NCBI RefSeq assembly: GCF_000186245.1 | Contig: NC_014935.1 | Coordinates: 1,984,001-2,048,000, forward strand | Source of the DNA: Nitratifractor salsuginis DSM 16511 | Lineage (GTDB): Bacteria > Campylobacterota > Campylobacteria > Campylobacterales > Sulfurovaceae | DNA: 64,000 nt | Reading direction: 5' to 3' | Shown: piece by piece, positions 1 to 64,000 of the stretch | Layout: the number at the start of each line of letters is the position of its first letter | Numbering within the stretch: the stretch's first letter is position 1 | The notes under the pieces: generated by a model | Told to the model about the DNA's origin: nothing | The model's input: the letters and a program-made list of their open reading frames with translations, nothing else | Databases searched by the model: none | Made by a program: the position numbers and the translations under genes

Positions 1-925
1 TGGATTTTTTGTTGGTCTTGGCCAGGATCTCTATGAGCGGGCGGGAAGTGTGGGTGAGCAGTTCCCTGGCTCCCTCAGACACCCTGCCCAGCCGCATAGG
101 GCCCGCCAGGGTGATCCCCGCCGCCTGAAGCACCTGCCGCAGAGCCCCGTTAAACGCCTGATAGGGATGGCTCAACACCAGCGAAACGTAACGGGGGGCA
201 CAACGCTTCGAAAGGGCGCCGCTCAGACTGACCGTCGCCACGCCGTTCTCTTCGTGTACCCGGACATTGGGCCAACTGTAACGTCCCCGGCACGCCTGGT
301 CCGTCACTTTGAGATTGTTGAGGATCCTGTAGCCGGGATCAGGAACCTTTTTCTGGGCTTCGGGGCGTCCGCTGTGCGGATCTACGATGATCCGGCAAAG
401 ATGATCGTCGAACATCAGAGCGTCGGGCATGGCGTTGTATTCGCTGTAGGGGTGTTCGTCGAAACTCGAATGGATCCGATCGCCCACAGCAAAAAAGCTC
501 CGGTCGATCAGCAACCCTCCCTCGATACGGCGCACTCCTATCTTTTTGAGACGCTTGACGATGGAGGGGATATCTTTGCAGGAGAGAGTAGGGTCTCCAT
601 ACGCTTTGACGATCAGGTCCCCGCTGATCACACCGTGCGCAAAATTCCCGCTGTAATAGAAGCGGGTGGGCCAACGCCATCGGGGACCGAACTCCCGCAG
701 AGCGGAATAGGTAGTCGTCAGCTTGATGACCGAAGCGGGTTTACGACGGGTATCGACATTGTGCTTGGCCAGGGCAGCGCCCTTTTTCACCGGAGTGATA
801 TAGATGCTGACCTGGGAGGGTGCAATGTGATCTTTGTCCAGCAGAGTATGGATCTCGGGGGGCAGATAGGCCGCGAGGGGAAGGGCCGAAATCAGCAGCC
901 AGAGCAGGCCGAGTATACGCATCAT
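1..925 (-). CDS. dacB: D-alanyl-D-alanine carboxypeptidase / PBP4 family (DacB), 3' end outside window
   Basis: Read on the minus strand from the ATG at 925, this frame stays open to the window edge (about 308 codons). A hydrophobic N-terminal signal (MMRILGLLWLLISALPLAA) is followed by a stretch typical of peptidase family S13. The catalytic SxxK tetrad is visible as KPASVIKL near residue 65, with the conserved LIVKAYGDPTLS segment after it. The SxN and KTG motifs expected later lie wholly or partly beyond the window. Family members are periplasmic or outer-membrane-associated enzymes that trim or cross-link peptidoglycan stem peptides. The ATG overlaps the stop of the upstream aminotransferase gene by 4 nt (ATGA), so the two are probably translated together. 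Confidence 0.85.
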   Translation of the reverse strand, partial: MMRILGLLWLLISALPLAAYLPPEIHTLLDKDHIAPSQVSIYITPVKKGAALAKHNVDTRRKPASVIKLTTTYSALREFGPRWRWPTRFYYSGNFAHGVISGDLIVKAYGDPTLSCKDIPSIVKRLKKIGVRRIEGGLLIDRSFFAVGDRIHSSFDEHPYSEYNAMPDALMFDDHLCRIIVDPHSGRPEAQKKVPDPGYRILNNLKVTDQACRGRYSWPNVRVHEENGVATVSLSGALSKRCAPRYVSLVLSHPYQAFNGALRQVLQAAGITLAGPMRLGRVSEGARELLTHTSRPLIEILAKTNKKS

Positions 926-2097
926 GCGAAGCGCTCCCTGTAGGCCCTCTCCAGCCGCGTCATCGCCTCTTCCAGGTTTTCACCGGACGTGGCGACATTG
1001 AGCCGCATAAATCCGCTCCCCTCTTTGCCGAAGGAGATACCCGGATTGAGGGCGAGCTGCGCTTCTTGGAGAAAAAAGGATTGCAGAGCCTCATCCTCCA
1101 GCCCCAATTCCCGGCAATCGAGCCAGATCAGATAGGTGGCCTCTACAGGCAGGGGACGGATCTTCGGCGTATGCTGCGCCAGAAAATCCCGCACATAAGC
1201 GATATTCTCCCGATAGATCTCCAGCATCGCTTCCAGCCAGGCCTCCCCCTCCCGATAGGCCGCCTCCAGGGCGACGATCCCGAAGACATTGCCGTTGTCG
1301 AGTCCGGCACGCTCGTGGGCCGCTATATAACGCCGACGCAGCGAATCGTTGGGAATCAGGGCATAGGAGGTGTTGAGGCCGGCGATGTTGAAGGTCTTGG
1401 AGGGAGCGTGAAGCACCAGACTGCGCTCCCGCATCCCCGGTAGGGAGGCTAAGGGACGATGGGGCCGCGTGTAGACGATGTCGCTGTGGATCTCATCGGA
1501 AACTACGATCAGATCGTACTTCTCGGCAATCTCGGCGATCCGCTCCAGCTCTTCGTCGCTCCAGGCCCGCCCGGAAGGGTTGTGGGGGGAGCAAAGCAGC
1601 AGAAGTTTCGCTTCGGAAGCTTTCGCTTCCAGATCGTCGAAATCGATCCGGCACCCTTCAGGAGTCACCTGCAGAGGGTTCTCCAGCAATTTGCGCCGGT
1701 GATGGCGGACCGCTTTGAGAAAAGGAGGATAGATCGGCGTCTGGACGATCACCCCCTCCCCCACTTCGGTGTAGGCTTCGATCGCCAGATTGAGCGAAAG
1801 GACCACTCCGTGCTCGGGGACGATCCACTCCCGCTCGATCTCCCAACCAAAACGGCGGCGGTACCAATCCTCGATCGATTCGTAGAAACCCTCCGTGTAT
1901 TCGCTGTAGCCGTATATGGGGTGCTCCGCCCGTTTGCGGATCGCCTCCTGCACCGCCTTGGGTGCCGAGAAATCCCCGTCGGCCACCCAAAGAGGCAATG
2001 CATCGGCCACACCGAAACGCTCGGTGACAGCATCCCATTTGGAAGAGCCGGTCCCCCGACGGTCCACATAACGGGGAAAATCCTCTACTCGTTCCAA
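922..2097 (-). CDS. PatB/MalY-type PLP-dependent C-S lyase (cystathionine beta-lyase family aminotransferase)
   Basis: Fold type I PLP enzyme of about 391 residues. Family hallmarks are the N-terminal DRRGTGSSKWD motif, SPHNPSGR near residue 172, SDEIHSD near 203 and the PLP lysine in APSKTFNIAGL near 234. PatB/MalY proteins cleave C-S bonds of cystathionine or cysteine conjugates and are often annotated as cystathionine beta-lyase or generic aminotransferase. The substrate here cannot be read from sequence. The frame extends upstream to a TTG at 2115, but the in-frame TTG at 2097 has a GAGG box 8 nt upstream and puts the DRRGT motif at the usual distance from the N-terminus, so I prefer it. 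Its stop overlaps the dacB start by 4 nt. Confidence 0.85.
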   Translation of the reverse strand: MERVEDFPRYVDRRGTGSSKWDAVTERFGVADALPLWVADGDFSAPKAVQEAIRKRAEHPIYGYSEYTEGFYESIEDWYRRRFGWEIEREWIVPEHGVVLSLNLAIEAYTEVGEGVIVQTPIYPPFLKAVRHHRRKLLENPLQVTPEGCRIDFDDLEAKASEAKLLLLCSPHNPSGRAWSDEELERIAEIAEKYDLIVVSDEIHSDIVYTRPHRPLASLPGMRERSLVLHAPSKTFNIAGLNTSYALIPNDSLRRRYIAAHERAGLDNGNVFGIVALEAAYREGEAWLEAMLEIYRENIAYVRDFLAQHTPKIRPLPVEATYLIWLDCRELGLEDEALQSFFLQEAQLALNPGISFGKEGSGFMRLNVATSGENLEEAMTRLERAYRERFA

Positions 2098-2148
2098 ATC
2101 GGCCACCTCGTCCAAAATTTCTATCTTCTAATTTCTCATTTCCGGTTT

Positions 2149-3120
2149 TTATATCGTGCCCTGCTCATACATCGCACGCATCTTCTCTTTCTCTTTTTCC
2201 CGCTTGAGCTTCTCGGCCTGTTTGGCCCGGAAGGCTTTGACATCGAAGCCCAGCCACATCAGCAGCGGCGAAGCGATGAAGATCGAAGAGTAGGTCCCCA
2301 CGATGATCCCTACCAGCATCGTAAAGCTGAAGCCGTAGATAATCTCTCCGCCGAAGAGGAAGAGGGAGAGGACCACGAAAAAGGTGGTCAAAGACGTCAG
2401 CACCGTCCGGGAGAGGGTGCGGGTGATCGACTCGTTGATGATTCCGGCCAGATCGGGGTCTTTGATCTTTTGCAACCCTTCCCGGATCCGGTCGAAGACG
2501 ATGATGGTGTCGTTGAGGGAGTATCCCAGCAGGGTCAGCAGCGCCGCCAGGATGTCCAGGTTGACTTCGACGTTGAAAAGGATAATGGCCCCCATCGCGA
2601 TGCTGACGTCGTGAACCAAGGCCAGGACCGACGCCAGGGCGAAACGCCATTCGAAGCGCACCGAGACGTAGATCAGGATACCCAGGATCGCCAGGACCAT
2701 CGCCATAAGCCCCTTTTCCTTGAGCTCGTTCCCGATCTTGGGGCCGACCATATCGACCCGTCGCACGACAAACTTGCCGGTATCCTTGAGCATTTGGCGC
2801 ACTTCGTCGCCCACATCCTTGCCTACGCTCTTGGAGCTGGTCTTGGTGCGGATGACCACCTCGTTTTTGCTGCCGAAATAGGTGACGGTCGCATCCTTGA
2901 ATGCCTCGCTTTTGGCCATCGCTTCCCGGATCTTCTTGAGGGGGGCTTCCCCTTCATATTTGAGCTGGATCAGGGTTCCCCCGGCGAAGTCGATCCCGTA
3001 GTTGAAGCCCTTGGTAAAGATCAAGCCCCAGGAGAGAAGCACCAGAATCAGAGAGACGATGCCGAATTTCCGGCTCGCCCCCATAAAATCGATCGGTTTT
3101 TTGTATCGAAACAGTTCCAT
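2149..3120 (-). CDS. secF: Protein translocase subunit SecF
   Basis: 323 residues, usual SecF length. The N-terminal membrane helix is followed by the family signature YGIDFAGGTLIQLKY near residues 41-55, a periplasmic domain, then five predicted helices including LLTLLGYSLNDTIIVFDRIRE, the conserved RND-type core of SecF. The C-terminus is a basic, coiled tail (KREKEKEKMRAMYEQ). SecF works with SecD and YajC at the SecYEG channel and uses the proton gradient to help pull preproteins across the inner membrane. It lies 8 nt downstream of secD in the same direction, so the two are one transcription unit with yajC. Confidence 0.97.
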   Translation of the reverse strand: MELFRYKKPIDFMGASRKFGIVSLILVLLSWGLIFTKGFNYGIDFAGGTLIQLKYEGEAPLKKIREAMAKSEAFKDATVTYFGSKNEVVIRTKTSSKSVGKDVGDEVRQMLKDTGKFVVRRVDMVGPKIGNELKEKGLMAMVLAILGILIYVSVRFEWRFALASVLALVHDVSIAMGAIILFNVEVNLDILAALLTLLGYSLNDTIIVFDRIREGLQKIKDPDLAGIINESITRTLSRTVLTSLTTFFVVLSLFLFGGEIIYGFSFTMLVGIIVGTYSSIFIASPLLMWLGFDVKAFRAKQAEKLKREKEKEKMRAMYEQGTI

Positions 3121-3128
3121 ATGCTCTC

Positions 3129-4697
3129 CTATGCCTTGATGCCGAACCAGAAGTTCAGCTTGTCTCGGGTGATTTTGTCCATAAAGGCCTGATAGATACC
3201 GTGGGTTCCCAGAATCGCCGTCAGCATCGACGCGAGGATACCGATGCTCATCGTCAGAGCGAAGCCCTTGATGGGGCCGGTTCCGTAGGCGTAGAGCACC
3301 ACCGCCGAGATCAGGGTCGTGACGTTGGCATCCCAGATCGCCGTAAAGGCGTTGGCATAGCCCTCTTCGATCGCTTTGGGGATCGAAGCTCCTTCGTGGA
3401 GCAGTTCCCGGATCCGTTCGTTGATGATGACGTTGGCATCCACCGCCATCCCCACCGTCAGGACGATTCCTGCCATCCCCGGCAGCGTCAGAGTCGCTCC
3501 GAAGAGCGCCATCACCGCCAGGATGAGAAAGAGGTTGCCCACCAGAGCGATGTCGGCGACGAGTCCCGCCATGCCGTAGTAGATCACCATAAAGATAACA
3601 ACCAGCACGAAGCCGAGGATCAGAGCGATCATACTCTGTCGGATGCTGTCGGCTCCCATGCTGGGACCGACACTGCGCTTCTCCATGACGTAGACAGGGG
3701 CCAGCAGCGCACCGGAGCGCAGAGCGATGGCGATATCGTTGGCTTCATCGATGGTGAAGTTCCCCGAGATTTGCCCCGAACCGCCGCCGATTCGCTCCCG
3801 GATCACCGGAGCGGAGTAGACCTTGTTGTCCAGGACGATGGCCATACGCTTGCCCACGCTTTTGCCGGAGAAGTCACCGAAGATCTTGGCCCCCTCTCCG
3901 TTGAGCTTGAAGTTGATCACCGGCTGGTTGTTCCGGTCGAAGCCCACTTTGGCGTCGGTGAGCATCGAGCCGTCGAGGATCGGGATCGCCTTGAGCAGAT
4001 ACTTCTCTTTGGGATTTTTGACATCGGGCAGGATCACATCCCCGTATTTTTTGGCTTCGGCCGGGCTCATCGAATAGACCCGCGCCGCGCGGTCCTCGTC
4101 CACCGCCATCATCTGCAAATGCGCCGCCCGGGCGATCAGCTCCCGGATCCGCTGCTCGTCGGCAGGAGTTTTGATCCCGGGGACTTCCACCAGGATCTTG
4201 TCGGTTCCCTGCTTGGCCACGGTGGGCTCCGCCAGGCCGAACTGGTCGAGGCGGTTACGGATCGTATCGACCGCCTGATCGATCGCCTGCTTCTTGGTGC
4301 GTGCCACTTCCTTGGGCGTCAAAGTCACGGTGAAGGTTCCCTGGTTTTCCAGGACACTCACACCCTCGAGTTCCTTTTTGAGGAGCTCTTTGGCTTTGGG
4401 AATATCGTCGCTGTCGAGGACTTTGAAGGTGACTTTGTCTCCCTCCACGGCCAGATCGTCGATAACGATATCGTTATCTTCCATAATGTATTTGATGGTC
4501 CCGGCGATCGATTTGAGCCGGGATTTGATCGCCTCGTCGCTCTTGACCCCCAGGAGCATATGCAGACCGCCCTGCAGATCCAATCCCAAAGTGATCTTCT
4601 TCCCCTCTTTGCTCTGGATGAGTGAGGGGATCGAAAAGACCACGCCGAAAATCAGGGCGGCGATGAAGATCACCACCCGGTAGTTGAGTCGTTTCAT
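3129..4697 (-). CDS. secD: Protein translocase subunit SecD
   Basis: 522 residues. The N-terminal helix leads to the signature [19 protein letters not shown] (about residues 33-51). The long periplasmic part follows, with [18 protein letters not shown] and the [14 protein letters not shown] region that precedes the membrane domain, then the C-terminal membrane helices with [22 protein letters not shown]. These are diagnostic for SecD. The length is typical of the shorter epsilonproteobacterial form. It partners SecF and YajC in late preprotein translocation. It sits 12 nt downstream of yajC and 8 nt upstream of secF, all on the minus strand. Confidence 0.97.
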
Positions 4698-4709
4698 CGA
4701 AGCCCGCCC

Positions 4710-4979
4710 TTACGCCTCGTTGAGTTTACGCGCGACGTAGTTGCGATCCAGACGGACGATCGTGTCGTCGTTGAGCTTGATTTTCAGATAATCCTCCTCC
4801 GGCTTGACCACTTCGGCGATGAGCCCCCCGTTGGTGACGATCCGGTCACCCTTTTTGAGGGAAGCCAGCATCTCCTTGTGGGCTTTCTGCTGCTTCTGCT
4901 GGGGACGGATGATCAGAAACCAGAAGATAACAAAGAGTAGAATTAGGGGGAGAAATTGTGCCAAAGCGCCTTGTGACAT
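4710..4979 (-). CDS. yajC: Preprotein translocase subunit YajC
   Basis: 89 residues with one N-terminal membrane helix (LAQFLPLILLFVIFWFLII) directly followed by RPQQKQQKAHKEML, the YajC signature. A short cytoplasmic domain contains GDRIVTNGGLIAEV. YajC associates with SecDF at the translocon. The ATG at 4979 is preceded by AAGGA. It is divergent from lnt with only 12 nt between the two start codons, so the yajC promoter must lie inside the 5' end of the lnt frame. An AT-rich GCTAAAATATT stretch at about 5013-5023 (minus strand) could be its -10 region. Confidence 0.95.
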   Translation of the reverse strand: MSQGALAQFLPLILLFVIFWFLIIRPQQKQQKAHKEMLASLKKGDRIVTNGGLIAEVVKPEEDYLKIKLNDDTIVRLDRNYVARKLNEA

Positions 4980-4991
4980 GGAGCATCCTTT

Positions 4992-6353
4992 TTGTGGAAG
5001 AAAATTTCGGAATATTTTAGCACTTACTTATTAATGGGGGCTTTGCTTACGGCGCTCTCGGGCTCCGCCTTTCTCTACCTCGCCTGGCTGGGTTGGGAAC
5101 CCCGATGGCTCGATACCCTGCTGGCACTGATCTTCTACTGGCGGCTTTTGGGCTCCGATCGTCGTCACTGGTTCTGGACCGGATTTTTCCTCGGGCTCCT
5201 CTGGTTCTGGTGGCTGGGAGTGAGCTTCATCCACTACGGCCACCCCGGGGCGCTACCTTTCGTCGATCTCACCGTTGCCCTGATCTACGCCCTCATTTTC
5301 TGGATTTTCGCCTTCACTGCGGAGACAATGACAACCTGGGCAAAATACTTCCTAAAAAAATTCTCAATTCTCAATTCTCAATTCTCAATTCGTAGCTCAT
5401 GGTTAAAAGCCGCAGCGCTTTTAACCATGAGCTACGCCCATCCCTTCGGTTTCGACTGGTTCAAAGCCGAACTCCCCCTCGTCCCAGGCTATTTCGGAGT
5501 GGATAAGATCTCCTTTGCTTCACTGCTTTTCGGACTCTGCCTGGCACGGGAGGCGTGGGAAGCCTATCATCAAAAGCGGCACAGATATGCCGTTGTACTG
5601 GGGCTTCTGGGCACCCTGTTCCTGCTCAGCGCTCTGAATCCGAGCCGGGTGGAGGTGCGGCCCCAGGACCCGGAGGGCCGCATCCTGCTGGCCCCGACCC
5701 ACATCCCGATCGAAGCGAAATGGAGACCTGAAACCCTCTCTTCCCAGATCGGTGACGTCTTTCAAGCCATCGACCGTGCGATCGATGCCCACGCTTCCCT
5801 GGTCGTTCTGCCCGAATCGGTGCTTCCTCTTTTCCTCAACCGGGAACCGCAACTCCTTCGCGCTCTGGAGGATCGCTCGAAAAAGATCGATATTCTCCTG
5901 GGAGCTCTCTATCGGGGGGCGGACGGGCAGAACCGCAACTCGGCCTATCTCTTCCATCAAGGCTCCTACCGGGTCGCGAACAAGGTGGTACTGGTCCCCT
6001 TCGGCGAAGCCAACCCCCTGCCGGACTGGGCGAGCCGATGGGTCAACAGGCTCTTTTTCGACGGGGCACCCGATTATCGCCCCGCTTCCCACTCCACCGA
6101 CTTTCTCATCGGCGGCGTCCGTTACCGCATCGGAGTCTGCTACGAAGGGAGCAGCGAAATCCTCTACAAGGACCGCCCCTCCCATCTGCTCCTTTTGAGC
6201 AACAACGGCTGGTTCCACCCTTCCATCGAGCCGACGCTGCAGCGGCTTTTGCTGGAATATTATGTGCGGAAATACGGCACCGCCATCTACAACAGTGTCA
6301 ATATGGGGCCTTCTTATCTGCTTCGCCTCCGAAACAGAGGAGAGACGGACTAA
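4992..6353 (+). CDS. lnt: Apolipoprotein N-acyltransferase (Lnt)
   Basis: 453 residues. Lnt adds the third acyl chain to the N-terminal cysteine of outer-membrane lipoproteins. An N-terminal block of membrane helices (to about 210) is followed by the nitrilase-like domain. The catalytic triad is visible as Glu275 in VVLPES, Lys331 in NKVVLVPFGEANPL and Cys383 in RIGVCYEG. The TTG at 4992 has GGAG 8 nt upstream; an ATG at 5034 is the alternative start and would leave room for a promoter. Odd feature: residues about 124-145 are encoded by an intergenic-type CAATTCT tandem array and a 19-bp perfect hairpin (5361-5435). This is an in-frame insertion between membrane helices. Confidence 0.93.
   Translation: MWKKISEYFSTYLLMGALLTALSGSAFLYLAWLGWEPRWLDTLLALIFYWRLLGSDRRHWFWTGFFLGLLWFWWLGVSFIHYGHPGALPFVDLTVALIYALIFWIFAFTAETMTTWAKYFLKKFSILNSQFSIRSSWLKAAALLTMSYAHPFGFDWFKAELPLVPGYFGVDKISFASLLFGLCLAREAWEAYHQKRHRYAVVLGLLGTLFLLSALNPSRVEVRPQDPEGRILLAPTHIPIEAKWRPETLSSQIGDVFQAIDRAIDAHASLVVLPESVLPLFLNREPQLLRALEDRSKKIDILLGALYRGADGQNRNSAYLFHQGSYRVANKVVLVPFGEANPLPDWASRWVNRLFFDGAPDYRPASHSTDFLIGGVRYRIGVCYEGSSEILYKDRPSHLLLLSNNGWFHPSIEPTLQRLLLEYYVRKYGTAIYNSVNMGPSYLLRLRNRGETD
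5361..5435. repeat. CAATTCT tandem array plus 19-bp perfect hairpin inside lnt
   Basis: Four to five copies of a TTCTCAA heptamer (5361-5390) are followed at once by a perfect inverted repeat: stem 5392-5410, loop 5411-5416, stem 5417-5435, with no mismatch in 19 bp. The same heptamer array recurs in gaps at 44.1 and 44.85 kb. Here it lies in the lnt reading frame and is translated as FSILNSQFSIRSSWLKAAALL. The right stem encodes residues that fit the normal Lnt helix (TMSY before AHPFGFDWFK), so the left stem looks like an inverted copy of host sequence. Confidence 0.9.
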
Positions 6354-6386
6354 AGCTTCATAAGCGACCCTTGTATCGAGGGAAGT

Positions 6387-7949
6387 CTACTCCTCGAAGT
6401 TCTCCTGCTGAAGCAGTTGCTCTTTCAAGACCCGTTTGAGCACTTTGCCGGTGGCGTTTTTGGGAAGAGCTTCGGTGATGTAGAATTTCCGGGGAATTTT
6501 GAAGTTAGCCAGATGCTCCCGCAGATGGGCTTTGAGCTTGGTAACATCCGGGCGCTCTCCCTCCTCGGGCTCGATATAGGCCACGGGGACTTCCCCGTTC
6601 TTTTCGTCGGGGATTCCGATGACCGCCGAAGCACCCACCCCCGGGAAACGGTCGATCAGGTCTTCGATCTCCCTGGGATAGATATTGATCCCCTTGGAGA
6701 TAATCAGGTCTTTCTTGCGATCGACGATGTAAAGATACCCTTCCTCATCCATAGTCCCCATATCCCCGGTACAGAGCCAGCCGTTGATGATGGTCTCGGC
6801 CGTCGCTTCCGGGCGGTTGAGATAGCCCTGCATCACATTATCGCCGAAGAGGATGATCTCCCCCACTTCCCCACGGGGCAACTCCACCATATTTTCGTCG
6901 ACGATCTTGACCTGGTATCCCGGCATAGCGGGGCCCACGGAACGGTCTTTTTGTTTGTGAAGGGGGTTGATGCAGACGGCGGGGGAGCTTTCGCTCAGGC
7001 CGTAACCCTCGAGCATCTTCGCCCGGCGGAACTTTGCGCGCATCGCTTCGAGGGTCTTGGATTGCAGCGGTGCCGCTCCCGAGACGAAAATCCGGATCTT
7101 GTTGAAGGCCATGAAATACCACGGCAGCTTCGCCTTGGCCAGGGCGTTGTAAACATCGGGGACCCCGAAGAAGATCGTCACCCGCTTCAGAAGCGCCTGC
7201 TTGAAAATGTTGCTGAAGGGACGCAGGGATTGGATGATGACGATCCCCCCTCCTACATAGAGAGGCAGGATCAGGCCGATGGAGAAGGTAAAGGCGTGAA
7301 ACATCGGCAGGAAGACAATGGTGCGGTCCCGATGGGTGATGTGCAGGAGGCGGCTTCCCGACTCGGCGTTGGAGAGGATGTTTTTGTAACTGAGCATTGC
7401 CCCCTTGGGTTTGCCGGTGGTCCCGGAAGTGTAGAAGAAAACGGCCAGATCATCCAGCGTCCGCATCACCGGTTTGCACTGTAGGTTCTGGGAAAGCGCC
7501 TCTTCGAAGCTGAGGTTCTTCTCGTCTGCCAGGCGCAATCCCCCTTCCCAGATGATCCGCTCCATCTTCTCTCCGGCGATGGAGTCGTGGACCACCTTTT
7601 CGTGGACCGCGGAAGCGATCAGGATCTTCGCCCCGCTGTCTTCGAGGATGTAGCTGAGTTCGTCGGCTTTGAGAAAGGTATTGATGGGAACGGTAATGCC
7701 GCCCACCTTGCTGATCGCCAGCACCGCCACGATAAACTCCCAGGAGTTGCGCATAAACAGAGCCACCCGGTCCTCGGGTTCGATGCCGAGATGATGGAGC
7801 GTTCCCGCAAAGGCATCCACCTTTTTGAGCAGCTCCCCGTAGCGGATCGTCTTCTCCCCGACGAAGAGCGCTTTGCGGCGCGGGTGGCGGCGGCCGTGGT
7901 CGAAGACCACCTCATAAAAATTGTTATACCGATACTGCAGCGCACCCAT
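6387..7949 (-). CDS. Long-chain-fatty-acid--CoA ligase (AMP-forming, FadD-like)
   Basis: 520 residues of the ANL adenylating superfamily. The P-loop YTSGTTGKPKG is at 173-183, followed by the GYGLSESSP motif, YLYIVDRKKDLIISKGINIYP and the C-terminal lysine region LPKNATGKVLKRVLKE. These enzymes activate a carboxylate to an acyl-adenylate and then to the CoA thioester. The sequence best fits a fatty acid-CoA ligase, though chain length cannot be read. It is the last gene of a minus-strand operon with a FadL-type porin (17 nt upstream) and a secreted hydrolase, which supports a role in using external fatty acids or esters. It converges with lnt across 33 nt. Confidence 0.88.
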   Translation of the reverse strand: MGALQYRYNNFYEVVFDHGRRHPRRKALFVGEKTIRYGELLKKVDAFAGTLHHLGIEPEDRVALFMRNSWEFIVAVLAISKVGGITVPINTFLKADELSYILEDSGAKILIASAVHEKVVHDSIAGEKMERIIWEGGLRLADEKNLSFEEALSQNLQCKPVMRTLDDLAVFFYTSGTTGKPKGAMLSYKNILSNAESGSRLLHITHRDRTIVFLPMFHAFTFSIGLILPLYVGGGIVIIQSLRPFSNIFKQALLKRVTIFFGVPDVYNALAKAKLPWYFMAFNKIRIFVSGAAPLQSKTLEAMRAKFRRAKMLEGYGLSESSPAVCINPLHKQKDRSVGPAMPGYQVKIVDENMVELPRGEVGEIILFGDNVMQGYLNRPEATAETIINGWLCTGDMGTMDEEGYLYIVDRKKDLIISKGINIYPREIEDLIDRFPGVGASAVIGIPDEKNGEVPVAYIEPEEGERPDVTKLKAHLREHLANFKIPRKFYITEALPKNATGKVLKRVLKEQLLQQENFEE

Positions 7950-7966
7950 CTTAAAATCCCGCTCCT

Positions 7967-9211
7967 TTAAAATTTGTATTCAAAACCGACAGTCGTCAGG
8001 ATCGCCCCGCCTTTGTCGAAAGTTCCGACTATCCCGTATTCATTGTGATCCGCTGCGGATATATGACGCTTTTTCTTATGATCATAGAGAATTGCCATCC
8101 CCCACTTCAGATTTTCGGTCTGCTGAAAGCTAAAGCCGGCACTGAAAATGTTGGCATCACTGTCAGGTAGCTCATAGCTCAGGGAGTGGGAAGGAACAGG
8201 GGTTTGATCATAAGCGTATCCCCCCATCAGGGTCAAACGGTCGTTCCATTTGTAGCTCACACCGATTCGGAAAGTGTTGGTGTCCCGCCACTGCTTGTTC
8301 TTCGGATCGTCGAAATAGGGAACGAGCGCAGGAGGGATCGGTGTATCGTATTCAAAATCGAGCTTTTGATAAGCCGACCAATAGGTCCGTTCATAGACCA
8401 ACTCCACTGTGAGACGATCATCGAAAGTCTTGGCGACACCGATATTGAGGGCCGCGGGCATAGGGATCGTGACTCGGGCGCTATAGGCACGCCCTACACC
8501 GCCGAGATAGAGATTGGCCGTTCCCTCTTCGGTGAGATCGACCCGGGAGCGGTAAGTAGCCCCCACTTCCCAGTCAGACCCGGGATGCCAAGCCAGGGCC
8601 AGGTTGTAGCCCACGGCGGTAGTATCCCCCCACATTTGGCGTCGCAGGGGAATCCCCGCTGCCCGGCCATCACTATTCACCTTGCCTTCACTGTAGATGA
8701 AACGAATTCCCCCGGCCAGAGCTAAAGTATCGGATATTTTGACGGAAAGGGAAGGATTAAGCTCCGCCGTCATCAGATAGAATTTCTCCGCAAAGGTCTT
8801 TTGGATCGGGCTGTTCCATCGCCGCGTCTGACCCACCGGAGCCGTCAGGCTCACTCCCCAACGGGCACGCCCCTGGGCGCTGTGGACATAGTGCAACGTC
8901 GGAAAGACCGCCCACTCATGCTCCGACTCTCCATCGGCAGGTACAAAGCCGTGCCCCGGGAGGAACTGCAACCCCTTGTAATCCATATCCGGCAGGTGCA
9001 CTAGGGTCAGATCCGCCTCCGCATAGTGGGTTTTCGGATCGAGAAAGGCCATATTGGCCGGGTTGTAGTAGGCACTATCCGCCCCGGTGGTATGGGCGAT
9101 ATGGGCCGCTCCAAGCGCCATCCCCTCCAGTGACTGTTCGGGGATCTTGTATCCGCCCGCCGCCAAAACTCCCAGGGTCCCGAAGTAGAATAAAAGTCCT
9201 CTTTTCATCAT
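7967..9211 (-). CDS. Outer-membrane long-chain fatty acid transport protein (FadL/OmpP1 family)
   Basis: 414 residues with signal peptide MMKRGLLFYFGTLGVLAAG. The mature N-terminus carries the FadL hallmarks YKIPEQSLEGMALGAAH and GADSAYYNPANMAFL. In the family this segment forms the NPA-containing hatch domain plugging a 14-strand barrel. The C-terminus ends in GFEYKF, a terminal aromatic typical for Bam-dependent barrel proteins. A strong GGAGAGAGG ribosome site lies just before the ATG. FadL homologues take up fatty acids or hydrophobic compounds. It lies between a secreted alpha/beta hydrolase gene (9 nt upstream) and an acyl-CoA ligase gene. Confidence 0.92.
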   Translation of the reverse strand: MMKRGLLFYFGTLGVLAAGGYKIPEQSLEGMALGAAHIAHTTGADSAYYNPANMAFLDPKTHYAEADLTLVHLPDMDYKGLQFLPGHGFVPADGESEHEWAVFPTLHYVHSAQGRARWGVSLTAPVGQTRRWNSPIQKTFAEKFYLMTAELNPSLSVKISDTLALAGGIRFIYSEGKVNSDGRAAGIPLRRQMWGDTTAVGYNLALAWHPGSDWEVGATYRSRVDLTEEGTANLYLGGVGRAYSARVTIPMPAALNIGVAKTFDDRLTVELVYERTYWSAYQKLDFEYDTPIPPALVPYFDDPKNKQWRDTNTFRIGVSYKWNDRLTLMGGYAYDQTPVPSHSLSYELPDSDANIFSAGFSFQQTENLKWGMAILYDHKKKRHISAADHNEYGIVGTFDKGGAILTTVGFEYKF

Positions 9212-9220
9212 CCTCTCTCC

Positions 9221-10507
9221 TTAGTATCCCACCGTCGCCCGGCGGACTTGGCTGAACATTTGCGCCACGACCCCATAAGCATAAGGAGCGCACTCAACGT
9301 GTCCATAGCGCAGTGCCGTTCCCGGATCGCCGGTGATCGCCACTTCTACCGGGACGACACTCACATCCCGGGCGTGGAAGGTATTGCTCATCACATCGGC
9401 AGTAGCCGAGGAGATCTGGTAGGGAACCACATCATCCCCCATGCAGTGGACCAGCCGCACTGTCGTCTGCGGAGCCCAGTAGGCGGTGCTGTTGCGCAGC
9501 AGCGCTCCATAGAACCAAAAGCTTCTATTCTCATCCAAGACCTGGGTAATCGCCTCATCGGTAAAGAGATCTCGCGTCACGTGGGTCAATTGTTTATCGA
9601 TTTCGGGTCTCGAATACCGACCGTCAAAGAGTGTAGGCAGTTTTGAAGCGTAAAGCTCTTTGACCAGACTCGTAACAGGCTGGTGATAACTCAGGGCATA
9701 GGCGTAGGCGGTATCCGCCATAAAAGAAGGAATCGGCAACGTATCGGAGGAGAGCACCCCTTTGGCCATTTGATCCAACATATAGGGACCGGCCATCGGA
9801 GCGGCATAGACCACTCTTTCTCCATCCGCTTCCAGCTTCTGCAGGGCCGCCATCGCCACATATCCCCCCTCGCTGTATCCGGTCACATAGAGTTGGCCGT
9901 TGAGGGGGAAGCCGTTCTTTTTGGCGAAATTGCGTGCCGCTTCGATGAAATCCTCGGTCGCTGCAGCGGAGGAGTTCTTCAGCAGATAGGGGTGATAGTG
10001 ATTCGCTGAACTCCCGTAGCCGATGTAGTCAGCCTGAAGCGTCACAAATCCAGCCATCGATGTCAAAATCACTGGAGAGCCCACAGGCTCCATCGTCGCT
10101 TCGGCAACGGCAGTCGGCGCCTCCTTGTCGGCGAAGATCGTCCCGTGGGAGTCACTGACCAGGGAAAGGCCCTTACTTTTCATAAACGCAAGCTTCCGGG
10201 CATCGGCGGGAGTCGTTCCCTCCTCTGTCGGCACAACCATCAAACCCGACGCCTTGACCGGCAAGCCATCCTCATCCACCGTCTCGTATTCGATCCGGTA
10301 AGCCCGATAGCCAAAGAGAGTCGAATTCTCATCCACTCCCGGTGTTCCTTTCTTGATCAGGACCTGCCGCAAGGCATTCGCGGGAAGGTCGACGAGCACT
10401 TCACCTCCCTGAACCTTCGCCGTCTCAAGAGGCTCACTCCCTCCGCCGCAGCCGTTCAGCAGCCAGGCGATCCCCGCGATCGCGATCCATATTCTCCATC
10501 CTTTCAT
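9221..10507 (-). CDS. Secreted lipoprotein alpha/beta hydrolase (lipase/esterase-like)
   Basis: 428 residues. The N-terminus is a lipoprotein signal with lipobox LLNGC (Cys20) followed by GGG, so the protein is probably anchored to a membrane outside the cytoplasm. The alpha/beta hydrolase nucleophile elbow is GYSEGGYVA (Ser212). VVPYQ near 360 and GHVECAPYA near the C-terminus are the likely acid and histidine regions. A family fit is the secretory lipases or ester hydrolases of about 400 residues. The substrate is not known, but the downstream fadL and fadD-like genes suggest that the released product is a fatty acid. Ribosome site AAAGGAGGAGG precedes the ATG. Confidence 0.82.
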   Translation of the reverse strand: MKGWRIWIAIAGIAWLLNGCGGGSEPLETAKVQGGEVLVDLPANALRQVLIKKGTPGVDENSTLFGYRAYRIEYETVDEDGLPVKASGLMVVPTEEGTTPADARKLAFMKSKGLSLVSDSHGTIFADKEAPTAVAEATMEPVGSPVILTSMAGFVTLQADYIGYGSSANHYHPYLLKNSSAAATEDFIEAARNFAKKNGFPLNGQLYVTGYSEGGYVAMAALQKLEADGERVVYAAPMAGPYMLDQMAKGVLSSDTLPIPSFMADTAYAYALSYHQPVTSLVKELYASKLPTLFDGRYSRPEIDKQLTHVTRDLFTDEAITQVLDENRSFWFYGALLRNSTAYWAPQTTVRLVHCMGDDVVPYQISSATADVMSNTFHARDVSVVPVEVAITGDPGTALRYGHVECAPYAYGVVAQMFSQVRRATVGY

Positions 10508-10541
10508 ACTCTTCCTCCTCCTTTCTTAATTTGTGAGCCGG

Positions 10542-11444
10542 TCAAGCTCCGATCAATTCATAAAGTTTCCGGATCTCTTCGGGCCAGAGACTCTCGTCGA
10601 TGGTCTCGATGATTAGGGGAATATCATCCATCCTCGAATCGTTCATAATGAGCCGAAAAGGTTCCCAGCCCAGCTCCCCCATCCCCAAGGAGTGGTGCCG
10701 GTCCACCCTCGAACCCAGAGGCGGCTTGGAATCGTTGATGTGCATCCCCTCCAGGTAATCAAAGCCCACAACTTCATCAAAGGCTTGCATCGTCTTCTCA
10801 TAAGCTTCCGGAGTGCGTAGGTCATAGCCGGCAGTAAAAGTGTGACAGGTATCGAGGCAGACTCCCACCCGCTCTTTGGCTTCCACCCTATCGATCAGAT
10901 GGGCGAGGTGTTCGAAACGGTAGCCCAGATTGGTCCCCTGCCCCGCAGTGTTTTCGATCACCAGCTTGACCCGGGAATCGGGGGTCGCTTCAATGGCCCG
11001 ATTCATACTCTCGGCGATCCGGTCCAGACACTCCCGCTCCGCCGCCCCTAGCTTCGCTTCATAGTCGGGGTCCCTCTTGGGGATTTTAACCAGGTGGCTC
11101 CCCGGATGGAAGTTGAGCTTCTCCAATCCTAACTGATTGCAACGCTCGATCTCGTGGATAAAGGATTCCAATGATTTTTGTCGCTTTTCCCCTTCGGGAT
11201 GCCCCAGATTGATAAGATAACTGTCGTGGGGCAGAACATGTCTGGGGGCAATGCCGCTGGCTTCCAGATTCTTTTTAAAAGCTTCGATGCTCTCTGCGCT
11301 CAGAGGCTTCGCTTTCCATTGACGCTGGTTTTTAGTAAAGAGGGCGAAGGCTTTTGCCCCGATCTTTTGGGCGTTGAGGGGTGCATTCTCCACCCCGCCG
11401 CTTGCGCTGACATGGGCGCCGACATATTTATTTGCAGAAGACAT
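10542..11444 (-). CDS. nfo: Endonuclease IV (AP endonuclease)
   Basis: 300 residues. All zinc-binding blocks of the family are present: [10 protein letters not shown] at the N-terminus, [37 protein letters not shown] and [20 protein letters not shown]. The enzyme cuts DNA 5' to abasic sites and some oxidised bases in base excision repair, using three Zn ions. The ATG is preceded by AGAGGAG and lies 1 nt after the stop of the upstream lipoprotein gene, so the two genes are very likely co-translated. Confidence 0.97.
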
Positions 11445-11445
11445 T

Positions 11446-11937
11446 CTACTCCTCTTTACGGATTTCGATGAGAATATGATTGATTGTATCGCGAAAAATC
11501 ACGGAACCGTTTAAGACGCGGTATTCGATCGCATATCGCCCCTCTTGTGTGATTTTCTGTATCACGCCGAGCCCATTGTGCTGTATTCCTACTCCCCCGA
11601 AAATCGGTTCACCGGCCAAAACATGGGCCAATAGCTCGGGAGGATACTCCGGGCTGAGATAACGGAGGTTAAAGGTTTTTGCCGACATACAAAGGACCCC
11701 GGAGCAGATACGCTCGGGAGTGACCGTCAGCTTCATCACTGCTTGGCCGTTTGCATAGATCTCCAGGCGATGCTTCACCCCCGTATACGTGAGAAAGCCC
11801 TGGTCCGCATAGCGCATCGCAGGGGTTTTCCAAATGACAAAGACACTCTCCTGACGGAAGGGGGGCTCAGGCGATAAACAACCGTTCAAGAGCATCAGAA
11901 GAGCTCCGGAAAGCAGAAAGTGAAAAATTTTCATCAT
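11446..11937 (-). CDS. Small lipoprotein of unknown function
   Basis: About 163 residues from the ATG at 11937. The frame continues upstream to 12015, but that start would run into the tRNA-Glu promoter and precede the signal peptide, so I reject it. The N-terminus [20 protein letters not shown] is a lipoprotein signal with lipobox LLNGC. The mature part is rich in beta-type sequence and has no motif I recognise. The gene lies 1 nt upstream of nfo on the same strand. Apart from this coupling nothing suggests a role in DNA repair. Confidence 0.75.
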
Positions 11938-11987
11938 TTTTTTATTAATCTCCACTGTTTTTAAGAATTTTATAAGGATGCTCTCCC

Positions 11988-11993
11988 TATAAT
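11988..11993 (+). promoter_or_regulatory. -10 box of the tRNA-Glu gene
   Basis: A perfect TATAAT lies 24 nt before the first base of tRNA-Glu. The -35 region is not clear; the upstream sequence is T-rich, as often in Campylobacterota promoters. Confidence 0.6.
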
Positions 11994-12017
11994 TGCGCCT
12001 ACCAAAACAAAACAAAC

Positions 12018-12092
12018 GGCCCCTTCATCTAGCGGTTAGGATTCCAGGTTTTCATCCTGGCCACAGGAGTTCGAGTCTCCTAGGGGTCACCA
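12018..12092 (+). tRNA. tRNA-Glu (anticodon TTC)
   Basis: 75 nt with the 3' CCA encoded. Acceptor stem GGCCCCT (12018-12024) pairs with AGGGGTC (12082-12088), followed by discriminator A and CCA. The anticodon stem CCAGG/CCTGG encloses loop TTTTCAT with anticodon TTC. The T-arm is AGGAG-TTCGAGT-CTCCT. No variable-arm extension. It reads codons GAA/GAG. Confidence 0.97.
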
Positions 12093-12302
12093 CTTCCGTT
12101 TTGGTTTCTTCCCAAAAATTATATTCATTTTCTGATAAATTTCCTCCCTAAAATTTTCTCTGTTTCGTCCGAACATATCAGATTTGATCCATCCTTTCAC
12201 CGGTATGCAACCTATGTAGCAAAAAAGTTGAGCCTCTTTTGATAAGATCATCGATGAAATGAACCGAAAGGTTCTAAATCACAAGAGGAAAAGGAGTGCA
12301 GC

Positions 12303-12746
12303 ATGAATCTCACACAGTTCGATCCGATCCGCGAATTTCAAAATATGCAAAAGACCTTTGAATATATGAACCAGCTTTTCAATGCAGTAGAGAAGAACCC
12401 GGAAGCACCTGCCGTGGATTTCATCCCCGCCGTCAATACCCGGGAAGCCGACGATGCCTACTACATCGAAGTGGACCTTCCAGGCGTGAAAAAAGAGGAT
12501 GTCTCCATCAGTGTCGACGACAATGTCCTCACCATCTCCGGTGAGCGCAAGCTCAAAGAGGAGCGCAACGACGAAGAGTTCTACCGCGTCGAGAGCGTCT
12601 ACGGCAAATTCGAGCGGAGCTTTACCCTCCCCGAAGATGTGGATGCCGACAAAATCGAAGCGGAGTTCAAAGACGGAGTGTTGACCGTTCGCATTCCCAA
12701 AGCTCAGGTTGTCGAAAAAGCTCCCAAGAAGATCGAGATCAAATAA
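12303..12746 (+). CDS. Hsp20 family small heat-shock protein (first copy)
   Basis: 147 residues. The alpha-crystallin domain spans about 45-135, with YYIEVDLPGVKKEDVSISV near the start and RSFTLPEDVD and FKDGVLTVRIPKA near the end. The C-terminal tail carries an IEI motif (I-x-I type) that docks into neighbouring subunits in the family. ATP-independent chaperone that binds unfolding proteins. It heads a tandem pair with a second Hsp20 gene 13 nt downstream. The 210-nt upstream gap after tRNA-Glu contains no CIRCE-type inverted repeat that I can see. Confidence 0.95.
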   Translation: MNLTQFDPIREFQNMQKTFEYMNQLFNAVEKNPEAPAVDFIPAVNTREADDAYYIEVDLPGVKKEDVSISVDDNVLTISGERKLKEERNDEEFYRVESVYGKFERSFTLPEDVDADKIEAEFKDGVLTVRIPKAQVVEKAPKKIEIK

Positions 12747-12759
12747 AAGGAGGTGCCGG

Positions 12760-13197
12760 ATGAGTGAAGTCAAAAAAAAGAATGAAATCCAGAATGTAGA
12801 GAAGAAAGTCGAAGAAGGAGTAGTAGAGGTCGGCAAGAAATTCAAGGAGGCCCTCTCCAATGTCGCCCGCCATCTTCCCAAGGCCAACCTCTCCCGCAGC
12901 CCCAAAAAGGACAGTTTCACTATCGAAGTGGACCTGCCCGGGGTAAAGAAAGAGGATATCAACGTCAGCATCGAGGGAGACTACCTCATCGTCACCGCCG
13001 AGCGGAAGATGAAAGAGGAGGTCAAGAAGGAGGATTACTACCTGATGGAGAGTGCCTTCGGCAAATATACCCGAACCTTCTACCTGCCCGAAGACATCGA
13101 CCGCGACAGTATCGACGCAAAATACGAGGATGGACGGCTCATCATTACCTTTGAAAAAGTCGCTTCCAAGAAACGCCGGGATATCGCAGTCAAATAA
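12760..13197 (+). CDS. Hsp20 family small heat-shock protein (second copy)
   Basis: 145 residues from the ATG at 12760, which has a near-perfect AAAGGAGGT site. An upstream in-frame start at 12709 would overlap the first Hsp20 gene and give an unrelated basic leader, so I reject it. The alpha-crystallin domain covers about 48-140 (TIEVDLPGVKKEDINVSI, RTFYLPEDIDRDSIDAKYEDG), with a C-terminal IAV motif. The N-terminal arm is lysine-rich and charged, unlike that of the first copy, so the two probably form mixed oligomers or bind different clients. The paralogues are diverged, not a recent duplication. Confidence 0.94.
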   Translation: MSEVKKKNEIQNVEKKVEEGVVEVGKKFKEALSNVARHLPKANLSRSPKKDSFTIEVDLPGVKKEDINVSIEGDYLIVTAERKMKEEVKKEDYYLMESAFGKYTRTFYLPEDIDRDSIDAKYEDGRLIITFEKVASKKRRDIAVK

Positions 13198-13214
13198 GTA
13201 CCATTAGCCCAAAA

Positions 13215-13237
13215 GGGATACAATGACGATGTATCCC
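13215..13237 (+). terminator. Possible hairpin after the hsp20 pair
   Basis: An 8-bp perfect inverted repeat (GGGATACA / TGTATCCC) with a 7-nt loop lies 18 nt after the second hsp20 stop. No T-run follows, so it may be an mRNA-stabilising or leader structure of the downstream rhodanese gene rather than a terminator. Confidence 0.35.
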
Positions 13238-13259
13238 CATATCAAAGAAGGAGAAAGAG

Positions 13260-13652
13260 ATGAAAGAATCTGTCAGCGAAAAACTCAAAGAGGTCATCGA
13301 ACCCAACAAAGAGAAAGAAAATTTGGGGCATGTGACACTGCATCAGGCCAGAGAAATGATCCAGGATGCCGGAGCGATCCTTCTGGATGTCCGCCCGCCG
13401 GCGAAAGTAGTGGGGGATAATGCCCAGGAGGCCGACATCCCCAACGCTTACTATATGCCCTATCCCGAGTTCTACGACTATGCCGACGAACTTCCGGTCA
13501 ACAAGGCCGATCCGATCGTCGTCGCCTGTCTAAAGGGTTGGTTCGCCAACCGCGTGATGGGTTATTTGGAAATGTTGGGATACAGCAACGTTTACGTTCT
13601 GGACACCAACATCGAAGATCTCATCGAAGTCCACAAAGCCCACGCCAAGTAA
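13260..13652 (+). CDS. Rhodanese-like domain protein
   Basis: 130 residues forming one rhodanese domain: VTLHQAREMIQDAGAILLDVRPP at the front and the active-site loop VVACLKGWFANRVMGYL, where Cys90 occupies the catalytic position, followed by the YSNVYVLD strand. Such single-domain proteins transfer sulfane sulfur or act as sulfur carriers. No signal peptide, so cytoplasmic. A GAAGGAG site precedes the ATG. Its neighbours are stress genes (two hsp20) and a SYLF protein; a link to oxidative or sulfur stress is only inferred. Confidence 0.85.
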   Translation: MKESVSEKLKEVIEPNKEKENLGHVTLHQAREMIQDAGAILLDVRPPAKVVGDNAQEADIPNAYYMPYPEFYDYADELPVNKADPIVVACLKGWFANRVMGYLEMLGYSNVYVLDTNIEDLIEVHKAHAK

Positions 13653-13766
13653 TCTCCTCCCCGGCTCTCGCCGGATGTGACGCGGGACATTACTTCTCTA
13701 TGTCGTATATTCATCCTCTAGTGTGGTACTATAACTCTATCCATCATTTCCAGTAAGGAGCCCCCA

Positions 13767-14342
13767 ATGTTCAAATTCAAACAGTTTACAGCACTAATAC
13801 TGTTTACATTTCTCGCCTTCAGCAGCTTTGTATCGGCCGAAAGCAAACAAGTCCTCGATATGCAGATCCAGGAGACGATCAAAACTTTTGAAAAGAAAGT
13901 CCCGGGGGCCCGGGATTTTCTCAATCGTACCGAAGGCTATCTGGTCATTCCCAATCTCTACAAAGCCGGCTTTGTCGTCGGGGGGGAGTATGGCGAAGGA
14001 GGGCTCCTGGTCAAAGACCCCCTCCAGCCGGGGCAGCCGTCTCACTTTCATATCGCCGCCTACTACTCTGTGGTAGGAGCGTCCATCGGTTTCCAGGCCG
14101 GGGCGCAGAAGCGGTCGATCATCGTCGCCTTTTTGACCCGTCCGGCTCTGGAGAGTTTTATGAAGAGCAATAAATGGAAAGTGGGTGTCGACGGGTCGAT
14201 TGCCTTTGTGGATGTAGGGGGCACCCTGGACCTCAGCACCATCGACCTCAAGAAATCCATCGTCGCCTTCGCCTTCGGCAACAAAGGCTTAATGGCCGGC
14301 GTCTCGCTTGACGGCTCCGTCTTTACCCGCATCAAGAAATAA
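13767..14342 (+). CDS. SYLF/Ysc84-domain lipid-binding protein, secreted
   Basis: 191 residues with a signal peptide (to about SFVSA/ES). The rest matches the SYLF domain: FLNRTEGYLVIPNLYKAGFVVGGEYGEG, YYSVVGASIGFQAGAQKRSIIVAFL and the C-terminal GSIAFVDVGGTLDLS. SYLF proteins bind phosphoinositides in eukaryotes; bacterial forms are periplasmic and poorly understood. TAAGGAG lies before the ATG. It converges with comEC across 11 nt. Confidence 0.88.
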   Translation: MFKFKQFTALILFTFLAFSSFVSAESKQVLDMQIQETIKTFEKKVPGARDFLNRTEGYLVIPNLYKAGFVVGGEYGEGGLLVKDPLQPGQPSHFHIAAYYSVVGASIGFQAGAQKRSIIVAFLTRPALESFMKSNKWKVGVDGSIAFVDVGGTLDLSTIDLKKSIVAFAFGNKGLMAGVSLDGSVFTRIKK

Positions 14343-14353
14343 CGCGCTCGGGT

Positions 14354-15631
14354 TCACGCCCCGTAGAGCCATCCCGCGGCAATCAATCCTTCCATAAGCA
14401 ACAGAAGAAAAATCCATCGATAACGAATCGACAAAAGTGCCGTCACCCCATATCCCCATAAAACCCAGGAGGGCAAAATCTTCTCAACCGTCTCTGAATC
14501 AAGCGGCAGAGTAAAAAGCCGGCTCAACACCTCATCCAGGATCCCTCCCGCCCCCAAAAGATGCAGCAATATCGCCAAGGGATAAAAAGGAACAAAAAGA
14601 AGCGAAAGGAGCGGGGAGAGAAATTGCCACGGGTTCACCGAAGGAAATAGGCTATGTCCCACCGGCAACATCAGCCAAAAGACCCCGATCGGCAAAATCA
14701 CGCCCCCGACGATCCATTCCGGCAAATGACCGAAATATCTCAAAAGCAAAAAGATAAAAAAGACCCCCGTCATCGAGAGCCAGAAACTCATCGAAACAAG
14801 CAAAACCGGGTCCAGAGCCAGGATAATCGCCCCGGTGATGAGCAAAAAACGAAAACTCAGCAATTCCACCCCCAGAAGCACCGCACTCCATCCCAAAACC
14901 AGCATCACATAGGAGCGAAGCAGCGAAGGAGGTATCCCGGTCAGCCAAAGGTATCCGCCAAGCAGCAGCAGACTCAGGCTCCCCAGATCCACAAGCTCAT
15001 AACGCCAGGGGAACCAGCGCCTCTGGAGCAGACGATAAAGGGGCCGCAGCAACAAAAAGATCATCCCCCAAATAATCCCCAGATGAAAACCGCTCAGCGC
15101 CACCAGATGACTCACCCCCAGCGCTGCGATCCTGTCTCTCAATGCACTTGGCAGCGGATCGGCCAGGAAGATCCCCCGATAGAAGTCTGCCATCTCCTTA
15201 TCGCGATGCTGCCGATCGATCAGCCGGGCTATTCGGGTTTTGAGCCCCTTTGATGCAGGAGCTTTTTCGAGAATTCGAGAAGAGATGTAGGGGCCTTTGA
15301 GATAATCGATAAAGCTGATTCGCTTCGAAGGAAAAAGCTCCAAGCGGACTCTTTGGCCCTGTAATGCCTGATGACGATAGCTCCGGGTATAGAAATCCAT
15401 CCCTTTCACACTACGAAGTTTCAGGATGTGATAGGATTTTTTTCCCGAATGATGGGGGATCTCTTTGAGTACTGTGGCCCAGGTATAATAGAAGGGTTTG
15501 GCGAGAAGATCCCGGTACTGCCAGTGAAGCCAAGCCAGATGGATCCCCAATATCAGGAGCGTTGCGCTAAAGAAGAGGAACCACTCCCGACGTCCCTCCA
15601 GGAGCGGTACCGGCTGAATCACACGGGACAT
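14354..15631 (-). CDS. ComEC/Rec2 family DNA-uptake channel protein (core channel form)
   Basis: 425 residues with about ten hydrophobic segments. The Competence-domain signature LGVSHLVALSGFHLGI is near residue 190, with SLLRSYVMLVLGW and PVLLVSMSFWLSMTGVFF after it. ComEC forms the inner-membrane channel for single-stranded DNA in natural transformation. The protein is short: only a partial N-terminal OB-like part is seen and the C-terminal metallo-beta-lactamase-like domain of long ComEC is absent, as in other short Campylobacterota forms. It lies 21 nt downstream of dnaB on the same strand. Confidence 0.88.
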   Translation of the reverse strand: MSRVIQPVPLLEGRREWFLFFSATLLILGIHLAWLHWQYRDLLAKPFYYTWATVLKEIPHHSGKKSYHILKLRSVKGMDFYTRSYRHQALQGQRVRLELFPSKRISFIDYLKGPYISSRILEKAPASKGLKTRIARLIDRQHRDKEMADFYRGIFLADPLPSALRDRIAALGVSHLVALSGFHLGIIWGMIFLLLRPLYRLLQRRWFPWRYELVDLGSLSLLLLGGYLWLTGIPPSLLRSYVMLVLGWSAVLLGVELLSFRFLLITGAIILALDPVLLVSMSFWLSMTGVFFIFLLLRYFGHLPEWIVGGVILPIGVFWLMLPVGHSLFPSVNPWQFLSPLLSLLFVPFYPLAILLHLLGAGGILDEVLSRLFTLPLDSETVEKILPSWVLWGYGVTALLSIRYRWIFLLLLMEGLIAAGWLYGA

Positions 15632-15652
15632 CGAAGAATCGTTGGCGTTTTG

Positions 15653-17089
15653 TTAAATGGGCGGAAGCTCGATCGTCCCTTCCCGCATATCGATGTTGCC
15701 CTCTTCGAAGACCACTTCGAAACCGCTGCTTCCCTTGTCGGCATCCACGAAACGGGTGAAACGCTTCTGGAAGATCAGATCCACCGTTCCCGTAGGGCCG
15801 TTACGCTGCTTGCCGATGATCAGCTCCGTCTCCTCCTCCATTTTGGAGCGGAAGGTGCTTTTGTACTCCTTGCCCTCAGCTTTGGCCTTCATCTCTTTTT
15901 CCTTCTCCTTCGCCTCCCGGTAGACATCGTCGCGGTAGACAAAGAGGATGATGTCGGCATCCTGCTCGATGGCCCCCGACTCCCTCAAGTCACTGAGCAT
16001 CGGACGCTTGTTCTCCCTCGATTCGAGAGAGCGGTTGAGCTGGGAAAGGGCGATGATGGGCATCTGCAGCTCTCTGGCGAGCTGTTTGAGCCCCCGGCTG
16101 ATCTCACTGATCTCCTGCTGCCGCCCTTCGCGGCCCCCCTCCCCGCTCATTAGCTGGAGGTAGTCGATGATCGCCATACTGATCTCGGGATGCTGGGCCT
16201 TGAGCTTGCGGAGTTTGGAGCGCACGTGATGGATTGTGGCATACCCCCCGTCATCCACGAAGAGCTTGCGCCGGGACATATCCTCCACCGCCGTCGCCAG
16301 CTGGCTCCACTGATCGTCGGTCAAATCTCCCACCCGAAGGGATTGCAGGGGAATGGAAGTTTTGGCCGAGAGCATCCGCAGCATCAGTTGCTCGGCGGGC
16401 ATCTCCAGGGAGAAAAAGGCGACCCCCTCTCCCCGCTCCACAGCCCGCAGGGCCATATTGAGCACCAGGGCCGTCTTTCCCATCGCCGGACGTGCCGCCA
16501 CGATCACCAGGTCCCCCTTACCGAAACCGCTGGTCTTGTCGTTGAGGTTGCGAAAGCCGGTATCGACCCCGATGAGCTTGGAGTTGCCCATCGCTTTGAG
16601 GCGCTCAATCTCCTGCATCATCGAGAGGGTGATCTCATCAGAGGGGCGAAAATCCTCGCTCACGCTCTCCTGGGTAATTTCGTAAAGCTTCTGCTCCACC
16701 CGGTCCATCACTTCGGTCGCTTCCAGATTCTCCTCGACGGTGAGCTTCTTGATCTCCGTCGCCAGGGTCACCAGAGAGCGTTTGGTCGCCAGAGCCTTGA
16801 TCTCTTCGACATAAGCCTTGGTGTCGGTGATGGGGTTGGCCGAGAGCACCTCCACCATCTCCGCTTCGTCAAACTTCCCGACCCGCTCCAGCTCCTTGCG
16901 CAGAAACTCTTCGTCGATAGGTTTTTCCGCCAGGCTGAGCTGTTCCATCGCCCGAAAGAGGTGCTGATGAAAAGGAAGGTAAAAGTCTTCGGGCTTGAGC
17001 CGGGCGGCGATCTCCTCGAAGATCTCCGGATCGAAGATAATGGCCGAGAGCACCGCCCGTTCGATGTTGAGGTTGTAGAGGTTTTCCAT
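15653..17089 (-). CDS. dnaB: Replicative DNA helicase DnaB
   Basis: 478 residues. The N-terminal helical DnaB domain (to about 130; NLYNLNIERAVLSAIIF) is followed by the RecA-like ATPase: Walker A ARPAMGKTALVLNMALRA near 205, Walker B MAIIDYLQL near 310, and ISRGLKQLARELQMPII with SQLNRSLESR, the DNA-loop region. This hexameric helicase unwinds the fork ahead of the polymerase. No intein or insertion. comEC follows 21 nt downstream. Confidence 0.97.
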   Translation of the reverse strand: MENLYNLNIERAVLSAIIFDPEIFEEIAARLKPEDFYLPFHQHLFRAMEQLSLAEKPIDEEFLRKELERVGKFDEAEMVEVLSANPITDTKAYVEEIKALATKRSLVTLATEIKKLTVEENLEATEVMDRVEQKLYEITQESVSEDFRPSDEITLSMMQEIERLKAMGNSKLIGVDTGFRNLNDKTSGFGKGDLVIVAARPAMGKTALVLNMALRAVERGEGVAFFSLEMPAEQLMLRMLSAKTSIPLQSLRVGDLTDDQWSQLATAVEDMSRRKLFVDDGGYATIHHVRSKLRKLKAQHPEISMAIIDYLQLMSGEGGREGRQQEISEISRGLKQLARELQMPIIALSQLNRSLESRENKRPMLSDLRESGAIEQDADIILFVYRDDVYREAKEKEKEMKAKAEGKEYKSTFRSKMEEETELIIGKQRNGPTGTVDLIFQKRFTRFVDADKGSSGFEVVFEEGNIDMREGTIELPPI

Positions 17090-17117
17090 CAGTGATTCAC
17101 TCCTACTGGAAAATCAA

Positions 17118-17238
17118 ATGAATGGTGAATAATGAATGATGAATGATTATGGTTGGTTTTGCTTTGCAAAACACTCCTTTTTAATAAAATTGCTTTTCGT
17201 AAAAAAGCATACCAAAACCATTCACCATTAGCCATTAA
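17118..17238. repeat. Inverted pair of short tandem arrays with hairpins (dnaB-ispG gap)
   Basis: The left arm (17118-17150) is built of GAATGAT/GTGAATA units and runs via a GGTTTTG-type motif into the hairpin GTTTTGC-TTT-GCAAAAC (17157-17173). The right arm (17211-17245, running slightly past this feature) is the inverse, with units read on the minus strand as GAATGAT/TAATGG, then TTTTGG, then a second hairpin at 17191-17209. The right arm overlaps the ispG stop codon. No gene is seen in the gap. Confidence 0.8.
17191..17209 (-). terminator. Likely intrinsic terminator of ispG
   Basis: On the minus strand TGCTTTT / AAAAGCA forms a 7-bp stem with a 5-nt loop, followed by ATTTTATT. It lies 30 nt after the ispG stop and forms part of the tandem-array element in this gap. 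Confidence 0.5.
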
Positions 17239-18306
17239 TCATTCAGCCTGAGCCTGAGCGGCCATCTTTTCCACCTCTTCGACGAAGCGATCCACCAGCT
17301 GTTCTTCGGGCAGTCGGGCCACCACTTCCCCCTTGACCATCACCAGCCCGACCCCCTTGCCGTAGGCGATGGCCACGTCGGCGTGCTTGGCTTCGCCGAT
17401 GGCGTTGACCACACAGCCCATCACTGAGACGTTAAGCGGGGTTTTGATGTGGGCAGTGCGGCGCTCCACCTCCGCCACGGCACTCACCAAATCGGCCTCG
17501 ATCCGGCCACAGGTGGGGCAGGAGATGATGTTGAGTCCCTCCTGGGCGCGGCCGGCGTCTTTGATGATGGCCCGCCCCACTTCGATCTCTTTTTCCAATT
17601 CCCCGGTGATGGAGACCCGAATCGTATCCCCAATGCCATCCAGCAGCAGCGAGCCGATCCCGATGGCCGATTTGACCGTGGCGTGAAAGAGGGTCCCCGC
17701 CTCCGTCACCCCCAAATGGAAGGGGTAGTTGTTCCGGGGCCGCAGTATCCGGTATGCTTCGACGGTACGCTCCACGTCGCTGGCTTTGAGGGAGACTTTG
17801 ATGTCGGTGAAGTCCAGGTCTTCGAGAAACTTGATGTTGTATTCGGCACTGGCCACCATCCCTTCCGCCGTCGCCCCATAGCGATCCTCAAACTCCTTTT
17901 CGAGCGAGCCGGCGTTGACCCCCACCCGGATGGGAAGCCCCCGCTCTTTACACGCTTTGACAATCTCCTTGATCCGTCCCTTCTCCCCGATATTCCCCGG
18001 GTTGAAACGGATACAGTCGACCCATTTGGCAGCTTCGAGCGCCAGACGGTAATTGAAATGTATATCGGCGACAACCGGCAGGTTGACACGCGCGACAATC
18101 TCCCGAAGCGCCAAAGCATCCTCCATCTCCGGCACCGCCACCCGGACGATATCGCAGCCGGCGAAGTGGAGACGGTTGATCTGCTCGACTGTCGCCTCCA
18201 CATCCCGGGTATTACTAAAAGTCATCGACTGCACCGAGATCGGGGCATCCCCTCCCACGGGCACGTCACCGATGTAGATCTTTTTGGTAGGAAAACGTTG
18301 AGTCAT
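17239..18306 (-). CDS. ispG: 4-hydroxy-3-methylbut-2-en-1-yl diphosphate synthase IspG (GcpE)
   Basis: 355 residues, the compact bacterial form. The TIM-barrel start [24 protein letters not shown] is characteristic. The iron-sulfur ligands are in [10 protein letters not shown] (two Cys near 261-264) and [17 protein letters not shown] (third Cys near 296), with the conserved Glu in GEAKHAD. It catalyses the sixth step of the MEP isoprenoid pathway with a [4Fe-4S] cluster. The start has AAAGGGAA upstream. The flanking gaps on both sides carry tandem-array elements. Confidence 0.97.
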
Positions 18307-18328
18307 CGTATTTCCCTTTCGGGGAAAA

Positions 18329-18508
18329 ATGAGGAATGAGGAATGAGGAATGAGGAATTTTGGAAACGAAACGTCGTTTCGATTTTTATTGACATAAATT
18401 GCCTTTGCTATATGATGTTAAAACAATATCCAACTTTTTTGGAAGCCCATAGCTTTACGGAGTAAAGCTTACCAAAACTCCTCACTCCTCACTCTTAACT
18501 CCTCACTT
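18329..18508. repeat. Inverted pair of short tandem arrays with hairpins (ispG-priA gap)
   Basis: Left arm: four GAATGAG units (18329-18357), then ATTTTGG and hairpin CGAAACG-T-CGTTTCG (18367-18381) followed by ATTTTTATT. Right arm (minus strand): GTGAGGA-type units (18476-18508), then GTTTTGG and hairpin AGCTTTAC-TCC-GTAAAGCT (18451-18469). The two arms are inverted versions of one module. The 213-nt gap has no gene. Confidence 0.85.
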
Positions 18509-18519
18509 TGAATTTGGCT

Positions 18520-20403
18520 TTAGCTAAATTCAACCGGGTCCATATCGATCTCGATCCCTCGGCCCGCGACGGCGTGGAGCGCCTGCAGCAGGGGTTTGCG
18601 TTTTTGGGCTCTAAGCAAAATGGTGTAGCGGTATTTCCCGGCGATACGTTCGATGGGGGCGGGGCCATATCCCACGATCCCGATACCGGGGAAAGCCTGC
18701 AGCTTCGCGGCTGTCTCTTCGGTCAGGGCGGCGGCTTTGGCCTCCTCTTTGTGGGCGATGAGGATCCGGGCCAAATGGGCGAAGGGAGGATACTCCGCCA
18801 TCCGCCGAAACTCCGCCTCCTCTTTGAGAAAAGGTTCGTAATCCTCCAGCCATGGGGCGAAAAACTCCGGCTGGGCACTCTGGATCAAGATCTGGGCATC
18901 CTTGCTCCGCCCGCTGCGGCCGGCGATCTGATGAAGCAGCGCCACCGCCCGCTCTTTGGCCCGGTAATCCCCCATCCCCGCCAAATAATCGAGGCCGGTG
19001 ATGACACTAAGGGTAATGTTGGGATAGTCGTGCCCCTTGCTGAGCATCTGGGTCCCCACGATCACGTCGCTCTCCCCCGATTCGATCCGTTTGAGGGCTC
19101 TTTCAAGTTTGCCGGGGGTCGTGATGGCATCTTTGTCGAACTGCTCGATGCGAATACCCGGAATCGCCCGCTCGATGATCTCGATCGCCTCCTCCGTGCC
19201 AAGGCGGTCGCTCTTGAGAGGCAAATGGCCGCAGTGGGCACAGCGCTCCCGGATCGGCTCGGTATAGTTGCAGTGATGGCAGCGCAGATGGCGGTAGCGG
19301 CGGTGCAGGCTCATCCCCACGGAGCAATAGGGGCACTCGTGGGTCTTGCCGCAATTTTCGCACCAGAGATATTTGAAATTGGCCCGGGTCGGCACAAAGA
19401 CCAGGCTCTGCTCCTTTTTACGGTAATTCTCTTCCAACGCTTTGAGGATAGGCAGAGTGATACTGTCGCCGGGGATAAAGCGGTAACGCTTACGGGTCTT
19501 GACATAGGGCTCTTTGAGCCGTGCCACGGGGTATTTGACATAGCTGCCCACCGAGGGGGTCGCGCTAGCGAGCCAAACCTGGGCGCCGAGCTTTTTGCCC
19601 AGATAAAGCGCCAGATCCCTGGCATGGTAGCGGGGACGGGTCATCGCTTTGTAACTGTCATCATGTTCTTCATCCACGATGATCAAGCCCAGATTCTCCA
19701 GAGGCACGAAGAGGGCCGAGCGAGCCCCCGCGACGATCCGGATCTCTCCGGAGCGTATCCCTTCGAGGATTCCCTCTCGCTTCTTGCGGGTCAGCCGGGA
19801 GTGCCAGAGAGCCACCCGCTCCCCGAAATAGCGCTTAAGGCGCTTTTCCATCTGGGGGGTCAGGGCAATCTCCGGCATCAAGAGGATCGTGCTTTTCCCC
19901 ACCCGGAGCATCTCCGCCATTCGGTGAATATAAAGCTCCGTCTTCCCCGACCCCGTCACCCCAAAAAGCAGTGCCGTCTCTTTCCCGCGAAGCTCCTCGT
20001 AGGCTTTGCGCTGTTTGTCGCTCAGAACCGGAAGTTCGACAGAGAAGTCTGTATTCTGGGACAAGATTTGATCTTCAGGTTTCGATCCGTTTTCATCGAA
20101 GGGGAGAAAAAGGGAGAGGGCTTCGCCAAAGGAGGAGAAATAGTACTCGGCAATAAACTTCGCCGCCTCCATTTGCCAGGGGCGATAACGAAAAGGGAGA
20201 ATCTCGGCGATCTCCTCGGTAGCAAACTCCGGCTTCGCGACCTCGGCTATTACCACCGCCTCTTTTACAGTCCCTTTGACCGGTACCCTAACCTGCTGTC
20301 CCACCTCGAGGGGCTGCGCAAAGCGATAGGTCAGGATCGGTGCCGCAGAACGTAGCAAAGCAAGATTATAGTAGCAGAACTCTACTTCTTTTTGATCGGG
20401 CAT
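18520..20403 (-). CDS. priA: Primosomal protein N' (PriA helicase)
   Basis: 627 residues, at the short end for PriA. Walker [12 protein letters not shown] is near 165, the DEEH box in IIVDEEHDDSYKA near 265, and the zinc-binding block has eight Cys (WCENCG, CPYC, CHHCN, CAHCGH). The C-terminal helicase part has VGTQMLSKGHDYPNITL and HQIAGRSGRSKDAQ. PriA reloads the replisome at stalled forks by recruiting DnaB, whose gene is 1.4 kb downstream. The N-terminal DNA-binding part is reduced compared with E. coli PriA. The IS481 element sits 62 nt upstream of its start. Confidence 0.96.
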   Translation of the reverse strand: MPDQKEVEFCYYNLALLRSAAPILTYRFAQPLEVGQQVRVPVKGTVKEAVVIAEVAKPEFATEEIAEILPFRYRPWQMEAAKFIAEYYFSSFGEALSLFLPFDENGSKPEDQILSQNTDFSVELPVLSDKQRKAYEELRGKETALLFGVTGSGKTELYIHRMAEMLRVGKSTILLMPEIALTPQMEKRLKRYFGERVALWHSRLTRKKREGILEGIRSGEIRIVAGARSALFVPLENLGLIIVDEEHDDSYKAMTRPRYHARDLALYLGKKLGAQVWLASATPSVGSYVKYPVARLKEPYVKTRKRYRFIPGDSITLPILKALEENYRKKEQSLVFVPTRANFKYLWCENCGKTHECPYCSVGMSLHRRYRHLRCHHCNYTEPIRERCAHCGHLPLKSDRLGTEEAIEIIERAIPGIRIEQFDKDAITTPGKLERALKRIESGESDVIVGTQMLSKGHDYPNITLSVITGLDYLAGMGDYRAKERAVALLHQIAGRSGRSKDAQILIQSAQPEFFAPWLEDYEPFLKEEAEFRRMAEYPPFAHLARILIAHKEEAKAAALTEETAAKLQAFPGIGIVGYGPAPIERIAGKYRYTILLRAQKRKPLLQALHAVAGRGIEIDMDPVEFS

Positions 20404-20465
20404 GGCGCATTATAGCACTCCCGTTACACCGCCCAAAAGTTTATTATCTCGGTAGGAACAAAGTG

Positions 20466-21455
20466 TCAGGTTTCACCACGTTGTTGAAGCCAGAGCAGTG
20501 TGTCGGCTTTGAACATCTCAGGAGATTTCCTGAATAGATCAGATTCCAGATTATACCAGTAGCGCAATGCTTCAAAAGGTGTTTTGACTTTCAATTCCTT
20601 TCTGAGTCCTCCGTGGCGTCTGGTAAAGAGATAGTAAAGAAGGAACTTATCCAAATCCATTATCATCTGCTTTAGATTTTCATAGTTCTGTACTTTGATG
20701 GTTCGCTCTTTAATCAGACCATTGGCTCGTTCGACCATTCCGTTGGTTTGTGGAGTGAAGGGTTCCGTGAGACGATGGGTGATCTTTAACGCTTTGCAGA
20801 GCTTGTCGAAGCGATGGTTTCCGGTCGGTTCCTTTCGTCCCTGACTGAATCGGTCGGTAAATTCCATTCCGTTATCGGTCAGGATATGAGTGATCCTAAA
20901 AGGGAAGAAGCGTTGACACTCTTCGAGGAAATCCATTGCACTACCGGCACTTCGGCTTCGGTAGACCTTGTAGTACATCAAGCGTGTCGCACGATCGATG
21001 GCTACAAAGAGATAGTATTTGACTCCATCGATCTTTGGCAGATAGGTCACATCCATATGGACAAAGCCCGGAGCATACTCTTTGAACTTCTTTGCCTTGG
21101 CTCGCTTCTCTTCGGGAACACGGCTGATCTTCAATGTTTTGAGCGTTCGGTACACGGCAGATCGACTGATACCGGGAAACACACTTCGTAGGATCTCTAC
21201 CAGATCATCCAGGGGCATCCAGGTACAGGTTCGCACGATGCGTACAATTTCCCGCTCCAGGTTATTTAGCGCATAATGAATCGTATGGGGCCGACTGCTA
21301 CGATCTTGTGTCTCTTGACGGTTCCGCCACTTACTGATTGTCTGAATACTGACACCGAAACGTCGGGCCAACTCTTGATTGCTTGCCTTGGATTTCTGTA
21401 TACTTTGGCGTATATGCGAGTTGGTCCTCGCATTGCAATGATAGTGCTGTTTCAT
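20466..21455 (-). CDS. IS481-family transposase (DDE integrase fold)
   Basis: 329 residues. The N-terminal helix-turn-helix (NQELARRFGVSIQTISKWRNR) is followed by a second HTH region and the rve-type catalytic core. The DDE residues are in VHMDVTYLP, ILTDNGMEFTDRF and the Glu of TNGMVERANGLIKER. It cuts and joins the element ends. The gene is complete. Its stop codon is the very first triplet of the element, so the last residues (QQRGET) are encoded by the terminal inverted repeat. Confidence 0.95.
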   Translation of the reverse strand: MKQHYHCNARTNSHIRQSIQKSKASNQELARRFGVSIQTISKWRNRQETQDRSSRPHTIHYALNNLEREIVRIVRTCTWMPLDDLVEILRSVFPGISRSAVYRTLKTLKISRVPEEKRAKAKKFKEYAPGFVHMDVTYLPKIDGVKYYLFVAIDRATRLMYYKVYRSRSAGSAMDFLEECQRFFPFRITHILTDNGMEFTDRFSQGRKEPTGNHRFDKLCKALKITHRLTEPFTPQTNGMVERANGLIKERTIKVQNYENLKQMIMDLDKFLLYYLFTRRHGGLRKELKVKTPFEALRYWYNLESDLFRKSPEMFKADTLLWLQQRGET

Positions 21456-21560
21456 CTCTCCTTTGCCTTATTCTGAGATGTCTCAGCCTATCACTCCTCT
21501 CTTGAATTTCAAATTGAACCCAAGCTCACACCTTCCATCAACAACGTGGTGAAACTGGAG
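20466..21560 (-). mobile_element. Intact IS481-family insertion sequence (about 1.1 kb) with target duplication
   Basis: The termini share an 18-bp perfect inverted repeat GTTTCACCACGTTGTTGA, 4-5 nt in from each end. Both sides carry the direct repeat AACAAAGTG (20457-20465 and 21561-21569), so the target duplication is 8-9 bp and the insertion is recent or well kept. One transposase gene fills the element. It separates priA from a pilin gene and marks the left edge of the AT-rich island. A decayed copy of one end lies at 35140-35254 in opposite orientation. Confidence 0.9.
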
Positions 21561-21569
21561 AACAAAGTG

Positions 21570-21941
21570 CTATAAATCACTCATTCCACTTACGCTGCAT
21601 GATTGTTTGACCAGTTTATTGTTCTGCACTTTGAAAGCACAAGTACTTCCATCCGGTGCAGTAAAGGTGAAGGTATCCCCACTGCGTGACCAATCACTCG
21701 GCAAACCATATTCCAGTAAGCTTTCAGCCGCGGAACCATTAATATCAGTGAAGTCTCCCTTGAGAATCTTCTTTTGTCGCTCCGTTGCTATAGCAGAACG
21801 AAGAGCGCCCACCGTTGCACGGGCTCTTGAGATCATAGCATCATCACGGGTAGCTGCAAACTTTGGAATTGCAATACTTGCTAATATGCCTACGACAACG
21901 ATAACAAAAATGAGTTCGATCATTGTAAAAGCATGTTTCAC
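21570..21941 (-). CDS. Type IV pilin-like protein (class III signal)
   Basis: 123 residues. The short leader MKHA is followed by FTMIELIFVIVVVGILASIAIPKF, the prepilin signature with Glu5, cleaved by PilD-type peptidase before Phe (here after Ala rather than Gly). The rest is a small globular domain with two cysteines (TCAFKV and QSCSV) near the C-terminus that could form the D-loop disulfide. The start codon is GTG with GGAGG 8 nt upstream. The IS481 target duplication ends one base before its stop, so the insertion just missed the gene. Two related genes lie at 35.7-36.7 kb. Confidence 0.9.
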   Translation of the reverse strand: MKHAFTMIELIFVIVVVGILASIAIPKFAATRDDAMISRARATVGALRSAIATERQKKILKGDFTDINGSAAESLLEYGLPSDWSRSGDTFTFTAPDGSTCAFKVQNNKLVKQSCSVSGMSDL

Positions 21942-21973
21942 CTTTTACTCCTCCTTGTCTTTCCATTCTATTT

Positions 21974-22004
21974 ATTATACGCTAAAATAATCAATAATTG
22001 TCAA
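21974..22004 (-). promoter_or_regulatory. Likely sigma-70 promoter of the pilin gene
   Basis: On the minus strand TTGACA (21999-22004) and a perfect TATAAT (21974-21979) are separated by 19 nt, slightly long. They lie 33 nt upstream of the GTG start and overlap the leader region of the divergent rfbF gene. Confidence 0.55.
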
Positions 22005-22031
22005 AATGCGGAAGGACAGATAATACATAGA

Positions 22032-22811
22032 ATGAAAGTTGTAATACTGGCAGGTGGATATGGTACCCGCATATCGGAGGAGACAGAGGTCAAACCCAAG
22101 CCGATGGTACAGATTGGAGGCAAGCCCATTTTATGGCATATCATGAAAATTTACTCACATTACGGATTCAATGATTTTGTTATACTGCTCGGGTATAAAG
22201 GATACTATATTAAAGAGTATTTTGCCAATTACTTTCTGCATCAAAGTGATATTACGATCGATCTGCAGAACAACCATATGCAAGTACATGACAACCACAG
22301 CGAACCATGGAGGGTTACACTGGTAGATACCGGATTGGATGCAATGACCGGATCCCGTATCAAACGGGCACAGCGCCATATCGGAAATGAAACTTTTCTG
22401 CTGACCTATGGCGACGGCGTCTCCAATGTCGATATCTCCAAGACGGTTGAATTTCATAGAAAACATGGCAAAACATTGACAATGACGGCGATTCAGCCTG
22501 AAGCGCGTTTCGGGAACCTCGAAATCAAAACCGACGACAGCGTACAGGCTTTTGTGGAGAAACCGCGTAGTGAAGGAGGTTGGATCAACGGTGGTTTTTT
22601 CGTCTGCGAACCAGGGCTGTTCGACTATCTCGACGAAAATGACGGTTGCGTGTTTGAGCAGGCACCTTTGCAAAGGATGGCACAAAAGGGTGAAATTACC
22701 GCTTATAAGCATATGGGATTTTGGCAATGTATGGATACATTAAGAGACAACCAAAAACTTAACCAAATGTGGAAAGAAGGCAAAGCACCGTGGAAAGTCT
22801 GGGATGACTGA
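22032..22811 (+). CDS. rfbF: Glucose-1-phosphate cytidylyltransferase (RfbF/DdhA)
   Basis: 259 residues from the ATG at 22032. The longer open frame upstream lacks the family start. The nucleotidyltransferase motif MKVVILAGGYGTRISEET and PKPMVQIGGKPILWHIMKIY are exact family hallmarks, and the C-terminal GFWQCMDTLRDNQKLN is typical of RfbF. The enzyme makes CDP-D-glucose from CTP and glucose-1-phosphate, the entry to CDP-6-deoxy and 3,6-dideoxyhexoses. It heads a tightly packed plus-strand run, overlapping rfbG by 8 nt. Confidence 0.95.
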   Translation: MKVVILAGGYGTRISEETEVKPKPMVQIGGKPILWHIMKIYSHYGFNDFVILLGYKGYYIKEYFANYFLHQSDITIDLQNNHMQVHDNHSEPWRVTLVDTGLDAMTGSRIKRAQRHIGNETFLLTYGDGVSNVDISKTVEFHRKHGKTLTMTAIQPEARFGNLEIKTDDSVQAFVEKPRSEGGWINGGFFVCEPGLFDYLDENDGCVFEQAPLQRMAQKGEITAYKHMGFWQCMDTLRDNQKLNQMWKEGKAPWKVWDD

Positions 22812-23868
22812 TTTCTCGGTGGCCTACCGGGGCAAAAAGGTATTAGTGACGGGGCACACGGGTTTCAAAGGTTCCTGGCTTTCCCTGTGGCTACAATCTT
22901 TGGGAGCCGATGTGGTAGGCTATGCACTGTCACCGGAAACTGAGCCCTCTCATTTGACGCTGCTGGATCTAGATATGGTCAGTGTCAAAGGCGATATACG
23001 AGATTTTTCACATCTGCAACGACTCATTAAAGATGTTCAGCCTGAAATCATTTTTCACCTTGCTGCCCAGCCGTTGGTGCGGCGTTCGTACCGAGAACCG
23101 GTCGAGACCTTTGAGACGAATGTGATGGGAACGGTCAATGTGCTTGAAGCTTGCCGCCAAACCCCATCCGTGCGAGCGATTGTCAATATCACCAGTGACA
23201 AGTGCTACGAAAATCGCGAATGGGTTTGGGGATACCGCGAAAACGATCCGATGGGAGGGTACGATCCCTACAGTGCCAGTAAAGGAGCGGCGGAACTTGT
23301 CAGCGCCGCATACCGCCGCTCCTACTTTAACAATGCCGAGTATGGGAAAATACATGAAACATTGTTGGCGACCTGCCGTGCGGGCAACGTTATCGGTGGG
23401 GGCGACTGGAGCGAAGACAGATTGATACCCGATATAGTCCGTGCCGTAACGGCGAAGGAAGCTGTCACCATTCGTTCACCGAACGCAACTCGTCCTTGGC
23501 AGCACGTACTCGATGCGCTCAGCGGATATCTGCTGCTAGGGCAGAAACTGCTCGAAGGCCAAAGTGAATTCGCCGATGCATGGAACTTCGGTCCGTCCGA
23601 CGAAGATGTCCTGACAGTCAAAGAGATGTGTTCCTTGTTTGAGAAAGAATGGGAGCGTACCCGTTTTAATTTTTCCAAAGAGACGCCGCGTTTGCATGAA
23701 GCGGGGCTCTTGAAGCTGGACTGTTCCAAAGCACATACCTTGCTGAACTGGAGAGGCCGGTGGCATGCCCAGGAGGCGGTTATAGCGACGGCAGAGTGGT
23801 ACCGTGCGTATATTGAAACAGGAAAGATTTTATCGAGGGAGCAGTTGAAAAAATGGATGGACACATAA
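22804..23868 (+). CDS. rfbG: CDP-glucose 4,6-dehydratase (RfbG/DdhB)
   Basis: 354 residues of the extended SDR family. The NAD site VLVTGHTGFKGSWLSLWLQSLG, the NITSDKCYENREWVWGYRE segment with the conserved DK and CYEN residues, and the catalytic YDPYSASKGAAEL (Tyr-x3-Lys) are all typical of CDP-glucose 4,6-dehydratase. It converts CDP-glucose to CDP-4-keto-6-deoxyglucose. Overlaps rfbF (8 nt) and the TPP enzyme gene (16 nt), so the genes are translationally linked. Confidence 0.95.
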   Translation: MTDFSVAYRGKKVLVTGHTGFKGSWLSLWLQSLGADVVGYALSPETEPSHLTLLDLDMVSVKGDIRDFSHLQRLIKDVQPEIIFHLAAQPLVRRSYREPVETFETNVMGTVNVLEACRQTPSVRAIVNITSDKCYENREWVWGYRENDPMGGYDPYSASKGAAELVSAAYRRSYFNNAEYGKIHETLLATCRAGNVIGGGDWSEDRLIPDIVRAVTAKEAVTIRSPNATRPWQHVLDALSGYLLLGQKLLEGQSEFADAWNFGPSDEDVLTVKEMCSLFEKEWERTRFNFSKETPRLHEAGLLKLDCSKAHTLLNWRGRWHAQEAVIATAEWYRAYIETGKILSREQLKKWMDT

Positions 23869-25664
23869 AAAAAGTCAGCGATATCGTCGCAGAATTTCTG
23901 GCCGAAAACGAGCAGATCGCCAACGATATTTTTATGGTTTCAGGCGGCGGAAACATGCACTTGATCGATTCAATCGGGAGGAATGAAAGACTCAACTATA
24001 TCTGTAACCATCATGAACAGGCTTGCGCCATCGCCGCGGAAGGCTATGCCCGTGTCACGAACAAAGTCGGGGTCGCTATGGTGACAACCGGCCCGGGCGG
24101 CACAAACGCCATAACGGGTGTGTATGGGGCATGGGTCGATTCGATACCGACATTAACGATCTCCGGACAAGTCAAGTTCGAAACGACCGTTGCCAGTCAG
24201 CCGGAGTTGAAACTGCGGCAATTGGGCGATCAGGAGATCAATATCATCGATGTGGTCAAACCGATTACAAAATATGCCGTAATGGCAACAGACAAGTATG
24301 AAATACTCTATCATCTTCAAAAAGCGGTTTATGAAGCCAAAAGCGGTCGACCGGGGCCGGTGTGGGTAGATATTCCGCTCGATATTCAGGGAGCGAACGT
24401 CGATGAAAAGAGGCTAAAGCAATTCGTTCCACCGGCACCCCCGGAGTATGATCTCAAAGTCGATGAGGTCGTGTCCCTTTTGAAACAGGCAGAAAGACCT
24501 GTGATCATTGCCGGCAACGGCATCACACTTTCCGGCGCGAATGAAAAATTTTTACAATTAGCTGAGAAACTGGGGGTTCCGGTCGTAGGCACCTTTGCCC
24601 GTTATGATATCGTCAAGACCGAACATCCACTATTTTTCGGTCGCTACGGAACAGTCGGTCATAGAATGGCTAACTTTACGGTACAGAATGCCGACTTGGT
24701 ACTTGCTATCGGCGCACGTATGAATATACGTGCCATTAGTTATAACTGGGAGTTTTTTGCCAGAGAAGCGATTAAAATTGCAGTGGATATCGATCCGGCT
24801 GAACTCAGAAAACATACATTGGAAATTGATGTACCCATCGAAGCTGATGCAAAGGTTTTTATCGAAGCGATGCTTGAACGTTTTGAAAATGAAAATATGC
24901 CGAAATATGATAAGTGGATCGAAAAATGTTTGACATACAAAAAACGTTATCCAACGATCGAACCTACACGTCAGAAAATCGTCGATACGGTGGACTCATA
25001 TAATTTTTTCGATCTCCTTTCCGATATGACGGCAGATGATACAGTGTTTGTTTTCGGTAACGGGACGGCCTGTGTGTCGTCGTATCAAAGCCTAAAAGTG
25101 AAAGGGAAACAGAAAGTCGTGGTCAACTCCGGATGTGCTTCAATGGGATACGATCTGCCTGCAGCCATCGGAGCGGCATTCGGAAGCAAGAGCAAGCAGA
25201 TCGTGTGTGTCACGGGAGAGGGCAGCCTGCAAATGAACCTGCAAGAACTGCAGACGATCATACATCATCGATTGCCGGTCAAACTCTTTGTGCTCAACAA
25301 TGCGGGCTATATTTCGATTCGCAATACCCAGAACAACTTTTTCAAAGGCCACAAAGTTGGATCAGACGCTTCAAGCGGCGTCAGTTTCCCTGACACTCTC
25401 AAATTGGCTGAAGCCTACGGATTTAGGGCATTTAGGCTCGAGACACAATTGGATCTTGTCAGACAACTTGAAAATATTTTGAGGATTGAAGGGCCAGTCA
25501 TTTGCGAAGTTATGCTTTCCCCGACGGAAAAGATGGAGCCAAAACTCTCTTCAGAAGTCAAGCCTGACGGTACGATGATCTCCAAACCGCTTGAAGACAT
25601 GTTCCCTTTCCTTGACCGGAAAGAGTTTTTCGAAAATATGATTATCGAGCCTGTTGATGAATAA
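23853..25664 (+). CDS. Thiamine-diphosphate enzyme, acetolactate synthase-like (YerE-type candidate)
   Basis: 603 residues with three TPP-enzyme domains. The N-terminal part has the activating glutamate in CNHHEQACAIAAEGYAR (about residue 55) and TTGPGGTNAITGVYGAW. The central domain starts at RPVIIAGNGITLSGA. The C-terminal part has the diphosphate site VTGEGSLQMNLQELQ...NNAGY (Glu replaces the usual Asp of GDG). Acetolactate synthases make branched amino acids, but the setting between rfbG and rfbH fits the sugar-modifying branch, where YerE of Yersinia adds a two-carbon unit from pyruvate to a CDP-4-keto sugar to make yersiniose. Substrate is inferred. Confidence 0.8.
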   Translation: MDGHIKKVSDIVAEFLAENEQIANDIFMVSGGGNMHLIDSIGRNERLNYICNHHEQACAIAAEGYARVTNKVGVAMVTTGPGGTNAITGVYGAWVDSIPTLTISGQVKFETTVASQPELKLRQLGDQEINIIDVVKPITKYAVMATDKYEILYHLQKAVYEAKSGRPGPVWVDIPLDIQGANVDEKRLKQFVPPAPPEYDLKVDEVVSLLKQAERPVIIAGNGITLSGANEKFLQLAEKLGVPVVGTFARYDIVKTEHPLFFGRYGTVGHRMANFTVQNADLVLAIGARMNIRAISYNWEFFAREAIKIAVDIDPAELRKHTLEIDVPIEADAKVFIEAMLERFENENMPKYDKWIEKCLTYKKRYPTIEPTRQKIVDTVDSYNFFDLLSDMTADDTVFVFGNGTACVSSYQSLKVKGKQKVVVNSGCASMGYDLPAAIGAAFGSKSKQIVCVTGEGSLQMNLQELQTIIHHRLPVKLFVLNNAGYISIRNTQNNFFKGHKVGSDASSGVSFPDTLKLAEAYGFRAFRLETQLDLVRQLENILRIEGPVICEVMLSPTEKMEPKLSSEVKPDGTMISKPLEDMFPFLDRKEFFENMIIEPVDE

Positions 25665-26400
25665 GACAGTCATTCTAGATTTGGATGGGACACTCTATTT
25701 CGGGGATAGGGCTGCCCCCGAAGCGGTATCAGCTTGCGAAATACTGAAAAAACGGGGATATCGCTTGGTTTTTTTGACGAATAATTCCACCAAGACACGT
25801 CTGGAAATCAAAAAAAAGCTTGTTGATTTGGGTTTTCCCGTAAACAGTTTGAATGAAATATATACCTCATCTTACGCAATGGCAGTCCATCTTCATAATA
25901 CAAAGATAAACAATGTCTATTTGCTCGGCTCAAAAGGGCTGGGTAGCGAATTGCACGAAAAAGGTGTCATATGTGTTGATAGTTCTTCCATACCTCAGGC
26001 AGTGGTGGTTGGACTTAAAACTGATTTTTGCTATAAAGATATAGCTGAAGCTATGGGGATAATTGAAAAGAATAGAGTGAATATTTATACCTGTAATCTT
26101 GATAAAAACTTTCCGATTGGAGGAGGGGAAAAGCGGCCGGGGATCAATGCACTTGTTTCAGCTTTAGTGGGGTCCCTCTCTCATAACGCAGATGTGAAAA
26201 TAATCGGCAAGCCCTCATCTTATATGTTACAGCTTATCGCAGAGCAATTCACTCTCACTCCAGATGATATGTGTGTAGTCGGAGACAGCGAAGAGAGTGA
26301 TATCGCCATGGCAAACAATTACGGATGTGCCTCTTTTCTGACAGGGCATCGGGGATTGACACTAGAAATTACAAATCAGATTGTAGAGAGGTTGGGATGA
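25657..26400 (+). CDS. HAD-superfamily subfamily IIA phosphatase (NagD-like)
   Basis: 247 residues from the ATG at 25657; a TTG one codon earlier is possible. The HAD motifs are clear: VILDLDGTLYFG (nucleophile Asp), FLTNNSTKTR, a lysine in IIGKPSS and VVGDSEESDIAMANNYG. The IIA cap lies between motifs. These enzymes dephosphorylate small sugar or nucleotide phosphates such as glycolate- or pyridoxal-phosphate. The substrate is unknown. The gene overlaps the TPP gene upstream by 8 nt and the aldolase-like gene downstream by 4 nt, so it is surely part of the sugar operon. Confidence 0.85.
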   Translation: MNKTVILDLDGTLYFGDRAAPEAVSACEILKKRGYRLVFLTNNSTKTRLEIKKKLVDLGFPVNSLNEIYTSSYAMAVHLHNTKINNVYLLGSKGLGSELHEKGVICVDSSSIPQAVVVGLKTDFCYKDIAEAMGIIEKNRVNIYTCNLDKNFPIGGGEKRPGINALVSALVGSLSHNADVKIIGKPSSYMLQLIAEQFTLTPDDMCVVGDSEESDIAMANNYGCASFLTGHRGLTLEITNQIVERLG

Positions 26401-27185
26401 ATATACTTGAATATGAAATGATCGAGGTGCTGAAACGATTGAAAAACGATTTTGGCGTTTTTGAGATCAAAGCGGAATATGAAAACGAAGGAAGCCGCCA
26501 AGAAGAACTGATGCGCTTGAAAGATATCACAAGCAAAGTAGATTTGCCCATTATAATAAAAATCGGTGGGGTAGAAGCCGTTACAGATGTTTACAGTGCT
26601 ATCACTCTTGGCGTTGGGGGCATAGTGGCCCCCATGGCAGAGACACCATTTGCCGTCAGCAAATTTCTGCATCTAATAGAGACATTCGTTCCGGAAGATA
26701 ATCGCAAAGATATAGAATTTGCCGTCAACCTAGAAACGATTACTGCCTATAAAAATCTCGATGACATCTTGCAACTGGAACATATCGATCTTCTGTCAAG
26801 TGTTACAGTAGGAAGAGTGGATTTCACTGCCTCTATGGGGAGAGACCGTTCATTTGCAGATAGTGACAGTATGTTTGAGTACTGTCAGGAGATTTTTACA
26901 GGTGCACGGGAAAGAGGACTGAAATGTGCATTGGGCGGAGCCGTCTCAGCACAATCACATAGCTTTATTAAGCGACTGGTGCAGATGGAACTTCTCGATA
27001 AGTATGAAACACGAAAAGTCGTATACGACAAAGATGCAATAAAGGATTTCGAAAAAGGATTGCATGCTGGTGTAGAATTTGAACTGTTGTGGCTCAAAAG
27101 TAAACGGCGCTATTATCATCGAATCAAAATAGAAGATGAGAAAAGAATTGAAATGCTCGAAAAACGGCTTGCAAATATAGTATGA
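26397..27185 (+). CDS. HpcH/HpaI aldolase / citrate lyase-like protein
   Basis: 262 residues from the ATG at 26397, which overlaps the HAD stop (ATGA). A longer upstream frame inside the HAD gene is rejected. The TIM-barrel features of the HpcH/HpaI family are visible: FEIKAEYENEGSRQEEL, LPIIIKIGGVEAVTD, GVGGIVAPMAETPFAV, and FAVNLETITAY, where the Glu would bind the divalent metal. The family splits or joins pyruvate or acetyl units and aldehydes. In a sugar cluster next to a TPP enzyme it may make or use a short-chain ketoacid or aldehyde. This is a guess; the reaction is unknown. Confidence 0.75.
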   Translation: MNILEYEMIEVLKRLKNDFGVFEIKAEYENEGSRQEELMRLKDITSKVDLPIIIKIGGVEAVTDVYSAITLGVGGIVAPMAETPFAVSKFLHLIETFVPEDNRKDIEFAVNLETITAYKNLDDILQLEHIDLLSSVTVGRVDFTASMGRDRSFADSDSMFEYCQEIFTGARERGLKCALGGAVSAQSHSFIKRLVQMELLDKYETRKVVYDKDAIKDFEKGLHAGVEFELLWLKSKRRYYHRIKIEDEKRIEMLEKRLANIV

Positions 27186-28105
27186 GGATTCTTATCACCG
27201 GAGCTGCAGGATTTATCGGCAGTTCTCTTGCGAAGGCTTTTGATAAACGCGATGATATGACCGTGTTGGCACCGAACCGCGAAGAGCTGGATGTATCGAA
27301 TGAATCGGCGGTAGATAGATACGTTGCTGTGCATAAGCCGGATATGATTGTTCACGCGGCGAACAGAGGCGGCGGACGCAATACGATCGGCCTTGAAGAT
27401 ATTATTCATAACAATCTTCGTATGTTTTTCAACATTGCCAAGCAGATGCCCAAAGTAGATAAAATTATCCAACTCGGCAGCGGAGCGGAGTATGGCAAAC
27501 ACAAGCCGATTGTCCGGGCGAAGGAGGAAGACGCTTTTGCCGCGTTTCCCAAAGACGATTACGGATTTTACAAATCAGTATGCTCCCGCTATATCGAGAA
27601 GACAGACAATATGATCAATCTGCGTATTTTCGGCTGTTATGGCGAAAGGGAGGATTACCGTTTCAAATTCATTTCCAATGCCGTCATTAAAAATCTTCTC
27701 GGATTGCCGATCACGATCAATCAGAATGTCGTTTTTGATTATCTCTATATCGAGGACCTTGTCAGTATGATCACTCATTTTCTTTTCAATGCCCACGACT
27801 TTCCCGTCTATAACGCTACAAGCGGAGCGGGAATTGACCTGGTGACACTGGCGAATATGGTCAACGAGGTAGGGAACAATACGGTTCCCGTCAGGGTTTT
27901 GCATAAAGGGCTTAACAATGAATATACTTCGGATAACAGCAGAATTATGGAGGCGATGAAGGGATTTTCGGTGACACCTCATAAGGTGGCGATTACCAAA
28001 ATGTATGAGTATTTTTCCAAACATCTCACCGAGCTAGATACACAGACGGTGCGAGAAGATCCTTTTATCAAACACTGTAACAAGATATGGAAAGAGACAA
28101 GATGA
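27182..28105 (+). CDS. NAD-dependent epimerase/dehydratase (extended SDR)
   Basis: 307 residues. The nucleotide site MRILITGAAGFIGSSLAKAF and the active-site region GSGAEYGK...YGFYKSVCSRY (Tyr-x3-Lys) place it in the extended SDR family. It shows no signature that fixes the reaction. In this context it could be the ketoreductase acting after the TPP enzyme (the YerF step in yersiniose synthesis) or a 4-ketoreductase/epimerase that sets the final configuration. ATGA overlaps link it to both neighbours. Confidence 0.85.
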   Translation: MRILITGAAGFIGSSLAKAFDKRDDMTVLAPNREELDVSNESAVDRYVAVHKPDMIVHAANRGGGRNTIGLEDIIHNNLRMFFNIAKQMPKVDKIIQLGSGAEYGKHKPIVRAKEEDAFAAFPKDDYGFYKSVCSRYIEKTDNMINLRIFGCYGEREDYRFKFISNAVIKNLLGLPITINQNVVFDYLYIEDLVSMITHFLFNAHDFPVYNATSGAGIDLVTLANMVNEVGNNTVPVRVLHKGLNNEYTSDNSRIMEAMKGFSVTPHKVAITKMYEYFSKHLTELDTQTVREDPFIKHCNKIWKETR

Positions 28106-29454
28106 ACGAAACGGAACAGCTTAGAAATGAAATCCTGGAAAAGACAAAAGCCTATTTCCGTCTGGCACACGCCCCGAAACTGATTGCACCCTTTGACAAA
28201 GGACGAAGCCGCGTCAACTACGCCGGTCGTGTTTTTGATGAGGCGGAAATGGTGAATCTGGTCGATAGTGCTTTGGAGTTTTGGCTGACATACGGACGTT
28301 ACTCCAAAACATTCGAAAAAAGACTGGCCGACTATCTCGGTGTACGATGGAGCCTCCTTGTCAATTCCGGCTCTTCGGCAAACTTATTGGCTTTTATGGC
28401 ATTGACTTCACCGCTCTTGAGGGAACGTCAAGTAAAACGAGGCGACGAGGTTATCACCGTCGCCGCCGCCTTTCCAACAACGGTGGCACCTATCGTGCAA
28501 TACGGAGCGGTTCCGGTCTTTGTTGACGTGGAGCTGGAAACAGCCAATGTCGATGTCGCCTTGCTCGAAGCGGCACGCAGCGAGAAGACCAAAGCGGTAA
28601 TGCTCGCCCATACTCTCGGCAACCCTTTCAATATTGAAAAGGTCAGGGCATTTTGTAATAAATATAATCTTTGGCTAATCGAGGACAATTGCGATGCGCT
28701 CGGTTCGGAGTGGAACGTTCAAAAAACCGGAACGTTCGGCGATATCAGCACCAGCAGTTTTTACCCGCCGCACCATATGACGATGGGTGAAGGGGGCGCG
28801 GTCTATACAAACAACCCGCTGCTCAAAAAGATCCTGCTCTCCATACGGGACTGGGGGCGGGACTGCTGGTGCGAAAGCGGTGTGGACAACACCTGTGGCG
28901 CACGTTTCTCCCGGCAATTCGGCACCCTCCCCAAAGGGTATGACCATAAGTATGTCTACAGTCACTTCGGTTATAATCTCAAGGCAACCGATATGCAAGC
29001 TGCCGTCGGTGTGGCACAGCTTGAAAAGCTCGACGGCTTTACTGCGGCACGGCGCAAAAACTTCGCGCACCTAAAAGAAGGCTTGCAAGGATTGGAGCAT
29101 TTTTTTATTCTTCCGAAACATTATCCCAAGGCCAATCCCAGCTGGTTCGGTTTTCTAATCATTTTAAGGGAGGAAACGCCGTTCACGCGTAATGAAATCG
29201 TCGGGTATCTGGAAAAGAACCGTATCCAGACACGCAATTTGTTCGCGGGCAATATCACCCGCCAACCTCTGTTCGATGTTCTGGATGAAGGAAAAGATTA
29301 CCGTATCGTCGGAGATTTGGCGAATACCGATCGTCTGATGAACGACGCGTTTTGGCTGGGTGTTTATCCCGGGATGAGCGAAGAGATGATTGATTATATG
29401 GTCAGTACTATCCGGGATTTTTGCAGCGGATATGATGCGCCGGCTTCTGTTTGA
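28102..29454 (+). CDS. rfbH: CDP-4-keto-6-deoxyglucose 3-dehydrase E1 (RfbH/DdhC)
   Basis: 450 residues from the ATG at 28102, which overlaps the preceding stop; an ATG at 28087 is less likely. It is a DegT-type fold with two signatures of the E1 dehydrase. The PLP lysine is replaced by His (YPPHHMTMGEGG, His225), so the cofactor is PMP. The iron-sulfur ligands follow the exact spacing CX57CX1CX7C (Cys197, 255, 257, 265). With an E3 reductase it removes the C3 hydroxyl to give CDP-4-keto-3,6-dideoxyglucose. No E3 (RfbI/AscD-like) gene is seen in this window. Confidence 0.95.
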   Translation: MNETEQLRNEILEKTKAYFRLAHAPKLIAPFDKGRSRVNYAGRVFDEAEMVNLVDSALEFWLTYGRYSKTFEKRLADYLGVRWSLLVNSGSSANLLAFMALTSPLLRERQVKRGDEVITVAAAFPTTVAPIVQYGAVPVFVDVELETANVDVALLEAARSEKTKAVMLAHTLGNPFNIEKVRAFCNKYNLWLIEDNCDALGSEWNVQKTGTFGDISTSSFYPPHHMTMGEGGAVYTNNPLLKKILLSIRDWGRDCWCESGVDNTCGARFSRQFGTLPKGYDHKYVYSHFGYNLKATDMQAAVGVAQLEKLDGFTAARRKNFAHLKEGLQGLEHFFILPKHYPKANPSWFGFLIILREETPFTRNEIVGYLEKNRIQTRNLFAGNITRQPLFDVLDEGKDYRIVGDLANTDRLMNDAFWLGVYPGMSEEMIDYMVSTIRDFCSGYDAPASV

Positions 29455-29815
29455 CAAACAGTTTCACCGCTTTATAGCCGTGGGTGTGCTCAATACGGCA
29501 GTAGGTTACGGTCTGTTCGCATTTTTCATTTTTTTGGGGTTGCATTATGCACTGGCGTCACTTTTGGCGACTATTCTGGGCATATTGTTTAACTTTCATA
29601 CGATCGGAAAGATTGTATTCGGTTGCCACGATTACCGATTGATGGTCCGTTTTTTCGCCGTTTACGGTATTACTTATCTACTCAGCATCGCTTTTTTGGC
29701 GGTGTTTGACTTTTTAGGTGTAAATATGTATCTTGCCGGGGCCCTGCTGCTTGCACCTATGGCAGTGATATCCTTTTTATTGAATAAATATTTTGTATTT
29801 TGGAAAAAGAAATGA
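29432..29815 (+). CDS. GtrA-like membrane protein (putative lipid-linked sugar flippase)
   Basis: 127 residues from the ATG at 29432 (a second ATG follows at once); the upstream frame overlaps rfbH and is rejected. It has four hydrophobic helices, with FHRFIAVGVLNTAVGYGLFAF at the N-terminus and FLLNKYFVFWKKK at the C-terminus, both typical of GtrA/DPMS-like proteins. In phage serotype-conversion cassettes GtrA flips undecaprenyl-phosphate-glucose. Overlaps rfbH by 23 nt and the glycosyltransferase by 4 nt. Confidence 0.88.
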   Translation: MMRRLLFDKQFHRFIAVGVLNTAVGYGLFAFFIFLGLHYALASLLATILGILFNFHTIGKIVFGCHDYRLMVRFFAVYGITYLLSIAFLAVFDFLGVNMYLAGALLLAPMAVISFLLNKYFVFWKKK

Positions 29816-30774
29816 AGAAAATCAGTATAGTCACAGCTTGTTACAACGAAGAGGAGAATGTAGCAATTCTTATAGAGAGGGTTCGGAGAGTCTTTGAACA
29901 ATTCCCTCAATACAGTTTCGAACATATCTTTATCGACAATGCTTCAGAAGACCGAACGGTTGCCATTCTCAAAGAGATTGCCGAAAAGGACAAAAGGATC
30001 AAGATCATCGTCAATTCAAGAAATTTCGGCCATATCCGTTCTCCGATGCACGCATTGCAATTGGCGGATGGGGATGCAGTCATCTCGATCGTCGCCGATT
30101 TGCAGGATCCCCCCGAAATGATCGCGGATTTCATACGCAAATGGGAGGCAGGATCGGATATCGTGCTGGCCATCAAGCGTGATAGTGCCGAGAATAAATG
30201 GATGTTTCAGGTGAGGGAGCTTTATTATAATCTTCTCTACCGCCTCTCTGAAGTACCTGTCTATAAAAACTTCACGGGATTCGGACTCTATGACCGGAAA
30301 GTGATGGACGCGATACGGCAGATGAACGATCCTTACCCCTTTTTCCGAGGTATGATTGCTGAAGTAGGATATACGGTTACCAAGATACCCTACGATCAGC
30401 CTGTCCGCCTGCATGGTGTAACAAAAAACAATTTTTATACACTTTATGATATGGCAATGCTGGGTATCATCAATAACTCGAAAGTACCGCTGAGAATTGC
30501 GACATTTCTCAGTCTGATTACCGGTACCGTAAGTTTTTTTGTCGGCCTGGGATACCTGATCGTCAAACTAATTTACTGGAACCAGATGAGTCTCGGAATC
30601 GCTCCTTTGCTCATCGGTGCGTCATTTGCCTTTTCCATACTGCTGTTTTTTATTGGTATCCTTGGAGAATACATCGGAATGATCTATACACAAGTACTCA
30701 ATAGGCCTCTTGTTTTCGAAAAAGAACGGATCAATTTTGACAAAGAAGATGAAGATGAATATGAGACAAAATGA
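29812..30774 (+). CDS. Family 2 glycosyltransferase, GtrB/DPM-type (polyprenyl-phosphate sugar synthase)
   Basis: 320 residues from the ATG at 29812 (ATGA overlap with GtrA). The GT-A domain begins ISIVTACYNEEENVAILIERV, with FIDNASEDRT and VADLQDPPEM (metal-binding DxD-like) after it. The C-terminal two helices (RIATFLSLITGTVSFFVGLGY and SILLFFIGILGEYIGMIY) are the hallmark of GtrB-type enzymes. GtrB puts a sugar from a nucleotide donor on undecaprenyl phosphate at the inner face. The donor sugar is not known here. Confidence 0.92.
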   Translation: MKKISIVTACYNEEENVAILIERVRRVFEQFPQYSFEHIFIDNASEDRTVAILKEIAEKDKRIKIIVNSRNFGHIRSPMHALQLADGDAVISIVADLQDPPEMIADFIRKWEAGSDIVLAIKRDSAENKWMFQVRELYYNLLYRLSEVPVYKNFTGFGLYDRKVMDAIRQMNDPYPFFRGMIAEVGYTVTKIPYDQPVRLHGVTKNNFYTLYDMAMLGIINNSKVPLRIATFLSLITGTVSFFVGLGYLIVKLIYWNQMSLGIAPLLIGASFAFSILLFFIGILGEYIGMIYTQVLNRPLVFEKERINFDKEDEDEYETK

Positions 30775-33700
30775 ATTCATAATGACTCTAAACATAGACA
30801 AGAGGTACCTTCCTTTTCTCTTCATCTATGTTTTTGTATCGCTCAATGCACTTTTCAACGCACTTGCTTCCGCATATGGGAATCCTTTCCCTTTCAATAC
30901 TTTTTTGTTTTACGCCAGTGACTTGCATGCGGATCTTGTCAAAATGGCGATGGGATACTTGCCGCACACCATTACTTTTAATGTCAACCACTGGGATCCA
31001 ATCTATCAAAATTATTATAAACTATTTAAAGAAGGATGGTTTCTAAACCATCATTTGGATAATGCCCACATGCCGCCCTTTTCCTATCTAGTTGGCTGGC
31101 TCTTGAGCCTCATACTTCAGAAAAGTGCTTCACCGACAGTGTTGCTTCTTTTTTATTATAGCTTTGTCATATTGACTTTAGCCGCTATCAGCGCAGTGTT
31201 TTCCAGAAATAAAAAGGACTTTATCGTCATTTTCACAGGGAGTCTCTTGAGTTATCCTTTGCTATTTGTGTTGTCTAGAGGAAATCTCTTCGCATTTCTC
31301 AATGGAGTTTCCTTAATACTCTTTTTCTATCTTCTGCATCAACGAAAGTATTTATTTCTAGCGACATTCCTAATGGCCATCAGTATAAACCTACATCCCA
31401 ATGCACTCTTGTTAGCCCCATTCTTCCTAGTCCTTCCACCAAAAAACGCCTTGCGTTATACCATTCTGGCAGGAGTGCTGGCTCTTATAATCTTTATTCT
31501 GTCACTATGGGGTGCTCACACTATAAATAGTTATTACACATTTGAGCACTTCATCTCCGGCTTGAAAAATTACATGCATCTGTATGTTACTGGCAGTCTT
31601 GGTGTTCTATTCAATAATTCACTCTATGGAGCCATACGTACGTTACTAATTGCATGGAAAATCAATGTCGATCCCTCTACACTCTTGTTGATTAATGAAG
31701 TCATTTCTGGCGTAGGACTCTTGACAATTTTACTTACTATCTATGCCAAAATAAAAAAATACTTAACTGATTATGAATTTGCATTTCTTCTGATGGCTAT
31801 CTACACATTATCTTCATCCATATTTGCAACATATCATTTGTTGCCCTATCTGTTTTTTTTACTGATACCATTCTCGCAAAAAAACCCGAAATCACTCTCA
31901 CCAAAGCACTTAAATGTCATTCTTGCTACTTCTGTATTTCTTATCGTTCCAAAAAATTACATATTTATTGACTTCATCTACAAAGGTCTCCTTTCTATTG
32001 AAACCCTTTTAAATCCTTTTTTACTTTTGGTAGCCGTTTGGATTATACTGGGCAATGCCCTGCGCAGCGAAGAGAAAAAAATATTAGAATCCTTTAGAAT
32101 ATTTTTTGTTCAAGGAAATGGATACTTCTGGTTTGGACTCTTTGTCATATTGCTTTATCTCCTATCTCTTTGCAGAGAGCCTCTTTATATCTCCATTTTC
32201 GATATCCTTGATTCGACGATACCTCAACTGAAGATTTTAGCGCATAGCGGCATGATATTTGCCAACAATCATACCATTGTTCCAAATATGATGGATGGGC
32301 TCCCCAGAGCTGTCTATGGGAGTGAATTCAATGTGCTCTTGTGGCTGAACTACCTTTTCAATCCAAAGACAGCCTATATTATCAATCAAGTTTTGATACA
32401 TATTGTCGCCTATGTTTCTATGTATCTACTACTGTCAAAATATGTCATTACGGAGAGAAGCCACATTGCCCGGCTCACAATTTTAGCGGGAGCACTCTAT
32501 TATGGTACCTTACCTTTTTTCTCACCAGAAGGTCTAAGCATCCCCTTACTTCCTCTCGTCACAATGAGCTTGATCGATATAAAAAAAGGTGTCGATACCA
32601 AATGGGATTGGCTACTACTTGTTTTATTACCTTTATATAGTAGTTTTATCTTTATTTATATGTTTTATATCGCGATGGCCGGCATATATTGTCTTTGGGA
32701 TAGTGTTGTAAATAGGAAAATAAACTGGAGATTTTTCTCTGCCATTGTTTTAATGGGGATTTTGTTCCTTTTGGTAGAATATAGACTAGTATTGTTGAGT
32801 TTTTTTGACCATAAATTTGTATCCCATCGTCAGGAATTTCATATCTTTTTTTCCTATGATCCTCTTGAAGCCTTTCGTAAAGGACATGTCTTCTTTCTCA
32901 ATGGTCACCCACAGCACTTAGTCGATCTAAGCATGCCTTATGTCATCCCAATTATTTTATTAGGTATGTTTCTTTCCTTGGGAAAGCGGCGTTTTTCACG
33001 AGTCGAATCAATGATAATATGGCTGACAGTGCTCATAGGTTTCGTTACAGATACCTGGACATATCTCCTTACGCAACTTTACACGATACCACTCCTGACA
33101 ATATTCGCTCTTTTGGTGTATCTTTTGACCAAAGGTCCAAAAATCGTTCCTGTACTTTTTTTATTGCAAATACTTTTTGGAGTGTTGACTTTTATTATGT
33201 TCTGTTCATGTGCTGAGTCACTGCAGGAATACTTTCCAATTTTAAAAACCCTCAATGTCAGTAGAGCCGCTTTCGTTCAACCTTTGATCTGGGGAGTCCT
33301 ACTAGCACTCTCGATCGATCAGATTCGCAAAAGGCTTGAGTACAGTACAGCGTTCCTCTGGCTTTTTATAATCGCTCAACTCTTTTTGGCTTTTAACAGT
33401 AAAGAGTATTCTAATCGTTCACTCAATAAGTTTGCAACTTTTGAAAGCTATTATGAACCAAGTGTTTTTGAAAAACTGAAAAAACACCTTCCTCCTCATA
33501 GCAAAGCAAGAGTTGTAAGTTACGGTATCGAGCCGGCAGTTGCACTCTATAATGGATTTTACACTATTGATGGCTATGTAACCAACTATCCCCTGGCATA
33601 CAAGCATAAGTTCCGTAAAGTTATAGAGGAATACCTCTCTAAGATCAAAAAAGGCAATAAATTTGATAGATGGGGAAGTAAGGCCTATATCATGTCAATG

Positions 33701-33916
33701 CCCAATCAGCTTGATACCTACAAAATTGTAAAAGGAGTCGTAGTCCATAAGCCTTCCTTTAACATAGCTTCAATTTGTAATCTCGGTGCAAAGTACCTTA
33801 TATCCTCTTATAAAATAGATCTAAATCTTCTTAAGCAGATAGTTTATATCAAAGGGGCCAAAGATTCCTGGGACATCTATCTGTACAGATTACCTTGCCG
33901 CCCAAAAAGTCAATAG
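30761..33916 (+). CDS. Very large polytopic membrane protein, two glycosyltransferase-C-like halves
   Basis: About 1051 residues with more than 20 hydrophobic segments, AT-rich in codon use. The start is uncertain (ATG at 30761 or 30782). The first half (about 1-440) resembles GT87-type mannosyltransferases, with an early periplasmic loop (NHWDPIYQNYYKLFKEGWF, AHMPPFSYLVGWLLS). The second half restarts with a new N-terminal-like helix and loop (FDILDSTIPQLK, VPNMMDGLPRAVYGSEFN), reminiscent of DUF6044-type proteins. It ends in a soluble C-terminal tail. Position after GtrA/GtrB matches the type-specific transferase of a serotype cassette, though twice the normal size. Acceptor unknown. Confidence 0.75.
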   Translation: MRQNEFIMTLNIDKRYLPFLFIYVFVSLNALFNALASAYGNPFPFNTFLFYASDLHADLVKMAMGYLPHTITFNVNHWDPIYQNYYKLFKEGWFLNHHLDNAHMPPFSYLVGWLLSLILQKSASPTVLLLFYYSFVILTLAAISAVFSRNKKDFIVIFTGSLLSYPLLFVLSRGNLFAFLNGVSLILFFYLLHQRKYLFLATFLMAISINLHPNALLLAPFFLVLPPKNALRYTILAGVLALIIFILSLWGAHTINSYYTFEHFISGLKNYMHLYVTGSLGVLFNNSLYGAIRTLLIAWKINVDPSTLLLINEVISGVGLLTILLTIYAKIKKYLTDYEFAFLLMAIYTLSSSIFATYHLLPYLFFLLIPFSQKNPKSLSPKHLNVILATSVFLIVPKNYIFIDFIYKGLLSIETLLNPFLLLVAVWIILGNALRSEEKKILESFRIFFVQGNGYFWFGLFVILLYLLSLCREPLYISIFDILDSTIPQLKILAHSGMIFANNHTIVPNMMDGLPRAVYGSEFNVLLWLNYLFNPKTAYIINQVLIHIVAYVSMYLLLSKYVITERSHIARLTILAGALYYGTLPFFSPEGLSIPLLPLVTMSLIDIKKGVDTKWDWLLLVLLPLYSSFIFIYMFYIAMAGIYCLWDSVVNRKINWRFFSAIVLMGILFLLVEYRLVLLSFFDHKFVSHRQEFHIFFSYDPLEAFRKGHVFFLNGHPQHLVDLSMPYVIPIILLGMFLSLGKRRFSRVESMIIWLTVLIGFVTDTWTYLLTQLYTIPLLTIFALLVYLLTKGPKIVPVLFLLQILFGVLTFIMFCSCAESLQEYFPILKTLNVSRAAFVQPLIWGVLLALSIDQIRKRLEYSTAFLWLFIIAQLFLAFNSKEYSNRSLNKFATFESYYEPSVFEKLKKHLPPHSKARVVSYGIEPAVALYNGFYTIDGYVTNYPLAYKHKFRKVIEEYLSKIKKGNKFDRWGSKAYIMSMPNQLDTYKIVKGVVVHKPSFNIASICNLGAKYLISSYKIDLNLLKQIVYIKGAKDSWDIYLYRLPCRPKSQ

Positions 33917-33967
33917 CTAACATTGATTTCTTTGTAAGTATGTAATGACCCCTCCATTCCTGCACAC

Positions 33968-34774
33968 CTAAGCCGCTAAACGGAACACCTCTGCCGGTGT
34001 TTTGTATCGCAGCGCCGAATGCTTCCGTTCCCTGTTGTAGAAGTCGATCCAGTCTCCGATGATCCGGTTGGCCTTGAAATTGTGGTGCCAGATGCACTCC
34101 TCCTTGATGGTTCTAAAGAATCGTTCGATCATACCGTTCTGTTCCGGAGTGTAGGGAGTGATGAACTCCTGGGTGAAATTGTAGTCTTTGACCGTTTTGG
34201 CAAACGACTTGCTGCTGAAGACAAGCTCATTGTCACTTCGAAGAACTATAGGCTTCCCCAGCCGCTTAAGTTGGCCAAATCGATAGATCAATCCCTCTTG
34301 CAAAGCCGCTTCCGCCGTTTTGGCTTTGCCGCTTTTTGACAGTCTCCACCCTACGATCTCCCGGGTACAGGTATCAATGACACAAGCCAGGGTTCCCCAT
34401 CCTCCCTCGGCACTCCAGACTCTGGTCATATCGATGGCCCATCTTTGATTGGGATATTGTGAGCGTGAGGGCATCATTTTGGCCCTTGGCCTGTGGCCTT
34501 TTGCTCGTTTTCTCACCTGCCAGCCTTTGAGCTGTAGAATCCGCTGAACCGCTTTCTTGTTCATCCCCAGCAGTAGAGCCAGACGCCGATAGCCGTAGGT
34601 AGGAAACTCCTCGATCTTCTCTTGAACCTTTCGTACACGCTCTTCGTCCACTCTCGGAGTTCTTTCGATCGGTTTGTAATAAAAGCTCCTACGAGGGATT
34701 CCAAACAGACCGCAGAGTTTCGTGATGCTGATGGGATGCCCTTCCTCTCTCATTTCGCTCTGAACCCGCATCAC
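33968..34774 (-). CDS. IS3-family transposase OrfB (DDE catalytic part)
   Basis: 268 residues beginning at a GTG that overlaps the orfA stop (GTGA). An HTH_21-like region (ISITKLCGLFGIPRRSFYYKPIER) precedes the integrase core with RWAIDMTRVW, LRSDNELVFSSKSF and PEQNGMIERFFRTIKEE, giving D, D and E. IS3 elements make an OrfAB fusion by -1 frameshifting; the -1 frame is open from the slip site to this start. The coding sequence is intact. Confidence 0.94.
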   Translation of the reverse strand: MMRVQSEMREEGHPISITKLCGLFGIPRRSFYYKPIERTPRVDEERVRKVQEKIEEFPTYGYRRLALLLGMNKKAVQRILQLKGWQVRKRAKGHRPRAKMMPSRSQYPNQRWAIDMTRVWSAEGGWGTLACVIDTCTREIVGWRLSKSGKAKTAEAALQEGLIYRFGQLKRLGKPIVLRSDNELVFSSKSFAKTVKDYNFTQEFITPYTPEQNGMIERFFRTIKEECIWHHNFKANRIIGDWIDFYNRERKHSALRYKTPAEVFRLAA

Positions 34775-35082
34775 ATCTTCTCTTCTCCGAACAGAGCGTC
34801 GTACTTTTTTAAGGCGATATTCTCCAGGGTCAGCTCACCGATGACCGCTTTCATCTCCTTGATCTTCTCCTCGTATTGGGCTGCGATATCTTTGGGGCGT
34901 GCCCGCAACTGATTCTCCATTCCCAGACGGGCCTCTTCCATCCACTCTTCAATGGTGGCAGGTGTCAGATCGTACTTACGGGAAACCTCGGCGATACTGG
35001 TCTTTCCCTGGAATATATCCATCACGATACTTGCCTTTTTCCTGGCGGTAAAGCGTTTGATCTCATTAGCCTCTTTTTCCAT
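34771..35082 (-). CDS. IS3-family OrfA (helix-turn-helix)
   Basis: 103 residues. The N-terminal HTH (RKKASIVMDIFQGKTSIAEVSRKYDLTPATIEEWMEEA) is typical of IS3 OrfA. It is followed by a leucine-zipper-like helix (EEKIKEMKAVIGELTLENIALKKY) that makes transposase dimers. The slip site lies near its 3' end. Alone it usually acts as a repressor of transposition. Confidence 0.93.
   Translation of the reverse strand: MEKEANEIKRFTARKKASIVMDIFQGKTSIAEVSRKYDLTPATIEEWMEEARLGMENQLRARPKDIAAQYEEKIKEMKAVIGELTLENIALKKYDALFGEEKM
34804..34810 (-). promoter_or_regulatory. A6G slippery heptamer for -1 frameshifting in the IS3 element
   Basis: AAAAAAG on the minus strand sits in orfA codons for KK near its C-terminus. 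The -1 frame from here runs open through the orfA stop region into orfB (V R R S V R R R E D V M R). This is the classic programmed slip of IS3-family elements. Confidence 0.75.
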
Positions 35083-35139
35083 ACTGTCACTCCTGTATCC
35101 CTCGCATTATACATTGTGCAGTCGGGCTGGGGGTCAGTA

Positions 35140-35254
35140 TACTTGAAGCATTGTGCTATTGGTATAACCTGGAATCTGATATCTTTAGGAAATCTCCTGA
35201 GATGTTCAAAGCTGACACACTGCTCTCTGGTTTCAACAACGTGGTGAAACCTGA
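35140..35254 (+). mobile_element. Remnant of an IS481-type element end (inverted relative to the intact copy)
   Basis: About 110 bp match, with scattered differences, the last 30 or so codons of the IS481 transposase at 20466 plus its terminal repeat GTTTCACCACGTTGTTGA in inverse orientation. Translation gives EALCYWYNLESDIFRKSPEMF, nearly the same as the intact copy, then a 2-nt insertion breaks the frame. The stop-codon ends of the intact copy and this remnant both face outward. Confidence 0.88.
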
Positions 35255-35600
35255 CAGCTAATCTTTAAACTACTTAAATCTCTTAAAGCTCTAACGTACA
35301 CTATTACCAGTGACAATGGTAAAGAATTTGCCAAAAATAGCATCATAGTCGAAGAGCTTGAAGCCGATTTTTTATTTAGCCAATCCTTATCATTCTTGGG
35401 AGAGGGGGCTCAATGAACACACCAATGGCCTCATCTGACAGTATCTTCCCAAGGAAAGATAACTCCTCAGTGTAAGCAAAAGGGAATTGGCTATTATCCA
35501 GGATCGGCTCAATCATCATCCACGAAAAGCCTTGGGGTTCAAAACACCTTACGAGGTCTTCTTTGGACAGTTCTCAAAAGGGTTACGGCAGCTTAGTGGT
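35255..35600 (+). pseudogene. IS30-family transposase fragment with frameshift and stops
   Basis: The frame begins without a start (LKSLKALTYTITSDNGKEFAK, the second Asp region of the IS30 catalytic core), shifts frame at about 35380 to NPYHSWERGLNEHTNG, meets in-frame stops, and resumes as LAIIQDRLNHHPRKALGF, then KTPYEVFFG. These are the conserved C-terminal blocks of IS30 transposases. The 5' two thirds are missing, cut off by the IS481 remnant. No function is expected. Confidence 0.85.
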
Positions 35601-35682
35601 GGAAATTACACTTGTGGTATAAAGAAAACCTTGCCTTATAATAATTAAGAAAGAAAAAAGAATATTGAAGAAAGTAAAGACA

Positions 35683-35712
35683 GATATGCTTTCTCACGTG
35701 AGAAAGCATATC
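35683..35712 (-). terminator. Perfect 30-bp palindrome after the pilin gene
   Basis: GATATGCTTTCTCAC and its exact complement meet with no spacer, 13 nt downstream of the minus-strand pilin stop. As RNA it would form a strong stem with a tight turn. Only a short T-rich stretch follows (TGTCTTTACTTTC). Terminator or protein-binding palindrome are both possible. Confidence 0.5.
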
Positions 35713-35725
35713 AACGTTTTAGAAT

Positions 35726-36052
35726 TTAATAGCTAACGCCGACACCCTTATAGGTAGCGCTCATCTGATAAGTTGTACCATCAGACAGTGTACCTGCTAC
35801 AGTTACTACATCACCGCTGGGGGTGACGCTGACTCCCGATCCACATGCATCACTGATACCAGTGGCTGGTGTGGTACCTCTGGAAGTATATAGCGAAACA
35901 GCATCCTGCAAACACGTCGCAACATTTGATTTGATTTTGGCGTCTTTTGCATCATCTCTTGTCGCTGCCAATTTGGGAATGGCTACTGCTGCCAAAATTC
36001 CGATAATTACGATCACAAAGATCAATTCGATCATGGTAAATCCGCGTCTCAT
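35726..36052 (-). CDS. Type IV pilin-like protein
   Basis: 108 residues from the ATG at 36052, which has AAGGAG 6 nt upstream; an upstream start at 36100 would bury the leader and is rejected. Leader MRRG is cleaved before FTMIELIFVIVIIGILAAVAIPK. The mature domain is small with cysteines in NVATCLQD and SDACGSG. It shares the ATRDDA segment with the pilin at 21.6 kb, so the two are paralogues. Divergent from another pilin-like gene at 36249. Confidence 0.92.
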   Translation of the reverse strand: MRRGFTMIELIFVIVIIGILAAVAIPKLAATRDDAKDAKIKSNVATCLQDAVSLYTSRGTTPATGISDACGSGVSVTPSGDVVTVAGTLSDGTTYQMSATYKGVGVSY

Positions 36053-36100
36053 AGAGAACTCCTTAAATAAAATCCGTGAGAAATTCATACTCTCACACAT

Positions 36101-36248
36101 ACAATTCTACAGGAAATATACTTAAGTTAATTTTAGTCTATAAAAATATTTTGACAAAATACTATTAAAATAAAACTATTTTAAATTATGTTTACTATAA
36201 TTAGTATAAAAAGAATATTCTAATATTTTAAGAGAACGGAGGCGGGAG
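36101..36248. promoter_or_regulatory. AT-rich divergent promoter region between two pilin genes
   Basis: About 150 nt of very AT-rich DNA. A perfect TATAAT at 36196-36201 faces the plus-strand pilin gene about 48 nt away, and a TTGACA at about 36152 could serve either direction with the AT-rich boxes around it. No operator-like palindrome stands out. Confidence 0.5.
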
Positions 36249-36722
36249 TTGGGCAGTCATACACACCTAAGAAACGGCTTTAGTATTATAGAGCTGGTTT
36301 TTGTGCTCGTAACTATCGGAATTTTGGCAGCAGTAGCCATTCCCAAACTAGCCGCAACTCGAAATGACGCACTGATGTCTACCATCGCACATAATATAAT
36401 GATAGCGGCAGAAGACATCGCCGCTTATGCTGTCACTAAAGGTAGAACAGAATCAAATCTTTCTCAGATGTCATATAGTGTAAAGGAACTAATCAATGAA
36501 GGAGATGCTACACAGATAGCTGGTAAACCGGAACTGGATATCCAGTGGGGGGGAATCAATAGGTGTCTTATGCTTAAAATCGAGGATCAGGGAGGGAATA
36601 CGGAAACTTTGGTGATCGAAGCCAACGGCACGACAACGAACAGTCAATGCGACCGGCTCCGCAGCCTGATCGACACCAGCAGATTTCCAATTCCGCTTCG
36701 TGGAACGTTAATCGTGCAATAA
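36249..36722 (+). CDS. Type II/IV pseudopilin-like protein
   Basis: 157 residues. TTG start with GGAGG 6 nt upstream. A longer leader MGSHTHLRNG precedes FSIIELVFVLVTIGILAAVAIPKL, the class III signal with Glu5 kept. The mature domain has a C-terminal Cys pair (NRCLML, SQCDRL). The longer leader and larger head suggest a minor pilin rather than the main subunit. A membrane protein gene follows 36 nt downstream on the same strand. Confidence 0.88.
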   Translation: MGSHTHLRNGFSIIELVFVLVTIGILAAVAIPKLAATRNDALMSTIAHNIMIAAEDIAAYAVTKGRTESNLSQMSYSVKELINEGDATQIAGKPELDIQWGGINRCLMLKIEDQGGNTETLVIEANGTTTNSQCDRLRSLIDTSRFPIPLRGTLIVQ

Positions 36723-36758
36723 TTACACTCGACTTTAGCTAACAAGGAGTTCTACTCT

Positions 36759-37724
36759 ATGAAAAAGAATCATAGTATCTGGTCAGCCTATCGTATCACC
36801 TGGCTACTCTATATCGGGATACTTTTGACACCGGCAGCTCTCTATTTTCTCTATCACCAGATAAACTCTGTCGGTGAGGGAGAGGCGGTCGTTCGAAAAA
36901 CATCGGAAAACGGAGCAATGATGCTCGCACTCACTTTAACACAGGAGGCGTCCCAACGTAAGCGGCTTCGGTCGGCAATCGAGAAAAACTTTCGAACAAT
37001 CGAACCATGGTACCGCAAACAGGAAAAGTTGAAGCTCTATGTCGGTCCCTCCACACCCTGGAAAGATTTCCAAAACCTCCTCTCCTGCTGGCACGAACTC
37101 TCTTCCAAACCGGAAAGTTCCAAGGCTTTGGAGTGTTGGTCCCGTGCACATGAACTTACTTTTGCTATAGAACGGACCAATACACTCACCCTGGATCGGA
37201 TTCGAAACCTCTTCTTTGTCTTCATCGCCCTCAGCCTCGGCCTTTTCCTCCTGCTGGTCTATTTCATAAGATACTACATGCACTGTCAAGTCTGTAGGTA
37301 TGTCATCCAATCTCCGAGGGAAGAACTTCAGGACCGTGAATACTGTCATCAGAATTTCAAACATCTATGCGCACAGTCAGAACGCACAGGACGTCCACTC
37401 TCCGGTATGCATATCAATGTGAAGGAGAAAAACAGACACAATATGGAAAAACTCGCCGACGCTATTCTAGAAGTCGAGACAGTCTTGAAGGAAGATACAC
37501 GTCTCAGCGATACTGTGTGCCGGATTGCGGATACCGAGTTTATGATTCTCATGCCCAATACCGCCGCTGAAGGTGCTCATCGGGCCAAAGAAAGAATGGA
37601 TTCACTGCTTTTGAAAAAGCTGGATGACTTGACAAAAGATATAGAGCTGATCACCGAAGAAAAGACAAAAGAAGACGGGGAAGAGTGTGAAAGTTTCTGG
37701 AAACGCTTAACCAATAAAGGGTGA
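36759..37724 (+). CDS. Membrane protein with degenerate GGDEF-like domain
   Basis: 321 residues. Two membrane helices (about 12-32 and 149-170) enclose a periplasmic domain of about 115 residues rich in Trp and basic residues. The cytoplasmic C-terminal half has the spacing of a GGDEF domain, with a near-match at the catalytic loop, DTVCRIADTEFMILMPNT, where GGDEF has become ADTEF (257-261). Catalysis is therefore unlikely; a binding or scaffold role is possible. The pilin gene upstream suggests a link with pilus assembly or its control. AAGGAG lies upstream of the ATG. Confidence 0.65.
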   Translation: MKKNHSIWSAYRITWLLYIGILLTPAALYFLYHQINSVGEGEAVVRKTSENGAMMLALTLTQEASQRKRLRSAIEKNFRTIEPWYRKQEKLKLYVGPSTPWKDFQNLLSCWHELSSKPESSKALECWSRAHELTFAIERTNTLTLDRIRNLFFVFIALSLGLFLLLVYFIRYYMHCQVCRYVIQSPREELQDREYCHQNFKHLCAQSERTGRPLSGMHINVKEKNRHNMEKLADAILEVETVLKEDTRLSDTVCRIADTEFMILMPNTAAEGAHRAKERMDSLLLKKLDDLTKDIELITEEKTKEDGEECESFWKRLTNKG

Positions 37725-37731
37725 ATCCGGA

Positions 37732-37947
37732 TTATTCACCGCTGATGATCTCTTCGATCTCTTTTTCGTAGTTGTAGGATTGAGCCGCGAGGCGCAGATA
37801 GGCGAGAAAGAGCTTCTCTGCCGGATTGTCCCGGTTGGTCTGGACACCCGATTCCTCCAAAAGTTTCTCCACGTATGCGGCAAATTCATCGTCGAGGTTT
37901 TTGGCCTTGAAGCGCAGGCCGTTGACAGTCAGGGTAAGATCTCTCAT
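37732..37947 (-). CDS. Small conserved-looking protein of unknown function
   Basis: 71 residues, acidic, with no membrane segment. It starts with a short beta-like stretch ([22 protein letters not shown]) followed by helices. No motif recognised. It lies 9 nt downstream of a coiled-coil gene on the same strand, with AAGGA before its ATG, so the two are probably one operon. The pair is divergent from uvrB. Confidence 0.65.
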
Positions 37948-37956
37948 CGATATTCC

Positions 37957-38250
37957 TTATTCCAGAAGAGCTTCGACCTTGGCGATGATCGCCTCGATCT
38001 CGGCATCTTTGGCTTCCAATTCGGCCCGGAGCGCCGTGATGGTCTCCTCCTTGGCCTCAAGCTGGCCGGCCAGGGTTTGGCGCTCGGCTTTGAGGGCTTC
38101 GAGCTCCTGGCTACTTCCCTCACGGCACTGCTCCAGTTGTGTCGTCAAATCCCGGTTGGCACCGCGCAGCGCCTCGTTCTCCGCTTCCAACTCGGTGATG
38201 CGGCTCTTCCAGCCTTCTACTTTTTCTTTCAGTTTATCCAATGCGGTCAC
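37957..38250 (-). CDS. Short coiled-coil protein (ZapB-like in layout)
   Basis: 97 residues, almost entirely heptad-patterned ([22 protein letters not shown], then [20 protein letters not shown]). No other domain. It resembles ZapB-type division coiled coils in size and pattern, but such low-complexity helices match many families, so this is only a suggestion. Co-oriented with the 71-residue protein gene downstream; divergent from uvrB. Confidence 0.65.
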
Positions 38251-38286
38251 AGTTTCATCCTTTTTTCGATGGTTGATTGCTTCCGA

Positions 38287-38292
38287 TATAAT
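38287..38292 (+). promoter_or_regulatory. -10 box of uvrB
   Basis: Perfect TATAAT 55 nt upstream of the uvrB ATG, in the gap between the divergent coiled-coil gene and uvrB. The -35 region is T-rich without a clear TTGACA. No LexA-type box is evident. Confidence 0.55.
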
Positions 38293-38347
38293 ATCAAATT
38301 ATTACAAAAGAGCGTTATCCCCCAGGAAAGACAGGAAAGAGAGATCC

Positions 38348-40321
38348 ATGCCCAAATTCAAAGTCCAGGCACCTTATCAGCCCGCCGGCGACCAGCCCGA
38401 AGCCATCGAGAAACTGGCCGCTTCCATCGAAGCCGGCAACCGCTATCAGACCCTGCTGGGTGTCACCGGATCGGGTAAAACCCACACTATGGCACGGATC
38501 ATCGAGAAGACCCAGCGCCCCACCCTCATCATGACCCACAACAAGACTCTGGCGGCCCAGCTCTACAGCGAATTCAAAAGCTTCTTTCCGAACAACCACG
38601 TCGAATATTTCATCAGCTACTACGACTACTACCAGCCTGAAGCCTACATTCCCCGCCAGGACCTCTTCATCGAAAAAGACAGCTCCGTCAACGCCGAGCT
38701 GGAACGGCTACGTCTGAGCGCCACGGCCAGCCTGCTGAGCCACGACGACGTCATCGTCATCGCCTCTGTCAGTGCCAACTACGGCCTGGGAAGCCCTGAG
38801 GAGTACCGCAGCATCGTCCAGAAGATCGTCGTGGGCGAAGAGTACAACCAACGCGAACTCCTGCTCAAATTCGTGGAGATGGGCTACAAGCGCAACGACG
38901 ACTTCTTTGACCGAGGGGATTTCCGGGTCAGCGGGGAAGCGATCGACATCTACCCCGCCTACAGCGAAGAGCTGGCCTATCGGATCGAATTCTTCGGCGA
39001 CGAGGTGGAAGCGATCATCGGTTTCGACGCCCTGACGGGAGAGAAGGTCCACGAGCTCAAGGAGTTCACCCTCTACAGCGCCAACCAGTTCATCGTGGGC
39101 AGGGAGAAGATGGTCCGGGCCATCAAGAGCATCGAAGAGGAGCTGGGCGAGCGACTGAAATTCTATGAGCGAGAGGGCCGGATGGTGGAGTACAACCGCC
39201 TCAAACAGCGTACCGAATTCGACCTGGAGATGCTGGAGACCACCGGCGTCTGCAAGGGGATCGAGAACTACTCACGCCACCTGACGGGCAAGAAGCCGGG
39301 CGAGACCCCCTATTCCCTGCTGGATTATTTCGAAGCGATGCACAGGGATTATCTGGTGATGGTGGATGAGTCCCACGTGAGCCTGCCGCAGTTTCGTGGG
39401 ATGTACGCCGGGGACCGCAGCCGCAAGGAGGTGTTGGTGGAGTACGGTTTCCGCCTCCCCAGCGCCCTGGATAACCGCCCCCTGAAATTCGAAGAGTACA
39501 TCGACAAAGCCCCCGCCTACCTCTTCGTCTCCGCCACACCGGGAGAGTGGGAGACGGAGCACTCCGCCGTCATCGCCGAGCAGGTGGTGCGCCCGACGGG
39601 GCTGCTGGACCCGGAGATCGAAGTGATCGACAGCGAAAACCAGGTCGCCCACCTCCACGACCGGATCAAGGAGGTCACGACACGGGGCGAGCGGGTCCTG
39701 GTGACGGTGCTGACCAAAAAGATGGCCGAGGAGCTCACCACCTACTACAACGACCTGGGCCTGCGGGTGAAATATATGCACTCCGACCTGGATGCCATCG
39801 AGCGCAACCAGATCATCCGCTCCCTGCGTCTGGGAGAGTTTGATGTCTTGGTGGGGATCAACCTGCTCCGCGAAGGGCTCGACCTCCCCGAAGTGAGCCT
39901 GGTGGCGATCCTCGATGCCGACAAAGAGGGCTTTTTGCGCAGCGAAACCGCCCTCATCCAGACCGCAGGCCGGGCAGCGAGAAATGTCCACGGCAAGGTG
40001 CTGATGTACGCCAAGCGGATCACCCCCTCGATGCAAGCCTGTATCGAAACTACCCGGGCCCGGCGCCAAAAGCAGATCGAATACAACCAAAAACACGGCA
40101 TCACCCCCAAAACCACCGTCCGGGAACTCGACACCGACCTGAAGGTGGCCGAACCGGGCGAACTCTACAACCGCCACTCCAAAACGGACAAGATGCCCAA
40201 AGCCGAACGCCAGCGCATCGTCAAAGAGCTCAAGGCCAAGATGCTCTCAGCAGCGAAAAAGCTTGATTTTGAAGAGGCGGCCAGGCTAAGGGATGAGATT
40301 GCCAAGATCAAGAAGCTCTAA
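38348..40321 (+). CDS. uvrB: Excinuclease ABC subunit UvrB
   Basis: 657 residues from the ATG at 38348. The open frame runs 522 nt further upstream, but that part is antisense to the coiled-coil genes and is rejected. Walker [15 protein letters not shown] is near residue 40, the damage-probing hairpin [21 protein letters not shown] near 95, [12 protein letters not shown] near 337, and the C-terminal UVR motif [17 protein letters not shown] binds UvrC. UvrB verifies lesions after UvrA loading in nucleotide excision repair. Full length. Confidence 0.98.
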
Positions 40322-40440
40322 ATAATGAGAAAATAGAAATGAGAAATTATGGGGCAGCGTAAAACGCTGCATTTTGAGAGAGATGATATAATCCAAATAA
40401 TTCCTAACGACTAATTTCTAATTCCTAATTTTCGGAGTAA
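40322..40440. repeat. Tandem-array module with hairpin between uvrB and ppk
   Basis: A GAAATGA-type array starts right after the uvrB stop (40322-40350) and leads to the perfect hairpin GCAGCGT-AAA-ACGCTGC (40354-40370) followed by ATTTTGAG, a likely uvrB terminator. A CCTAATT-type array (40402-40434) forms the opposite arm before ppk. Confidence 0.75.
40387..40392 (+). promoter_or_regulatory. -10 box of ppk
   Basis: Perfect TATAAT 50 nt upstream of the ppk ATG, between the uvrB hairpin and the second repeat arm. No clear -35 and no Pho-box-like repeat here. Confidence 0.5.
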
Positions 40441-40442
40441 CT

Positions 40443-42548
40443 ATGTCCCTCGATTTGAAAGACCCTTCCCTCTATATCAACCGGGAACTCTCCTGGCTTC
40501 AGTTCAACACCCGGGTCCTGGCCCAAACCCGCAAATCCCAGCTTCCGCCCCTGGAGCGCCTCAAATTCATCGCCATCTACGGGACCAACCTGGATGAATT
40601 CTATATGGTCCGTGTCGCCGGGCTGATCTCCCTCTACAAGGCGGGGATCCAGGAGACCGGACCCGACCGCCTCACCCCCGCGGAGCAGCTCCAGGCCATC
40701 CGAGACTATCTCCACCGGGAGAAGCAGGAACTCGAAGAGCGCTACACCACCATCACCGCCGAACTGGAAGAGGAAGGAGTCCATATCCGCCCCTTCGATG
40801 CCTTGGATGCCGCCACCCGGGAGAAGATGCGTGAAGCCTTCTACGAAGAGATCTACCCCGTCATCATCCCCATCGCCATCGACGCCACCCACCCTTTCCC
40901 CCACCTCAACAACCTCAGCTTCGCCCTGGCGGTCAAGCTCCAGGACCGGGAGGGCAACCTCAAGCACGGGTTGGTGCGCATCCCCCGGCTGCTCCCCCGC
41001 TTCCTCAAGGCCGATCACACCTTCGTCCCCATCGAAAGCGTCGTCGAGCACTTCATCGGCGACCTTTTCCCCGGCTACACCGAAGTGGCCAGCACCCCCT
41101 TCCGGGTCACGCGCAATGCCGACCTGGCCATCGAAGAGGAGGAGGCCGACGATTTCCTGGAGATGATGGAGGAGGGGCTGCGCAGCCGCAACAAAGGCCA
41201 GATCATCCGTCTGGAGCTCACCGGCGATGCCGATCCAGACCTGGTGGAGTTTCTCAACAGCCATCTACGGGTAGAAGAAGGCGACATCTACTACTACCGA
41301 TCCATCCCCCTCAACCTGGGAGCCCTCTGGCAGATCGTGGGTGACAAATCCCTGGCCCATCTGCTCCTACCGGGATACACCCCCAAAACCCTGCCCCCCT
41401 TCGACCGGGAAGAGGTCTTCAGCGCCATCGAAGCCCAGGACAGCATCCTTTATCATCCCTACGAGAGCTTCGAGCCGGTAGTGAAGTTCATCCAGCAGGC
41501 CGCCGCCGATCCCGATACTCTGGCGATCCGGATGACTCTCTACCGCGTCGGTGCCAAATCCCCCATCGTCAAAGCCCTTATCGACGCTGCCCTGGATGGC
41601 AAGCAAGTGACGGTACTGGTAGAGCTCAAAGCCCGCTTCGACGAAGAGAACAACCTGCGCTGGGCCAAGAAGCTGGAAGAGGCGGGCGCCCACGTGGTCT
41701 ACGGTATCCCCGGCCTCAAAGTCCATGCCAAGATCGCCCAAGTGATCAAGAGGAAGAACGGTCAACTGAAAAGCTATCTCCACCTTGCCACCGGCAACTA
41801 CAACCCCGGCACCGCCAAGATCTACACCGACATCAGCTACTTCACCGCCCGCAAAGAGTTCAACAACGACGCGACACGCTTTTTCCACTTCCTCACCGGC
41901 TTCTCCGCCTACGCCAAGCTCCAGACCCTCTATATGTCGCCCAACCAGATCAAGCCCAAGCTTCTCAAACTGATCGAAAAAGAAGCGGAGTACGGCAGCG
42001 AGGGGCATATGATCCTCAAAGCCAACTCCCTGGCCCATCCCGAGATCATCCGCGCCCTCTACAAAGCATCGCAGAAGGGCTGCCGCATCGAACTGATCAT
42101 TCGGGGGATCTGTTGCCTGCGGCCCGGGGTCGAGGGGGTCAGCGAGAATATCACTGTCTCCTCCATCATCGGCAAATACCTGGAGCACCCCCGTATCTAC
42201 TGGTTCAAACACGACGAAGTGGGCTGTTACATCTCCAGCGCCGATCTGATGCCCCGCAACCTCGACCGCCGCATCGAGCTGATGACTCCTATCATCGAAC
42301 CGGCCCTGGCGGAGCGTATCGAGCAGATCCTGACCCTGCAGCTGGCCGACAACCAGCTGCGCTGGGTACTCCGGAGTGACGGCGACTATGTCGAAGTCCA
42401 TCCCAAAGAGGGAGAGCGCCCCGTCAATTCCCAGGAACTGCTGGAGAAATATGTCAACAAACTCTACGAACGGACCCGCAAACACAACAACAGCAAAGGC
42501 AACAACTATGTCAAACGGCTGGCGGAGAAACTGCTCAAGGAGAGCTGA
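40443..42548 (+). CDS. ppk1: Polyphosphate kinase 1
   Basis: 701 residues, full length. N-terminal domain YINRELSWLQFNTRVLAQ; head domain; then two phospholipase D-like catalytic domains with VTVLVELKARFDEENNLRWAKKLEEAGAHVVYG, the phospho-histidine region GLKVHAKIAQVIKRKNG and the second-domain ELIIRGICCLRPGVEGVSENI. PPK1 makes polyphosphate reversibly from ATP at the membrane. Flanked by repeat modules on both sides and not in an operon. Confidence 0.97.
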   Translation: MSLDLKDPSLYINRELSWLQFNTRVLAQTRKSQLPPLERLKFIAIYGTNLDEFYMVRVAGLISLYKAGIQETGPDRLTPAEQLQAIRDYLHREKQELEERYTTITAELEEEGVHIRPFDALDAATREKMREAFYEEIYPVIIPIAIDATHPFPHLNNLSFALAVKLQDREGNLKHGLVRIPRLLPRFLKADHTFVPIESVVEHFIGDLFPGYTEVASTPFRVTRNADLAIEEEEADDFLEMMEEGLRSRNKGQIIRLELTGDADPDLVEFLNSHLRVEEGDIYYYRSIPLNLGALWQIVGDKSLAHLLLPGYTPKTLPPFDREEVFSAIEAQDSILYHPYESFEPVVKFIQQAAADPDTLAIRMTLYRVGAKSPIVKALIDAALDGKQVTVLVELKARFDEENNLRWAKKLEEAGAHVVYGIPGLKVHAKIAQVIKRKNGQLKSYLHLATGNYNPGTAKIYTDISYFTARKEFNNDATRFFHFLTGFSAYAKLQTLYMSPNQIKPKLLKLIEKEAEYGSEGHMILKANSLAHPEIIRALYKASQKGCRIELIIRGICCLRPGVEGVSENITVSSIIGKYLEHPRIYWFKHDEVGCYISSADLMPRNLDRRIELMTPIIEPALAERIEQILTLQLADNQLRWVLRSDGDYVEVHPKEGERPVNSQELLEKYVNKLYERTRKHNNSKGNNYVKRLAEKLLKES

Positions 42549-42640
42549 GAATAACCGAGCAACCGAGTAATGAGTAACCGAATAACCGAGTAACCGAATA
42601 TTAAATTCGTAACACTTAGCACGTAACACGAAAAGAAAGG
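42549..42640. repeat. GTAACCGA-type tandem array after ppk
   Basis: Five to six degenerate copies of an 8-nt unit (GAGTAACC/GAATAACC) from about 42549 to 42600, then GTAACAC/GCACGTAACAC units to about 42632. The rest is the ribosome-binding region of the next gene. No hairpin was seen in this copy. Confidence 0.8.
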
Positions 42641-42652
42641 AAAGGAAACAAA

Positions 42653-43186
42653 ATGCCTCGAATCTTGGAATATCAGGGAATGAGCCCCAAACTTGGAGCC
42701 GGAAGCTGGATCGCTCCGGGGGCCACGGTGATCGGCGATGTGGAGCTGGGGGAAGATGCTTCGATCTGGTTCGGCTGTGTGGTTCGGGGTGATGTGCACC
42801 GCATCCGTATCGGCGCGCGAAGCAATATCCAGGACCTCAGTATGATCCACGTCACCCACTACAAAAATCCCGACAAGAGCGACGGCCACCCCACGATCAT
42901 CGGTGATGACGTCACCGTGGGCCACAGGGTGATGCTCCACGGCTGCACCGTCGAAGATGCCTGCCTCATCGGGATGAGCGCCACGATCCTCGACGGCGCC
43001 ATCATCGGCCGAGAATCGATCGTCGGAGCCGGAGCCCTGGTAACGGGGGGCAAAATCTTCCCGCCCCGTTCCCTGATCCTGGGCTCCCCCGCCAAAGTGG
43101 TCCGCCAGCTCAGCGACGAAGAGGTCGCCGAGCTCTACGCCTCGGCCAGACGGTATGTAGAATTTATGAGGAATTATAGAAAATAG
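42653..43186 (+). CDS. Gamma-carbonic anhydrase-like left-handed beta-helix protein (YrdA/PaaY family)
   Basis: 177 residues. Hexapeptide repeats build a left-handed beta-helix (GSWIAPGATVIGDVELGEDASIWFGCVVRGD). The metal histidines of the gamma-CA family are present in SMIHVTHYKN and VGHRVMLHGCTV. C-terminal helix after KVVRQLSDEE. Family members are trimeric and some are carbonic anhydrases; many have no shown activity. AGGAAAGG upstream of the ATG. Function beyond fold is uncertain. Confidence 0.9.
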   Translation: MPRILEYQGMSPKLGAGSWIAPGATVIGDVELGEDASIWFGCVVRGDVHRIRIGARSNIQDLSMIHVTHYKNPDKSDGHPTIIGDDVTVGHRVMLHGCTVEDACLIGMSATILDGAIIGRESIVGAGALVTGGKIFPPRSLILGSPAKVVRQLSDEEVAELYASARRYVEFMRNYRK

Positions 43187-43196
43187 CCTGCACTAC

Positions 43197-43268
43197 TATT
43201 TTGGTGAATGGTTAAAGAAGCATTTTGAAAAAATGCCATCCTTAATCATTCACTATTAACCATTAACC
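43197..43268. repeat. Inverted array module sharing one hairpin
   Basis: Left arm TTTTGGTGAATGGTTAA, then the perfect hairpin GCATTTT-GAA-AAAATGC (43220-43236), then the inverted right arm TTAATCATTCACTATTAACC (43241-43260). The two arms are near-complements, so the whole 70-nt unit could fold. No gene is seen in the gap. Confidence 0.8.
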
Positions 43269-43287
43269 CTATATAAAAAGGTTTATT

Positions 43288-43956
43288 ATGAACTTCTCCC
43301 AAACCCTCGCCAAAACCTTCCGGGACATCCTCAGCCCGATGGTCCTGGGCTTCATTCTCAAAGTGGGATTGGGCAGCTTCCTCTTCTGGCTTCTGGTGCT
43401 GGGCCTGCTCTGGAAGCCCTTCGAGCATTTTGTCGCCTCCTATCTTACGATGATCCCCCTTGTCGGCCATTGGGCCTGGTTCCAGGCCACGGGAGCCGCT
43501 CTTGCTGCCCTGGCCCTGGGCTATATGCTCATCATCATTACCATCTCCATCCTCACTTCCCTGTATAGTGAGAAAATTCTTATCCGCCTGGCCGAGCGGG
43601 ACTACGGCGTGAAGCCCGTGGGCAGCCCCGCCATTCATCGCTCCCTTTACTACACCCTCAAAGCCAGCGTCGTCTTTCTGCTCCTCTTCCTCTTCACCCT
43701 GCCCCTGATCTTCGTTCCCGTGTTGGGGCAGCTCTGGATGCTCTGGCTCTGGTCGATTCTCTTGCGTGAACCGACGGTCTACGATGTGGGCTCCCTCTTT
43801 ATTTCCGATCCCGCCGAACTCAAACGCCAGACCAAAAAATCCCGCCTCATCGCCCTCATCGCCGCTTTGTTCAACTACATTCCCCTCCTCAACATCTTTG
43901 CCCCCCTCTTCGCCCAGATCCTCTTTCTCCATCATTTGCTGGGAAGCAGAAGATAG
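43288..43956 (+). CDS. EI24/CysZ-like inner-membrane protein
   Basis: 222 residues with about five hydrophobic helices. The start FSQTLAKTFRDILSPMVLGFILKVGL and central ALGYMLIIITISILTSLYSEKILIRLAER match the EI24-domain family in layout, and the C-terminus has FNYIPLLNIFAPLFAQILFLHHLL. CysZ, the studied bacterial member, lets sulfate in. This protein could transport sulfate or another anion; the sequence does not say. AAAAAGG precedes the ATG. Confidence 0.8.
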   Translation: MNFSQTLAKTFRDILSPMVLGFILKVGLGSFLFWLLVLGLLWKPFEHFVASYLTMIPLVGHWAWFQATGAALAALALGYMLIIITISILTSLYSEKILIRLAERDYGVKPVGSPAIHRSLYYTLKASVVFLLLFLFTLPLIFVPVLGQLWMLWLWSILLREPTVYDVGSLFISDPAELKRQTKKSRLIALIAALFNYIPLLNIFAPLFAQILFLHHLLGSRR

Positions 43957-44140
43957 TCGCAAGTTATTTGGTCATTAGCCATTGATCATTAGTCATTGGG
44001 TAGATATTGGATTTGGGGCATTAGGGCATTGGGCATTAGGGCATTGGGTTCGTTTATACTGCGTGCCAAGAGTTTTGCATAGCCCCAATGAAGCCTTCAT
44101 ATTCTCAATTCTCAATTATTCGCTTACTCGGTTGATTCAG
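43957..44140. repeat. Mosaic tandem-array block, left copy flanking the toxin-antitoxin pair
   Basis: In order: GTCGCAA, GTCATTAGCC-type units, GGATTTGGGGCATTAGGG with three CATTAGGG-like units (to about 44047), a spacer, then CAATTCT units (44101-44118) and TTACTCGG units. The block recurs in the same order and orientation at 44719-44900, so the toxin-antitoxin genes sit between direct repeats. Confidence 0.85.
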
Positions 44141-44148
44141 TTGATTAT

Positions 44149-44180
44149 TTGACTTCTTTGCACTACAATTGTATATACAA
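44149..44180 (+). promoter_or_regulatory. Toxin-antitoxin promoter with 12-bp palindromic operator on the -10
   Basis: TTGACT (44149-44154), a 17-nt spacer and TATATA (44172-44177) form a near-consensus sigma-70 promoter 25 nt upstream of the antitoxin ATG. The -10 is embedded in the perfect palindrome TTGTATATACAA (44169-44180). RHH antitoxins usually repress their own promoter by binding such sites. Confidence 0.75.
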
Positions 44181-44202
44181 AATAGCAGCAAGGGGCTCGC
44201 TA

Positions 44203-44433
44203 ATGAAAAAAGCCGTCAATATCCGTCTCGAAGAGGAGATGCTGGAACAGCTGGATGAGTATGCCCACGAATTGAACAAGACCCGAACCTCTTTGGTGGA
44301 AAAAGCGATCGAACTCTATTTCGATCGTCTCGATGAGATGGTCGCTGATCGAAGAATCGACGATCTGAAAAAAGGCAAAAGCGAAGTGGTCTCTATAGAG
44401 GAGGTCTTCAAAAAAGCCGGGATCGAGTTTTAA
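44203..44433 (+). CDS. Ribbon-helix-helix antitoxin
   Basis: 76 residues from the ATG at 44203 (AAGGGG upstream); an upstream in-frame start overlaps the promoter and is rejected. The N-terminal MKKAVNIRLEEEMLEQLDEYAHELNKTRTSLVEKAIELYF is a ribbon-helix-helix DNA-binding domain. The charged C-terminal helix (VVSIEEVFKKAGIEF) probably wraps the toxin. Its stop overlaps the toxin ATG by 1 nt. Likely autorepressor. Confidence 0.9.
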   Translation: MKKAVNIRLEEEMLEQLDEYAHELNKTRTSLVEKAIELYFDRLDEMVADRRIDDLKKGKSEVVSIEEVFKKAGIEF

Positions 44434-44684
44434 TGTTCGCCGTCGCCTTTGAAAAACGGGCCGAAAAGGAGTTTCTCAAACTCGATCCCGAGACCCGAAA
44501 GCTTATCGCCGCAAAGATCCTCGATCTTCAAAAAGGCAATTTCCGGGGGGACAAAGCCCTCCAGGGCAAACATAAAGGCAAATTTAGAAAACGTGCCGGA
44601 AACTACCGCATCATCTACTACAAAGAGGGGCAACTCCTGCTCATCACCATCATCCGCATCGCCCATAGAAGAGAGGTCTACTAG
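44433..44684 (+). CDS. RelE/ParE-family toxin
   Basis: 83 residues with the compact RelE fold: VAFEKRAEKEFLKLDPETRKLIAAKIL, then LQGKHKGKFRKRAGNYRIIYYKEG, then LLLITIIRIAHRREVY. The basic FRKRAGNYRIIY segment and C-terminal HRREVY are typical of RelE-type ribosome-dependent mRNA interferases; a ParE-type gyrase poison cannot be excluded. Co-translated with the antitoxin. Confidence 0.9.
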   Translation: MFAVAFEKRAEKEFLKLDPETRKLIAAKILDLQKGNFRGDKALQGKHKGKFRKRAGNYRIIYYKEGQLLLITIIRIAHRREVY

Positions 44685-44718
44685 GCGTTGCAAATCGTAT
44701 GCTCGGGCCTGCGGCCCT

Positions 44719-44900
44719 CAAGTCGCAAGAGAATCGGTCATTGGATAGAAATTGGATTTGGGGCATTAGGGCATTGGGCATTAAGACATTAGGAAAAATT
44801 CAAGCGCATTCCCCTATCCAAAATCCAAAATTCTCCATTCTCCATTTCCTATTCTCAATTATTCGGTTACTCATTACTCGGTTGCTCGGTTACTCGGTTA
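44719..44900. repeat. Mosaic tandem-array block, right copy flanking the toxin-antitoxin pair
   Basis: Same order as the block at 43957: GTCGCAA, GGTCATTGG, GGATTTGGGGCATTAGGG with CATTAGGG units, then CCAAAAT units (44817-44832), CTCCATT and CAATTCT units (44831-44860) and GGTTACTC units (to 44900). A GGGCC-TGC-GGCCC hairpin (44705-44717) lies just before it, after the toxin stop. Confidence 0.85.
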
Positions 44901-44910
44901 TTCATAATGT

Positions 44911-44916
44911 TATAAT
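44911..44916 (+). promoter_or_regulatory. -10 box of rimO
   Basis: Perfect TATAAT 27 nt upstream of the rimO ATG, directly after the repeat block. No clear -35; the repeat sequence would have to supply it. Confidence 0.5.
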
Positions 44917-44943
44917 CCCCCAAACCCCGAAAAGAGAAAAACG

Positions 44944-46263
44944 ATGTCAAAAAAACTCCATCTCGTCAGCCTCGGCTGCACCAAAAACCTGGTCGACAGC
45001 GAAGTGATGCTGGGCAAGCTGGCCGACTATGAACTCAGCGACGAGCCTGCCGAAGCCGATGTGATCATCGTCAACACCTGCGGCTTCATCGAAGCGGCCA
45101 AGGAAGAATCGATCGCCACGGTCCTGGATCTGCACGAGCGGCGCAAAGAGGACTCTCTGCTGGTGATGAGCGGCTGCCTCAGCGAGCGCTACAAGGAGCA
45201 GCTCCAAAAGGAGATGCCCGAGATCGATATCTTCACCGGTGTCGGGGATTATGAACGCATCGACGAGCTGATCCGCCAAAAGCAGAGCACCTTCAGCCCC
45301 CAGGTCTACCTGGCCACCGAAAAATCCCCCCGGCTCATCACCGGCTCCAACTACCACGCCTACATCAAGATCGCCGAGGGGTGCAACCAAAACTGCTCCT
45401 TTTGCGCCATCCCCTCCTTCAAAGGGCGGCTCCAGTCCCGCACCCTCGACTCCATCGTCGCCGAAGTCTCGGCCCTGACCGCCAAGGGCTTTTACGATTT
45501 CAGTTTCATCTCCCAGGACAGCTCCAGCTACGGGCGGGACCTGGGGATGAGAGACGGGCTCATCGACCTCATCCGCCACATGGAGCAGATCCCCGGTGTT
45601 CGCAGCGCCCGGATCCTCTACCTCTATCCAAGCACCACCAGCTTCGAGCTCATCGACGCCATTGCCGACTCCCCCGTCTTCCAGACCTACTACGATATGC
45701 CCATTCAGCACATCGACGACCGGGTGCTCAAGACAATGAAGCGGGGCTTCGGCGAAGCCAAAACCCGGGAGCTTTTGGAGGCGATGCGCTCCAAAGAAGG
45801 AAGCTTCGTGCGCACCTCCGTCATCGCCGGCCATCCGGGAGAGAGTGAAGAGAGTTTCCGAAAACTCTGCGACTTCCTGGAAAGCTTCGGCTTCGACCGG
45901 ATCAACGTCTTCGCCTACTCCAACGAGGAAGAGACCGCCGCTTACGAAATGGAGCAGCTCCCCGAAGAGGTCATCACCCGGCGCACCGAGATCCTGGGAG
46001 AGATCGCCCAGCGCTCCCGGGACGCCTCTCTGGAGAGGATGATTGGACGCCGCTGCCGCCTTGCCATCGACGGCCCCAGCCAGGAGCACGAATACCTCCT
46101 CTCCGCCCGCCCCCTACTCTGGGCCCCCGAGATCGACGGCGAAGTCCTGGTCAACGACACCAACGATCTCGACGTGAAGATCGGAGGGCTCTACCAAGGA
46201 AAGATCACTGAAAAGGCGGGGGAGTATTTGCTCGCTTCGCTCGAAACTCCGCTAACCGAGTAA
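44944..46263 (+). CDS. rimO: Ribosomal protein S12 methylthiotransferase RimO
   Basis: 439 residues. The UPF0004 domain starts with KLHLVSLGCTKNLVDSEVMLGKL and VNTCGFIEAAKEES, giving two of the three Cys ligands of the first cluster, and SGCLSERY the third. The radical-SAM motif is EGCNQNCSFCAIPSFKG (CxxxCxxC). YPSTTSFELIDAI and a C-terminal TRAM domain follow. It adds a methylthio group to Asp88/89 of ribosomal protein S12. The stop lies at the edge of the next tandem array. Confidence 0.96.
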   Translation: MSKKLHLVSLGCTKNLVDSEVMLGKLADYELSDEPAEADVIIVNTCGFIEAAKEESIATVLDLHERRKEDSLLVMSGCLSERYKEQLQKEMPEIDIFTGVGDYERIDELIRQKQSTFSPQVYLATEKSPRLITGSNYHAYIKIAEGCNQNCSFCAIPSFKGRLQSRTLDSIVAEVSALTAKGFYDFSFISQDSSSYGRDLGMRDGLIDLIRHMEQIPGVRSARILYLYPSTTSFELIDAIADSPVFQTYYDMPIQHIDDRVLKTMKRGFGEAKTRELLEAMRSKEGSFVRTSVIAGHPGESEESFRKLCDFLESFGFDRINVFAYSNEEETAAYEMEQLPEEVITRRTEILGEIAQRSRDASLERMIGRRCRLAIDGPSQEHEYLLSARPLLWAPEIDGEVLVNDTNDLDVKIGGLYQGKITEKAGEYLLASLETPLTE

Positions 46264-46310
46264 CCGAGTAACCGAGTAATGAGTAACCGAGTAACTGAAT
46301 ATCCAGTCGA
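46256..46310. repeat. GTAACCGA tandem array, left arm around the four-helix-bundle gene
   Basis: Five or six GAGTAACC-like units begin in the last codons of rimO (TAACCGAG) and run across the start codon of the next gene, so its first residues (MSNRVTEYP) are repeat-encoded. The inverse array (GGTTACTC units) lies at 46680-46715, right after that gene. Confidence 0.85.
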
Positions 46311-46659
46311 TGATCCGTTGAGCCGGAAAAGTTTTCACTTTGCGATACGCATTGTGAAATTGTCCAAATATTTGAGGGAAACTCATCAGGAATATGAGCT
46401 GGCCAAACAGGTAATCCGTAGCGGAACGGCGATCGGGGCACTGGTCCGCGAAGCCAAATTTGCTCAATCCAAGCCTGATTTTCTCCATAAACTCTCCATT
46501 GCTCTTAAAGAAGCCTATGAAACGGACTATTGGTTGGAACTTCTTTGGAAGTCGGACTATTTGGATGACAAAATGTATCAAAGCATCAAACCGGAAATCA
46601 CGGAACTCCTGAAAATTCTGGTCTCAAGTACCAAAACAATCAAACACACTGAAAAATAG
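46279..46659 (+). CDS. Four-helix-bundle protein (23S rRNA intervening-sequence protein family)
   Basis: 126 residues. KSFHFAIRIVKLSKYL, QVIRSGTAIGALVREAKFAQSKPDF and LSIALKEAYETDYWLELL are the typical blocks of the bacterial four-helix-bundle family first seen as 23S rRNA intervening-sequence ORFs. These proteins form pentamers; function unknown. The gene is framed by inverted GTAACCGA arrays, and its ATG lies inside the left one. It ends 1 nt before the tilS start. Confidence 0.88.
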   Translation: MSNRVTEYPVDDPLSRKSFHFAIRIVKLSKYLRETHQEYELAKQVIRSGTAIGALVREAKFAQSKPDFLHKLSIALKEAYETDYWLELLWKSDYLDDKMYQSIKPEITELLKILVSSTKTIKHTEK

Positions 46660-47694
46660 ATGAAAAATTCCCCCACCGATCGGTTACTCGGTTACTCGGT
46701 TACTCGGTTACTCATTAATAAAAACAATTTACTCGCTTTCTCCCACGGCCTGGACTCCACCGCTCTCTACCACCTCCTCAAAGAGTCTGACATCCCCTTC
46801 GACATCGCCCTGGTCAATTACGGCGTGCGGCCCGAAGCGGAGGAGGAGGAAGCGGCGGCGAGGGAGTTGGCCCGAAGAGACAAGCGGCGGATTTTTGTCG
46901 CTCACGCTCCCGGGTTCCGTAGCAATTTCGAAGCCGAGGCACGGCGCTTTCGCTACGACTTTTTCGAATCCCTCATCGATGAGCACGGTTATGAGAATCT
47001 CCTGACCGCCCATCAGCTCAACGACCGTCTGGAGTGGATGATGATGCGGTTGATCCGCGGGGCGGGAACGGTGGAGCTGGCGGGGATGGAGGCGGTTGCG
47101 AAGCGTTTCACCGCTTCAGGCACCCCCTATCGGCTCATCCGCCCCCTGCTGGAGACTCCAAAGTACGAGCTGGAGCACTATCTGCGCTCACGGGGGGTCG
47201 AATGGTTCGAGGACAGCAGCAACGCCTCCGACACCTACGAGCGCAACCGCCTGCGCCCGCTCCTGGAACCGCTGGTCCGCCGCCACGCCTCCGGCATCGC
47301 CCGGAGCTTCGACTATCTGGCGGAGGACGCCGCCTACCTACGCCGAGGCTACCGGGAGCTCTACCGGGAAAAGCTCCTGCGCATCCTCCAAGTTTCAGTC
47401 CCTTCGCTCATCCCCCTGGCGACCGCGGAGACCCTCAAAAAATTGAGCTATCTTCCGAGCTATAAAGAGCGGGAGCTTCTGCGCCAACACTCTTCTCTGG
47501 TTCTGGGCAGGCGCTGGGCGGTGGAACGACGGGGGGATCTCCTCTTCATCGCCCCCTATCACGACGATGTAACGATGGAGAAAGCCTTTCGGGAGCGCTG
47601 CCGCCTCTTGAATATCCCTCCAAAGATCCGCCCCTACCTCAGCCTCCAAGGGATCGAACCCGAGCACCTGCCCCTACCCTCTGCTGAGGGGTAA
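46660..47694 (+). CDS. tilS: tRNA(Ile)-lysidine synthase TilS
   Basis: 344 residues, short form. The PP-loop is LAFSHGLDSTALYHLL (28-33); the usual SGGxDS has His at the second position. TAHQLNDRLEWMMMRLIRGAG and the IRPLLETPKYELEHYLRSRGVEWFEDSSNASDTYERNRLR block are diagnostic for TilS. It modifies C34 of tRNA-Ile (CAU) to lysidine, an essential step for AUA decoding. The N-terminal 7-20 residues are repeat-encoded. The C-terminal tRNA-binding domain is minimal. Confidence 0.9.
   Translation: MKNSPTDRLLGYSVTRLLINKNNLLAFSHGLDSTALYHLLKESDIPFDIALVNYGVRPEAEEEEAAARELARRDKRRIFVAHAPGFRSNFEAEARRFRYDFFESLIDEHGYENLLTAHQLNDRLEWMMMRLIRGAGTVELAGMEAVAKRFTASGTPYRLIRPLLETPKYELEHYLRSRGVEWFEDSSNASDTYERNRLRPLLEPLVRRHASGIARSFDYLAEDAAYLRRGYRELYREKLLRILQVSVPSLIPLATAETLKKLSYLPSYKERELLRQHSSLVLGRRWAVERRGDLLFIAPYHDDVTMEKAFRERCRLLNIPPKIRPYLSLQGIEPEHLPLPSAEG
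46676..46720. repeat. GGTTACTC tandem array, right arm, inside the 5' end of tilS
   Basis: Four near-perfect 8-nt units (CGGTTACT) from 46680 to 46715. They are the inverse of the array at 46256-46310. They are in the tilS reading frame and encode DRLLGYSVTRLLIN. No ATG, GTG or TTG lies between the array and the PP-loop in frame, so translation through the array is needed. Confidence 0.88.
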
Positions 47695-47698
47695 ACCT

Positions 47699-49516
47699 TC
47701 ACCCGTTTTCTCGACTCTCCAGCCACTTCGCCAGGAGATAGAGGGGGAAAAGATGCTGACGGAACTTTCCCCGGTCCGCCCCCCTCGCCAAAAACTCCAG
47801 CTGCTCCTCGTTAAACAGCCCGCTTCTCTCCTGCAAGCGCCAAAGAACTTCGATGCCGTCTTCTTCTAGGATCCACTCGATAAAGGGGTAGTTGAGCCCC
47901 TTTTTCTTGCGATGGACGATCTCAGCGGGAAGATATCTTTGGGCAACCATCTTGAGAATTCCCTTGGGGGCGGTGTCGATACGTAGCTGGGGGTCGATGG
48001 CAAAGGCCGTTTCGATCACCCGGCGGTCCAAAAAGGGGGAGCGGGCTTCGATGCCGGCGGCCATACTGACCCGGTCCTGCTTGACCAGATAGACTTCTCC
48101 CAGGAGCACCTTCAGATCCAGATAGCTGTACCAGTCGGCGCTATGGCTCCGTTTCGAAGCTTCGAAACGCTCCAGCCAGGGGCGGATCGCCTCCAGGTTG
48201 GCCCCGTCCCGGACATTCTGCCGCAGGAGGCGGTTGAGCTGCAAATCGGTATAGAGCTCTGCCGTGGAGCGGAAAATAGGCGTATCCTCCCAGGCCCTTT
48301 TGTACCACTCCCACTCCTTGTTCTCCGAATAGTGGGCCCGGAAGTAGTGGCGCAGCCAGTTGCGGTAGGGGAGTTCTCTCGCCTTCTCCACGGCGAAATA
48401 CTCCGGATAGGTGCGGTACCCGAGGAAGAGTTCGTCACTCCCCTCACCTCCCAGGACCACCCTCACCCCCTCTTTTGCCGCCTGGCGCAGCAGGAAAAAG
48501 AGCGGCACCATCGCCGGGTCCCCCAGGGGCTCATCCAGCAGGGGCAGTAACGCCTCCAGCGTCTCGAAGAACTCCCGCTTGCCGAAGGGGTAGACCCGAT
48601 GCTCCGCCCCCAGATGACGGACCGTTTGCTCCGCCCAGTGCGCTTCATCGTATTTATCGTAGCCGGAGAAACTCACGCTGAAGGCCCGCAGAGGCCTCTC
48701 GCTATGATTCGCCGCCAAGGCCGCCACCAAAGAAGAGTCGAGCCCTCCGCTGAGCAACACCCCCCACTCCACCTTTTGCGGGATCCTCGAAGCCACCGCC
48801 TCATCAAGCGCCTCTTCCACCGCGCTTGCCGCCGAAGTTTCCTTCCGATAAAGAATGGGGCCCTCCAGCCAGGGATCGTAAATGGAATTTTGGATTTTGG
48901 ATTTTGGATTTTGGATTTCAAATAAAAACTCAATATGCTCGCCTGGTTCCATCTTTTTTACTTCCCGGTCCAGTGTATGAGGGGCGATTGTCGATTGAAA
49001 ACCGAGGTACTGGATCAGGTGCCGCCGTTCGAGATGGAAGGGTTTGAGGGTGTAGAGGGCCTTGGCTTCGCTGGCGAAGGCGAAAAAATCTCGGCTATTC
49101 AGATAAAAAAGGGGTTTTTTACCCGACGGGTCGCGAAAGAGGGAGACCTTCCCCTCAGCGGGGCGGAGGATGGCGATGGCATACATCCCCCGAAGTCGCT
49201 CCACAAAGGCTGCGCCCCATCGCCGCCACGCCGCCAGGAGCACCCGGCTCTCCGAATCGCCTTCGATCCCAAGTTCATCGGCCAGAGCGCGGACATTGTA
49301 GATCTCTCCGTTGAAAAGCAGAACTTCCCCACCCTCTTCAAAGGGCTGCTCTATCGCTTCGCCGGCACTGGCGATCGCCAGGCGGTGGACCCCCCAGGCT
49401 CCCTCGTCACGCAGGATCAAGTGGCTGTCGTCGGGGCCACGATGGCTCAGGCGATCAAAGGCCTCCCTCGCCTCTTTGGATTCATAGCGGCCGAGAATGC
49501 CGAAGATCGCACACAT
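47699..49516 (-). CDS. asnB: Asparagine synthase (glutamine-hydrolysing)
   Basis: 605 residues. Glutaminase domain with Cys2 nucleophile (MCAIFGILG), RLAIAS and LFNGEIYN; synthetase domain with the PPi loop VLLSGGLDSSLVAALA (about 253-268) and GEGSDELFLGYRTYPEYF. It makes asparagine, or amidates another aspartyl/sugar substrate in some clusters, from glutamine and ATP. Residues about 199-212 (FEIQNPKSKIQNS) between the domains are encoded by a TTTTGGA tandem array, not by family sequence. It converges with tilS. Confidence 0.92.
   Translation of the reverse strand: MCAIFGILGRYESKEAREAFDRLSHRGPDDSHLILRDEGAWGVHRLAIASAGEAIEQPFEEGGEVLLFNGEIYNVRALADELGIEGDSESRVLLAAWRRWGAAFVERLRGMYAIAILRPAEGKVSLFRDPSGKKPLFYLNSRDFFAFASEAKALYTLKPFHLERRHLIQYLGFQSTIAPHTLDREVKKMEPGEHIEFLFEIQNPKSKIQNSIYDPWLEGPILYRKETSAASAVEEALDEAVASRIPQKVEWGVLLSGGLDSSLVAALAANHSERPLRAFSVSFSGYDKYDEAHWAEQTVRHLGAEHRVYPFGKREFFETLEALLPLLDEPLGDPAMVPLFFLLRQAAKEGVRVVLGGEGSDELFLGYRTYPEYFAVEKARELPYRNWLRHYFRAHYSENKEWEWYKRAWEDTPIFRSTAELYTDLQLNRLLRQNVRDGANLEAIRPWLERFEASKRSHSADWYSYLDLKVLLGEVYLVKQDRVSMAAGIEARSPFLDRRVIETAFAIDPQLRIDTAPKGILKMVAQRYLPAEIVHRKKKGLNYPFIEWILEEDGIEVLWRLQERSGLFNEEQLEFLARGADRGKFRQHLFPLYLLAKWLESRENG
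48884..48920. repeat. ATTTTGG tandem array inside asnB
   Basis: Four copies of the heptamer TTTTGGA on the plus strand (48888-48918). In asnB (minus strand) they encode QNPKSKIQN. Similar CCAAAAT units are found in gaps at 44.82 and 61.27 kb. The insertion lies in the linker between glutaminase and synthetase domains and keeps the frame. Confidence 0.88.
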
Positions 49517-49519
49517 CGT

Positions 49520-50944
49520 TTACATCAGGATCATCATTATCAGCTCCTGGGGAGCGTATTTGGTGCCGTTGATGATGATCTTGCCCTCTTTGATCCGACC
49601 TTTGAGATGATAGAGCCCCTCTTTGAGGGTCGCCATATTCTTCGAAACCATCGAATCGAGGATGAAGACAGCATTGGGATAGAGTTTGTGCGCCAACTCC
49701 TTCTCCAGGGTCAACTCAAAGCTTCCCTCGACGAGCCGGTCCAGATGGGCCATCAGGGCGATCATCGCCGACATAGCGTTGCCTCGGAGCTTCTGCCCCG
49801 TAAAGGTCAGGTCGAGCTTGAGCGTGCTTGTCTTCTTGCTGACAAGGGTTTCATTGAGCGTGAGGTGGGTTTTTCCGGGGATGAGCAGATCGTTGTAGAT
49901 CTTTATCCAATCATCGTTGAGGGATTGAAGGGCCAGGATCGCTTTTTGCATCGCTACATCGTCTCCCGCTCCCGAGGCGCGCCCCAACTCTTGCTGCAAC
50001 TTTAGCTGGCGCTGTTGCAGGGCGCTCAGCTCCTCAAGCCCTTTCAGCCCTAGGCCCGAGACCTTCAGATCGGTCTTGACGCGGCGAAGCCCCTGCCAGG
50101 CATGGATCGTGGCGGGGTCCTCGGTATGCAGGTCCGTCCCGAAGGCCACACCCGCCTCCTGGGGGGCACTGTGCAGAAGGGCTCCGCCGATACTGCCGGA
50201 GAAGCGCATCTCTATCGGGGGACGAATGTCGCTGCGGGTAAGGGAGATCTCCTTTGCCCGGATCATCAGGCGGCCGAAGATAGGGCCGGTCTCGGGAAAC
50301 TCCGTCACCTCCATCGCCAGCTCGGGACGGGTAATGTTGAGCTCCGAGTGCTGGTTGGGATCGCTGGCGTGGATCTTTTCACTGAGCAGCGTCGCCTTCC
50401 CGGCCAGGGTCCGCAGGTCGTAATCGCTTCGGATACGGATCGGGGCGATCAGCAGGAAGCCCTCACTGTGGGGATCCTTCGAAAGAATTTGCCCGATGGT
50501 AATCTTCTCGTGCATCTTTTTGGACCAGTCCAGAAACCCCCGATAGCGGAGAGTCACATTCCCTTCGACCTCCTCTTCGAAATGTTTTCGTACTTCCGGC
50601 TTGAGCCAGCGGTTGATCGTGTCGTCGAATTCGAGCTCCATCAATGCCGGGCTGAGCCCCTCCACGACGGGGCCATAGCGAAGCCTGGCCGGGATGATCA
50701 GAGGGTTTTGCAGGGGAAAATCCTCCGTCTCCGCTCCGGGGAAGCTGACATTGATCTCCGCCCGGGCCGAGGAAAAACCGTTTTCGAAATGCCGGAGGTC
50801 CGCGACAGCTTCTCCTCTCTGCCCGCGGTTGTAGGCATCGAGCACCTCTTTGAGGTATTGTTCCCCGTGCGAAGAGATCCAAGCCCTCCCTCCCAGAAAT
50901 ACCGCCGCCAAAACGATCAAGATTGCTATAAGTTTTTTCTTCAT
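49520..50944 (-). CDS. DUF945 (YdgA-type) family protein
   Basis: 474 residues with an N-terminal signal anchor (MKKKLIAILIVLAAVFLGGRAW). The rest follows the DUF945 layout of a long beta-rich periplasmic domain (FENGFSSARAEINVSF, the start typical of YdgA). YdgA of E. coli is of unknown function. It lies 3 nt upstream of asnB on the same strand, so the two are likely transcribed together, though no functional link is evident. Confidence 0.78.
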   Translation of the reverse strand: MKKKLIAILIVLAAVFLGGRAWISSHGEQYLKEVLDAYNRGQRGEAVADLRHFENGFSSARAEINVSFPGAETEDFPLQNPLIIPARLRYGPVVEGLSPALMELEFDDTINRWLKPEVRKHFEEEVEGNVTLRYRGFLDWSKKMHEKITIGQILSKDPHSEGFLLIAPIRIRSDYDLRTLAGKATLLSEKIHASDPNQHSELNITRPELAMEVTEFPETGPIFGRLMIRAKEISLTRSDIRPPIEMRFSGSIGGALLHSAPQEAGVAFGTDLHTEDPATIHAWQGLRRVKTDLKVSGLGLKGLEELSALQQRQLKLQQELGRASGAGDDVAMQKAILALQSLNDDWIKIYNDLLIPGKTHLTLNETLVSKKTSTLKLDLTFTGQKLRGNAMSAMIALMAHLDRLVEGSFELTLEKELAHKLYPNAVFILDSMVSKNMATLKEGLYHLKGRIKEGKIIINGTKYAPQELIMMILM

Positions 50945-51051
50945 TTTCTTATTTGCCTTGCTGAATATTTTGACCGATTATCCCACATTATACTGGCGCT
51001 TCCGCTGAAGTGTCGCTATACTTCCGAAAAATTAAATGAAAGTGATTGTAA

Positions 51052-51876
51052 ATGAATAAAGAGTTTGCCGAATTTCTGGATACCCTGATCCTTGAAGATA
51101 TTGAAAACCCGGAGCACCCTTCCGATTTCGAAAGCGGCCATGATTACGCCGTTTTGATCCTCCGCCTTCCCCATCGTGGCAAGAACGGTGAGCTGGAAGT
51201 GAACTCCCTGGCTTTCCTCACCCGGCAAGGCAAGTGCTACCGTTACAATCGTGACAAGAGAGATTTCGAAGCGATCGGGACTTTTCAGGATCTCCACCGC
51301 ATCCTCGATGAGACCACCGACCGCCTGGTTCGTGAAATCCGCCAATACCACGTGGAGATCGACAGGCTCGAAGAGACCCTCTATGACGACCACTCCCCCA
51401 GAGACTTTATGGAGCGCTGGATCACCTACAAAAAGGAGGTCTCTCTCATCAACCGCCTGATGTTCCACGCGACCCTCTCCTTCGAACTCTTCGTCCATTA
51501 CGGCAAAAAGTCCAAGGATTTCGACGAATTGGCCTATGCCGACATCCTGGAGCATATGACTCGGGTGCGGGACCTCTCCAAAGCGGCGATGGAGAAACTG
51601 GACAACCTCCACGACTTCTACCGCACCAAGGTCGACGAGCGGATGAACCGCAATATGTACTGGCTGACGATCATTTCGGCGATCTTCCTGCCCCTGACTC
51701 TGGTGACAGGGTTTTTCGGGATGAATACCGGGGGGCTCCCCTATACCGACGACCCCAACGGCACAGCCAAGGTGATCATCGTCTCCCTGATCCTCGAAGC
51801 GGTCTTTCTCGTGAGCTTCCTGTTGATGATGAGCCCCCGTATCAAGCGCTTCCGCCGAAAAACCCCTTCGGTATAG
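51052..51876 (+). CDS. CorA-family divalent cation transporter
   Basis: 274 residues, short for CorA. A cytoplasmic domain with long helices (IRQYHVEIDRLEETLYDDHSP) is followed by two C-terminal membrane helices and the signature GFFGMNTGGLP near 224-232 at the pore mouth. CorA forms a pentameric Mg/Co/Ni channel. The GMNTGG form, with a Gly-Gly after Thr, is shared with the ZntB-like branch, so zinc export is also possible. Weak ribosome site. A TATACT box lies about 35 nt upstream. Confidence 0.88.
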   Translation: MNKEFAEFLDTLILEDIENPEHPSDFESGHDYAVLILRLPHRGKNGELEVNSLAFLTRQGKCYRYNRDKRDFEAIGTFQDLHRILDETTDRLVREIRQYHVEIDRLEETLYDDHSPRDFMERWITYKKEVSLINRLMFHATLSFELFVHYGKKSKDFDELAYADILEHMTRVRDLSKAAMEKLDNLHDFYRTKVDERMNRNMYWLTIISAIFLPLTLVTGFFGMNTGGLPYTDDPNGTAKVIIVSLILEAVFLVSFLLMMSPRIKRFRRKTPSV

Positions 51877-51972
51877 CAGCCTCCGGGTCTCCCCGACACT
51901 TCACCTCTCGCTCTTTTAACCCCCCTCTGGCTACAATGACATTATCCTACCAATCTATATAAGGAGAAAAAA

Positions 51973-52200
51973 ATGCTCTCTGAATACCGTCAAGAGATCA
52001 GTGAACTCAAACAGAAAAACGCCCACTTCGCCAAGATTTTCGAGAAACACAACGAACTGGACCAAAAAGCAAAAGATGCAGACGAAGGACGCCTGCATCT
52101 GAGCGACGCGGAACTGGAGCAGATCAAAAAAGAGAAACTCCTCCTCAAGGACGAAGCGCTGAAAATGATCCTGGAATACAAAAAGGAGCAGGAGTCCTGA
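51973..52200 (+). CDS. YdcH-like small protein (DUF465)
   Basis: 75 residues, highly charged helices (MLSEYRQEISELKQKNAHFAKIFEKHNELDQKAKDADEG) matching the DUF465/YdcH family. Function unknown. AAGGAG lies 7 nt before the ATG. It ends exactly where the next, convergent gene's stop begins, leaving no gap. Confidence 0.88.
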   Translation: MLSEYRQEISELKQKNAHFAKIFEKHNELDQKAKDADEGRLHLSDAELEQIKKEKLLLKDEALKMILEYKKEQES

Positions 52201-52533
52201 TTAATCCGGCAAAGCCATAAGCCTCCATCCCCGTTCCGAAAGCCAGGCTTTCGCCTTGGAGCATAAGGGGGCATGGTAGAGCAAATAGAGTTTCTTGACC
52301 TTCGCTTTCATTTTTTCTTCCAAGCGCCTGTGAAGTTCTTCCAGCTCTTCCGCTTCTTTGCGGAGAATCCGGCTCTTTTTTCGCAGGACCAGAATCATAC
52401 AGTAATAGTCATCCGTCCCGACCCCCCGATAGATCTTCACCCGTTTTCGGCTTCCCAACTGTTGCGGCGTGACCTCTTCCAGACGTCGGCAGATCACCCC
52501 CGACGATGCCAGATATTCAACCAAATTTTTCAC
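52201..52533 (-). CDS. Hypothetical basic protein, helical
   Basis: About 110 residues. I chose the GTG at 52533 because AAGGG lies 7 nt upstream; the TTG at 52539 has no spaced site. It has a short mixed N-terminal part (VKNLVEYLASSGVICRRLEEV) and a long basic helix (LRKKSRILRKEAEELEELHRRLEEKMK). No family recognised. It could bind nucleic acid, by charge alone. Convergent with the YdcH-like gene. Confidence 0.65.
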   Translation of the reverse strand: MKNLVEYLASSGVICRRLEEVTPQQLGSRKRVKIYRGVGTDDYYCMILVLRKKSRILRKEAEELEELHRRLEEKMKAKVKKLYLLYHAPLCSKAKAWLSERGWRLMALPD

Positions 52534-52614
52534 TATCAACCCTTGATATCGTGATCGTTCATCGAAGAAGACGTTTGATCATTCTCTTCAATGGAAAGCA
52601 TCTTGACACAGGGG

Positions 52615-52836
52615 TCAATATCCTGCCACCTCTCCCCCGAAACCGAGGCCGGAGCTCAAACGTTTCTCGAATCCAACAGCAGCGGCTCCCCCCTTCTTGT
52701 AAACCCCACTGTTCTTGCCCGATTCATAAACGAAGCCCACACCACCCCAGATATCGGCGGGCGGGGTCCGTGTATCGGCACATGCCGACAAGCCTACGGC
52801 TAGAATAGATAACATAAACATTTTATAAATTGTCAT
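52615..52836 (-). pseudogene. Porin N-terminal fragment with signal peptide
   Basis: 73 residues. After a lipoprotein-like signal (LSILAVGLSAC) the sequence ADIWGGVGFVYE and LGFGGEVAGY match the N-terminal strands of the full porin 0.4 kb upstream (ADFWGQIGFRYE, FGFGAEVAGW). It then stops where the porin continues for 350 more residues. Most likely a decayed tandem porin copy; a tiny expressed lipoprotein is less likely. Confidence 0.65.
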
Positions 52837-52991
52837 GTGGAAATCATAGCATATACTTGTCTATACAAAGGAAGGCAAAATCGGAAAAGTTATGTATGTA
52901 AAAATAGTTGAGAAAAATTGAATGAATGAAGAATAAAGAAAGGAAAATTCAGGCCCGAGCCGAAGCCCGTTCCCGAAAGGGTGTGCAAGGA

Positions 52992-54263
52992 TTAGAACTT
53001 GTAGTAAGCCTCGACACGGATGCGCTGCAAGGTCAGATCATCCCAATTAGCAGTAGCGTTATAGTTAACATAGCGGTACTCGATGTTGGCATCAACACCT
53101 GCTACATTAAATTTATAGCCGATACGAGCGCCATAAGCATCATCGAACTCTCCACTGAGGATGTTCTTCCAATTGTCACCGAAGTTGTCATAGGCAAGCT
53201 CACCATAGATTTTTCCGTTCCAGATCTTGTAGCTTGCAACTGCACGAATAATCGTCTGATCAGTGTTATACAGAGTGTCACCACCTGTCATCAGGCCACC
53301 GATGCTGTTACCCCAGAAAGCACTAGTGCTAGCACCTGTACCGGCAGTTTTCATACTGAAGTCACCGTCATTGACATAGGCAGCGATCAGGCTGGCATCG
53401 AAATCACCCCAGCTGGAACCGATCTTACCGGCGATACCGTAAGTGGCATCCTTGCCATTTGCGTCACCATCGACATAGACACCCTGAAGACCCCAGTTGA
53501 TACTGTCAACATTGCCAACGGCAGATGCCCAGAGAGACCACTCAGCATCACTACTCGTAGCACTGATTGCTTTGGGCAGATAATACGCAGAAGCGCTCAG
53601 AGTCGTATTGGCCAGAGACTTGTTGATGACTGCCAGCATATAGAGACCATCGATATCGCCATTTTCACCGATATGAATAGTTGTATCTTCATTCACTGCA
53701 TTGGCAACATAGGCACCGACCAGAGTAGTATCCTGGATATCAGTGTTGGCGATTACGACACCCTCATAAGTGATATCCAGTACGCCGGCATCGCGGTCAG
53801 ACCATGCCCAGGGAGAAACCGCTTTGGGCAGAGCTTGGCGACCGGCTTTGATGGCTGTGTTGCCGAAGCTGTAGGTCAGGTAAGCTTGAGAAACTTCAGC
53901 GGAAGTTGCATCAGATGCCACAACGGCTGCATTATCGGCGATATCAAAACCGAAATCGGTCCAACCGGCAACTTCAGCACCGAAGCCGAAGCCGTAACCC
54001 AGTTGTTTCTCAACACCCAGTACTACACTAGTACTGAATTTGTTGTTTTCTTCATCACCAAAATCTACCTTGGTGTGATTCCACACAGGCATTCCGTTGA
54101 CAATGCTCAGAGCGTCTCCGTCGAATGAGTTCGCCTCATAACGGAACCCGATCTGTCCCCAGAAATCTGCAGATGCGGGTGCTGCAGGCTCTACGGGAGC
54201 GATATCGCCACCGGCGAAGATAATTGCGGAAGCTGCTACTGAGAGCAAAAGACCTTTTTTCAT
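52992..54263 (-). CDS. Major outer-membrane porin
   Basis: 423 residues from the ATG at 54263 (AAGGAG upstream); the frame extends 60 nt further into the promoter and is rejected. Signal peptide MKKGLLLSVAASAIIFAGG, a Pro/Ala-rich linker (DIAPVEPAAPAS), then amphipathic beta-strands to the terminal EAYYKF (C-terminal Phe). The long, acidic barrel with alternating aromatic strands is typical of Opr-type porins of Campylobacterota. Strong promoter and good ribosome site suggest high expression. Substrates unknown. Confidence 0.9.
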   Translation of the reverse strand: MKKGLLLSVAASAIIFAGGDIAPVEPAAPASADFWGQIGFRYEANSFDGDALSIVNGMPVWNHTKVDFGDEENNKFSTSVVLGVEKQLGYGFGFGAEVAGWTDFGFDIADNAAVVASDATSAEVSQAYLTYSFGNTAIKAGRQALPKAVSPWAWSDRDAGVLDITYEGVVIANTDIQDTTLVGAYVANAVNEDTTIHIGENGDIDGLYMLAVINKSLANTTLSASAYYLPKAISATSSDAEWSLWASAVGNVDSINWGLQGVYVDGDANGKDATYGIAGKIGSSWGDFDASLIAAYVNDGDFSMKTAGTGASTSAFWGNSIGGLMTGGDTLYNTDQTIIRAVASYKIWNGKIYGELAYDNFGDNWKNILSGEFDDAYGARIGYKFNVAGVDANIEYRYVNYNATANWDDLTLQRIRVEAYYKF

Positions 54264-54293
54264 TTGAAACTCCTTGTTTTTAGTTACAGCGAA

Positions 54294-54323
54294 AGTATAA
54301 CACCATTTTCGATCTCCTGTCAA
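54294..54323 (-). promoter_or_regulatory. Strong sigma-70 promoter of the porin gene
   Basis: Minus strand TTGACA (54318-54323) and TATACT (54294-54299) with 18 nt between, 30 nt upstream of the porin ATG. The leader holds AAGGAG. The rest of the 231-nt gap (to 54494) is AT-rich with no gene seen. Confidence 0.75.
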
Positions 54324-54494
54324 GGAAATTAACGGTATTCCAACTAAAAATAAACAAGAAATTAACAGACAAAGTTCAAAGAATCCATTATATGGGACTT
54401 TTGAGACATATTAAAAAATATACCCATATTGCTATTTATTGATTTTCCGATTAATCAAAGCAAAAATGTACTCTCATTTAAGGACTCGGGTGGC

Positions 54495-54941
54495 TTACTT
54501 CTTTTTTTTGAGGAGTTTTTGGTTCTCGGGGTTGCTGAGAAGGGCTTCCATGGAATGTGCGGTTTCAGGGGCCTCAAGGGGAGATGGCTCGGCGATGTTG
54601 ATGGCGATGGGATATTCGCCCACGATCACCTGTTTGATCGCCAGCAGCGGCACCGTCACCAGGGCTCCGAAATTCTCCGGACCGAAGCCCGCCTCGAAGC
54701 TGAGCACCTCTTCATCGACACTGCTGCTCTCGAAAGTATAGTTGCTCAGAACAAAAAGCGAAAGCGGTGCCATCCGCTCGGCGACCTCTTCGGGAAGAGG
54801 CGGCTCGAACTGCAGATACTCCACCTCCGCCGCCACGGCGAACTCGATCCCCTCCTCCAGGAGAAAGGCGATGGTCCGGTAGAGATGCTCCCGCTGGATC
54901 TGCCGATAGGCTTCGGACTGGAAGGGGTCGTTCTTGGGCAT
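54495..54941 (-). CDS. SspB-like protein (possible ClpXP adaptor)
   Basis: 148 residues. An N-terminal helix (YRTIAFLLEEGIEFAVAA) leads to a beta-rich core (SLFVLSNYTFESSSVDEEVLSF...GALVTVPLLAIKQV) that parallels the SspB fold pattern (LN...A...L....L.F.ARFGG....VSVPL.AV.AI). A flexible acidic tail follows, ending in a basic NQKLLKKKK. In E. coli, SspB delivers ssrA-tagged proteins to ClpX via its C-terminal tail. The likeness is in pattern, not strong identity, so the call is tentative; otherwise a conserved hypothetical. Confidence 0.5.
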   Translation of the reverse strand: MPKNDPFQSEAYRQIQREHLYRTIAFLLEEGIEFAVAAEVEYLQFEPPLPEEVAERMAPLSLFVLSNYTFESSSVDEEVLSFEAGFGPENFGALVTVPLLAIKQVIVGEYPIAINIAEPSPLEAPETAHSMEALLSNPENQKLLKKKK

Positions 54942-54982
54942 GGGAGGTCCTTTTGCATTTCTTTTAGGCGTATTATACTCGG

Positions 54983-55310
54983 GAGTAACTAGAAACTAGT
55001 AACAAGTAACTAGAAATTTTAGTTTCTCCTACTTTGCCAAGTTTCATTCAAAAGAGGAAGCATATATGATAGTTGGGAACTCTTGGTGGTTTCTCCCCGA
55101 CGACAGTTTTTCGCCCTTTCTTCTTTGGGTTCGTTTCTCTTCTTCTTTGTGGCGAAACAAAGATCAAATCAATTAGCAACCGAGTAATTGAGAATTGAAA
55201 ATGGAGAATTATGGTTTGAGAAGAATTCAAAGGAAATAGTCTCAAAAAATCTTAGCACGTAGCACATAGCACTTAACACAGCTCTATTCTTGAGACTTGA
55301 GGGGCGAAGC
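54983..55310. repeat. Gap of about 390 nt filled with tandem-array modules
   Basis: GTAACTAGAAACTA-type units (54983-55015); then the dispersed element (55099-55162); GTAATTGA/GAGAATT units (55180-55215); GTAGCACATAGCACTTA units (55257-55278); hairpin GGGGC-GAA-GCCCC (55300-55312); and GTTGCGACTTGCGACTT units up to the stop of the PabC-like gene. No ORF with gene-like features in the gap. Confidence 0.75.
55099..55162 (+). repeat. Dispersed element, copy A
   Basis: Shared core TTCGCCCTTTCTTCTTT, GGGTTCGTTTCTCTTCTTC and TTTGTGGCGAAACAAAG. This copy lacks one CTTT unit and the 3' GAAGAAAGAAAGG part seen in the other two. The CTTTGT-GGCGA-AACAAAG part can form a small hairpin. Confidence 0.85.
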
Positions 55311-55333
55311 CCCGTGCTTGCGACTTGCGACTT

Positions 55334-55918
55334 TTAGACAATCTCCCAATCCTCCAAAACCCGAAACCCCATCATCGCATTCATCACCGCCAGCGCTTCA
55401 TACTCCCCGAGACTTGCGCAGGGGATCTCGGCGGGGATCAGCTTCCCCTCCACCAGCAGTCGTGCCCGGGTGGTGCCCTCCAGCAGAGGACGGGCGGGGG
55501 TGAACCAGCGTCCATCCCGGTAGAGGGCCAAATTGGCGATGGTGGTGTCGGTGAGCAGGCCGTCGCGGCAGAGCAGAAGCTCCTCCGCTTCGGGGTGCGC
55601 CGCTTTGAGCGCATCGAAAGAGCTCCGATCAGCATATTTGAAACGGTAATCATCCTGAAACTCCACCGAGGCGAAGCTCTTGGGCAGACGAAGGGTATAA
55701 GGCAGAAGCTCGACCTTCTCTATATATAATGTATAAAGCACCCTCGCCCGCCAGATCCCCTCTCCGGGAAGATCCCCAAGAAAATCGGCCAGATCCAGCT
55801 CCTCCTCCGCCCCGAAAAGCTCCCGACGGCTCCGGTTGAAGCGGCGGTTGTGCCAGAGAAGGTTCTGAACCTCACCCCCCTCGATACGCAAGGTTTCCAA
55901 AAGTAGAGGAGTTTTCAT
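55334..55918 (-). CDS. Class IV aminotransferase / aminodeoxychorismate lyase-like (PabC-type)
   Basis: 194 residues, short for the class IV fold. LLLETLRIEGGEVQNLLWHNRRFNRSRRELFG is the start; the PLP lysine is in DDYRFKYADRSSFDAL and the phosphate cup in EELLLCRDGLLTDTTIANLAL. The family includes PabC (4-amino-4-deoxychorismate lyase, folate pathway), BCAT and D-amino-acid transaminase. The small size and motifs fit PabC-like proteins, but the substrate is not certain. Confidence 0.8.
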   Translation of the reverse strand: MKTPLLLETLRIEGGEVQNLLWHNRRFNRSRRELFGAEEELDLADFLGDLPGEGIWRARVLYTLYIEKVELLPYTLRLPKSFASVEFQDDYRFKYADRSSFDALKAAHPEAEELLLCRDGLLTDTTIANLALYRDGRWFTPARPLLEGTTRARLLVEGKLIPAEIPCASLGEYEALAVMNAMMGFRVLEDWEIV

Positions 55919-55979
55919 ACGCTCAAACCGCTTAACTTAGGCAAACAAAAGCTCCAATCAAATTTGGGGGTATCAATTT

Positions 55980-56066
55980 GACGACAGTTCTTCGCCCTTT
56001 CTTCTTTCTTTGGGTTCGTTTCTCTTCTTCTTTGTGGCGAAATAAAGAAGAAAGAAAGGAACAAAG
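55980..56066 (+). repeat. Dispersed element, copy B
   Basis: Full-length copy: ACGACAGTTCTTCGCCCTTT, then TTCTTTCTTTGGGTTCG, TTTCTCTTCTTCTTTGTGGC and GAAATAAAGAAGAAAGAAAG. The two ends are imperfect inverted CTTTCTTCTTT repeats. It lies in the 223-nt gap between the PabC-like gene and pit. Confidence 0.88.
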
Positions 56067-56141
56067 AAGCAGGAATGGAAGAGAGGATTTTTACGTAAGA
56101 AGTAATTTTGCAAACGACTTTTGGGAACAAGCTCAAAGGGG

Positions 56142-57731
56142 TCAGAGCATCGCCCCTTTGATGATATAGAAGATCAATGCCGAAACCACAGCGGCAGCAG
56201 GCACGGTGATGACCCAGGCGGCGACGATCTTCTTGACGGCGCTGCGCTGAACGTAGCGGGTTTTATAGACCCGTTTGAGAGCCTTGGTCTCGGCCTTAAG
56301 CTCCTTCTCCATACCCTCGATGGCTTCGAAGAGATGGACGATGCGCTCATAGTCGGCGTGGGATTTCTCCTCTTTGGCCTCCAGGGACTTGAGCTCCTCT
56401 TTCAGAGCGGAGAGTTTGCGCTTGAGGGCTTCGATCTTCTCACGCTCCTCTTTGATGCGATACTGCAGGCGCTGGGTGCGGTCGAGCCACTCCCGCAAAA
56501 AGCCCACACCGAAGACCCCGCCCAGGGCGATGTGGGTGGAGCTGACCGGCAAGCCCAGCTGCGATGCGATGATGACGGTGATGGCCGCCGCCAGAGCGAT
56601 AGAGAAGGCCCGCGCCTGATCGAGCTCGGTGATTTCGCTGCCGACGGTTTTGATGAGCTTGGGGCCGTAGAGGGCCAGCCCCAGGGAGATCCCCAGAGCA
56701 CCGATCAGCATCACCCAAAGGGGGATCGCCGCCTTGGTAGAGACAGCGGAGTGGGCCAGGGCGTCGTAGATCCCCGCCAGGGGGCCGACGGCGTTGGCCA
56801 CGTCGTTGGCGCCGTGGGCGAAGCTCAGCAGAGCCGCGGCAAAGATGAGGGGAATGGTAAAGAGGCGATTGACGCTCTCCCGCTCGTCACTGACCAGATG
56901 GGCATATTTGGCGATCGCCTTTTTGACGCCGAAGAAGATCGCGATCGCTCCCAGCACGCCGATTGCCGCCGCGGTGGGGAAGCCCAGCTTGACCAGGTGC
57001 TTAAGCCCCTTCATAATGAGATAGGTGATGAAAGCCCAGCCCATCACCGCCACATAGAGGGGGACCATCTTCATCGCGGCGGCTTTAGTGTCCTTTTGGT
57101 AAAAGATGGTCTTTTTGATGGCGTAGAGGAAACCCGCGGCGATGAGGCCGCCCAGGATCGGGGAGATGATCCAGCTGGCGACGATCTTGCCCATCGTTCC
57201 CCAGTGGACGATGGCGAAGCTACCGGCGGCGGCGATCCCGCCCCCCATCACTCCGCCCACGATGGAGTGGGTGGTGGAGACAGGGGCCTTGAGCCAGGTG
57301 GCCAGGTTGAGCCAGAGGGCAGCCGCCAGCAGCGCGGCGGTCATCGCCCAGACGAAATACTCGGGCTGAGCGAAGGCGGCCGGATCGATGATCCCTTTTT
57401 TGATGGTGCCGGTGACATCCGCTCCGGCGATGAGCGCTCCCGCCGATTCAAAAATCGCCGCCAGGATCACCGCTCCCATCATCGACAGGGCTTTGGAGCC
57501 CACCGCCGGACCAACGTTGTTGGCCACATCGTTGGCCCCGATGTTCATCGCCATATAGGCGCCGAAGACCGCGGCAACGGCCAGGAAGGGGTTGCCGGGG
57601 ATCTTGTTCCAGGTTGCCAGCAGCACCAGGGCCATGAAGATCAGGGAGAGGCCCAACTTCAGAAAGTCGTTCCGGGTCTTCTTGGCCGTCTTTTTCTGGA
57701 TCTTTTCGAAGGTGTTGATTTCCACCGTCAT
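56142..57731 (-). CDS. pit: Inorganic phosphate transporter, PiT family
   Basis: 529 residues with about ten membrane helices. Both PiT signatures are present: NIGANDVANNVGPAVGSKAL near 62-80 and HGANDVANAVGPLAG near 305-320. A central cytoplasmic coiled stretch (KEEREKIEALKRKLSALKEEL, about 425-445) is typical of the long bacterial form. It takes up phosphate, usually as metal-phosphate with protons. Divergent from the response regulator gene, with a Pho-box-like repeat between them. Confidence 0.95.
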   Translation of the reverse strand: MTVEINTFEKIQKKTAKKTRNDFLKLGLSLIFMALVLLATWNKIPGNPFLAVAAVFGAYMAMNIGANDVANNVGPAVGSKALSMMGAVILAAIFESAGALIAGADVTGTIKKGIIDPAAFAQPEYFVWAMTAALLAAALWLNLATWLKAPVSTTHSIVGGVMGGGIAAAGSFAIVHWGTMGKIVASWIISPILGGLIAAGFLYAIKKTIFYQKDTKAAAMKMVPLYVAVMGWAFITYLIMKGLKHLVKLGFPTAAAIGVLGAIAIFFGVKKAIAKYAHLVSDERESVNRLFTIPLIFAAALLSFAHGANDVANAVGPLAGIYDALAHSAVSTKAAIPLWVMLIGALGISLGLALYGPKLIKTVGSEITELDQARAFSIALAAAITVIIASQLGLPVSSTHIALGGVFGVGFLREWLDRTQRLQYRIKEEREKIEALKRKLSALKEELKSLEAKEEKSHADYERIVHLFEAIEGMEKELKAETKALKRVYKTRYVQRSAVKKIVAAWVITVPAAAVVSALIFYIIKGAML

Positions 57732-57798
57732 TCCTTTGGGATGAAGTCGATAAACAAGGCTATGGTATCAAAGCTAGCTTTACACCCCATTGAAAGCC

Positions 57799-57816
57799 CT
57801 GTTACCGTTTTGTTAC
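57799..57816. promoter_or_regulatory. Pho-box-like direct repeat between pit and the response regulator gene
   Basis: Two 7-nt repeats CTGTTAC and TTGTTAC are separated by CGTT, an 11-nt period, the same layout as PhoB boxes (7-4-7). It lies 68 nt from the pit start and 78 nt from the regulator start. OmpR-type regulators bind such direct repeats as dimers. Confidence 0.55.
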
Positions 57817-57893
57817 CGTCGGGGCGGATCCTATCCGTTCCGTTATGATAAGATTCGTATCAGAGTCACACACCGGGATACGAGAGAAGATTT

Positions 57894-58571
57894 ATGGAGC
57901 GAAGACCCCTCATTCTCATCATCGAAGACGAAGAGGATATCCTCGAACTGGAGGAGTTTCATCTCCAAAACGCCGGGTTTGAGACGATGGGGTTCCTCTC
58001 TTCCAGAGGGGTCCGGCAGGCATTGGAAGAGGAAGAGGTAGCCCTGATGGTCGTCGACCGCAACCTCCCCGGCGAAGAGGGGAGCGAACTGATCGCGGCT
58101 CTGCGCCGGGAGGGCTTCGGCCTGCCGGTGATCTTCGTCACCGCCAAAGACCGGGACGAAGATGTGGAAGAGGGCTTTAGGTGCGGCGGTGACGACTATC
58201 TGCGCAAACCCTTCAATATGAACGAGCTGGTCTGGCGGGTCAAAGCCCTGCTGCGCCGCGGCCAAGCCTCGGAGGAGGAGATCCTCCGCCACCGCGCGTT
58301 GAAGATGGATCTGCCGGCACGCCGGATCGAACTGGAGGGGGAGGAGCTGAGCCTCACCCGGCTCGAATTCGAGCTCCTGCGCTATTTCCTGGAAAACCCC
58401 GGCCGGGTCATCAGCCGCGAAGAGCTCCTCGATGAAGTCTGGGATGATAGCGGGGAGCGCGGAGAGAAAACGGTCAACGTCGCCGTCAACCGCCTCAAGA
58501 AGAAGATCGAACGCGACCCCGAAGCCCCCACCATCGAAGCGGTCAGAGGGGCGGGATACCGTCTATGCTGA
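57894..58571 (+). CDS. OmpR/PhoB-family response regulator
   Basis: 225 residues. Receiver domain with LILIIEDEEDILELEEFHL (acidic pocket), the phosphoacceptor Asp in LMVVDRNLPGEEG near 52 and the Lys in FVTAKDRDEDVEEGF near 105. The C-terminal winged-helix DNA-binding domain includes LSLTRLEFELLRYFLENPGRVISREELL and VNVAVNRLKKKIERDP. Overlaps the kinase gene by 7 nt. Probably controls pit and itself; phosphate as signal is inferred from the context. Confidence 0.93.
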   Translation: MERRPLILIIEDEEDILELEEFHLQNAGFETMGFLSSRGVRQALEEEEVALMVVDRNLPGEEGSELIAALRREGFGLPVIFVTAKDRDEDVEEGFRCGGDDYLRKPFNMNELVWRVKALLRRGQASEEEILRHRALKMDLPARRIELEGEELSLTRLEFELLRYFLENPGRVISREELLDEVWDDSGERGEKTVNVAVNRLKKKIERDPEAPTIEAVRGAGYRLC

Positions 58572-59980
58572 AGCTCTCCCAACTCTTCTTCCGCCGGAGT
58601 GCGTTGATCCTGACGGTGACCTTCATCCTGGCGGCGCTTACCGGTTACTACCTCCTGCGGCAAATGGAGATCGACACCCACGCGCGTATGCTGCGCAACA
58701 GCCTGACGATCCTCGAGCAGGAGCTCCAAACCCTCCCTCCCGCGAAGATCCCCGCCACCCTGCGCACCATCCACCAAAAGACCGGCATCCGCATCACCGT
58801 CATCGCCCCCGACGGAAAGGTGCTCTTTGAGAGCAACCGCTCTCCCGTGGGGATGGAGAACCACGCCACCCGCCCCGAGATCCTCCAGGCCAAAAAATCG
58901 GGATGGGGCGAAGCGGTGCGCCACTCGGCCACTCTGGATGAGGACCTCCTCTATATCGCCCACCGGGAGGGCGACTCCTACCTCAGAACCGCCTACTCCC
59001 TGGAGCGCATCCACCGTCAGCTCCTACAGCTCTGGCTCAAAGCCCTGGGCTTTTTCGCCCTGATCCTTCTGCTGATTCTCGCCCTGAGCCTCCGGCTCAA
59101 TCGCCGAATCCAGGGCGACAGCGACCGCCTCCGCCGCTCCCTGGAGCAGCTATTGGAAAAAAATTACGACGCCGAGATCGATACGGTCGAGTGCTGCAAA
59201 GAGTTCGCCCAGATCCGCAAGATGCTCCGGAAGGTCTCCAAAAAATTGGCGAAACGGGAGCGCCAAAAGGCCAAATACACCAAAAAACTCAAAACCCTCA
59301 CCCGGCGCCAGAGCGACATCATCTCCGCCATCAGCCACGAATTCAAAAACCCCGTCGCCGCCATTATGGGCTACGCCCAGACCCTCCGGGAGAGCCGAAA
59401 CCTCGATCCCCAGATCCGGGAGCGTTTTTTGGAGAAGATCCACAGCAACGCCGAGAAGATTTCGGCGATGATCGACCGCCTATCCCTCGCCATCCGCCTG
59501 GAGAACCGGGGCTTCACCCCCAAGCGCAACCGTTTCCCCCTCTCTCAAGTCATCAGCTCCGTGCGGGAGACCCTGCTGCAGAAATACCCGGGCCGGGAGA
59601 TTGTTTTGGAGTGTGAACCCGTCGAGCTGGAAGCCGACCGGGATATGATCGAGCAGGCGGTAATGAACCTGATAGAAAATGCCCTGAAATACTCCGCTGA
59701 CAAGGTGATCGTCCGCTGTGATGCCGAAAAACTGGAGGTGATCGACCGGGGAGAAGGGATCGAGCCTGGAGACCTGGAAAAGATCACCAAAAAATTCTAC
59801 CGCGTCGACCGCCTCAGCTGGAACAACTCCATCGGCGTAGGCCTCTACATCGTCAAATACATCCTCCGCCTCCACGGAACGGAGCTCGAAATACGCAGCG
59901 TCCCCGGAGAGGGGTCGGTCTTTGGGTTTTCACTGCGGGGGATGAAAGAGAGGAATGAGAAACTAGAAACTAGAAACTAG
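58565..59980 (+). CDS. Sensor histidine kinase
   Basis: 471 residues. Two membrane helices (about 14-36 and 159-178) enclose a periplasmic domain of about 120 residues. After a HAMP-like linker the dimerisation domain has the phospho-His in SAISHEFKNPVAAIMGYAQTL near 258; the ATPase has VMNLIENALKYSADKVIV (N box), VIDRGEGIEPGD (G1), and NNSIGVGLYIVKYILRLHG (G2). The C-terminal tail (RNEKLETRN) is encoded by a GAAACTA tandem array, so the repeat has reset the stop codon. Confidence 0.93.
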   Translation: MLKLSQLFFRRSALILTVTFILAALTGYYLLRQMEIDTHARMLRNSLTILEQELQTLPPAKIPATLRTIHQKTGIRITVIAPDGKVLFESNRSPVGMENHATRPEILQAKKSGWGEAVRHSATLDEDLLYIAHREGDSYLRTAYSLERIHRQLLQLWLKALGFFALILLLILALSLRLNRRIQGDSDRLRRSLEQLLEKNYDAEIDTVECCKEFAQIRKMLRKVSKKLAKRERQKAKYTKKLKTLTRRQSDIISAISHEFKNPVAAIMGYAQTLRESRNLDPQIRERFLEKIHSNAEKISAMIDRLSLAIRLENRGFTPKRNRFPLSQVISSVRETLLQKYPGREIVLECEPVELEADRDMIEQAVMNLIENALKYSADKVIVRCDAEKLEVIDRGEGIEPGDLEKITKKFYRVDRLSWNNSIGVGLYIVKYILRLHGTELEIRSVPGEGSVFGFSLRGMKERNEKLETRN

Positions 59981-60016
59981 AAATTTTGGTTTGCGTTGCT
60001 TTGCAACGCTTTTTTT
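59953..60016 (+). terminator. Tandem array plus intrinsic terminator of the kinase operon
   Basis: GAAACTA units (59957-59982) are followed by ATTTTGG and then a perfect hairpin GCGTTGC-TTT-GCAACGC (59993-60009) with a run of seven T. This is the clearest intrinsic terminator in the window and shows that the array-plus-hairpin module can end transcription. Confidence 0.9.
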
Positions 60017-60072
60017 AAAAATAGGAAGTCTATAAGCAGATAAAACAGCTCAAACTCTTGGTAGTCTCTAGC

Positions 60073-60165
60073 GGACGTCAGTGCATCGCCTTTTCTTCTT
60101 TCTTTGGGTTCGTTTCTCTTCTTCTTTGTGGCGGAACAAAGAAGAAAGAAAGGAACAGAGGAGAA
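60073..60165 (+). repeat. Dispersed element, copy C
   Basis: TGCATCGCCTTTTCTTCTTT, then CTTTGGGTTCGTTTCTCTTC, TTCTTTGTGGCGGAACAAAG and AAGAAAGAAAGGAACAGAG. Almost identical to copy B over about 75 nt. It lies between the kinase terminator and the convergent mltB stop. CTTCTTTGT-GGCGGA-ACAAAGAAG forms a 9-bp perfect hairpin. Confidence 0.88.
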
Positions 60166-60187
60166 CCGAGCGTCGGAAATTAGCGGC

Positions 60188-61201
60188 CTAATGCCGGCAT
60201 CGCAGCGCTTCGGCATAGAGCGCGATCGTCACTCCGTAACGTTTCGACGCATTGTAAAGGGTAATGATCCGATAGTTCCGGTCTCCCAGGAAAAGATCCC
60301 ACTTCCTGCCGTCACGCAGGCGGAGATAGTAGGCACTCTTCCCCCCGAAGAGCTCGGCGGGAGTGACACCGTAGCGGCGGAGGGTCGCCAGGGGGTAGAG
60401 GCTACGGTAACCGCTGCGAAGGCGCAAGAACCCCTCTCCCCTGTGTCGGGCGCGCACCAGCGTCTTCCGGTTGTTTTTCCATCCGTTTCGGTGCAAAAAG
60501 TTGGCAATCGTTCCGATACAGTCGGCGATAGAGTCGGGATCTTTTCGCCCGTCTCCGTCGAGATCCACTCCGTAGCGCAGCTGAATGGAAGGGACCTGCT
60601 GCGCACACCCCATCGCCCCGGCGAAGGAACCCCGCAGTTTCAGGGGATCGAGCCGGTTCTTTCGAGCCAGGATCAGCAGCTTCTCCAACTCTCCCCTGAA
60701 AAACTTCTGCTTACGGTTGGGGTTGAAGGCCAAGGTCACCAGTGAATCCCAGACCGGATATTCGTGGCCGTAGCGCCCGAACTTGCTCTCCACCCGGATA
60801 AAAGCGGTGATGATCTTGGGAGCGACCCTATAGCGCCGGGAAGCGAGCGAAAGCCAACGGCGGTAGCGTGACATAAATTTGACACCGAGCCTGACACTTT
60901 CGTCAACCAGGATCCTGCTTTTGTAACGGTGCCAACTGTAATCGGTAGCCCCCACCTTGTGCCGCCCCCGGTAACGGGCCAGCGTTTCGGCCTGATGCCG
61001 GGCCCGCTTCAACAGCCCAAGAAGTTCCCCTTCGTCAAAGCCGTAACGCTGATGCATCCTCTCAGCAAAAGCACGCGCCGCCGGCAGACGGGAGTAGTCG
61101 ATCCGGGCCGGGGAAGGCAAGGTGAACAGCAAGAGCAGAAGCAGAGAAAAGGGAAAAAAGTGGGTAGTCCGTAGTGGGTAGTGGGTAGATTTTTTCATCA
61201 T
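60188..61201 (-). CDS. Lytic murein transglycosylase B-like protein
   Basis: 337 residues. The MltB-type catalytic Glu is in IITAFIRVESKFGRYG (Glu138), followed by LRGSFAGAMGCAQQVPSIQL, YGVDLDGDGRKDPDSIADCIG and the WKNN motif region. It cleaves glycan strands of peptidoglycan with 1,6-anhydro ends. The N-terminal signal is preceded by STHYPLRTTHF, which is encoded by a GTAGTGG-type tandem array, and no other start lies between it and the hydrophobic core. Two ATGs at 61201 and 61198 compete; the ribosome site is weak. Confidence 0.9.
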   Translation of the reverse strand: MMKKSTHYPLRTTHFFPFSLLLLLLFTLPSPARIDYSRLPAARAFAERMHQRYGFDEGELLGLLKRARHQAETLARYRGRHKVGATDYSWHRYKSRILVDESVRLGVKFMSRYRRWLSLASRRYRVAPKIITAFIRVESKFGRYGHEYPVWDSLVTLAFNPNRKQKFFRGELEKLLILARKNRLDPLKLRGSFAGAMGCAQQVPSIQLRYGVDLDGDGRKDPDSIADCIGTIANFLHRNGWKNNRKTLVRARHRGEGFLRLRSGYRSLYPLATLRRYGVTPAELFGGKSAYYLRLRDGRKWDLFLGDRNYRIITLYNASKRYGVTIALYAEALRCRH

Positions 61202-61328
61202 TCAAAAGTCGCAAGTCGCAAGATTTTTGGAATATTAGTCATTTGAGATTGTTCAGGAAGATTCTCAATCCAAAATCTAAAATCCAAAATTCTCAATCCG
61301 AAGGTTTACAGCTCGCTGTAAACCTTCG
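61150..61328. repeat. Array module spanning mltB start to aroC stop, with 13-bp perfect hairpin
   Basis: GTAGTGG units in the mltB signal region (61153-61190), GTCGCAA units (61206-61222) with ATTTTTGG, and TCAATCCAAAAT units (61263-61298). Then a perfect hairpin: 61299-61311 and 61316-61328 with loop CTCG. The right stem is aroC coding sequence and the left stem is its inverted copy; the aroC stop lies in the left stem. Confidence 0.85.
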
Positions 61329-62385
61329 TCAGGTGTTCCATCCTGCTTCCCATATTGAGCAGGGCCATATCGGCCAGGGTCAGGGCCATCATCGCTTCGC
61401 AGACGATGACCCCCCGGATGGCGACGCAGGGATCGTGGCGGCCTTTGAGCTTGTAGCGGATGCTCTCCCCTTCGGTGGTGAGGCTCTGCTGCTCTTTGAA
61501 GATGCTGGGGGTGGGCTTGAACCATGTGGTGACGTAGATCTCGTCGCCGTTGCTGATGCCGCCCAGGATCCCGCCGCTGTTGTTGCTCCCGAAGCCCTCC
61601 GGGGTAATCGGATCGTTGTTCTCGCTCCCCTTCATCCGTGCGGCGGCGGCCCCTACGCCGACCTCCACCGCTTTGGCGGCGTTGATCCCCATCATCGCCT
61701 CGGCCAGGATCGCGTCGAGTTTGTAATAGAGGGGCTCGCCAAGGCCCGCCGGAACTCCCACGGCCCGGGTCAGCACAGCCCCGCCGACGGAATCGTGGGC
61801 CTCTTTGGCCGCCAAGACCGCTGCCTCCTGCGCCTTCTCCGCCTCGGGGTCGAGGGCGTTGAGGGGGCTCTTTTTGGCGTGCTCAAAATCGCAGCGTTTC
61901 GCTTCAATCCCGTCGATCTCCACGATCCCCGCTTCCACGGTGATTCCCAACTCCCTGAGCATCAGCTTGGCCACGGCCCCCGCCGCAACCCGCGCCGCCG
62001 TCTCCCGGGCGCTGGAGCGTCCCCCGCCCCGGTAATCCCGGATCCCGTATTTGGTCCAGTAGGTGTAGTCAGCGTGGCCGGGGCGGAAGAGCTTTTTGAC
62101 ATTCTCGTAATCCCGGCTCTTCTGATCGGTGTTGAAGATCACCATCGCGATGGGGGTGCCGGTGGATTTCCCTTCGAAGACCCCCGAGAGGATCTCTACC
62201 CGGTCGGGCTCTTTGCGGCCGGTAGTCAGGGCGCTCTGCCCAGGACGGCGGCGGTCCAGCTCACTCTGGATAAAGGCTTCGTCGATGGCCAGACCCGCCG
62301 GCACGCCGTCGAGCACACAGCCGATCGCTTTGCCATGGGATTCTCCGAAGGTGGTCAGTCTCAGTTTCCGTCCGAAGGTGTTCAT
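61306..62385 (-). CDS. aroC: Chorismate synthase AroC
   Basis: 359 residues. The three FMN/EPSP signatures are present: [39 protein letters not shown] and [23 protein letters not shown]. It makes chorismate from EPSP with reduced FMN, the last step of the shikimate pathway. Its ATG overlaps the rnc stop (ATGA). The order rnhA-rnc-aroC is conserved in Helicobacter and Campylobacter. The last codons fall in the hairpin described at 61299-61328. Confidence 0.97.
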
Positions 62386-63062
62386 CCCCGCTCCTTACGC
62401 AGTTTCTGCAGGGCGATCTCGGCGGCTTTCTGCTGGGCCGCCTTTTTGCTGCGCCCCTTGGCCGAGGCGATGGTTTCGCCATCCAGCTTCACCGCCACTT
62501 CAAACTCTTTGCGGTGGTCGGGCCCACTGGAGCCGATCATCTCATAGTCGGGCGTCACGCCGTGGGTCGCCTGGGTCAGCTCCTGCAGCGCCGTCTTGTA
62601 ATCTTTGCAGAGGGTATCCAGATCGATACGGGGGTAGGTCTCGTCCAGCAGTCTGACGACGATGGAGCGGGCATTCTCCAGTCCCGCCTCCAGGTAGATC
62701 GCCCCGATGACCGCTTCGAAGGCGTTGGAAAGCAGGGAGGGTTTGCTGCGGCCCTGGTTGTTCTCCTCCGCCGGAGAGAGGTAGATGTAGCGCCCCAGGT
62801 CGATGGCCCGCGCCAGGGTGGCGAAGCCGCTCTCGTTGACCAGGGAAGCCCGGATCTTGGAGAGGACCCCCTCGTCACTTTGGGGGAATTTGTGGAAGAG
62901 AAACTCCCCCACGATCAAATCCAGCACCGCGTCGCCCAGAAACTCCAGGCGCTCGTTGTTGTAGGGCTTTTTGTAACTCTTGTGGGTCAGCGCCTCGACT
63001 ATGAGCTGAGGGTTCTTGAACTCATAGCCCAGGCGTCGTTCCAATTCGTGATAATTTTCCAT
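62382..63062 (-). CDS. rnc: Ribonuclease III
   Basis: 226 residues from the ATG at 63062 (AAAGGATAG upstream); a longer frame to 63275 overlaps rnhA and is rejected. The RNase III signature [21 protein letters not shown] is at 37-57, with the second metal site near [15 protein letters not shown]. The C-terminal double-stranded RNA-binding domain ends [20 protein letters not shown]. It processes rRNA precursors and other duplex RNAs. Confidence 0.97.
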
Positions 63063-63067
63063 AAAAT

Positions 63068-63526
63068 CTATCCTTTCGTTTGACGTGCATTCGCTTTTTG
63101 CCGTTCGGCTTCGCTGCGGGCCAATTCGTCGCAGCGCTCGTTCTCGGGATGGCCGTTGTGCCCCCGCACCCAGGTGGCGTGGACCCGATGGGGTTTGGAA
63201 ACTTCGAGGTACTCCTGCCAGAGGTCGGGGTTTTTGACCTTTTTGAAGCCGCGGGCGATCCAGCCCGGCAGCCACTCGTTGATCGCCTTGGCCACATAGC
63301 TGCTGTCGGTGACCACTTCAACGTTGCAGGGCTCTTTGAGGAGCTTGAGCCCCTCGATGACCGCCCGGAGTTCCATCCGGTTGTTGGTGGTCATCGCTTC
63401 GCCGCCGACGTACTCTTTGCGTTTGCCCCGGTACTCCAGGATCCCGGCGTAGCCGCCGGGGCCCGGATTGCCCAGGCTGGAGCCGTCAGAGTAGAGTGTC
63501 ACGGTTTTCAGGCTGTTGCTGGACAA
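63068..63526 (-). CDS. rnhA: Ribonuclease HI
   Basis: 152 residues. TTG start with GAGGA 5 nt upstream. The four acidic active-site residues can be placed in [17 protein letters not shown] (Asp), [12 protein letters not shown] (Glu), [12 protein letters not shown] (Asp) and [12 protein letters not shown] (Asp), with HNGHPEN as the His loop. It removes RNA from RNA-DNA hybrids. It overlaps the upstream gene by 41 nt and lies 5 nt before rnc. Confidence 0.97.
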
Positions 63527-64000
63527 GGTGTTCCTCGACTTTCAGGGTATTGAGCGCCAGGCAGGAGGGGCAGCGGACGAAGGAGACCGGGAAGCTCTGC
63601 TTGCACTCCCGGCAGAGATATCCGAAGCTCAGATCCCCCTCCACGTAGCCGCTGCGCCGGGCGGCCGCGAGCATATCCACGGCGAAAATCCCCGTCGGCT
63701 GCTGCGGAGCCTCCTCCAGGTCGCCCCGGGCGTAATAGAGCGCCTGCAGGGCAGGTTCGGAGGCAATTATATCCAATCGAAGCTGCGCCGGGGGGAGGAA
63801 CCAGAGCAGATCGAGGATCTCGGGCAGCCGCTCCGAAGAGCAATGCTTCCAGGCCCGGTCCGTATCGAGCCGGAAAAGCTCCGAGAGCACCGGCCGGTAG
63901 AGCCTCGGTTCCTCCTCCAGCAACGCCTCCAGTGCTTCGGCTTTCTGAGCGGGGAGCCTCTGGGGGTCGTGACGAATCTGCAGAAAGCGCAGGTGCTCTT
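63486..64000 (-). CDS. LapB/YciM-like protein with C-terminal zinc ribbon (5' end outside window)
   Basis: The frame is open from the window edge, with at least 171 residues visible. A helical repeat-like region (RYRP-type: LYRPVLSELFRLDTDRAW, RLPEILDLLWFLPPAQLRLD) is followed by a four-Cys rubredoxin-like ribbon YLCRECKQSF...VRCPSCLALNTLKV near the C-terminus. LapB (YciM) has TPR repeats plus such a ribbon and controls LpxC turnover in enterobacteria. The full domain layout is outside the window, so this is partial. An equivalent gene precedes rnhA in other Campylobacterota. Confidence 0.65.
   Translation of the reverse strand, partial: EHLRFLQIRHDPQRLPAQKAEALEALLEEEPRLYRPVLSELFRLDTDRAWKHCSSERLPEILDLLWFLPPAQLRLDIIASEPALQALYYARGDLEEAPQQPTGIFAVDMLAAARRSGYVEGDLSFGYLCRECKQSFPVSFVRCPSCLALNTLKVEEHLVQQQPENRDTLL

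Follow-up and report, generated by a model that had tools for sequence, protein, structure and literature searches.

A heptamer array and gene-copied hairpin inside lnt of Nitratifractor salsuginis recur with shared polarity at gene edges

How does a conserved enzyme gene come to carry a short tandem array that runs directly into a perfect hairpin? This question is raised by lnt of Nitratifractor salsuginis DSM 16511, a bacterium of the sea floor. The gene, whose product is a membrane enzyme, lies in the window, the 64,000-nt stretch of DNA that was analysed, and comprises the following features.

4992-6353, plus strand: lnt, an open reading frame of 453 amino acids for apolipoprotein N-acyltransferase, which carries the insert in frame
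5359-5391, minus strand: heptamer array of 4.7 AATTCTC units, encoding residues 123-134
5391-5410, plus strand: left (outer) hairpin arm, CGTAGCTCATGGTTAAAAGC, gene DNA copied in inverted orientation
5411-5416, plus strand: hairpin loop of 6 nt, CGCAGC
5417-5436, plus strand: right (gene-side) hairpin arm, encoding the conserved Lnt residues LLTMSYA

The open reading frame scores 143 bits against the NCBIfam model TIGR00546 (cut-off 132.9). A sequence-only reading of this DNA had placed a CAATTCT-type array in the lnt frame, running straight into a perfect 19-bp hairpin. The arrangement is real, at 5359-5391 and 5391-5436, and both parts lie in frame within the ORF at 4992-6353, as had been claimed. 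Tandem Repeats Finder reports a period of 7, 4.7 copies and 100% matches for 5359-5391, and the inverted repeat is indeed perfect, with arms of 20 rather than 19 bp and one base shared with the array. As RNA, the hairpin is predicted at -33.3 kcal/mol, compared with -8.3 +/- 2.2 for shuffled sequences (z -11.3); the combination of array and hairpin is not due to chance. On the minus strand the array reads (GAATTGA)n; this C-free strand is directed away from the part of lnt that lies downstream. A reading of the hairpin as an intrinsic terminator was rejected, as no T run comes immediately after the stem: on the sense strand the next letters are CCCATCCC, and on the opposite strand the array comes next. 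In an AlphaFold2 model, the array-coded residues 123-134 are predicted to form a loop between helices 85-123 and 135-146, in agreement with the proposed position of the insert between helices, and they are the least confident stretch of that loop (pLDDT about 68).

Lnt was sought in 40 related genomes, and 30 loci, that of the window included, were aligned. The motif LL-x-MSY encoded by the right arm is kept through the order, so that this stem does encode normal Lnt residues, while the stretch coded by the left arm is variable outside the group except for one lysine. Because the right arm is conserved across the order and the left is not, the left arm is the copy, and the proposal that it represents inverted host DNA holds. 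In the array-poor genomes G003, G008 and G012 and in other genera, the insert is absent and the loop is mostly shorter by roughly 9-14 residues, less than the 15-20 residues which the insert had been thought to add. Relatives had also been predicted to lack these residues and to align without a gap at the flanks. The array-poor ones do so, but the array-rich ones carry heptamers at the same loop, namely CCATTCT in G007, CCAACAT in G005, CTCCTCA and CCATTCA in G010, CTCACTG and GTCATTG in G009, CCATCTT in both G002 and G006, and, in another genus, TTCACTA in G017 together with a near-equivalent of the hairpin. At the same lnt codons as in G000, the genomes G005, G007, G009 and G010 possess perfect hairpins of their own, whose arms differ between genomes and co-vary: of the nine variable pairs in the five sequences, eight show changes in both arms, and there is no pair in which a single arm has changed. 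This covariation score was reached by none of 500 shuffles, and it collapses in slid versions. In G001, G002, G006 and G011 heptamers occupy the lnt loop without a stem. The arrays of G001 and G002 differ in length by exactly 21 nt, equivalent to three units or seven codons, as would be expected from slippage under constraint by the reading frame. The stemless lnt of G001 contains AAAAGG...CCTTTT, a candidate inverted seed, and at gene starts the Shine-Dalgarno AGGAG together with CTCCT codons is another candidate.

The insert of G009 is longer and consists of two convergent arrays around GCGTTGCAAAGCAACGC, a GCGTTGC hairpin, an anatomy that is otherwise intergenic. Convergent arrays of this kind within a gene are not predicted by a function in 5'- or 3'-untranslated regions. 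Arrays might also be the ends, facing inward, of a miniature mobile element, small and non-autonomous, that inserted between genes and once into lnt. Such an element would explain the convergence around a conserved GCGTTGC-nnn-GCAACGC centre, the genes which adjoin without a spacer in array-poor relatives, and the occurrence of the whole anatomy in the lnt of G009. However, the units at a given site differ between species, the two ends of a single spacer usually differ in unit as well, and the hairpin is host and not element sequence, and we therefore consider this origin very unlikely. Assignment to MITEs was likewise rejected, because the two arrays of a spacer, which usually differ in unit, do not constitute matching terminal inverted repeats. 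Assignment to REP or BIME elements (RAYT-linked) was rejected because there is no single palindrome, the arm sequences differing from locus to locus and each matching its own gene.

The view of array and hairpin as a local event in lnt proved incomplete, since the combination recurs in the lnt of relatives and, genome-wide, at gene starts and ends. The own genome was sampled over 464 kb, consisting of the window and 20 stretches of 20 kb. In this sample, 43 exact arrays have a period of 7, compared with 0-4 for each of the periods 3-6 and 8-13. A tolerant scan yielded 67 arrays, mostly C-free on one strand; in 48 of the 67, the C content of one strand is 5% or less. Six of the ten perfect hairpins in the sample (stem of at least 12, loop of at most 10) adjoin a heptamer array (P about 2e-10), and in all six the hairpin lies 5' of the array as read on the C-poor strand. 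They occur at the starts of tsaD and queH, at the ends of purE, a radical-SAM-like ORF and the ORF at 61306, and inside lnt, and dxr has a 10-bp version. The common layout is gene DNA, followed by an inverted copy of its last 9-23 bp, followed by a C-poor array of about four heptamers, whose C-poor strand invariably points 5' to 3' outward from that gene DNA. Further features of the window are listed below.

61261-61299, no strand assigned: second heptamer array, of ATTCTCAATCCAAA-type units, directly adjoining a hairpin
61299-61328, no strand assigned: second array-adjoining perfect hairpin, with 13-bp arms and a loop of 4, at the 3' end of the minus-strand ORF 61306-62385
18328-18358, plus strand: array of 4.4 AATGAGG units, convergent with the next array and followed by a terminator-like hairpin
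18477-18501, minus strand as the C-poor strand: array, convergent partner of 18328-18358
2116-2142, minus strand: degenerate heptamer array just past the secF stop codon, its C-poor strand pointing away from secF

When stems scoring at least 9 were counted along the C-poor strand, 11 of 66 own arrays had one on the 5' side and 2 of 66 on the 3' side; in sampled stretches of the core genus the numbers were 20 of 148 and 3, and random positions had such stems in 6 of 1500 cases. We prefer these ratios (11:2 and 20:3) as less biased than the count of 45 in 236, which includes orthologue loci chosen for their hairpins. Stem pairs show 8 mismatches in 651. No stem adjoins the majority of arrays (about 83-86%), indicating that the array step and the hairpin step are separable. 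It might thus be argued that two unrelated and well-known processes, slippage and quasipalindrome correction, merely share sites, in that hairpins stall polymerases and slippage follows. The stemless majority would fit this, as would hairpins that can outlive their arrays, as at purE, where the stem in G005 has persisted beyond its outward array and that in G006 is itself decaying. Neither the one-sided placement of the stems nor the outward polarity of the stemless arrays is predicted by such a coincidence, however, and we rate it as quite unlikely.

At gene starts and ends alike, the C-poor strand points 5' to 3' away from whichever gene edge is closest, in 39 cases versus 6 in the own genome, in 30 versus 1 in other core members, in 35 versus 4 and 8 versus 1 in two Clostridiales genomes, and in 13 versus 1 in Anabaenopsis; gene flanks without arrays have no such bias (122:134). 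Neighbouring arrays within 200 bp of each other in the own genome are convergent in 15 cases, tandem in 3 and divergent in none, and convergent-to-divergent ratios amount to 15:0, 9:0 and 66:5. Arrays of the GAATGAG pattern were found on at least 119 contigs from many phyla. Among the matches listed for this pattern (314 arrays), perfect stems of at least 9 occur eight times on the 5' side and twice on the 3' side, half of the eight being from Campylobacterota; without Campylobacterota and with mismatches allowed, the numbers are 8 and 5 (278 arrays among the matches listed). Thus, the polarity generalises beyond Campylobacterota, and the coupling to hairpins is established only for the Nitratifractor group. 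In the Clostridiales genome G043 (L274, L288 and L251), arrays adjoin a single repeated family of 17-18 bp hairpins, AATTCTGATTTATCGAGC, unlike the gene-copied stems of Nitratifractor, and these hairpins were left out of the support for gene-edge copying. The same polarity relative to the DNA on both sides of genes and within lnt points to a process at the DNA level, and the direction shared across the genus and with other phyla suggests a common DNA-copying process.

The edges of orthologous genes reveal a pattern similar to that in lnt. At dxr, tsaD and purE, array-rich species carry a hairpin at the same edge with species-specific arms, as in the dxr hairpins CAGGACCATAAAAGCC gga GGCTTTTATGGTCCTG, TCACCATGAAAATTC aaag GAATTTTCATGGTGA and CGAGAAGGATCATGAA ... 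TTCATGATCCTTCTCG, and in array-poor species the corresponding edges lack a hairpin and, in many cases, the spacer as well. At the starts of dxr and tsaD the arms can be seen by eye to have changed together, and the start of a hydrolase gene resembles lnt in this respect; the arms at purE show little covariation. No loop inversions were noticed among the few lnt, purE and hydrolase loops. At the tsaD and hydrolase starts, the stem pairs the Shine-Dalgarno sequence AGGAG with CTCCT codons. The tsaD start of G006 (L096) has a perfect stem of 23 bp with a 3-nt loop over the Shine-Dalgarno sequence and start codon, predicted at -41 kcal/mol.

The main remaining rival is selection at the RNA level. 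Hairpins and arrays might be functional mRNA elements, with compensatory change reflecting selection: at gene starts, a G-free unstructured leader would serve as a ribosome standby site ahead of a hairpin holding the Shine-Dalgarno sequence, and at gene ends, the terminator would come after a stem and a spacer free of C. Concerted arm change would be expected, T-tailed terminators often follow the arrays, and Shine-Dalgarno sequences or start codons at tsaD, dxr and the hydrolase gene are enclosed in stems of 15-23 bp with predicted RNA stabilities of -30 to -41 kcal/mol. On the other hand, the unit also occurs inside lnt, where nothing starts or ends, and a polarity that is equal relative to the DNA at starts and ends gives the sense strand an opposite composition at the two. 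In addition, the stems are nearly all Watson-Crick although RNA helices tolerate G-U; there are three G.T and two A.C pairs in the hairpins versus one and two in a terminator control, small numbers with an equally flat control, which make this comparison not decisive. Taken together, we hold selection on mRNA to be unlikely as the explanation of the units.

The feature in lnt exemplifies a recurrent DNA-level unit, and we consider it fairly probable that such units are generated by fold-back copying and slippage-amplified heptamers. Where a fork stalls or a break arises beside conserved gene DNA, a 3' end would fold back on a short inverted seed and copy the gene edge by template switching, or snap-back synthesis. 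C-poor sequence would next be added to this end and amplified by slippage in steps of 7 nt. Later template switches may re-copy the hairpin, so that the outer arm tracks the evolving coding arm, and slippage may turn over the array. Both the origin from a 3' end and this order of events are what we infer from the layout, and the fact that no intermediate has been observed speaks against the fold-back mechanism, as does the possibility that selection on RNA or DNA structure maintains the hairpins instead. Template switching is described as making and homogenising short inverted repeats, also in coding DNA (PMC8794818, PMC8604942). In lnt, the unit would have entered an inter-helix loop that tolerates insertions and been kept because it was in frame; the insert is most likely a tolerated passenger, whose lack of function in Lnt we likewise infer.

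Several candidate activities were rejected. A reverse transcriptase as the source of the repeats (telomerase-like, retron or DRT) was dismissed, since the whole genome has no match to PF00078, which does match control genomes, and joining by NHEJ was dismissed since Ku is absent from the genus. With both absent, no named enzyme accounts for the extension of the end. Loss of ExoI or ExoVII does not distinguish array-rich from array-poor genomes either, as ExoI is absent from all 13 genomes of both kinds and ExoVII is present in 11-12 of 13, array-poor ones included. Telomeric repeats are short, their C-poor strand runs 5' to 3' outward, and head-to-head interstitial telomeres represent fusions. 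The C-poor outward strand of the arrays, and convergent pairs resembling head-to-head fusions, invite comparison; the analogy is one of polarity only, since there is no chromosome end and no PF00078 reverse transcriptase, and the units differ from locus to locus. It might be speculated that a 3'-end extension conserved across bacterial phyla supplies DNA ends near genes with C-poor heptamers of telomere-like polarity, often after snap-back, convergent arrays being the scars of two joined ends and the lnt insert one such scar within a gene. We regard this more far-reaching version as unlikely.

Heptameric repeats have been described as GGGAATC in Xanthomonas and GGGGA(C/T)T in Nostoc (PMC4692102), and as TAACTGA arrays in Beggiatoaceae, Cyanobacteria and Bacteroidetes (PMC4679880). 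They are dispersed, mostly intergenic, of period 7 and most often about four units long, as are the arrays described here. The repeats of Xanthomonas and Nostoc also share a G-rich strand with ours, and GGGAATC forms close convergent pairs, with 70 and 75 cases in two Xanthomonas species (both PMC4692102). In contrast to Nitratifractor, where units vary by locus and species, one unit per genome is described, and the available text of both papers reports neither an adjoining inverted gene copy nor a general rule of polarity at gene edges. The excess of period 7 and the whole-unit change in copy number at lnt place our arrays among heptameric simple sequence repeats (STRR-like). Hairpins ascribed to template switching or quasipalindrome correction (PMC8794818, PMC8604942, PMC7202029) similarly consist of a perfect inverted copy of neighbouring DNA, with homogenised arms and also in genes; their available text links them neither to tandem arrays nor to a fixed strand polarity. 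The Nitratifractor hairpins share with this class that one arm copies adjacent ancestral sequence and that the arms are homogenised between species, at lnt and the hydrolase start and weakly at purE. In the P6b stem-loop of the Nostoc trnL intron, heptamers (TDNGATT, NNTGAGT) also change fast at a fixed, hairpin-linked site (PMC4476775). There, however, it is the repeats that pair, as the stem of a group I intron, whereas the Nitratifractor stem consists of copied gene DNA and leaves the repeats unpaired.

In the literature searched, with subscription papers mostly outside it, no description of the array-hairpin unit or of the outward rule was found. Each ingredient is known; their coupling and polarity may not have been described before, with novelty unproven. 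The over-representation of heptamers in bacterial genomes is known, and we are aware of no stated cause. A fixed polarity at gene edges and the coupling to snap-back copies turn this into a mechanistic question. The hairpins rewrite gene edges, as where the Shine-Dalgarno sequence becomes paired with early codons in tsaD and the hydrolase gene. Proteins are likewise extended or altered by them, Lnt being an example, so that the process would be a source of innovation at gene edges and in protein loops.

Other repeats were observed in the same genome. A family of T-tailed GCGTTGC-nnn-GCAACGC hairpins lies about 8 nt past the 3' end of arrays on the C-poor strand (for example at 59958-60020 of the window and L033:13419-13490); this includes sites that have no gene read in that direction. 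At 42552-42597, 44016-44905 and 46253-46713 of the window, intergenic clusters are composed mostly of the 8-nt units TAACCGAG, TTACTCGG and GGGCATTA together with heptamers, and by their appearance these are longer-period relatives of the heptamer arrays. Very long arrays consist of 27 TGAGAGT units (L046:4201-4393) and 15 TGGTCGT units (L044:13307-13412), and both are candidates for highly variable loci.

Follow-up and report, generated by a model that had tools for sequence, protein, structure and literature searches.

At the end of a sensor histidine kinase gene of Nitratifractor salsuginis sits a 64-base element (59953-60016) made of four 7-letter units and a small hairpin. It belongs to a family whose members lie at gene starts as well as gene ends and, in most copies, have the heptamer array next to the gene and the hairpin on the far side. 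The reading that we tentatively favour, while giving it somewhat less than an even chance, is a strand-symmetric element of gene borders that would act as an outward stop and would be renewed by DNA templating; a DNA-level by-product without function is a close second. Outward intergenic heptamers as such are already known, and it is the composite with hairpin and foldbacks that looks new. Unless another sequence is named, coordinates refer to the window, that is, the whole 64-kb stretch of DNA that we analysed.

The copy at the kinase gene

The kinase gene (58565-59980, forward strand) encodes 471 amino acids with the Pfam domains HisKA, HATPase_c and sCache_like and the C-terminus ...ERNEKLETRN*. 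Its last codons and its TAG stop (59978-59980) lie inside the heptamer array (59953-59980, forward strand), as the earlier note had proposed, and the array begins exactly at the position given there. The array had been described as copies of GAAACTA; a repeat array is indeed present, but we read it as four heptamers that include one GAATGAG (59953-59959) followed by three AAACTAG (59960-59980), the unit boundaries being our own reading. The purine-rich strand is directed away from the kinase gene. The array is followed, on the same strand, by the terminal unit AAATTTTGG (59981-59989; family consensus GAATTTTGG), by TTT, by the inner hairpin GCGTTGC-TTT-GCAACGC (59993-60009), whose 7-bp stem around a TTT loop covaries across the family, and by a terminator-like T7 run (60010-60016), seen in the sequence and in a terminator scan. 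The convergent neighbour is an SLT_2 transglycosylase gene (60188-61201, reverse strand).

The array is not a product of chance; allowing at most one mismatch, GAAACTAGAAACTA occurs three times in the window, twice within the copy at 59953-60016, and not once in 100 shuffles. It leads, as claimed before, into a structure with the shape of a textbook intrinsic terminator (59993-60016), with seven pairs, five of them G-C, and T7 directly after them. The terminator scan picks up this hairpin with its T7 run, but a lone match of this kind is weak evidence, since the scan returned 21 sites between 52000 and 64000 where 13.5 +/- 4.0 were expected. RNA folding recovers the hairpin as well (z -2.1; 9 of 200 shuffles were equally stable), and an Rfam scan of the 64-kb window gave one tRNA and nothing else.

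Architecture and placement of the family

We surveyed arrays in 464 kb of the N. salsuginis genome (the 64-kb window and 20 stretches). Exact period-7 arrays with a run of at least 14 were found 24 times, as compared with 0 in one Markov shuffle; merging arrays of period 7, 8, 14, 15 or 16 gave 106, of which 88 are intergenic and 18 lie within called genes. Many of the exact period-7 arrays share the GAATTTTGG ending and a hairpin 2-4 nt beyond it. From an alignment (A1) of 17 copies, with stems partly chosen for perfection, we built a covariance model. The GG is invariant in these copies and the hairpin begins 2-4 nt past it; 6 of the 7 pairs of the inner hairpin are changed on both sides, which is an upper estimate because the seeds were partly selected by their stems.

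With up to 150 candidates scored per genome, the model finds at least 86 matches in the N. salsuginis genome. Among 13 genomes of the genus, nine (N. salsuginis included) have from at least 42 to at least 122 matches each, and the other four have 0-1. Matches occur in 49 of 120 genomes of the family, and a class-wide draw of 200 genomes gave matches in 2, N. salsuginis and one family member. In the window, model matches lie at the 3' end of a priA-like gene (18442-18490, reverse strand), at the 5' end of gcpE on the strand opposite to the gene (18345-18392, forward), at the 3' end of gcpE (17182-17230, reverse) and at the 5' end of the gene after gcpE (17134-17182, forward); a weaker copy lies at a gene 5' end (43210-43258, reverse).

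For the size and placement of the element we examined 69 copies from N. salsuginis, referred to as own copies, and 113 from other species (121 rows less 8 duplicates), the latter chosen by score, by a 23-mer or by orthology and thus not a random sample. Four full units stand ahead of the terminal unit in 42 of the 69 own copies and in 69 of the 113 others, and three or five units in 17 and 26 copies, respectively. The unit sequences vary (GAATGAG, GAGTGAA, AAATGAG, TGGTGAA, TAACTAG and others). In 180 of the 182 copies we could score an inner stem, and 1219 of its 1260 pairs are Watson-Crick and 14 are G-U, in a scan that takes the register with the most Watson-Crick pairs and requires 5 of 7. 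Such sequence patterns suggest a constraint behind the four-unit peak and DNA-level upkeep behind the near-total Watson-Crick pairing; the scarcity of G-U pairs is easier to reconcile with DNA-level templating than with selection on RNA. An attempt to recognise the strand of a selected RNA from G-U versus A-C mismatches gave 14 vs 6 over all copies, too few to tell, and 12 vs 4 (6:3 and 6:1 by class) in a hand-made subset; such subsets comprise 84 or 91 of the 121 other-species rows and follow no fixed selection rule.

Gene borders were taken from a codon-usage caller made for this analysis, so that start codons are approximate. Among own copies, 32 have the array facing a gene 3' end and 33 a 5' end, with 4 unplaced; in the non-random set from other species the numbers are 67, 43 and 3, a larger 3' excess than in a hand-made selection (49 vs 40). 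The array side is the one closer to a gene in 55 of the 63 own copies for which both neighbours were called. Where two modules share a gap, the arrays are outside and the hairpins inside in 11 of 11 own pairs and 16 of 20 pairs from other species, the remaining 4 close pairs breaking this order. On the outward strand G exceeds C in 24 of 29 arrays at 3' ends and 20 of 23 at 5' ends when the array lies within 40 nt of the border, and in 55 of all 72 intergenic period-7/8 arrays (31 of 39 and 24 of 33). The arrays thus show both the intergenic period of seven and the outward G-rich strand of intergenic heptameric repeats. Stop codons in all three frames are read outward in 16 of 24 own arrays at 3' ends, 27 of 29 own arrays at 5' ends and 84 of 95 arrays from other species (inward in 3, 2 and 9); composition accounts for most of this, as the fraction in a hand-made subset (0.89) barely exceeds that of unit-shuffled arrays (0.82).

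The element has a fixed order of parts: the four heptamers come first, then GAATTTTGG, a short hairpin that covaries and a tail rich in T. In the outward-stop reading, an RNA polymerase that moves out of the gene, whichever way it travels, would run into the hairpin and the T-run, and a ribosome leaving the gene would run into stop codons in all frames, since a unit length of 7 is not divisible by 3. At the end of the kinase gene the element supplies the stop codon and would probably also serve as an intrinsic terminator of the sense transcript; in copies at gene starts these parts would work on antisense RNA instead. Slippage may renew the array, with selection on its overall length, and template switching between the inverted arms may renew the near-perfect stems. 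The polarity, the four-unit size, the pairing of the hairpin, the persistence at orthologous sites and the presence of tails in both border classes all speak for this reading. On the other hand, a terminator would need neither the four-unit length nor the junction foldbacks described below, T-runs are often weak or missing (for example, at the kinase site of G007), and some modules are found within likely operons. Modules separate, for example, moxR from the DUF58 gene and pdxJ from pdxA; we presume both pairs to be operons, and if they are, only weak or bypassed terminators would be tolerated there.

We also considered a long RNA rod formed by the paired arrays of one gap and rejected it, because the similarity of the two arms did not exceed permutation and thus gave no sign of co-evolution (own pairs, p 0.34, n = 11; other species, p 0.25, n = 17; pooled without stratification, p 0.05).

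Orthologous sites and junction foldbacks

Kinases with 76% and 75% identity to that of N. salsuginis are found in G001 and G007, respectively, and by eye both genomes have a module at the kinase site and the same convergent neighbour. In G001 the array reads GAATGAG plus three GAATTAG, provides the TAG stop and precedes an identical hairpin, with T6 two bases later. In G007 the units are of the GTAACGA/GTAACTA type, the stop taken from the array is TAA and the stem has 6 bp, with no T-run. The G002 kinase has a TGA stop in a GAATGAG-type array, where the contig ends. No module was seen at the kinase site of G005, G006, G009, G010 and G011, which have other sequence there; the purine-rich tail in G010 may be a decayed array. 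G008 has a distant homologue, and only more distant kinases came up in G003, G004 and G012. Judged by these sequences, the stop-bearing array turns over at this site while two sister species keep the hairpin.

Like the kinase site, the moxR-DUF58 and VTT-protein loci keep module and inner hairpins under altered heptamers, with exceptions (G011 at moxR-DUF58). No modules were found at the moxR-DUF58 and VTT-protein loci of module-poor species, and by eye no more than about 75 nt lie between moxR and the DUF58 gene in the module-free G003, G008 and G012. These locus comparisons are free of the bias introduced by selecting seed hairpins and module ends for their stems.

In some copies the junction between gene and array is itself an inverted repeat, with one arm at the gene's own end. 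We scored such foldbacks, within 6 nt of the array edge, by their base pairs, less 3 for one mismatch. Of the 69 copies, 13 scored at least 9; so did 2 of 340 borders without an array and, for windows moved into the gene, 0-2 of 68. An earlier test with other settings (at least 7 bp) gave 13 of 72 versus 5 of 346. Perfect foldbacks reach 18 bp in N. salsuginis, and the foldbacks of G001 reach 20 bp.

At the 3' end of moxR, G007 has an 18-bp perfect stem formed by a coding arm and its copy, with the stop codon in the loop. The stem has 14 bp in G000 and 12-14 bp with one mismatch in G001, G002 and G006, and it is weak in G009 and G011; of the module-free species, G003 and G008 have none and G012 has 5 bp. 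Both arms in G000 differ from those in G007 at three matching positions, so that the arms track synonymous changes in the gene. At the 5' end of the DUF58 gene, stems of 7-10 bp occur in seven module-bearing species, several of these stems being dissimilar in sequence (the G005 contig ends there), and the module-free G003, G008 and G012 have 0, 6 and 0 bp. At the 5' end of the VTT gene the stems reach 20 bp in G001, 18 in G000, 17 in G011, 14 in G005 and 8 in G006; they are weak in G002, G007 and G009 and absent in G010, with 5 bp in G003 and none in G008. Judged by eye, the ribosome-binding site or the start codon falls within the stem at several 5' ends. The VTT-domain gene, for which alignments with close relatives begin at residue 6, may owe a new in-frame ATG to an 18-bp foldback at L121 1060-1110 (genome about 534165-534215).

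It is possible, although we rank it below the outward stop, that the whole element is a by-product of DNA metabolism: slippage and template switching at inverted repeats would build and repair arrays and palindromes in gaps, gene borders would limit their spread, and there would be no selected function. The gene-specific foldbacks at the array edge, whose arms follow synonymous gene changes, are what such a process would leave behind, as are the rarity of G-U pairs and a period that is fixed while the unit sequences are free. Template switching is described as homogenising the arms of inverted repeats in the accessible text of two papers (PMC8604942, PMC7202029). What tells against the by-product is that the number of units peaks at four instead of spreading broadly, that 2-4 nt separate GG from the hairpin in the 17 aligned copies, and that sites persist between species.

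Other readings and known heptamer repeats

The earlier note had suggested that the modules are kept because they end transcripts. This suits the terminator look of the kinase copy and is in so far partly supported by the sequence; it does not suit the placement of the family, which is not confined to the sense strand after genes but is divided almost equally between gene ends and starts among own copies. Ending RNA is unlikely to be the sole job of the element. In its narrow form, with each copy kept for ending the sense transcript of the upstream gene, we consider the idea improbable. In its favour, other species have more 3' than 5' placements, and own 3' copies are slightly T-richer: at least 6 T in 8 positions are found in 18 of 28 copies at 3' ends versus 12 of 30 at 5' ends (Fisher p 0.07), with mean counts of 5.64 and 5.10. 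Moreover, 3' ends without arrays are rarely terminator-like (3 of 128; 5' ends, 0 of 172), and terminator-like tails occur in 20 of 32 modules at 3' ends and 19 of 33 at 5' ends, where modules were preselected by their hairpin and a shorter stretch was scanned. However, the T-runs of the two classes do not differ significantly (Mann-Whitney p 0.12 for the mean counts). A TTTT tail follows 19 of 28 perfect-stem own copies at 3' ends and 15 of 30 at 5' ends, and, among all copies, 55 of 95 and 40 of 73 (95 of 168 in total; p 0.75). Read in the sense direction, none of the 30 own copies of the 5' class has a U-run behind its hairpin, the G007 kinase copy has no T-run at all, and modules separate moxR from the DUF58 gene.

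A broader but doubtful variant is a border insulator that recurs in several phyla and handles outgoing and incoming RNA differently. Outgoing RNA would meet the hairpin, the T-run and three-frame stops, and incoming untranslated RNA would meet a G-free, C-containing track of four heptamers able to load Rho, which is encoded in the N. salsuginis genome. The outward strand of 151 arrays has 0.9% C, and 131 of them have no C outward and hence no G inward, where the covariance model itself prefers C-poor arrays over part of their length. The inward strand carries about two YC dimers per heptamer, equal to unit-shuffled arrays, so that the Rho part is backed by composition only. If true, the insulator would explain why the same part is found with the same polarity at both gene ends, and why composition, period and length alone are kept.

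A non-autonomous mobile repeat of the REP/REPIN or MITE type, spread by transposition and now fixed, would account for the many similar matches in module-rich genomes, the inverted pairs and the patchy presence in the family. It would also account for the presence of the exact 23-mer junction, GAATGAGGAATGAGGAATTTTGG, in Clostridia, Hymenobacter and Doudnabacteria, which by record title make up 9, 4 and 1 of the 41 stretches of public genomes that contain it, the other 27 being Campylobacterota. Of the 28 matches in Campylobacterota, 26 have a stem of at least 5 bp that begins within 5 nt of the 23-mer, and of the 14 other matches 7 do, as compared with 98 of 2050 random positions; 15 of the 28 and 9 of the 14 have an opposite array no more than 400 nt away. 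Like REP/REPIN sequences, the modules are short extragenic palindromes with many copies and inverted pairs (accessible text of PMC8266576 and PMC3116915); unlike them, they have a heptamer array attached, no regular GTAG and no consistent Y1 transposase. The Y1_Tnp profile had no match in 5 of the 9 module-rich genomes (G002, 75% complete; G006 and G007, 88%; G010, 96%; G005, 99%) and was present in 3 of 4 module-poor genomes of the genus. The tetranucleotide that goes with REP/REPIN, as defined in the accessible part of PMC8266576, lies near the junction in 2 of 69 copies as GTAG and in 1 as GGAG. Shared sites with site-specific hairpins between species at the compared loci and the outward polarity also disagree with a mobile repeat, which we regard as unlikely. 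A RAYT/REP origin was rejected on the transposase and GTAG counts, a reverse-transcriptase (telomerase-like) origin of the heptamers for lack of an RVT_1 match in the N. salsuginis genome, and a phage-borne element because the exact 23-mer and one degenerate form had 0 matches in viral contigs.

Intergenic heptamer repeats occur in several phyla, and their function is not established in the accessible text of PMC4692102 and PMC4679880. In Xanthomonas and Nostoc, GGGAATC and GGGGA(C/T)T heptamers show the outward rule, stop-codon overlap, convergent pairs and a four-unit preference, and transcripts start or stop at such repeats more often if these can form G-quadruplexes, with no established function in the parts accessible (Rehm et al. 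2015, PMC4692102). Here, by contrast, the units differ between sites and species, and GGG occurs in 5 of 131 arrays (34-46 nt) and fewer than four GG in 43 of 131, so that the arrays lack four GGG tracts and a three-tetrad G-quadruplex cannot explain the four units. The G-quadruplex account of the four-unit preference is weakened, because units without G-runs keep the same length. In the accessible text of Rehm et al. (PMC4692102) we found no counterpart of GAATTTTGG with covarying hairpin, T-rich tail and gene-specific junction foldbacks; the word "terminator" is absent from it and "hairpin" appears once, in a reference. The TAACTGA repeats of marine Beggiatoaceae, also present in Cyanobacteria and Bacteroidetes, are likewise intergenic arrays at gene borders with stops in three frames, but in the accessible text they favour one unit, point mostly towards start codons and come without a hairpin module (MacGregor 2015, PMC4679880). 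The heptamers described here form the gene-facing half of a composite whose size is nearly constant and which persists at the compared orthologous borders while the heptamers themselves are rewritten. The heptanucleotide repeats of the cyanobacterium Calothrix are named STRR. Like the present arrays, they are tandem heptanucleotides in a bacterial genome; they are mentioned in PMC4692102. In the literature searched, which left subscription papers mostly out of reach, we found no earlier report of a heptamer-hairpin composite or of junction foldbacks, no array strings, and no paper with both "Nitratifractor salsuginis" and "tandem repeat".

Several other repeats were seen along the way. In four Hymenobacter stretches (L156, L171, L190 and L192) the same heptamers and GAATTTTGG form closely facing arrays that lack the inner hairpin and, by eye, are flanked by matching short inverted sequences. 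Heptamer arrays within predicted genes lie at 5359-5391 and 48887-48918 of the window, at L007 8737-9285 and at L016 2464-2494. Octamer arrays (TAACCGAG) are mixed with heptamers in opposite orientations at 42552-42597, 44858-44905, 46253-46295 and 46680-46713, and some overlap predicted genes. AAGTCGC/CTTGCGA heptamers surround a G+C-rich hairpin at 55298-55332 and in gaps of L009, L010, L012, L017 and L021; further array families have the units CTCAACG, GTGTTAA, TCATTGG and AATAACC. G000 contains seven 143-aa Y1_Tnp frames with identical scores (e.g. C1:1266380-1266742), apparently a recent IS200-like expansion. Finally, a further element recurs in gaps, namely a long pyrimidine/purine inverted repeat (CTTTCTTTGGGTTCGTTTCTCTTCTTCTTTGTGGCGGAACAAAGAAG...), which occurs at 55110-55165, at 55985-56065, at about 19110-19200 of L005 and, between the kinase and SLT genes, at 60090-60170.
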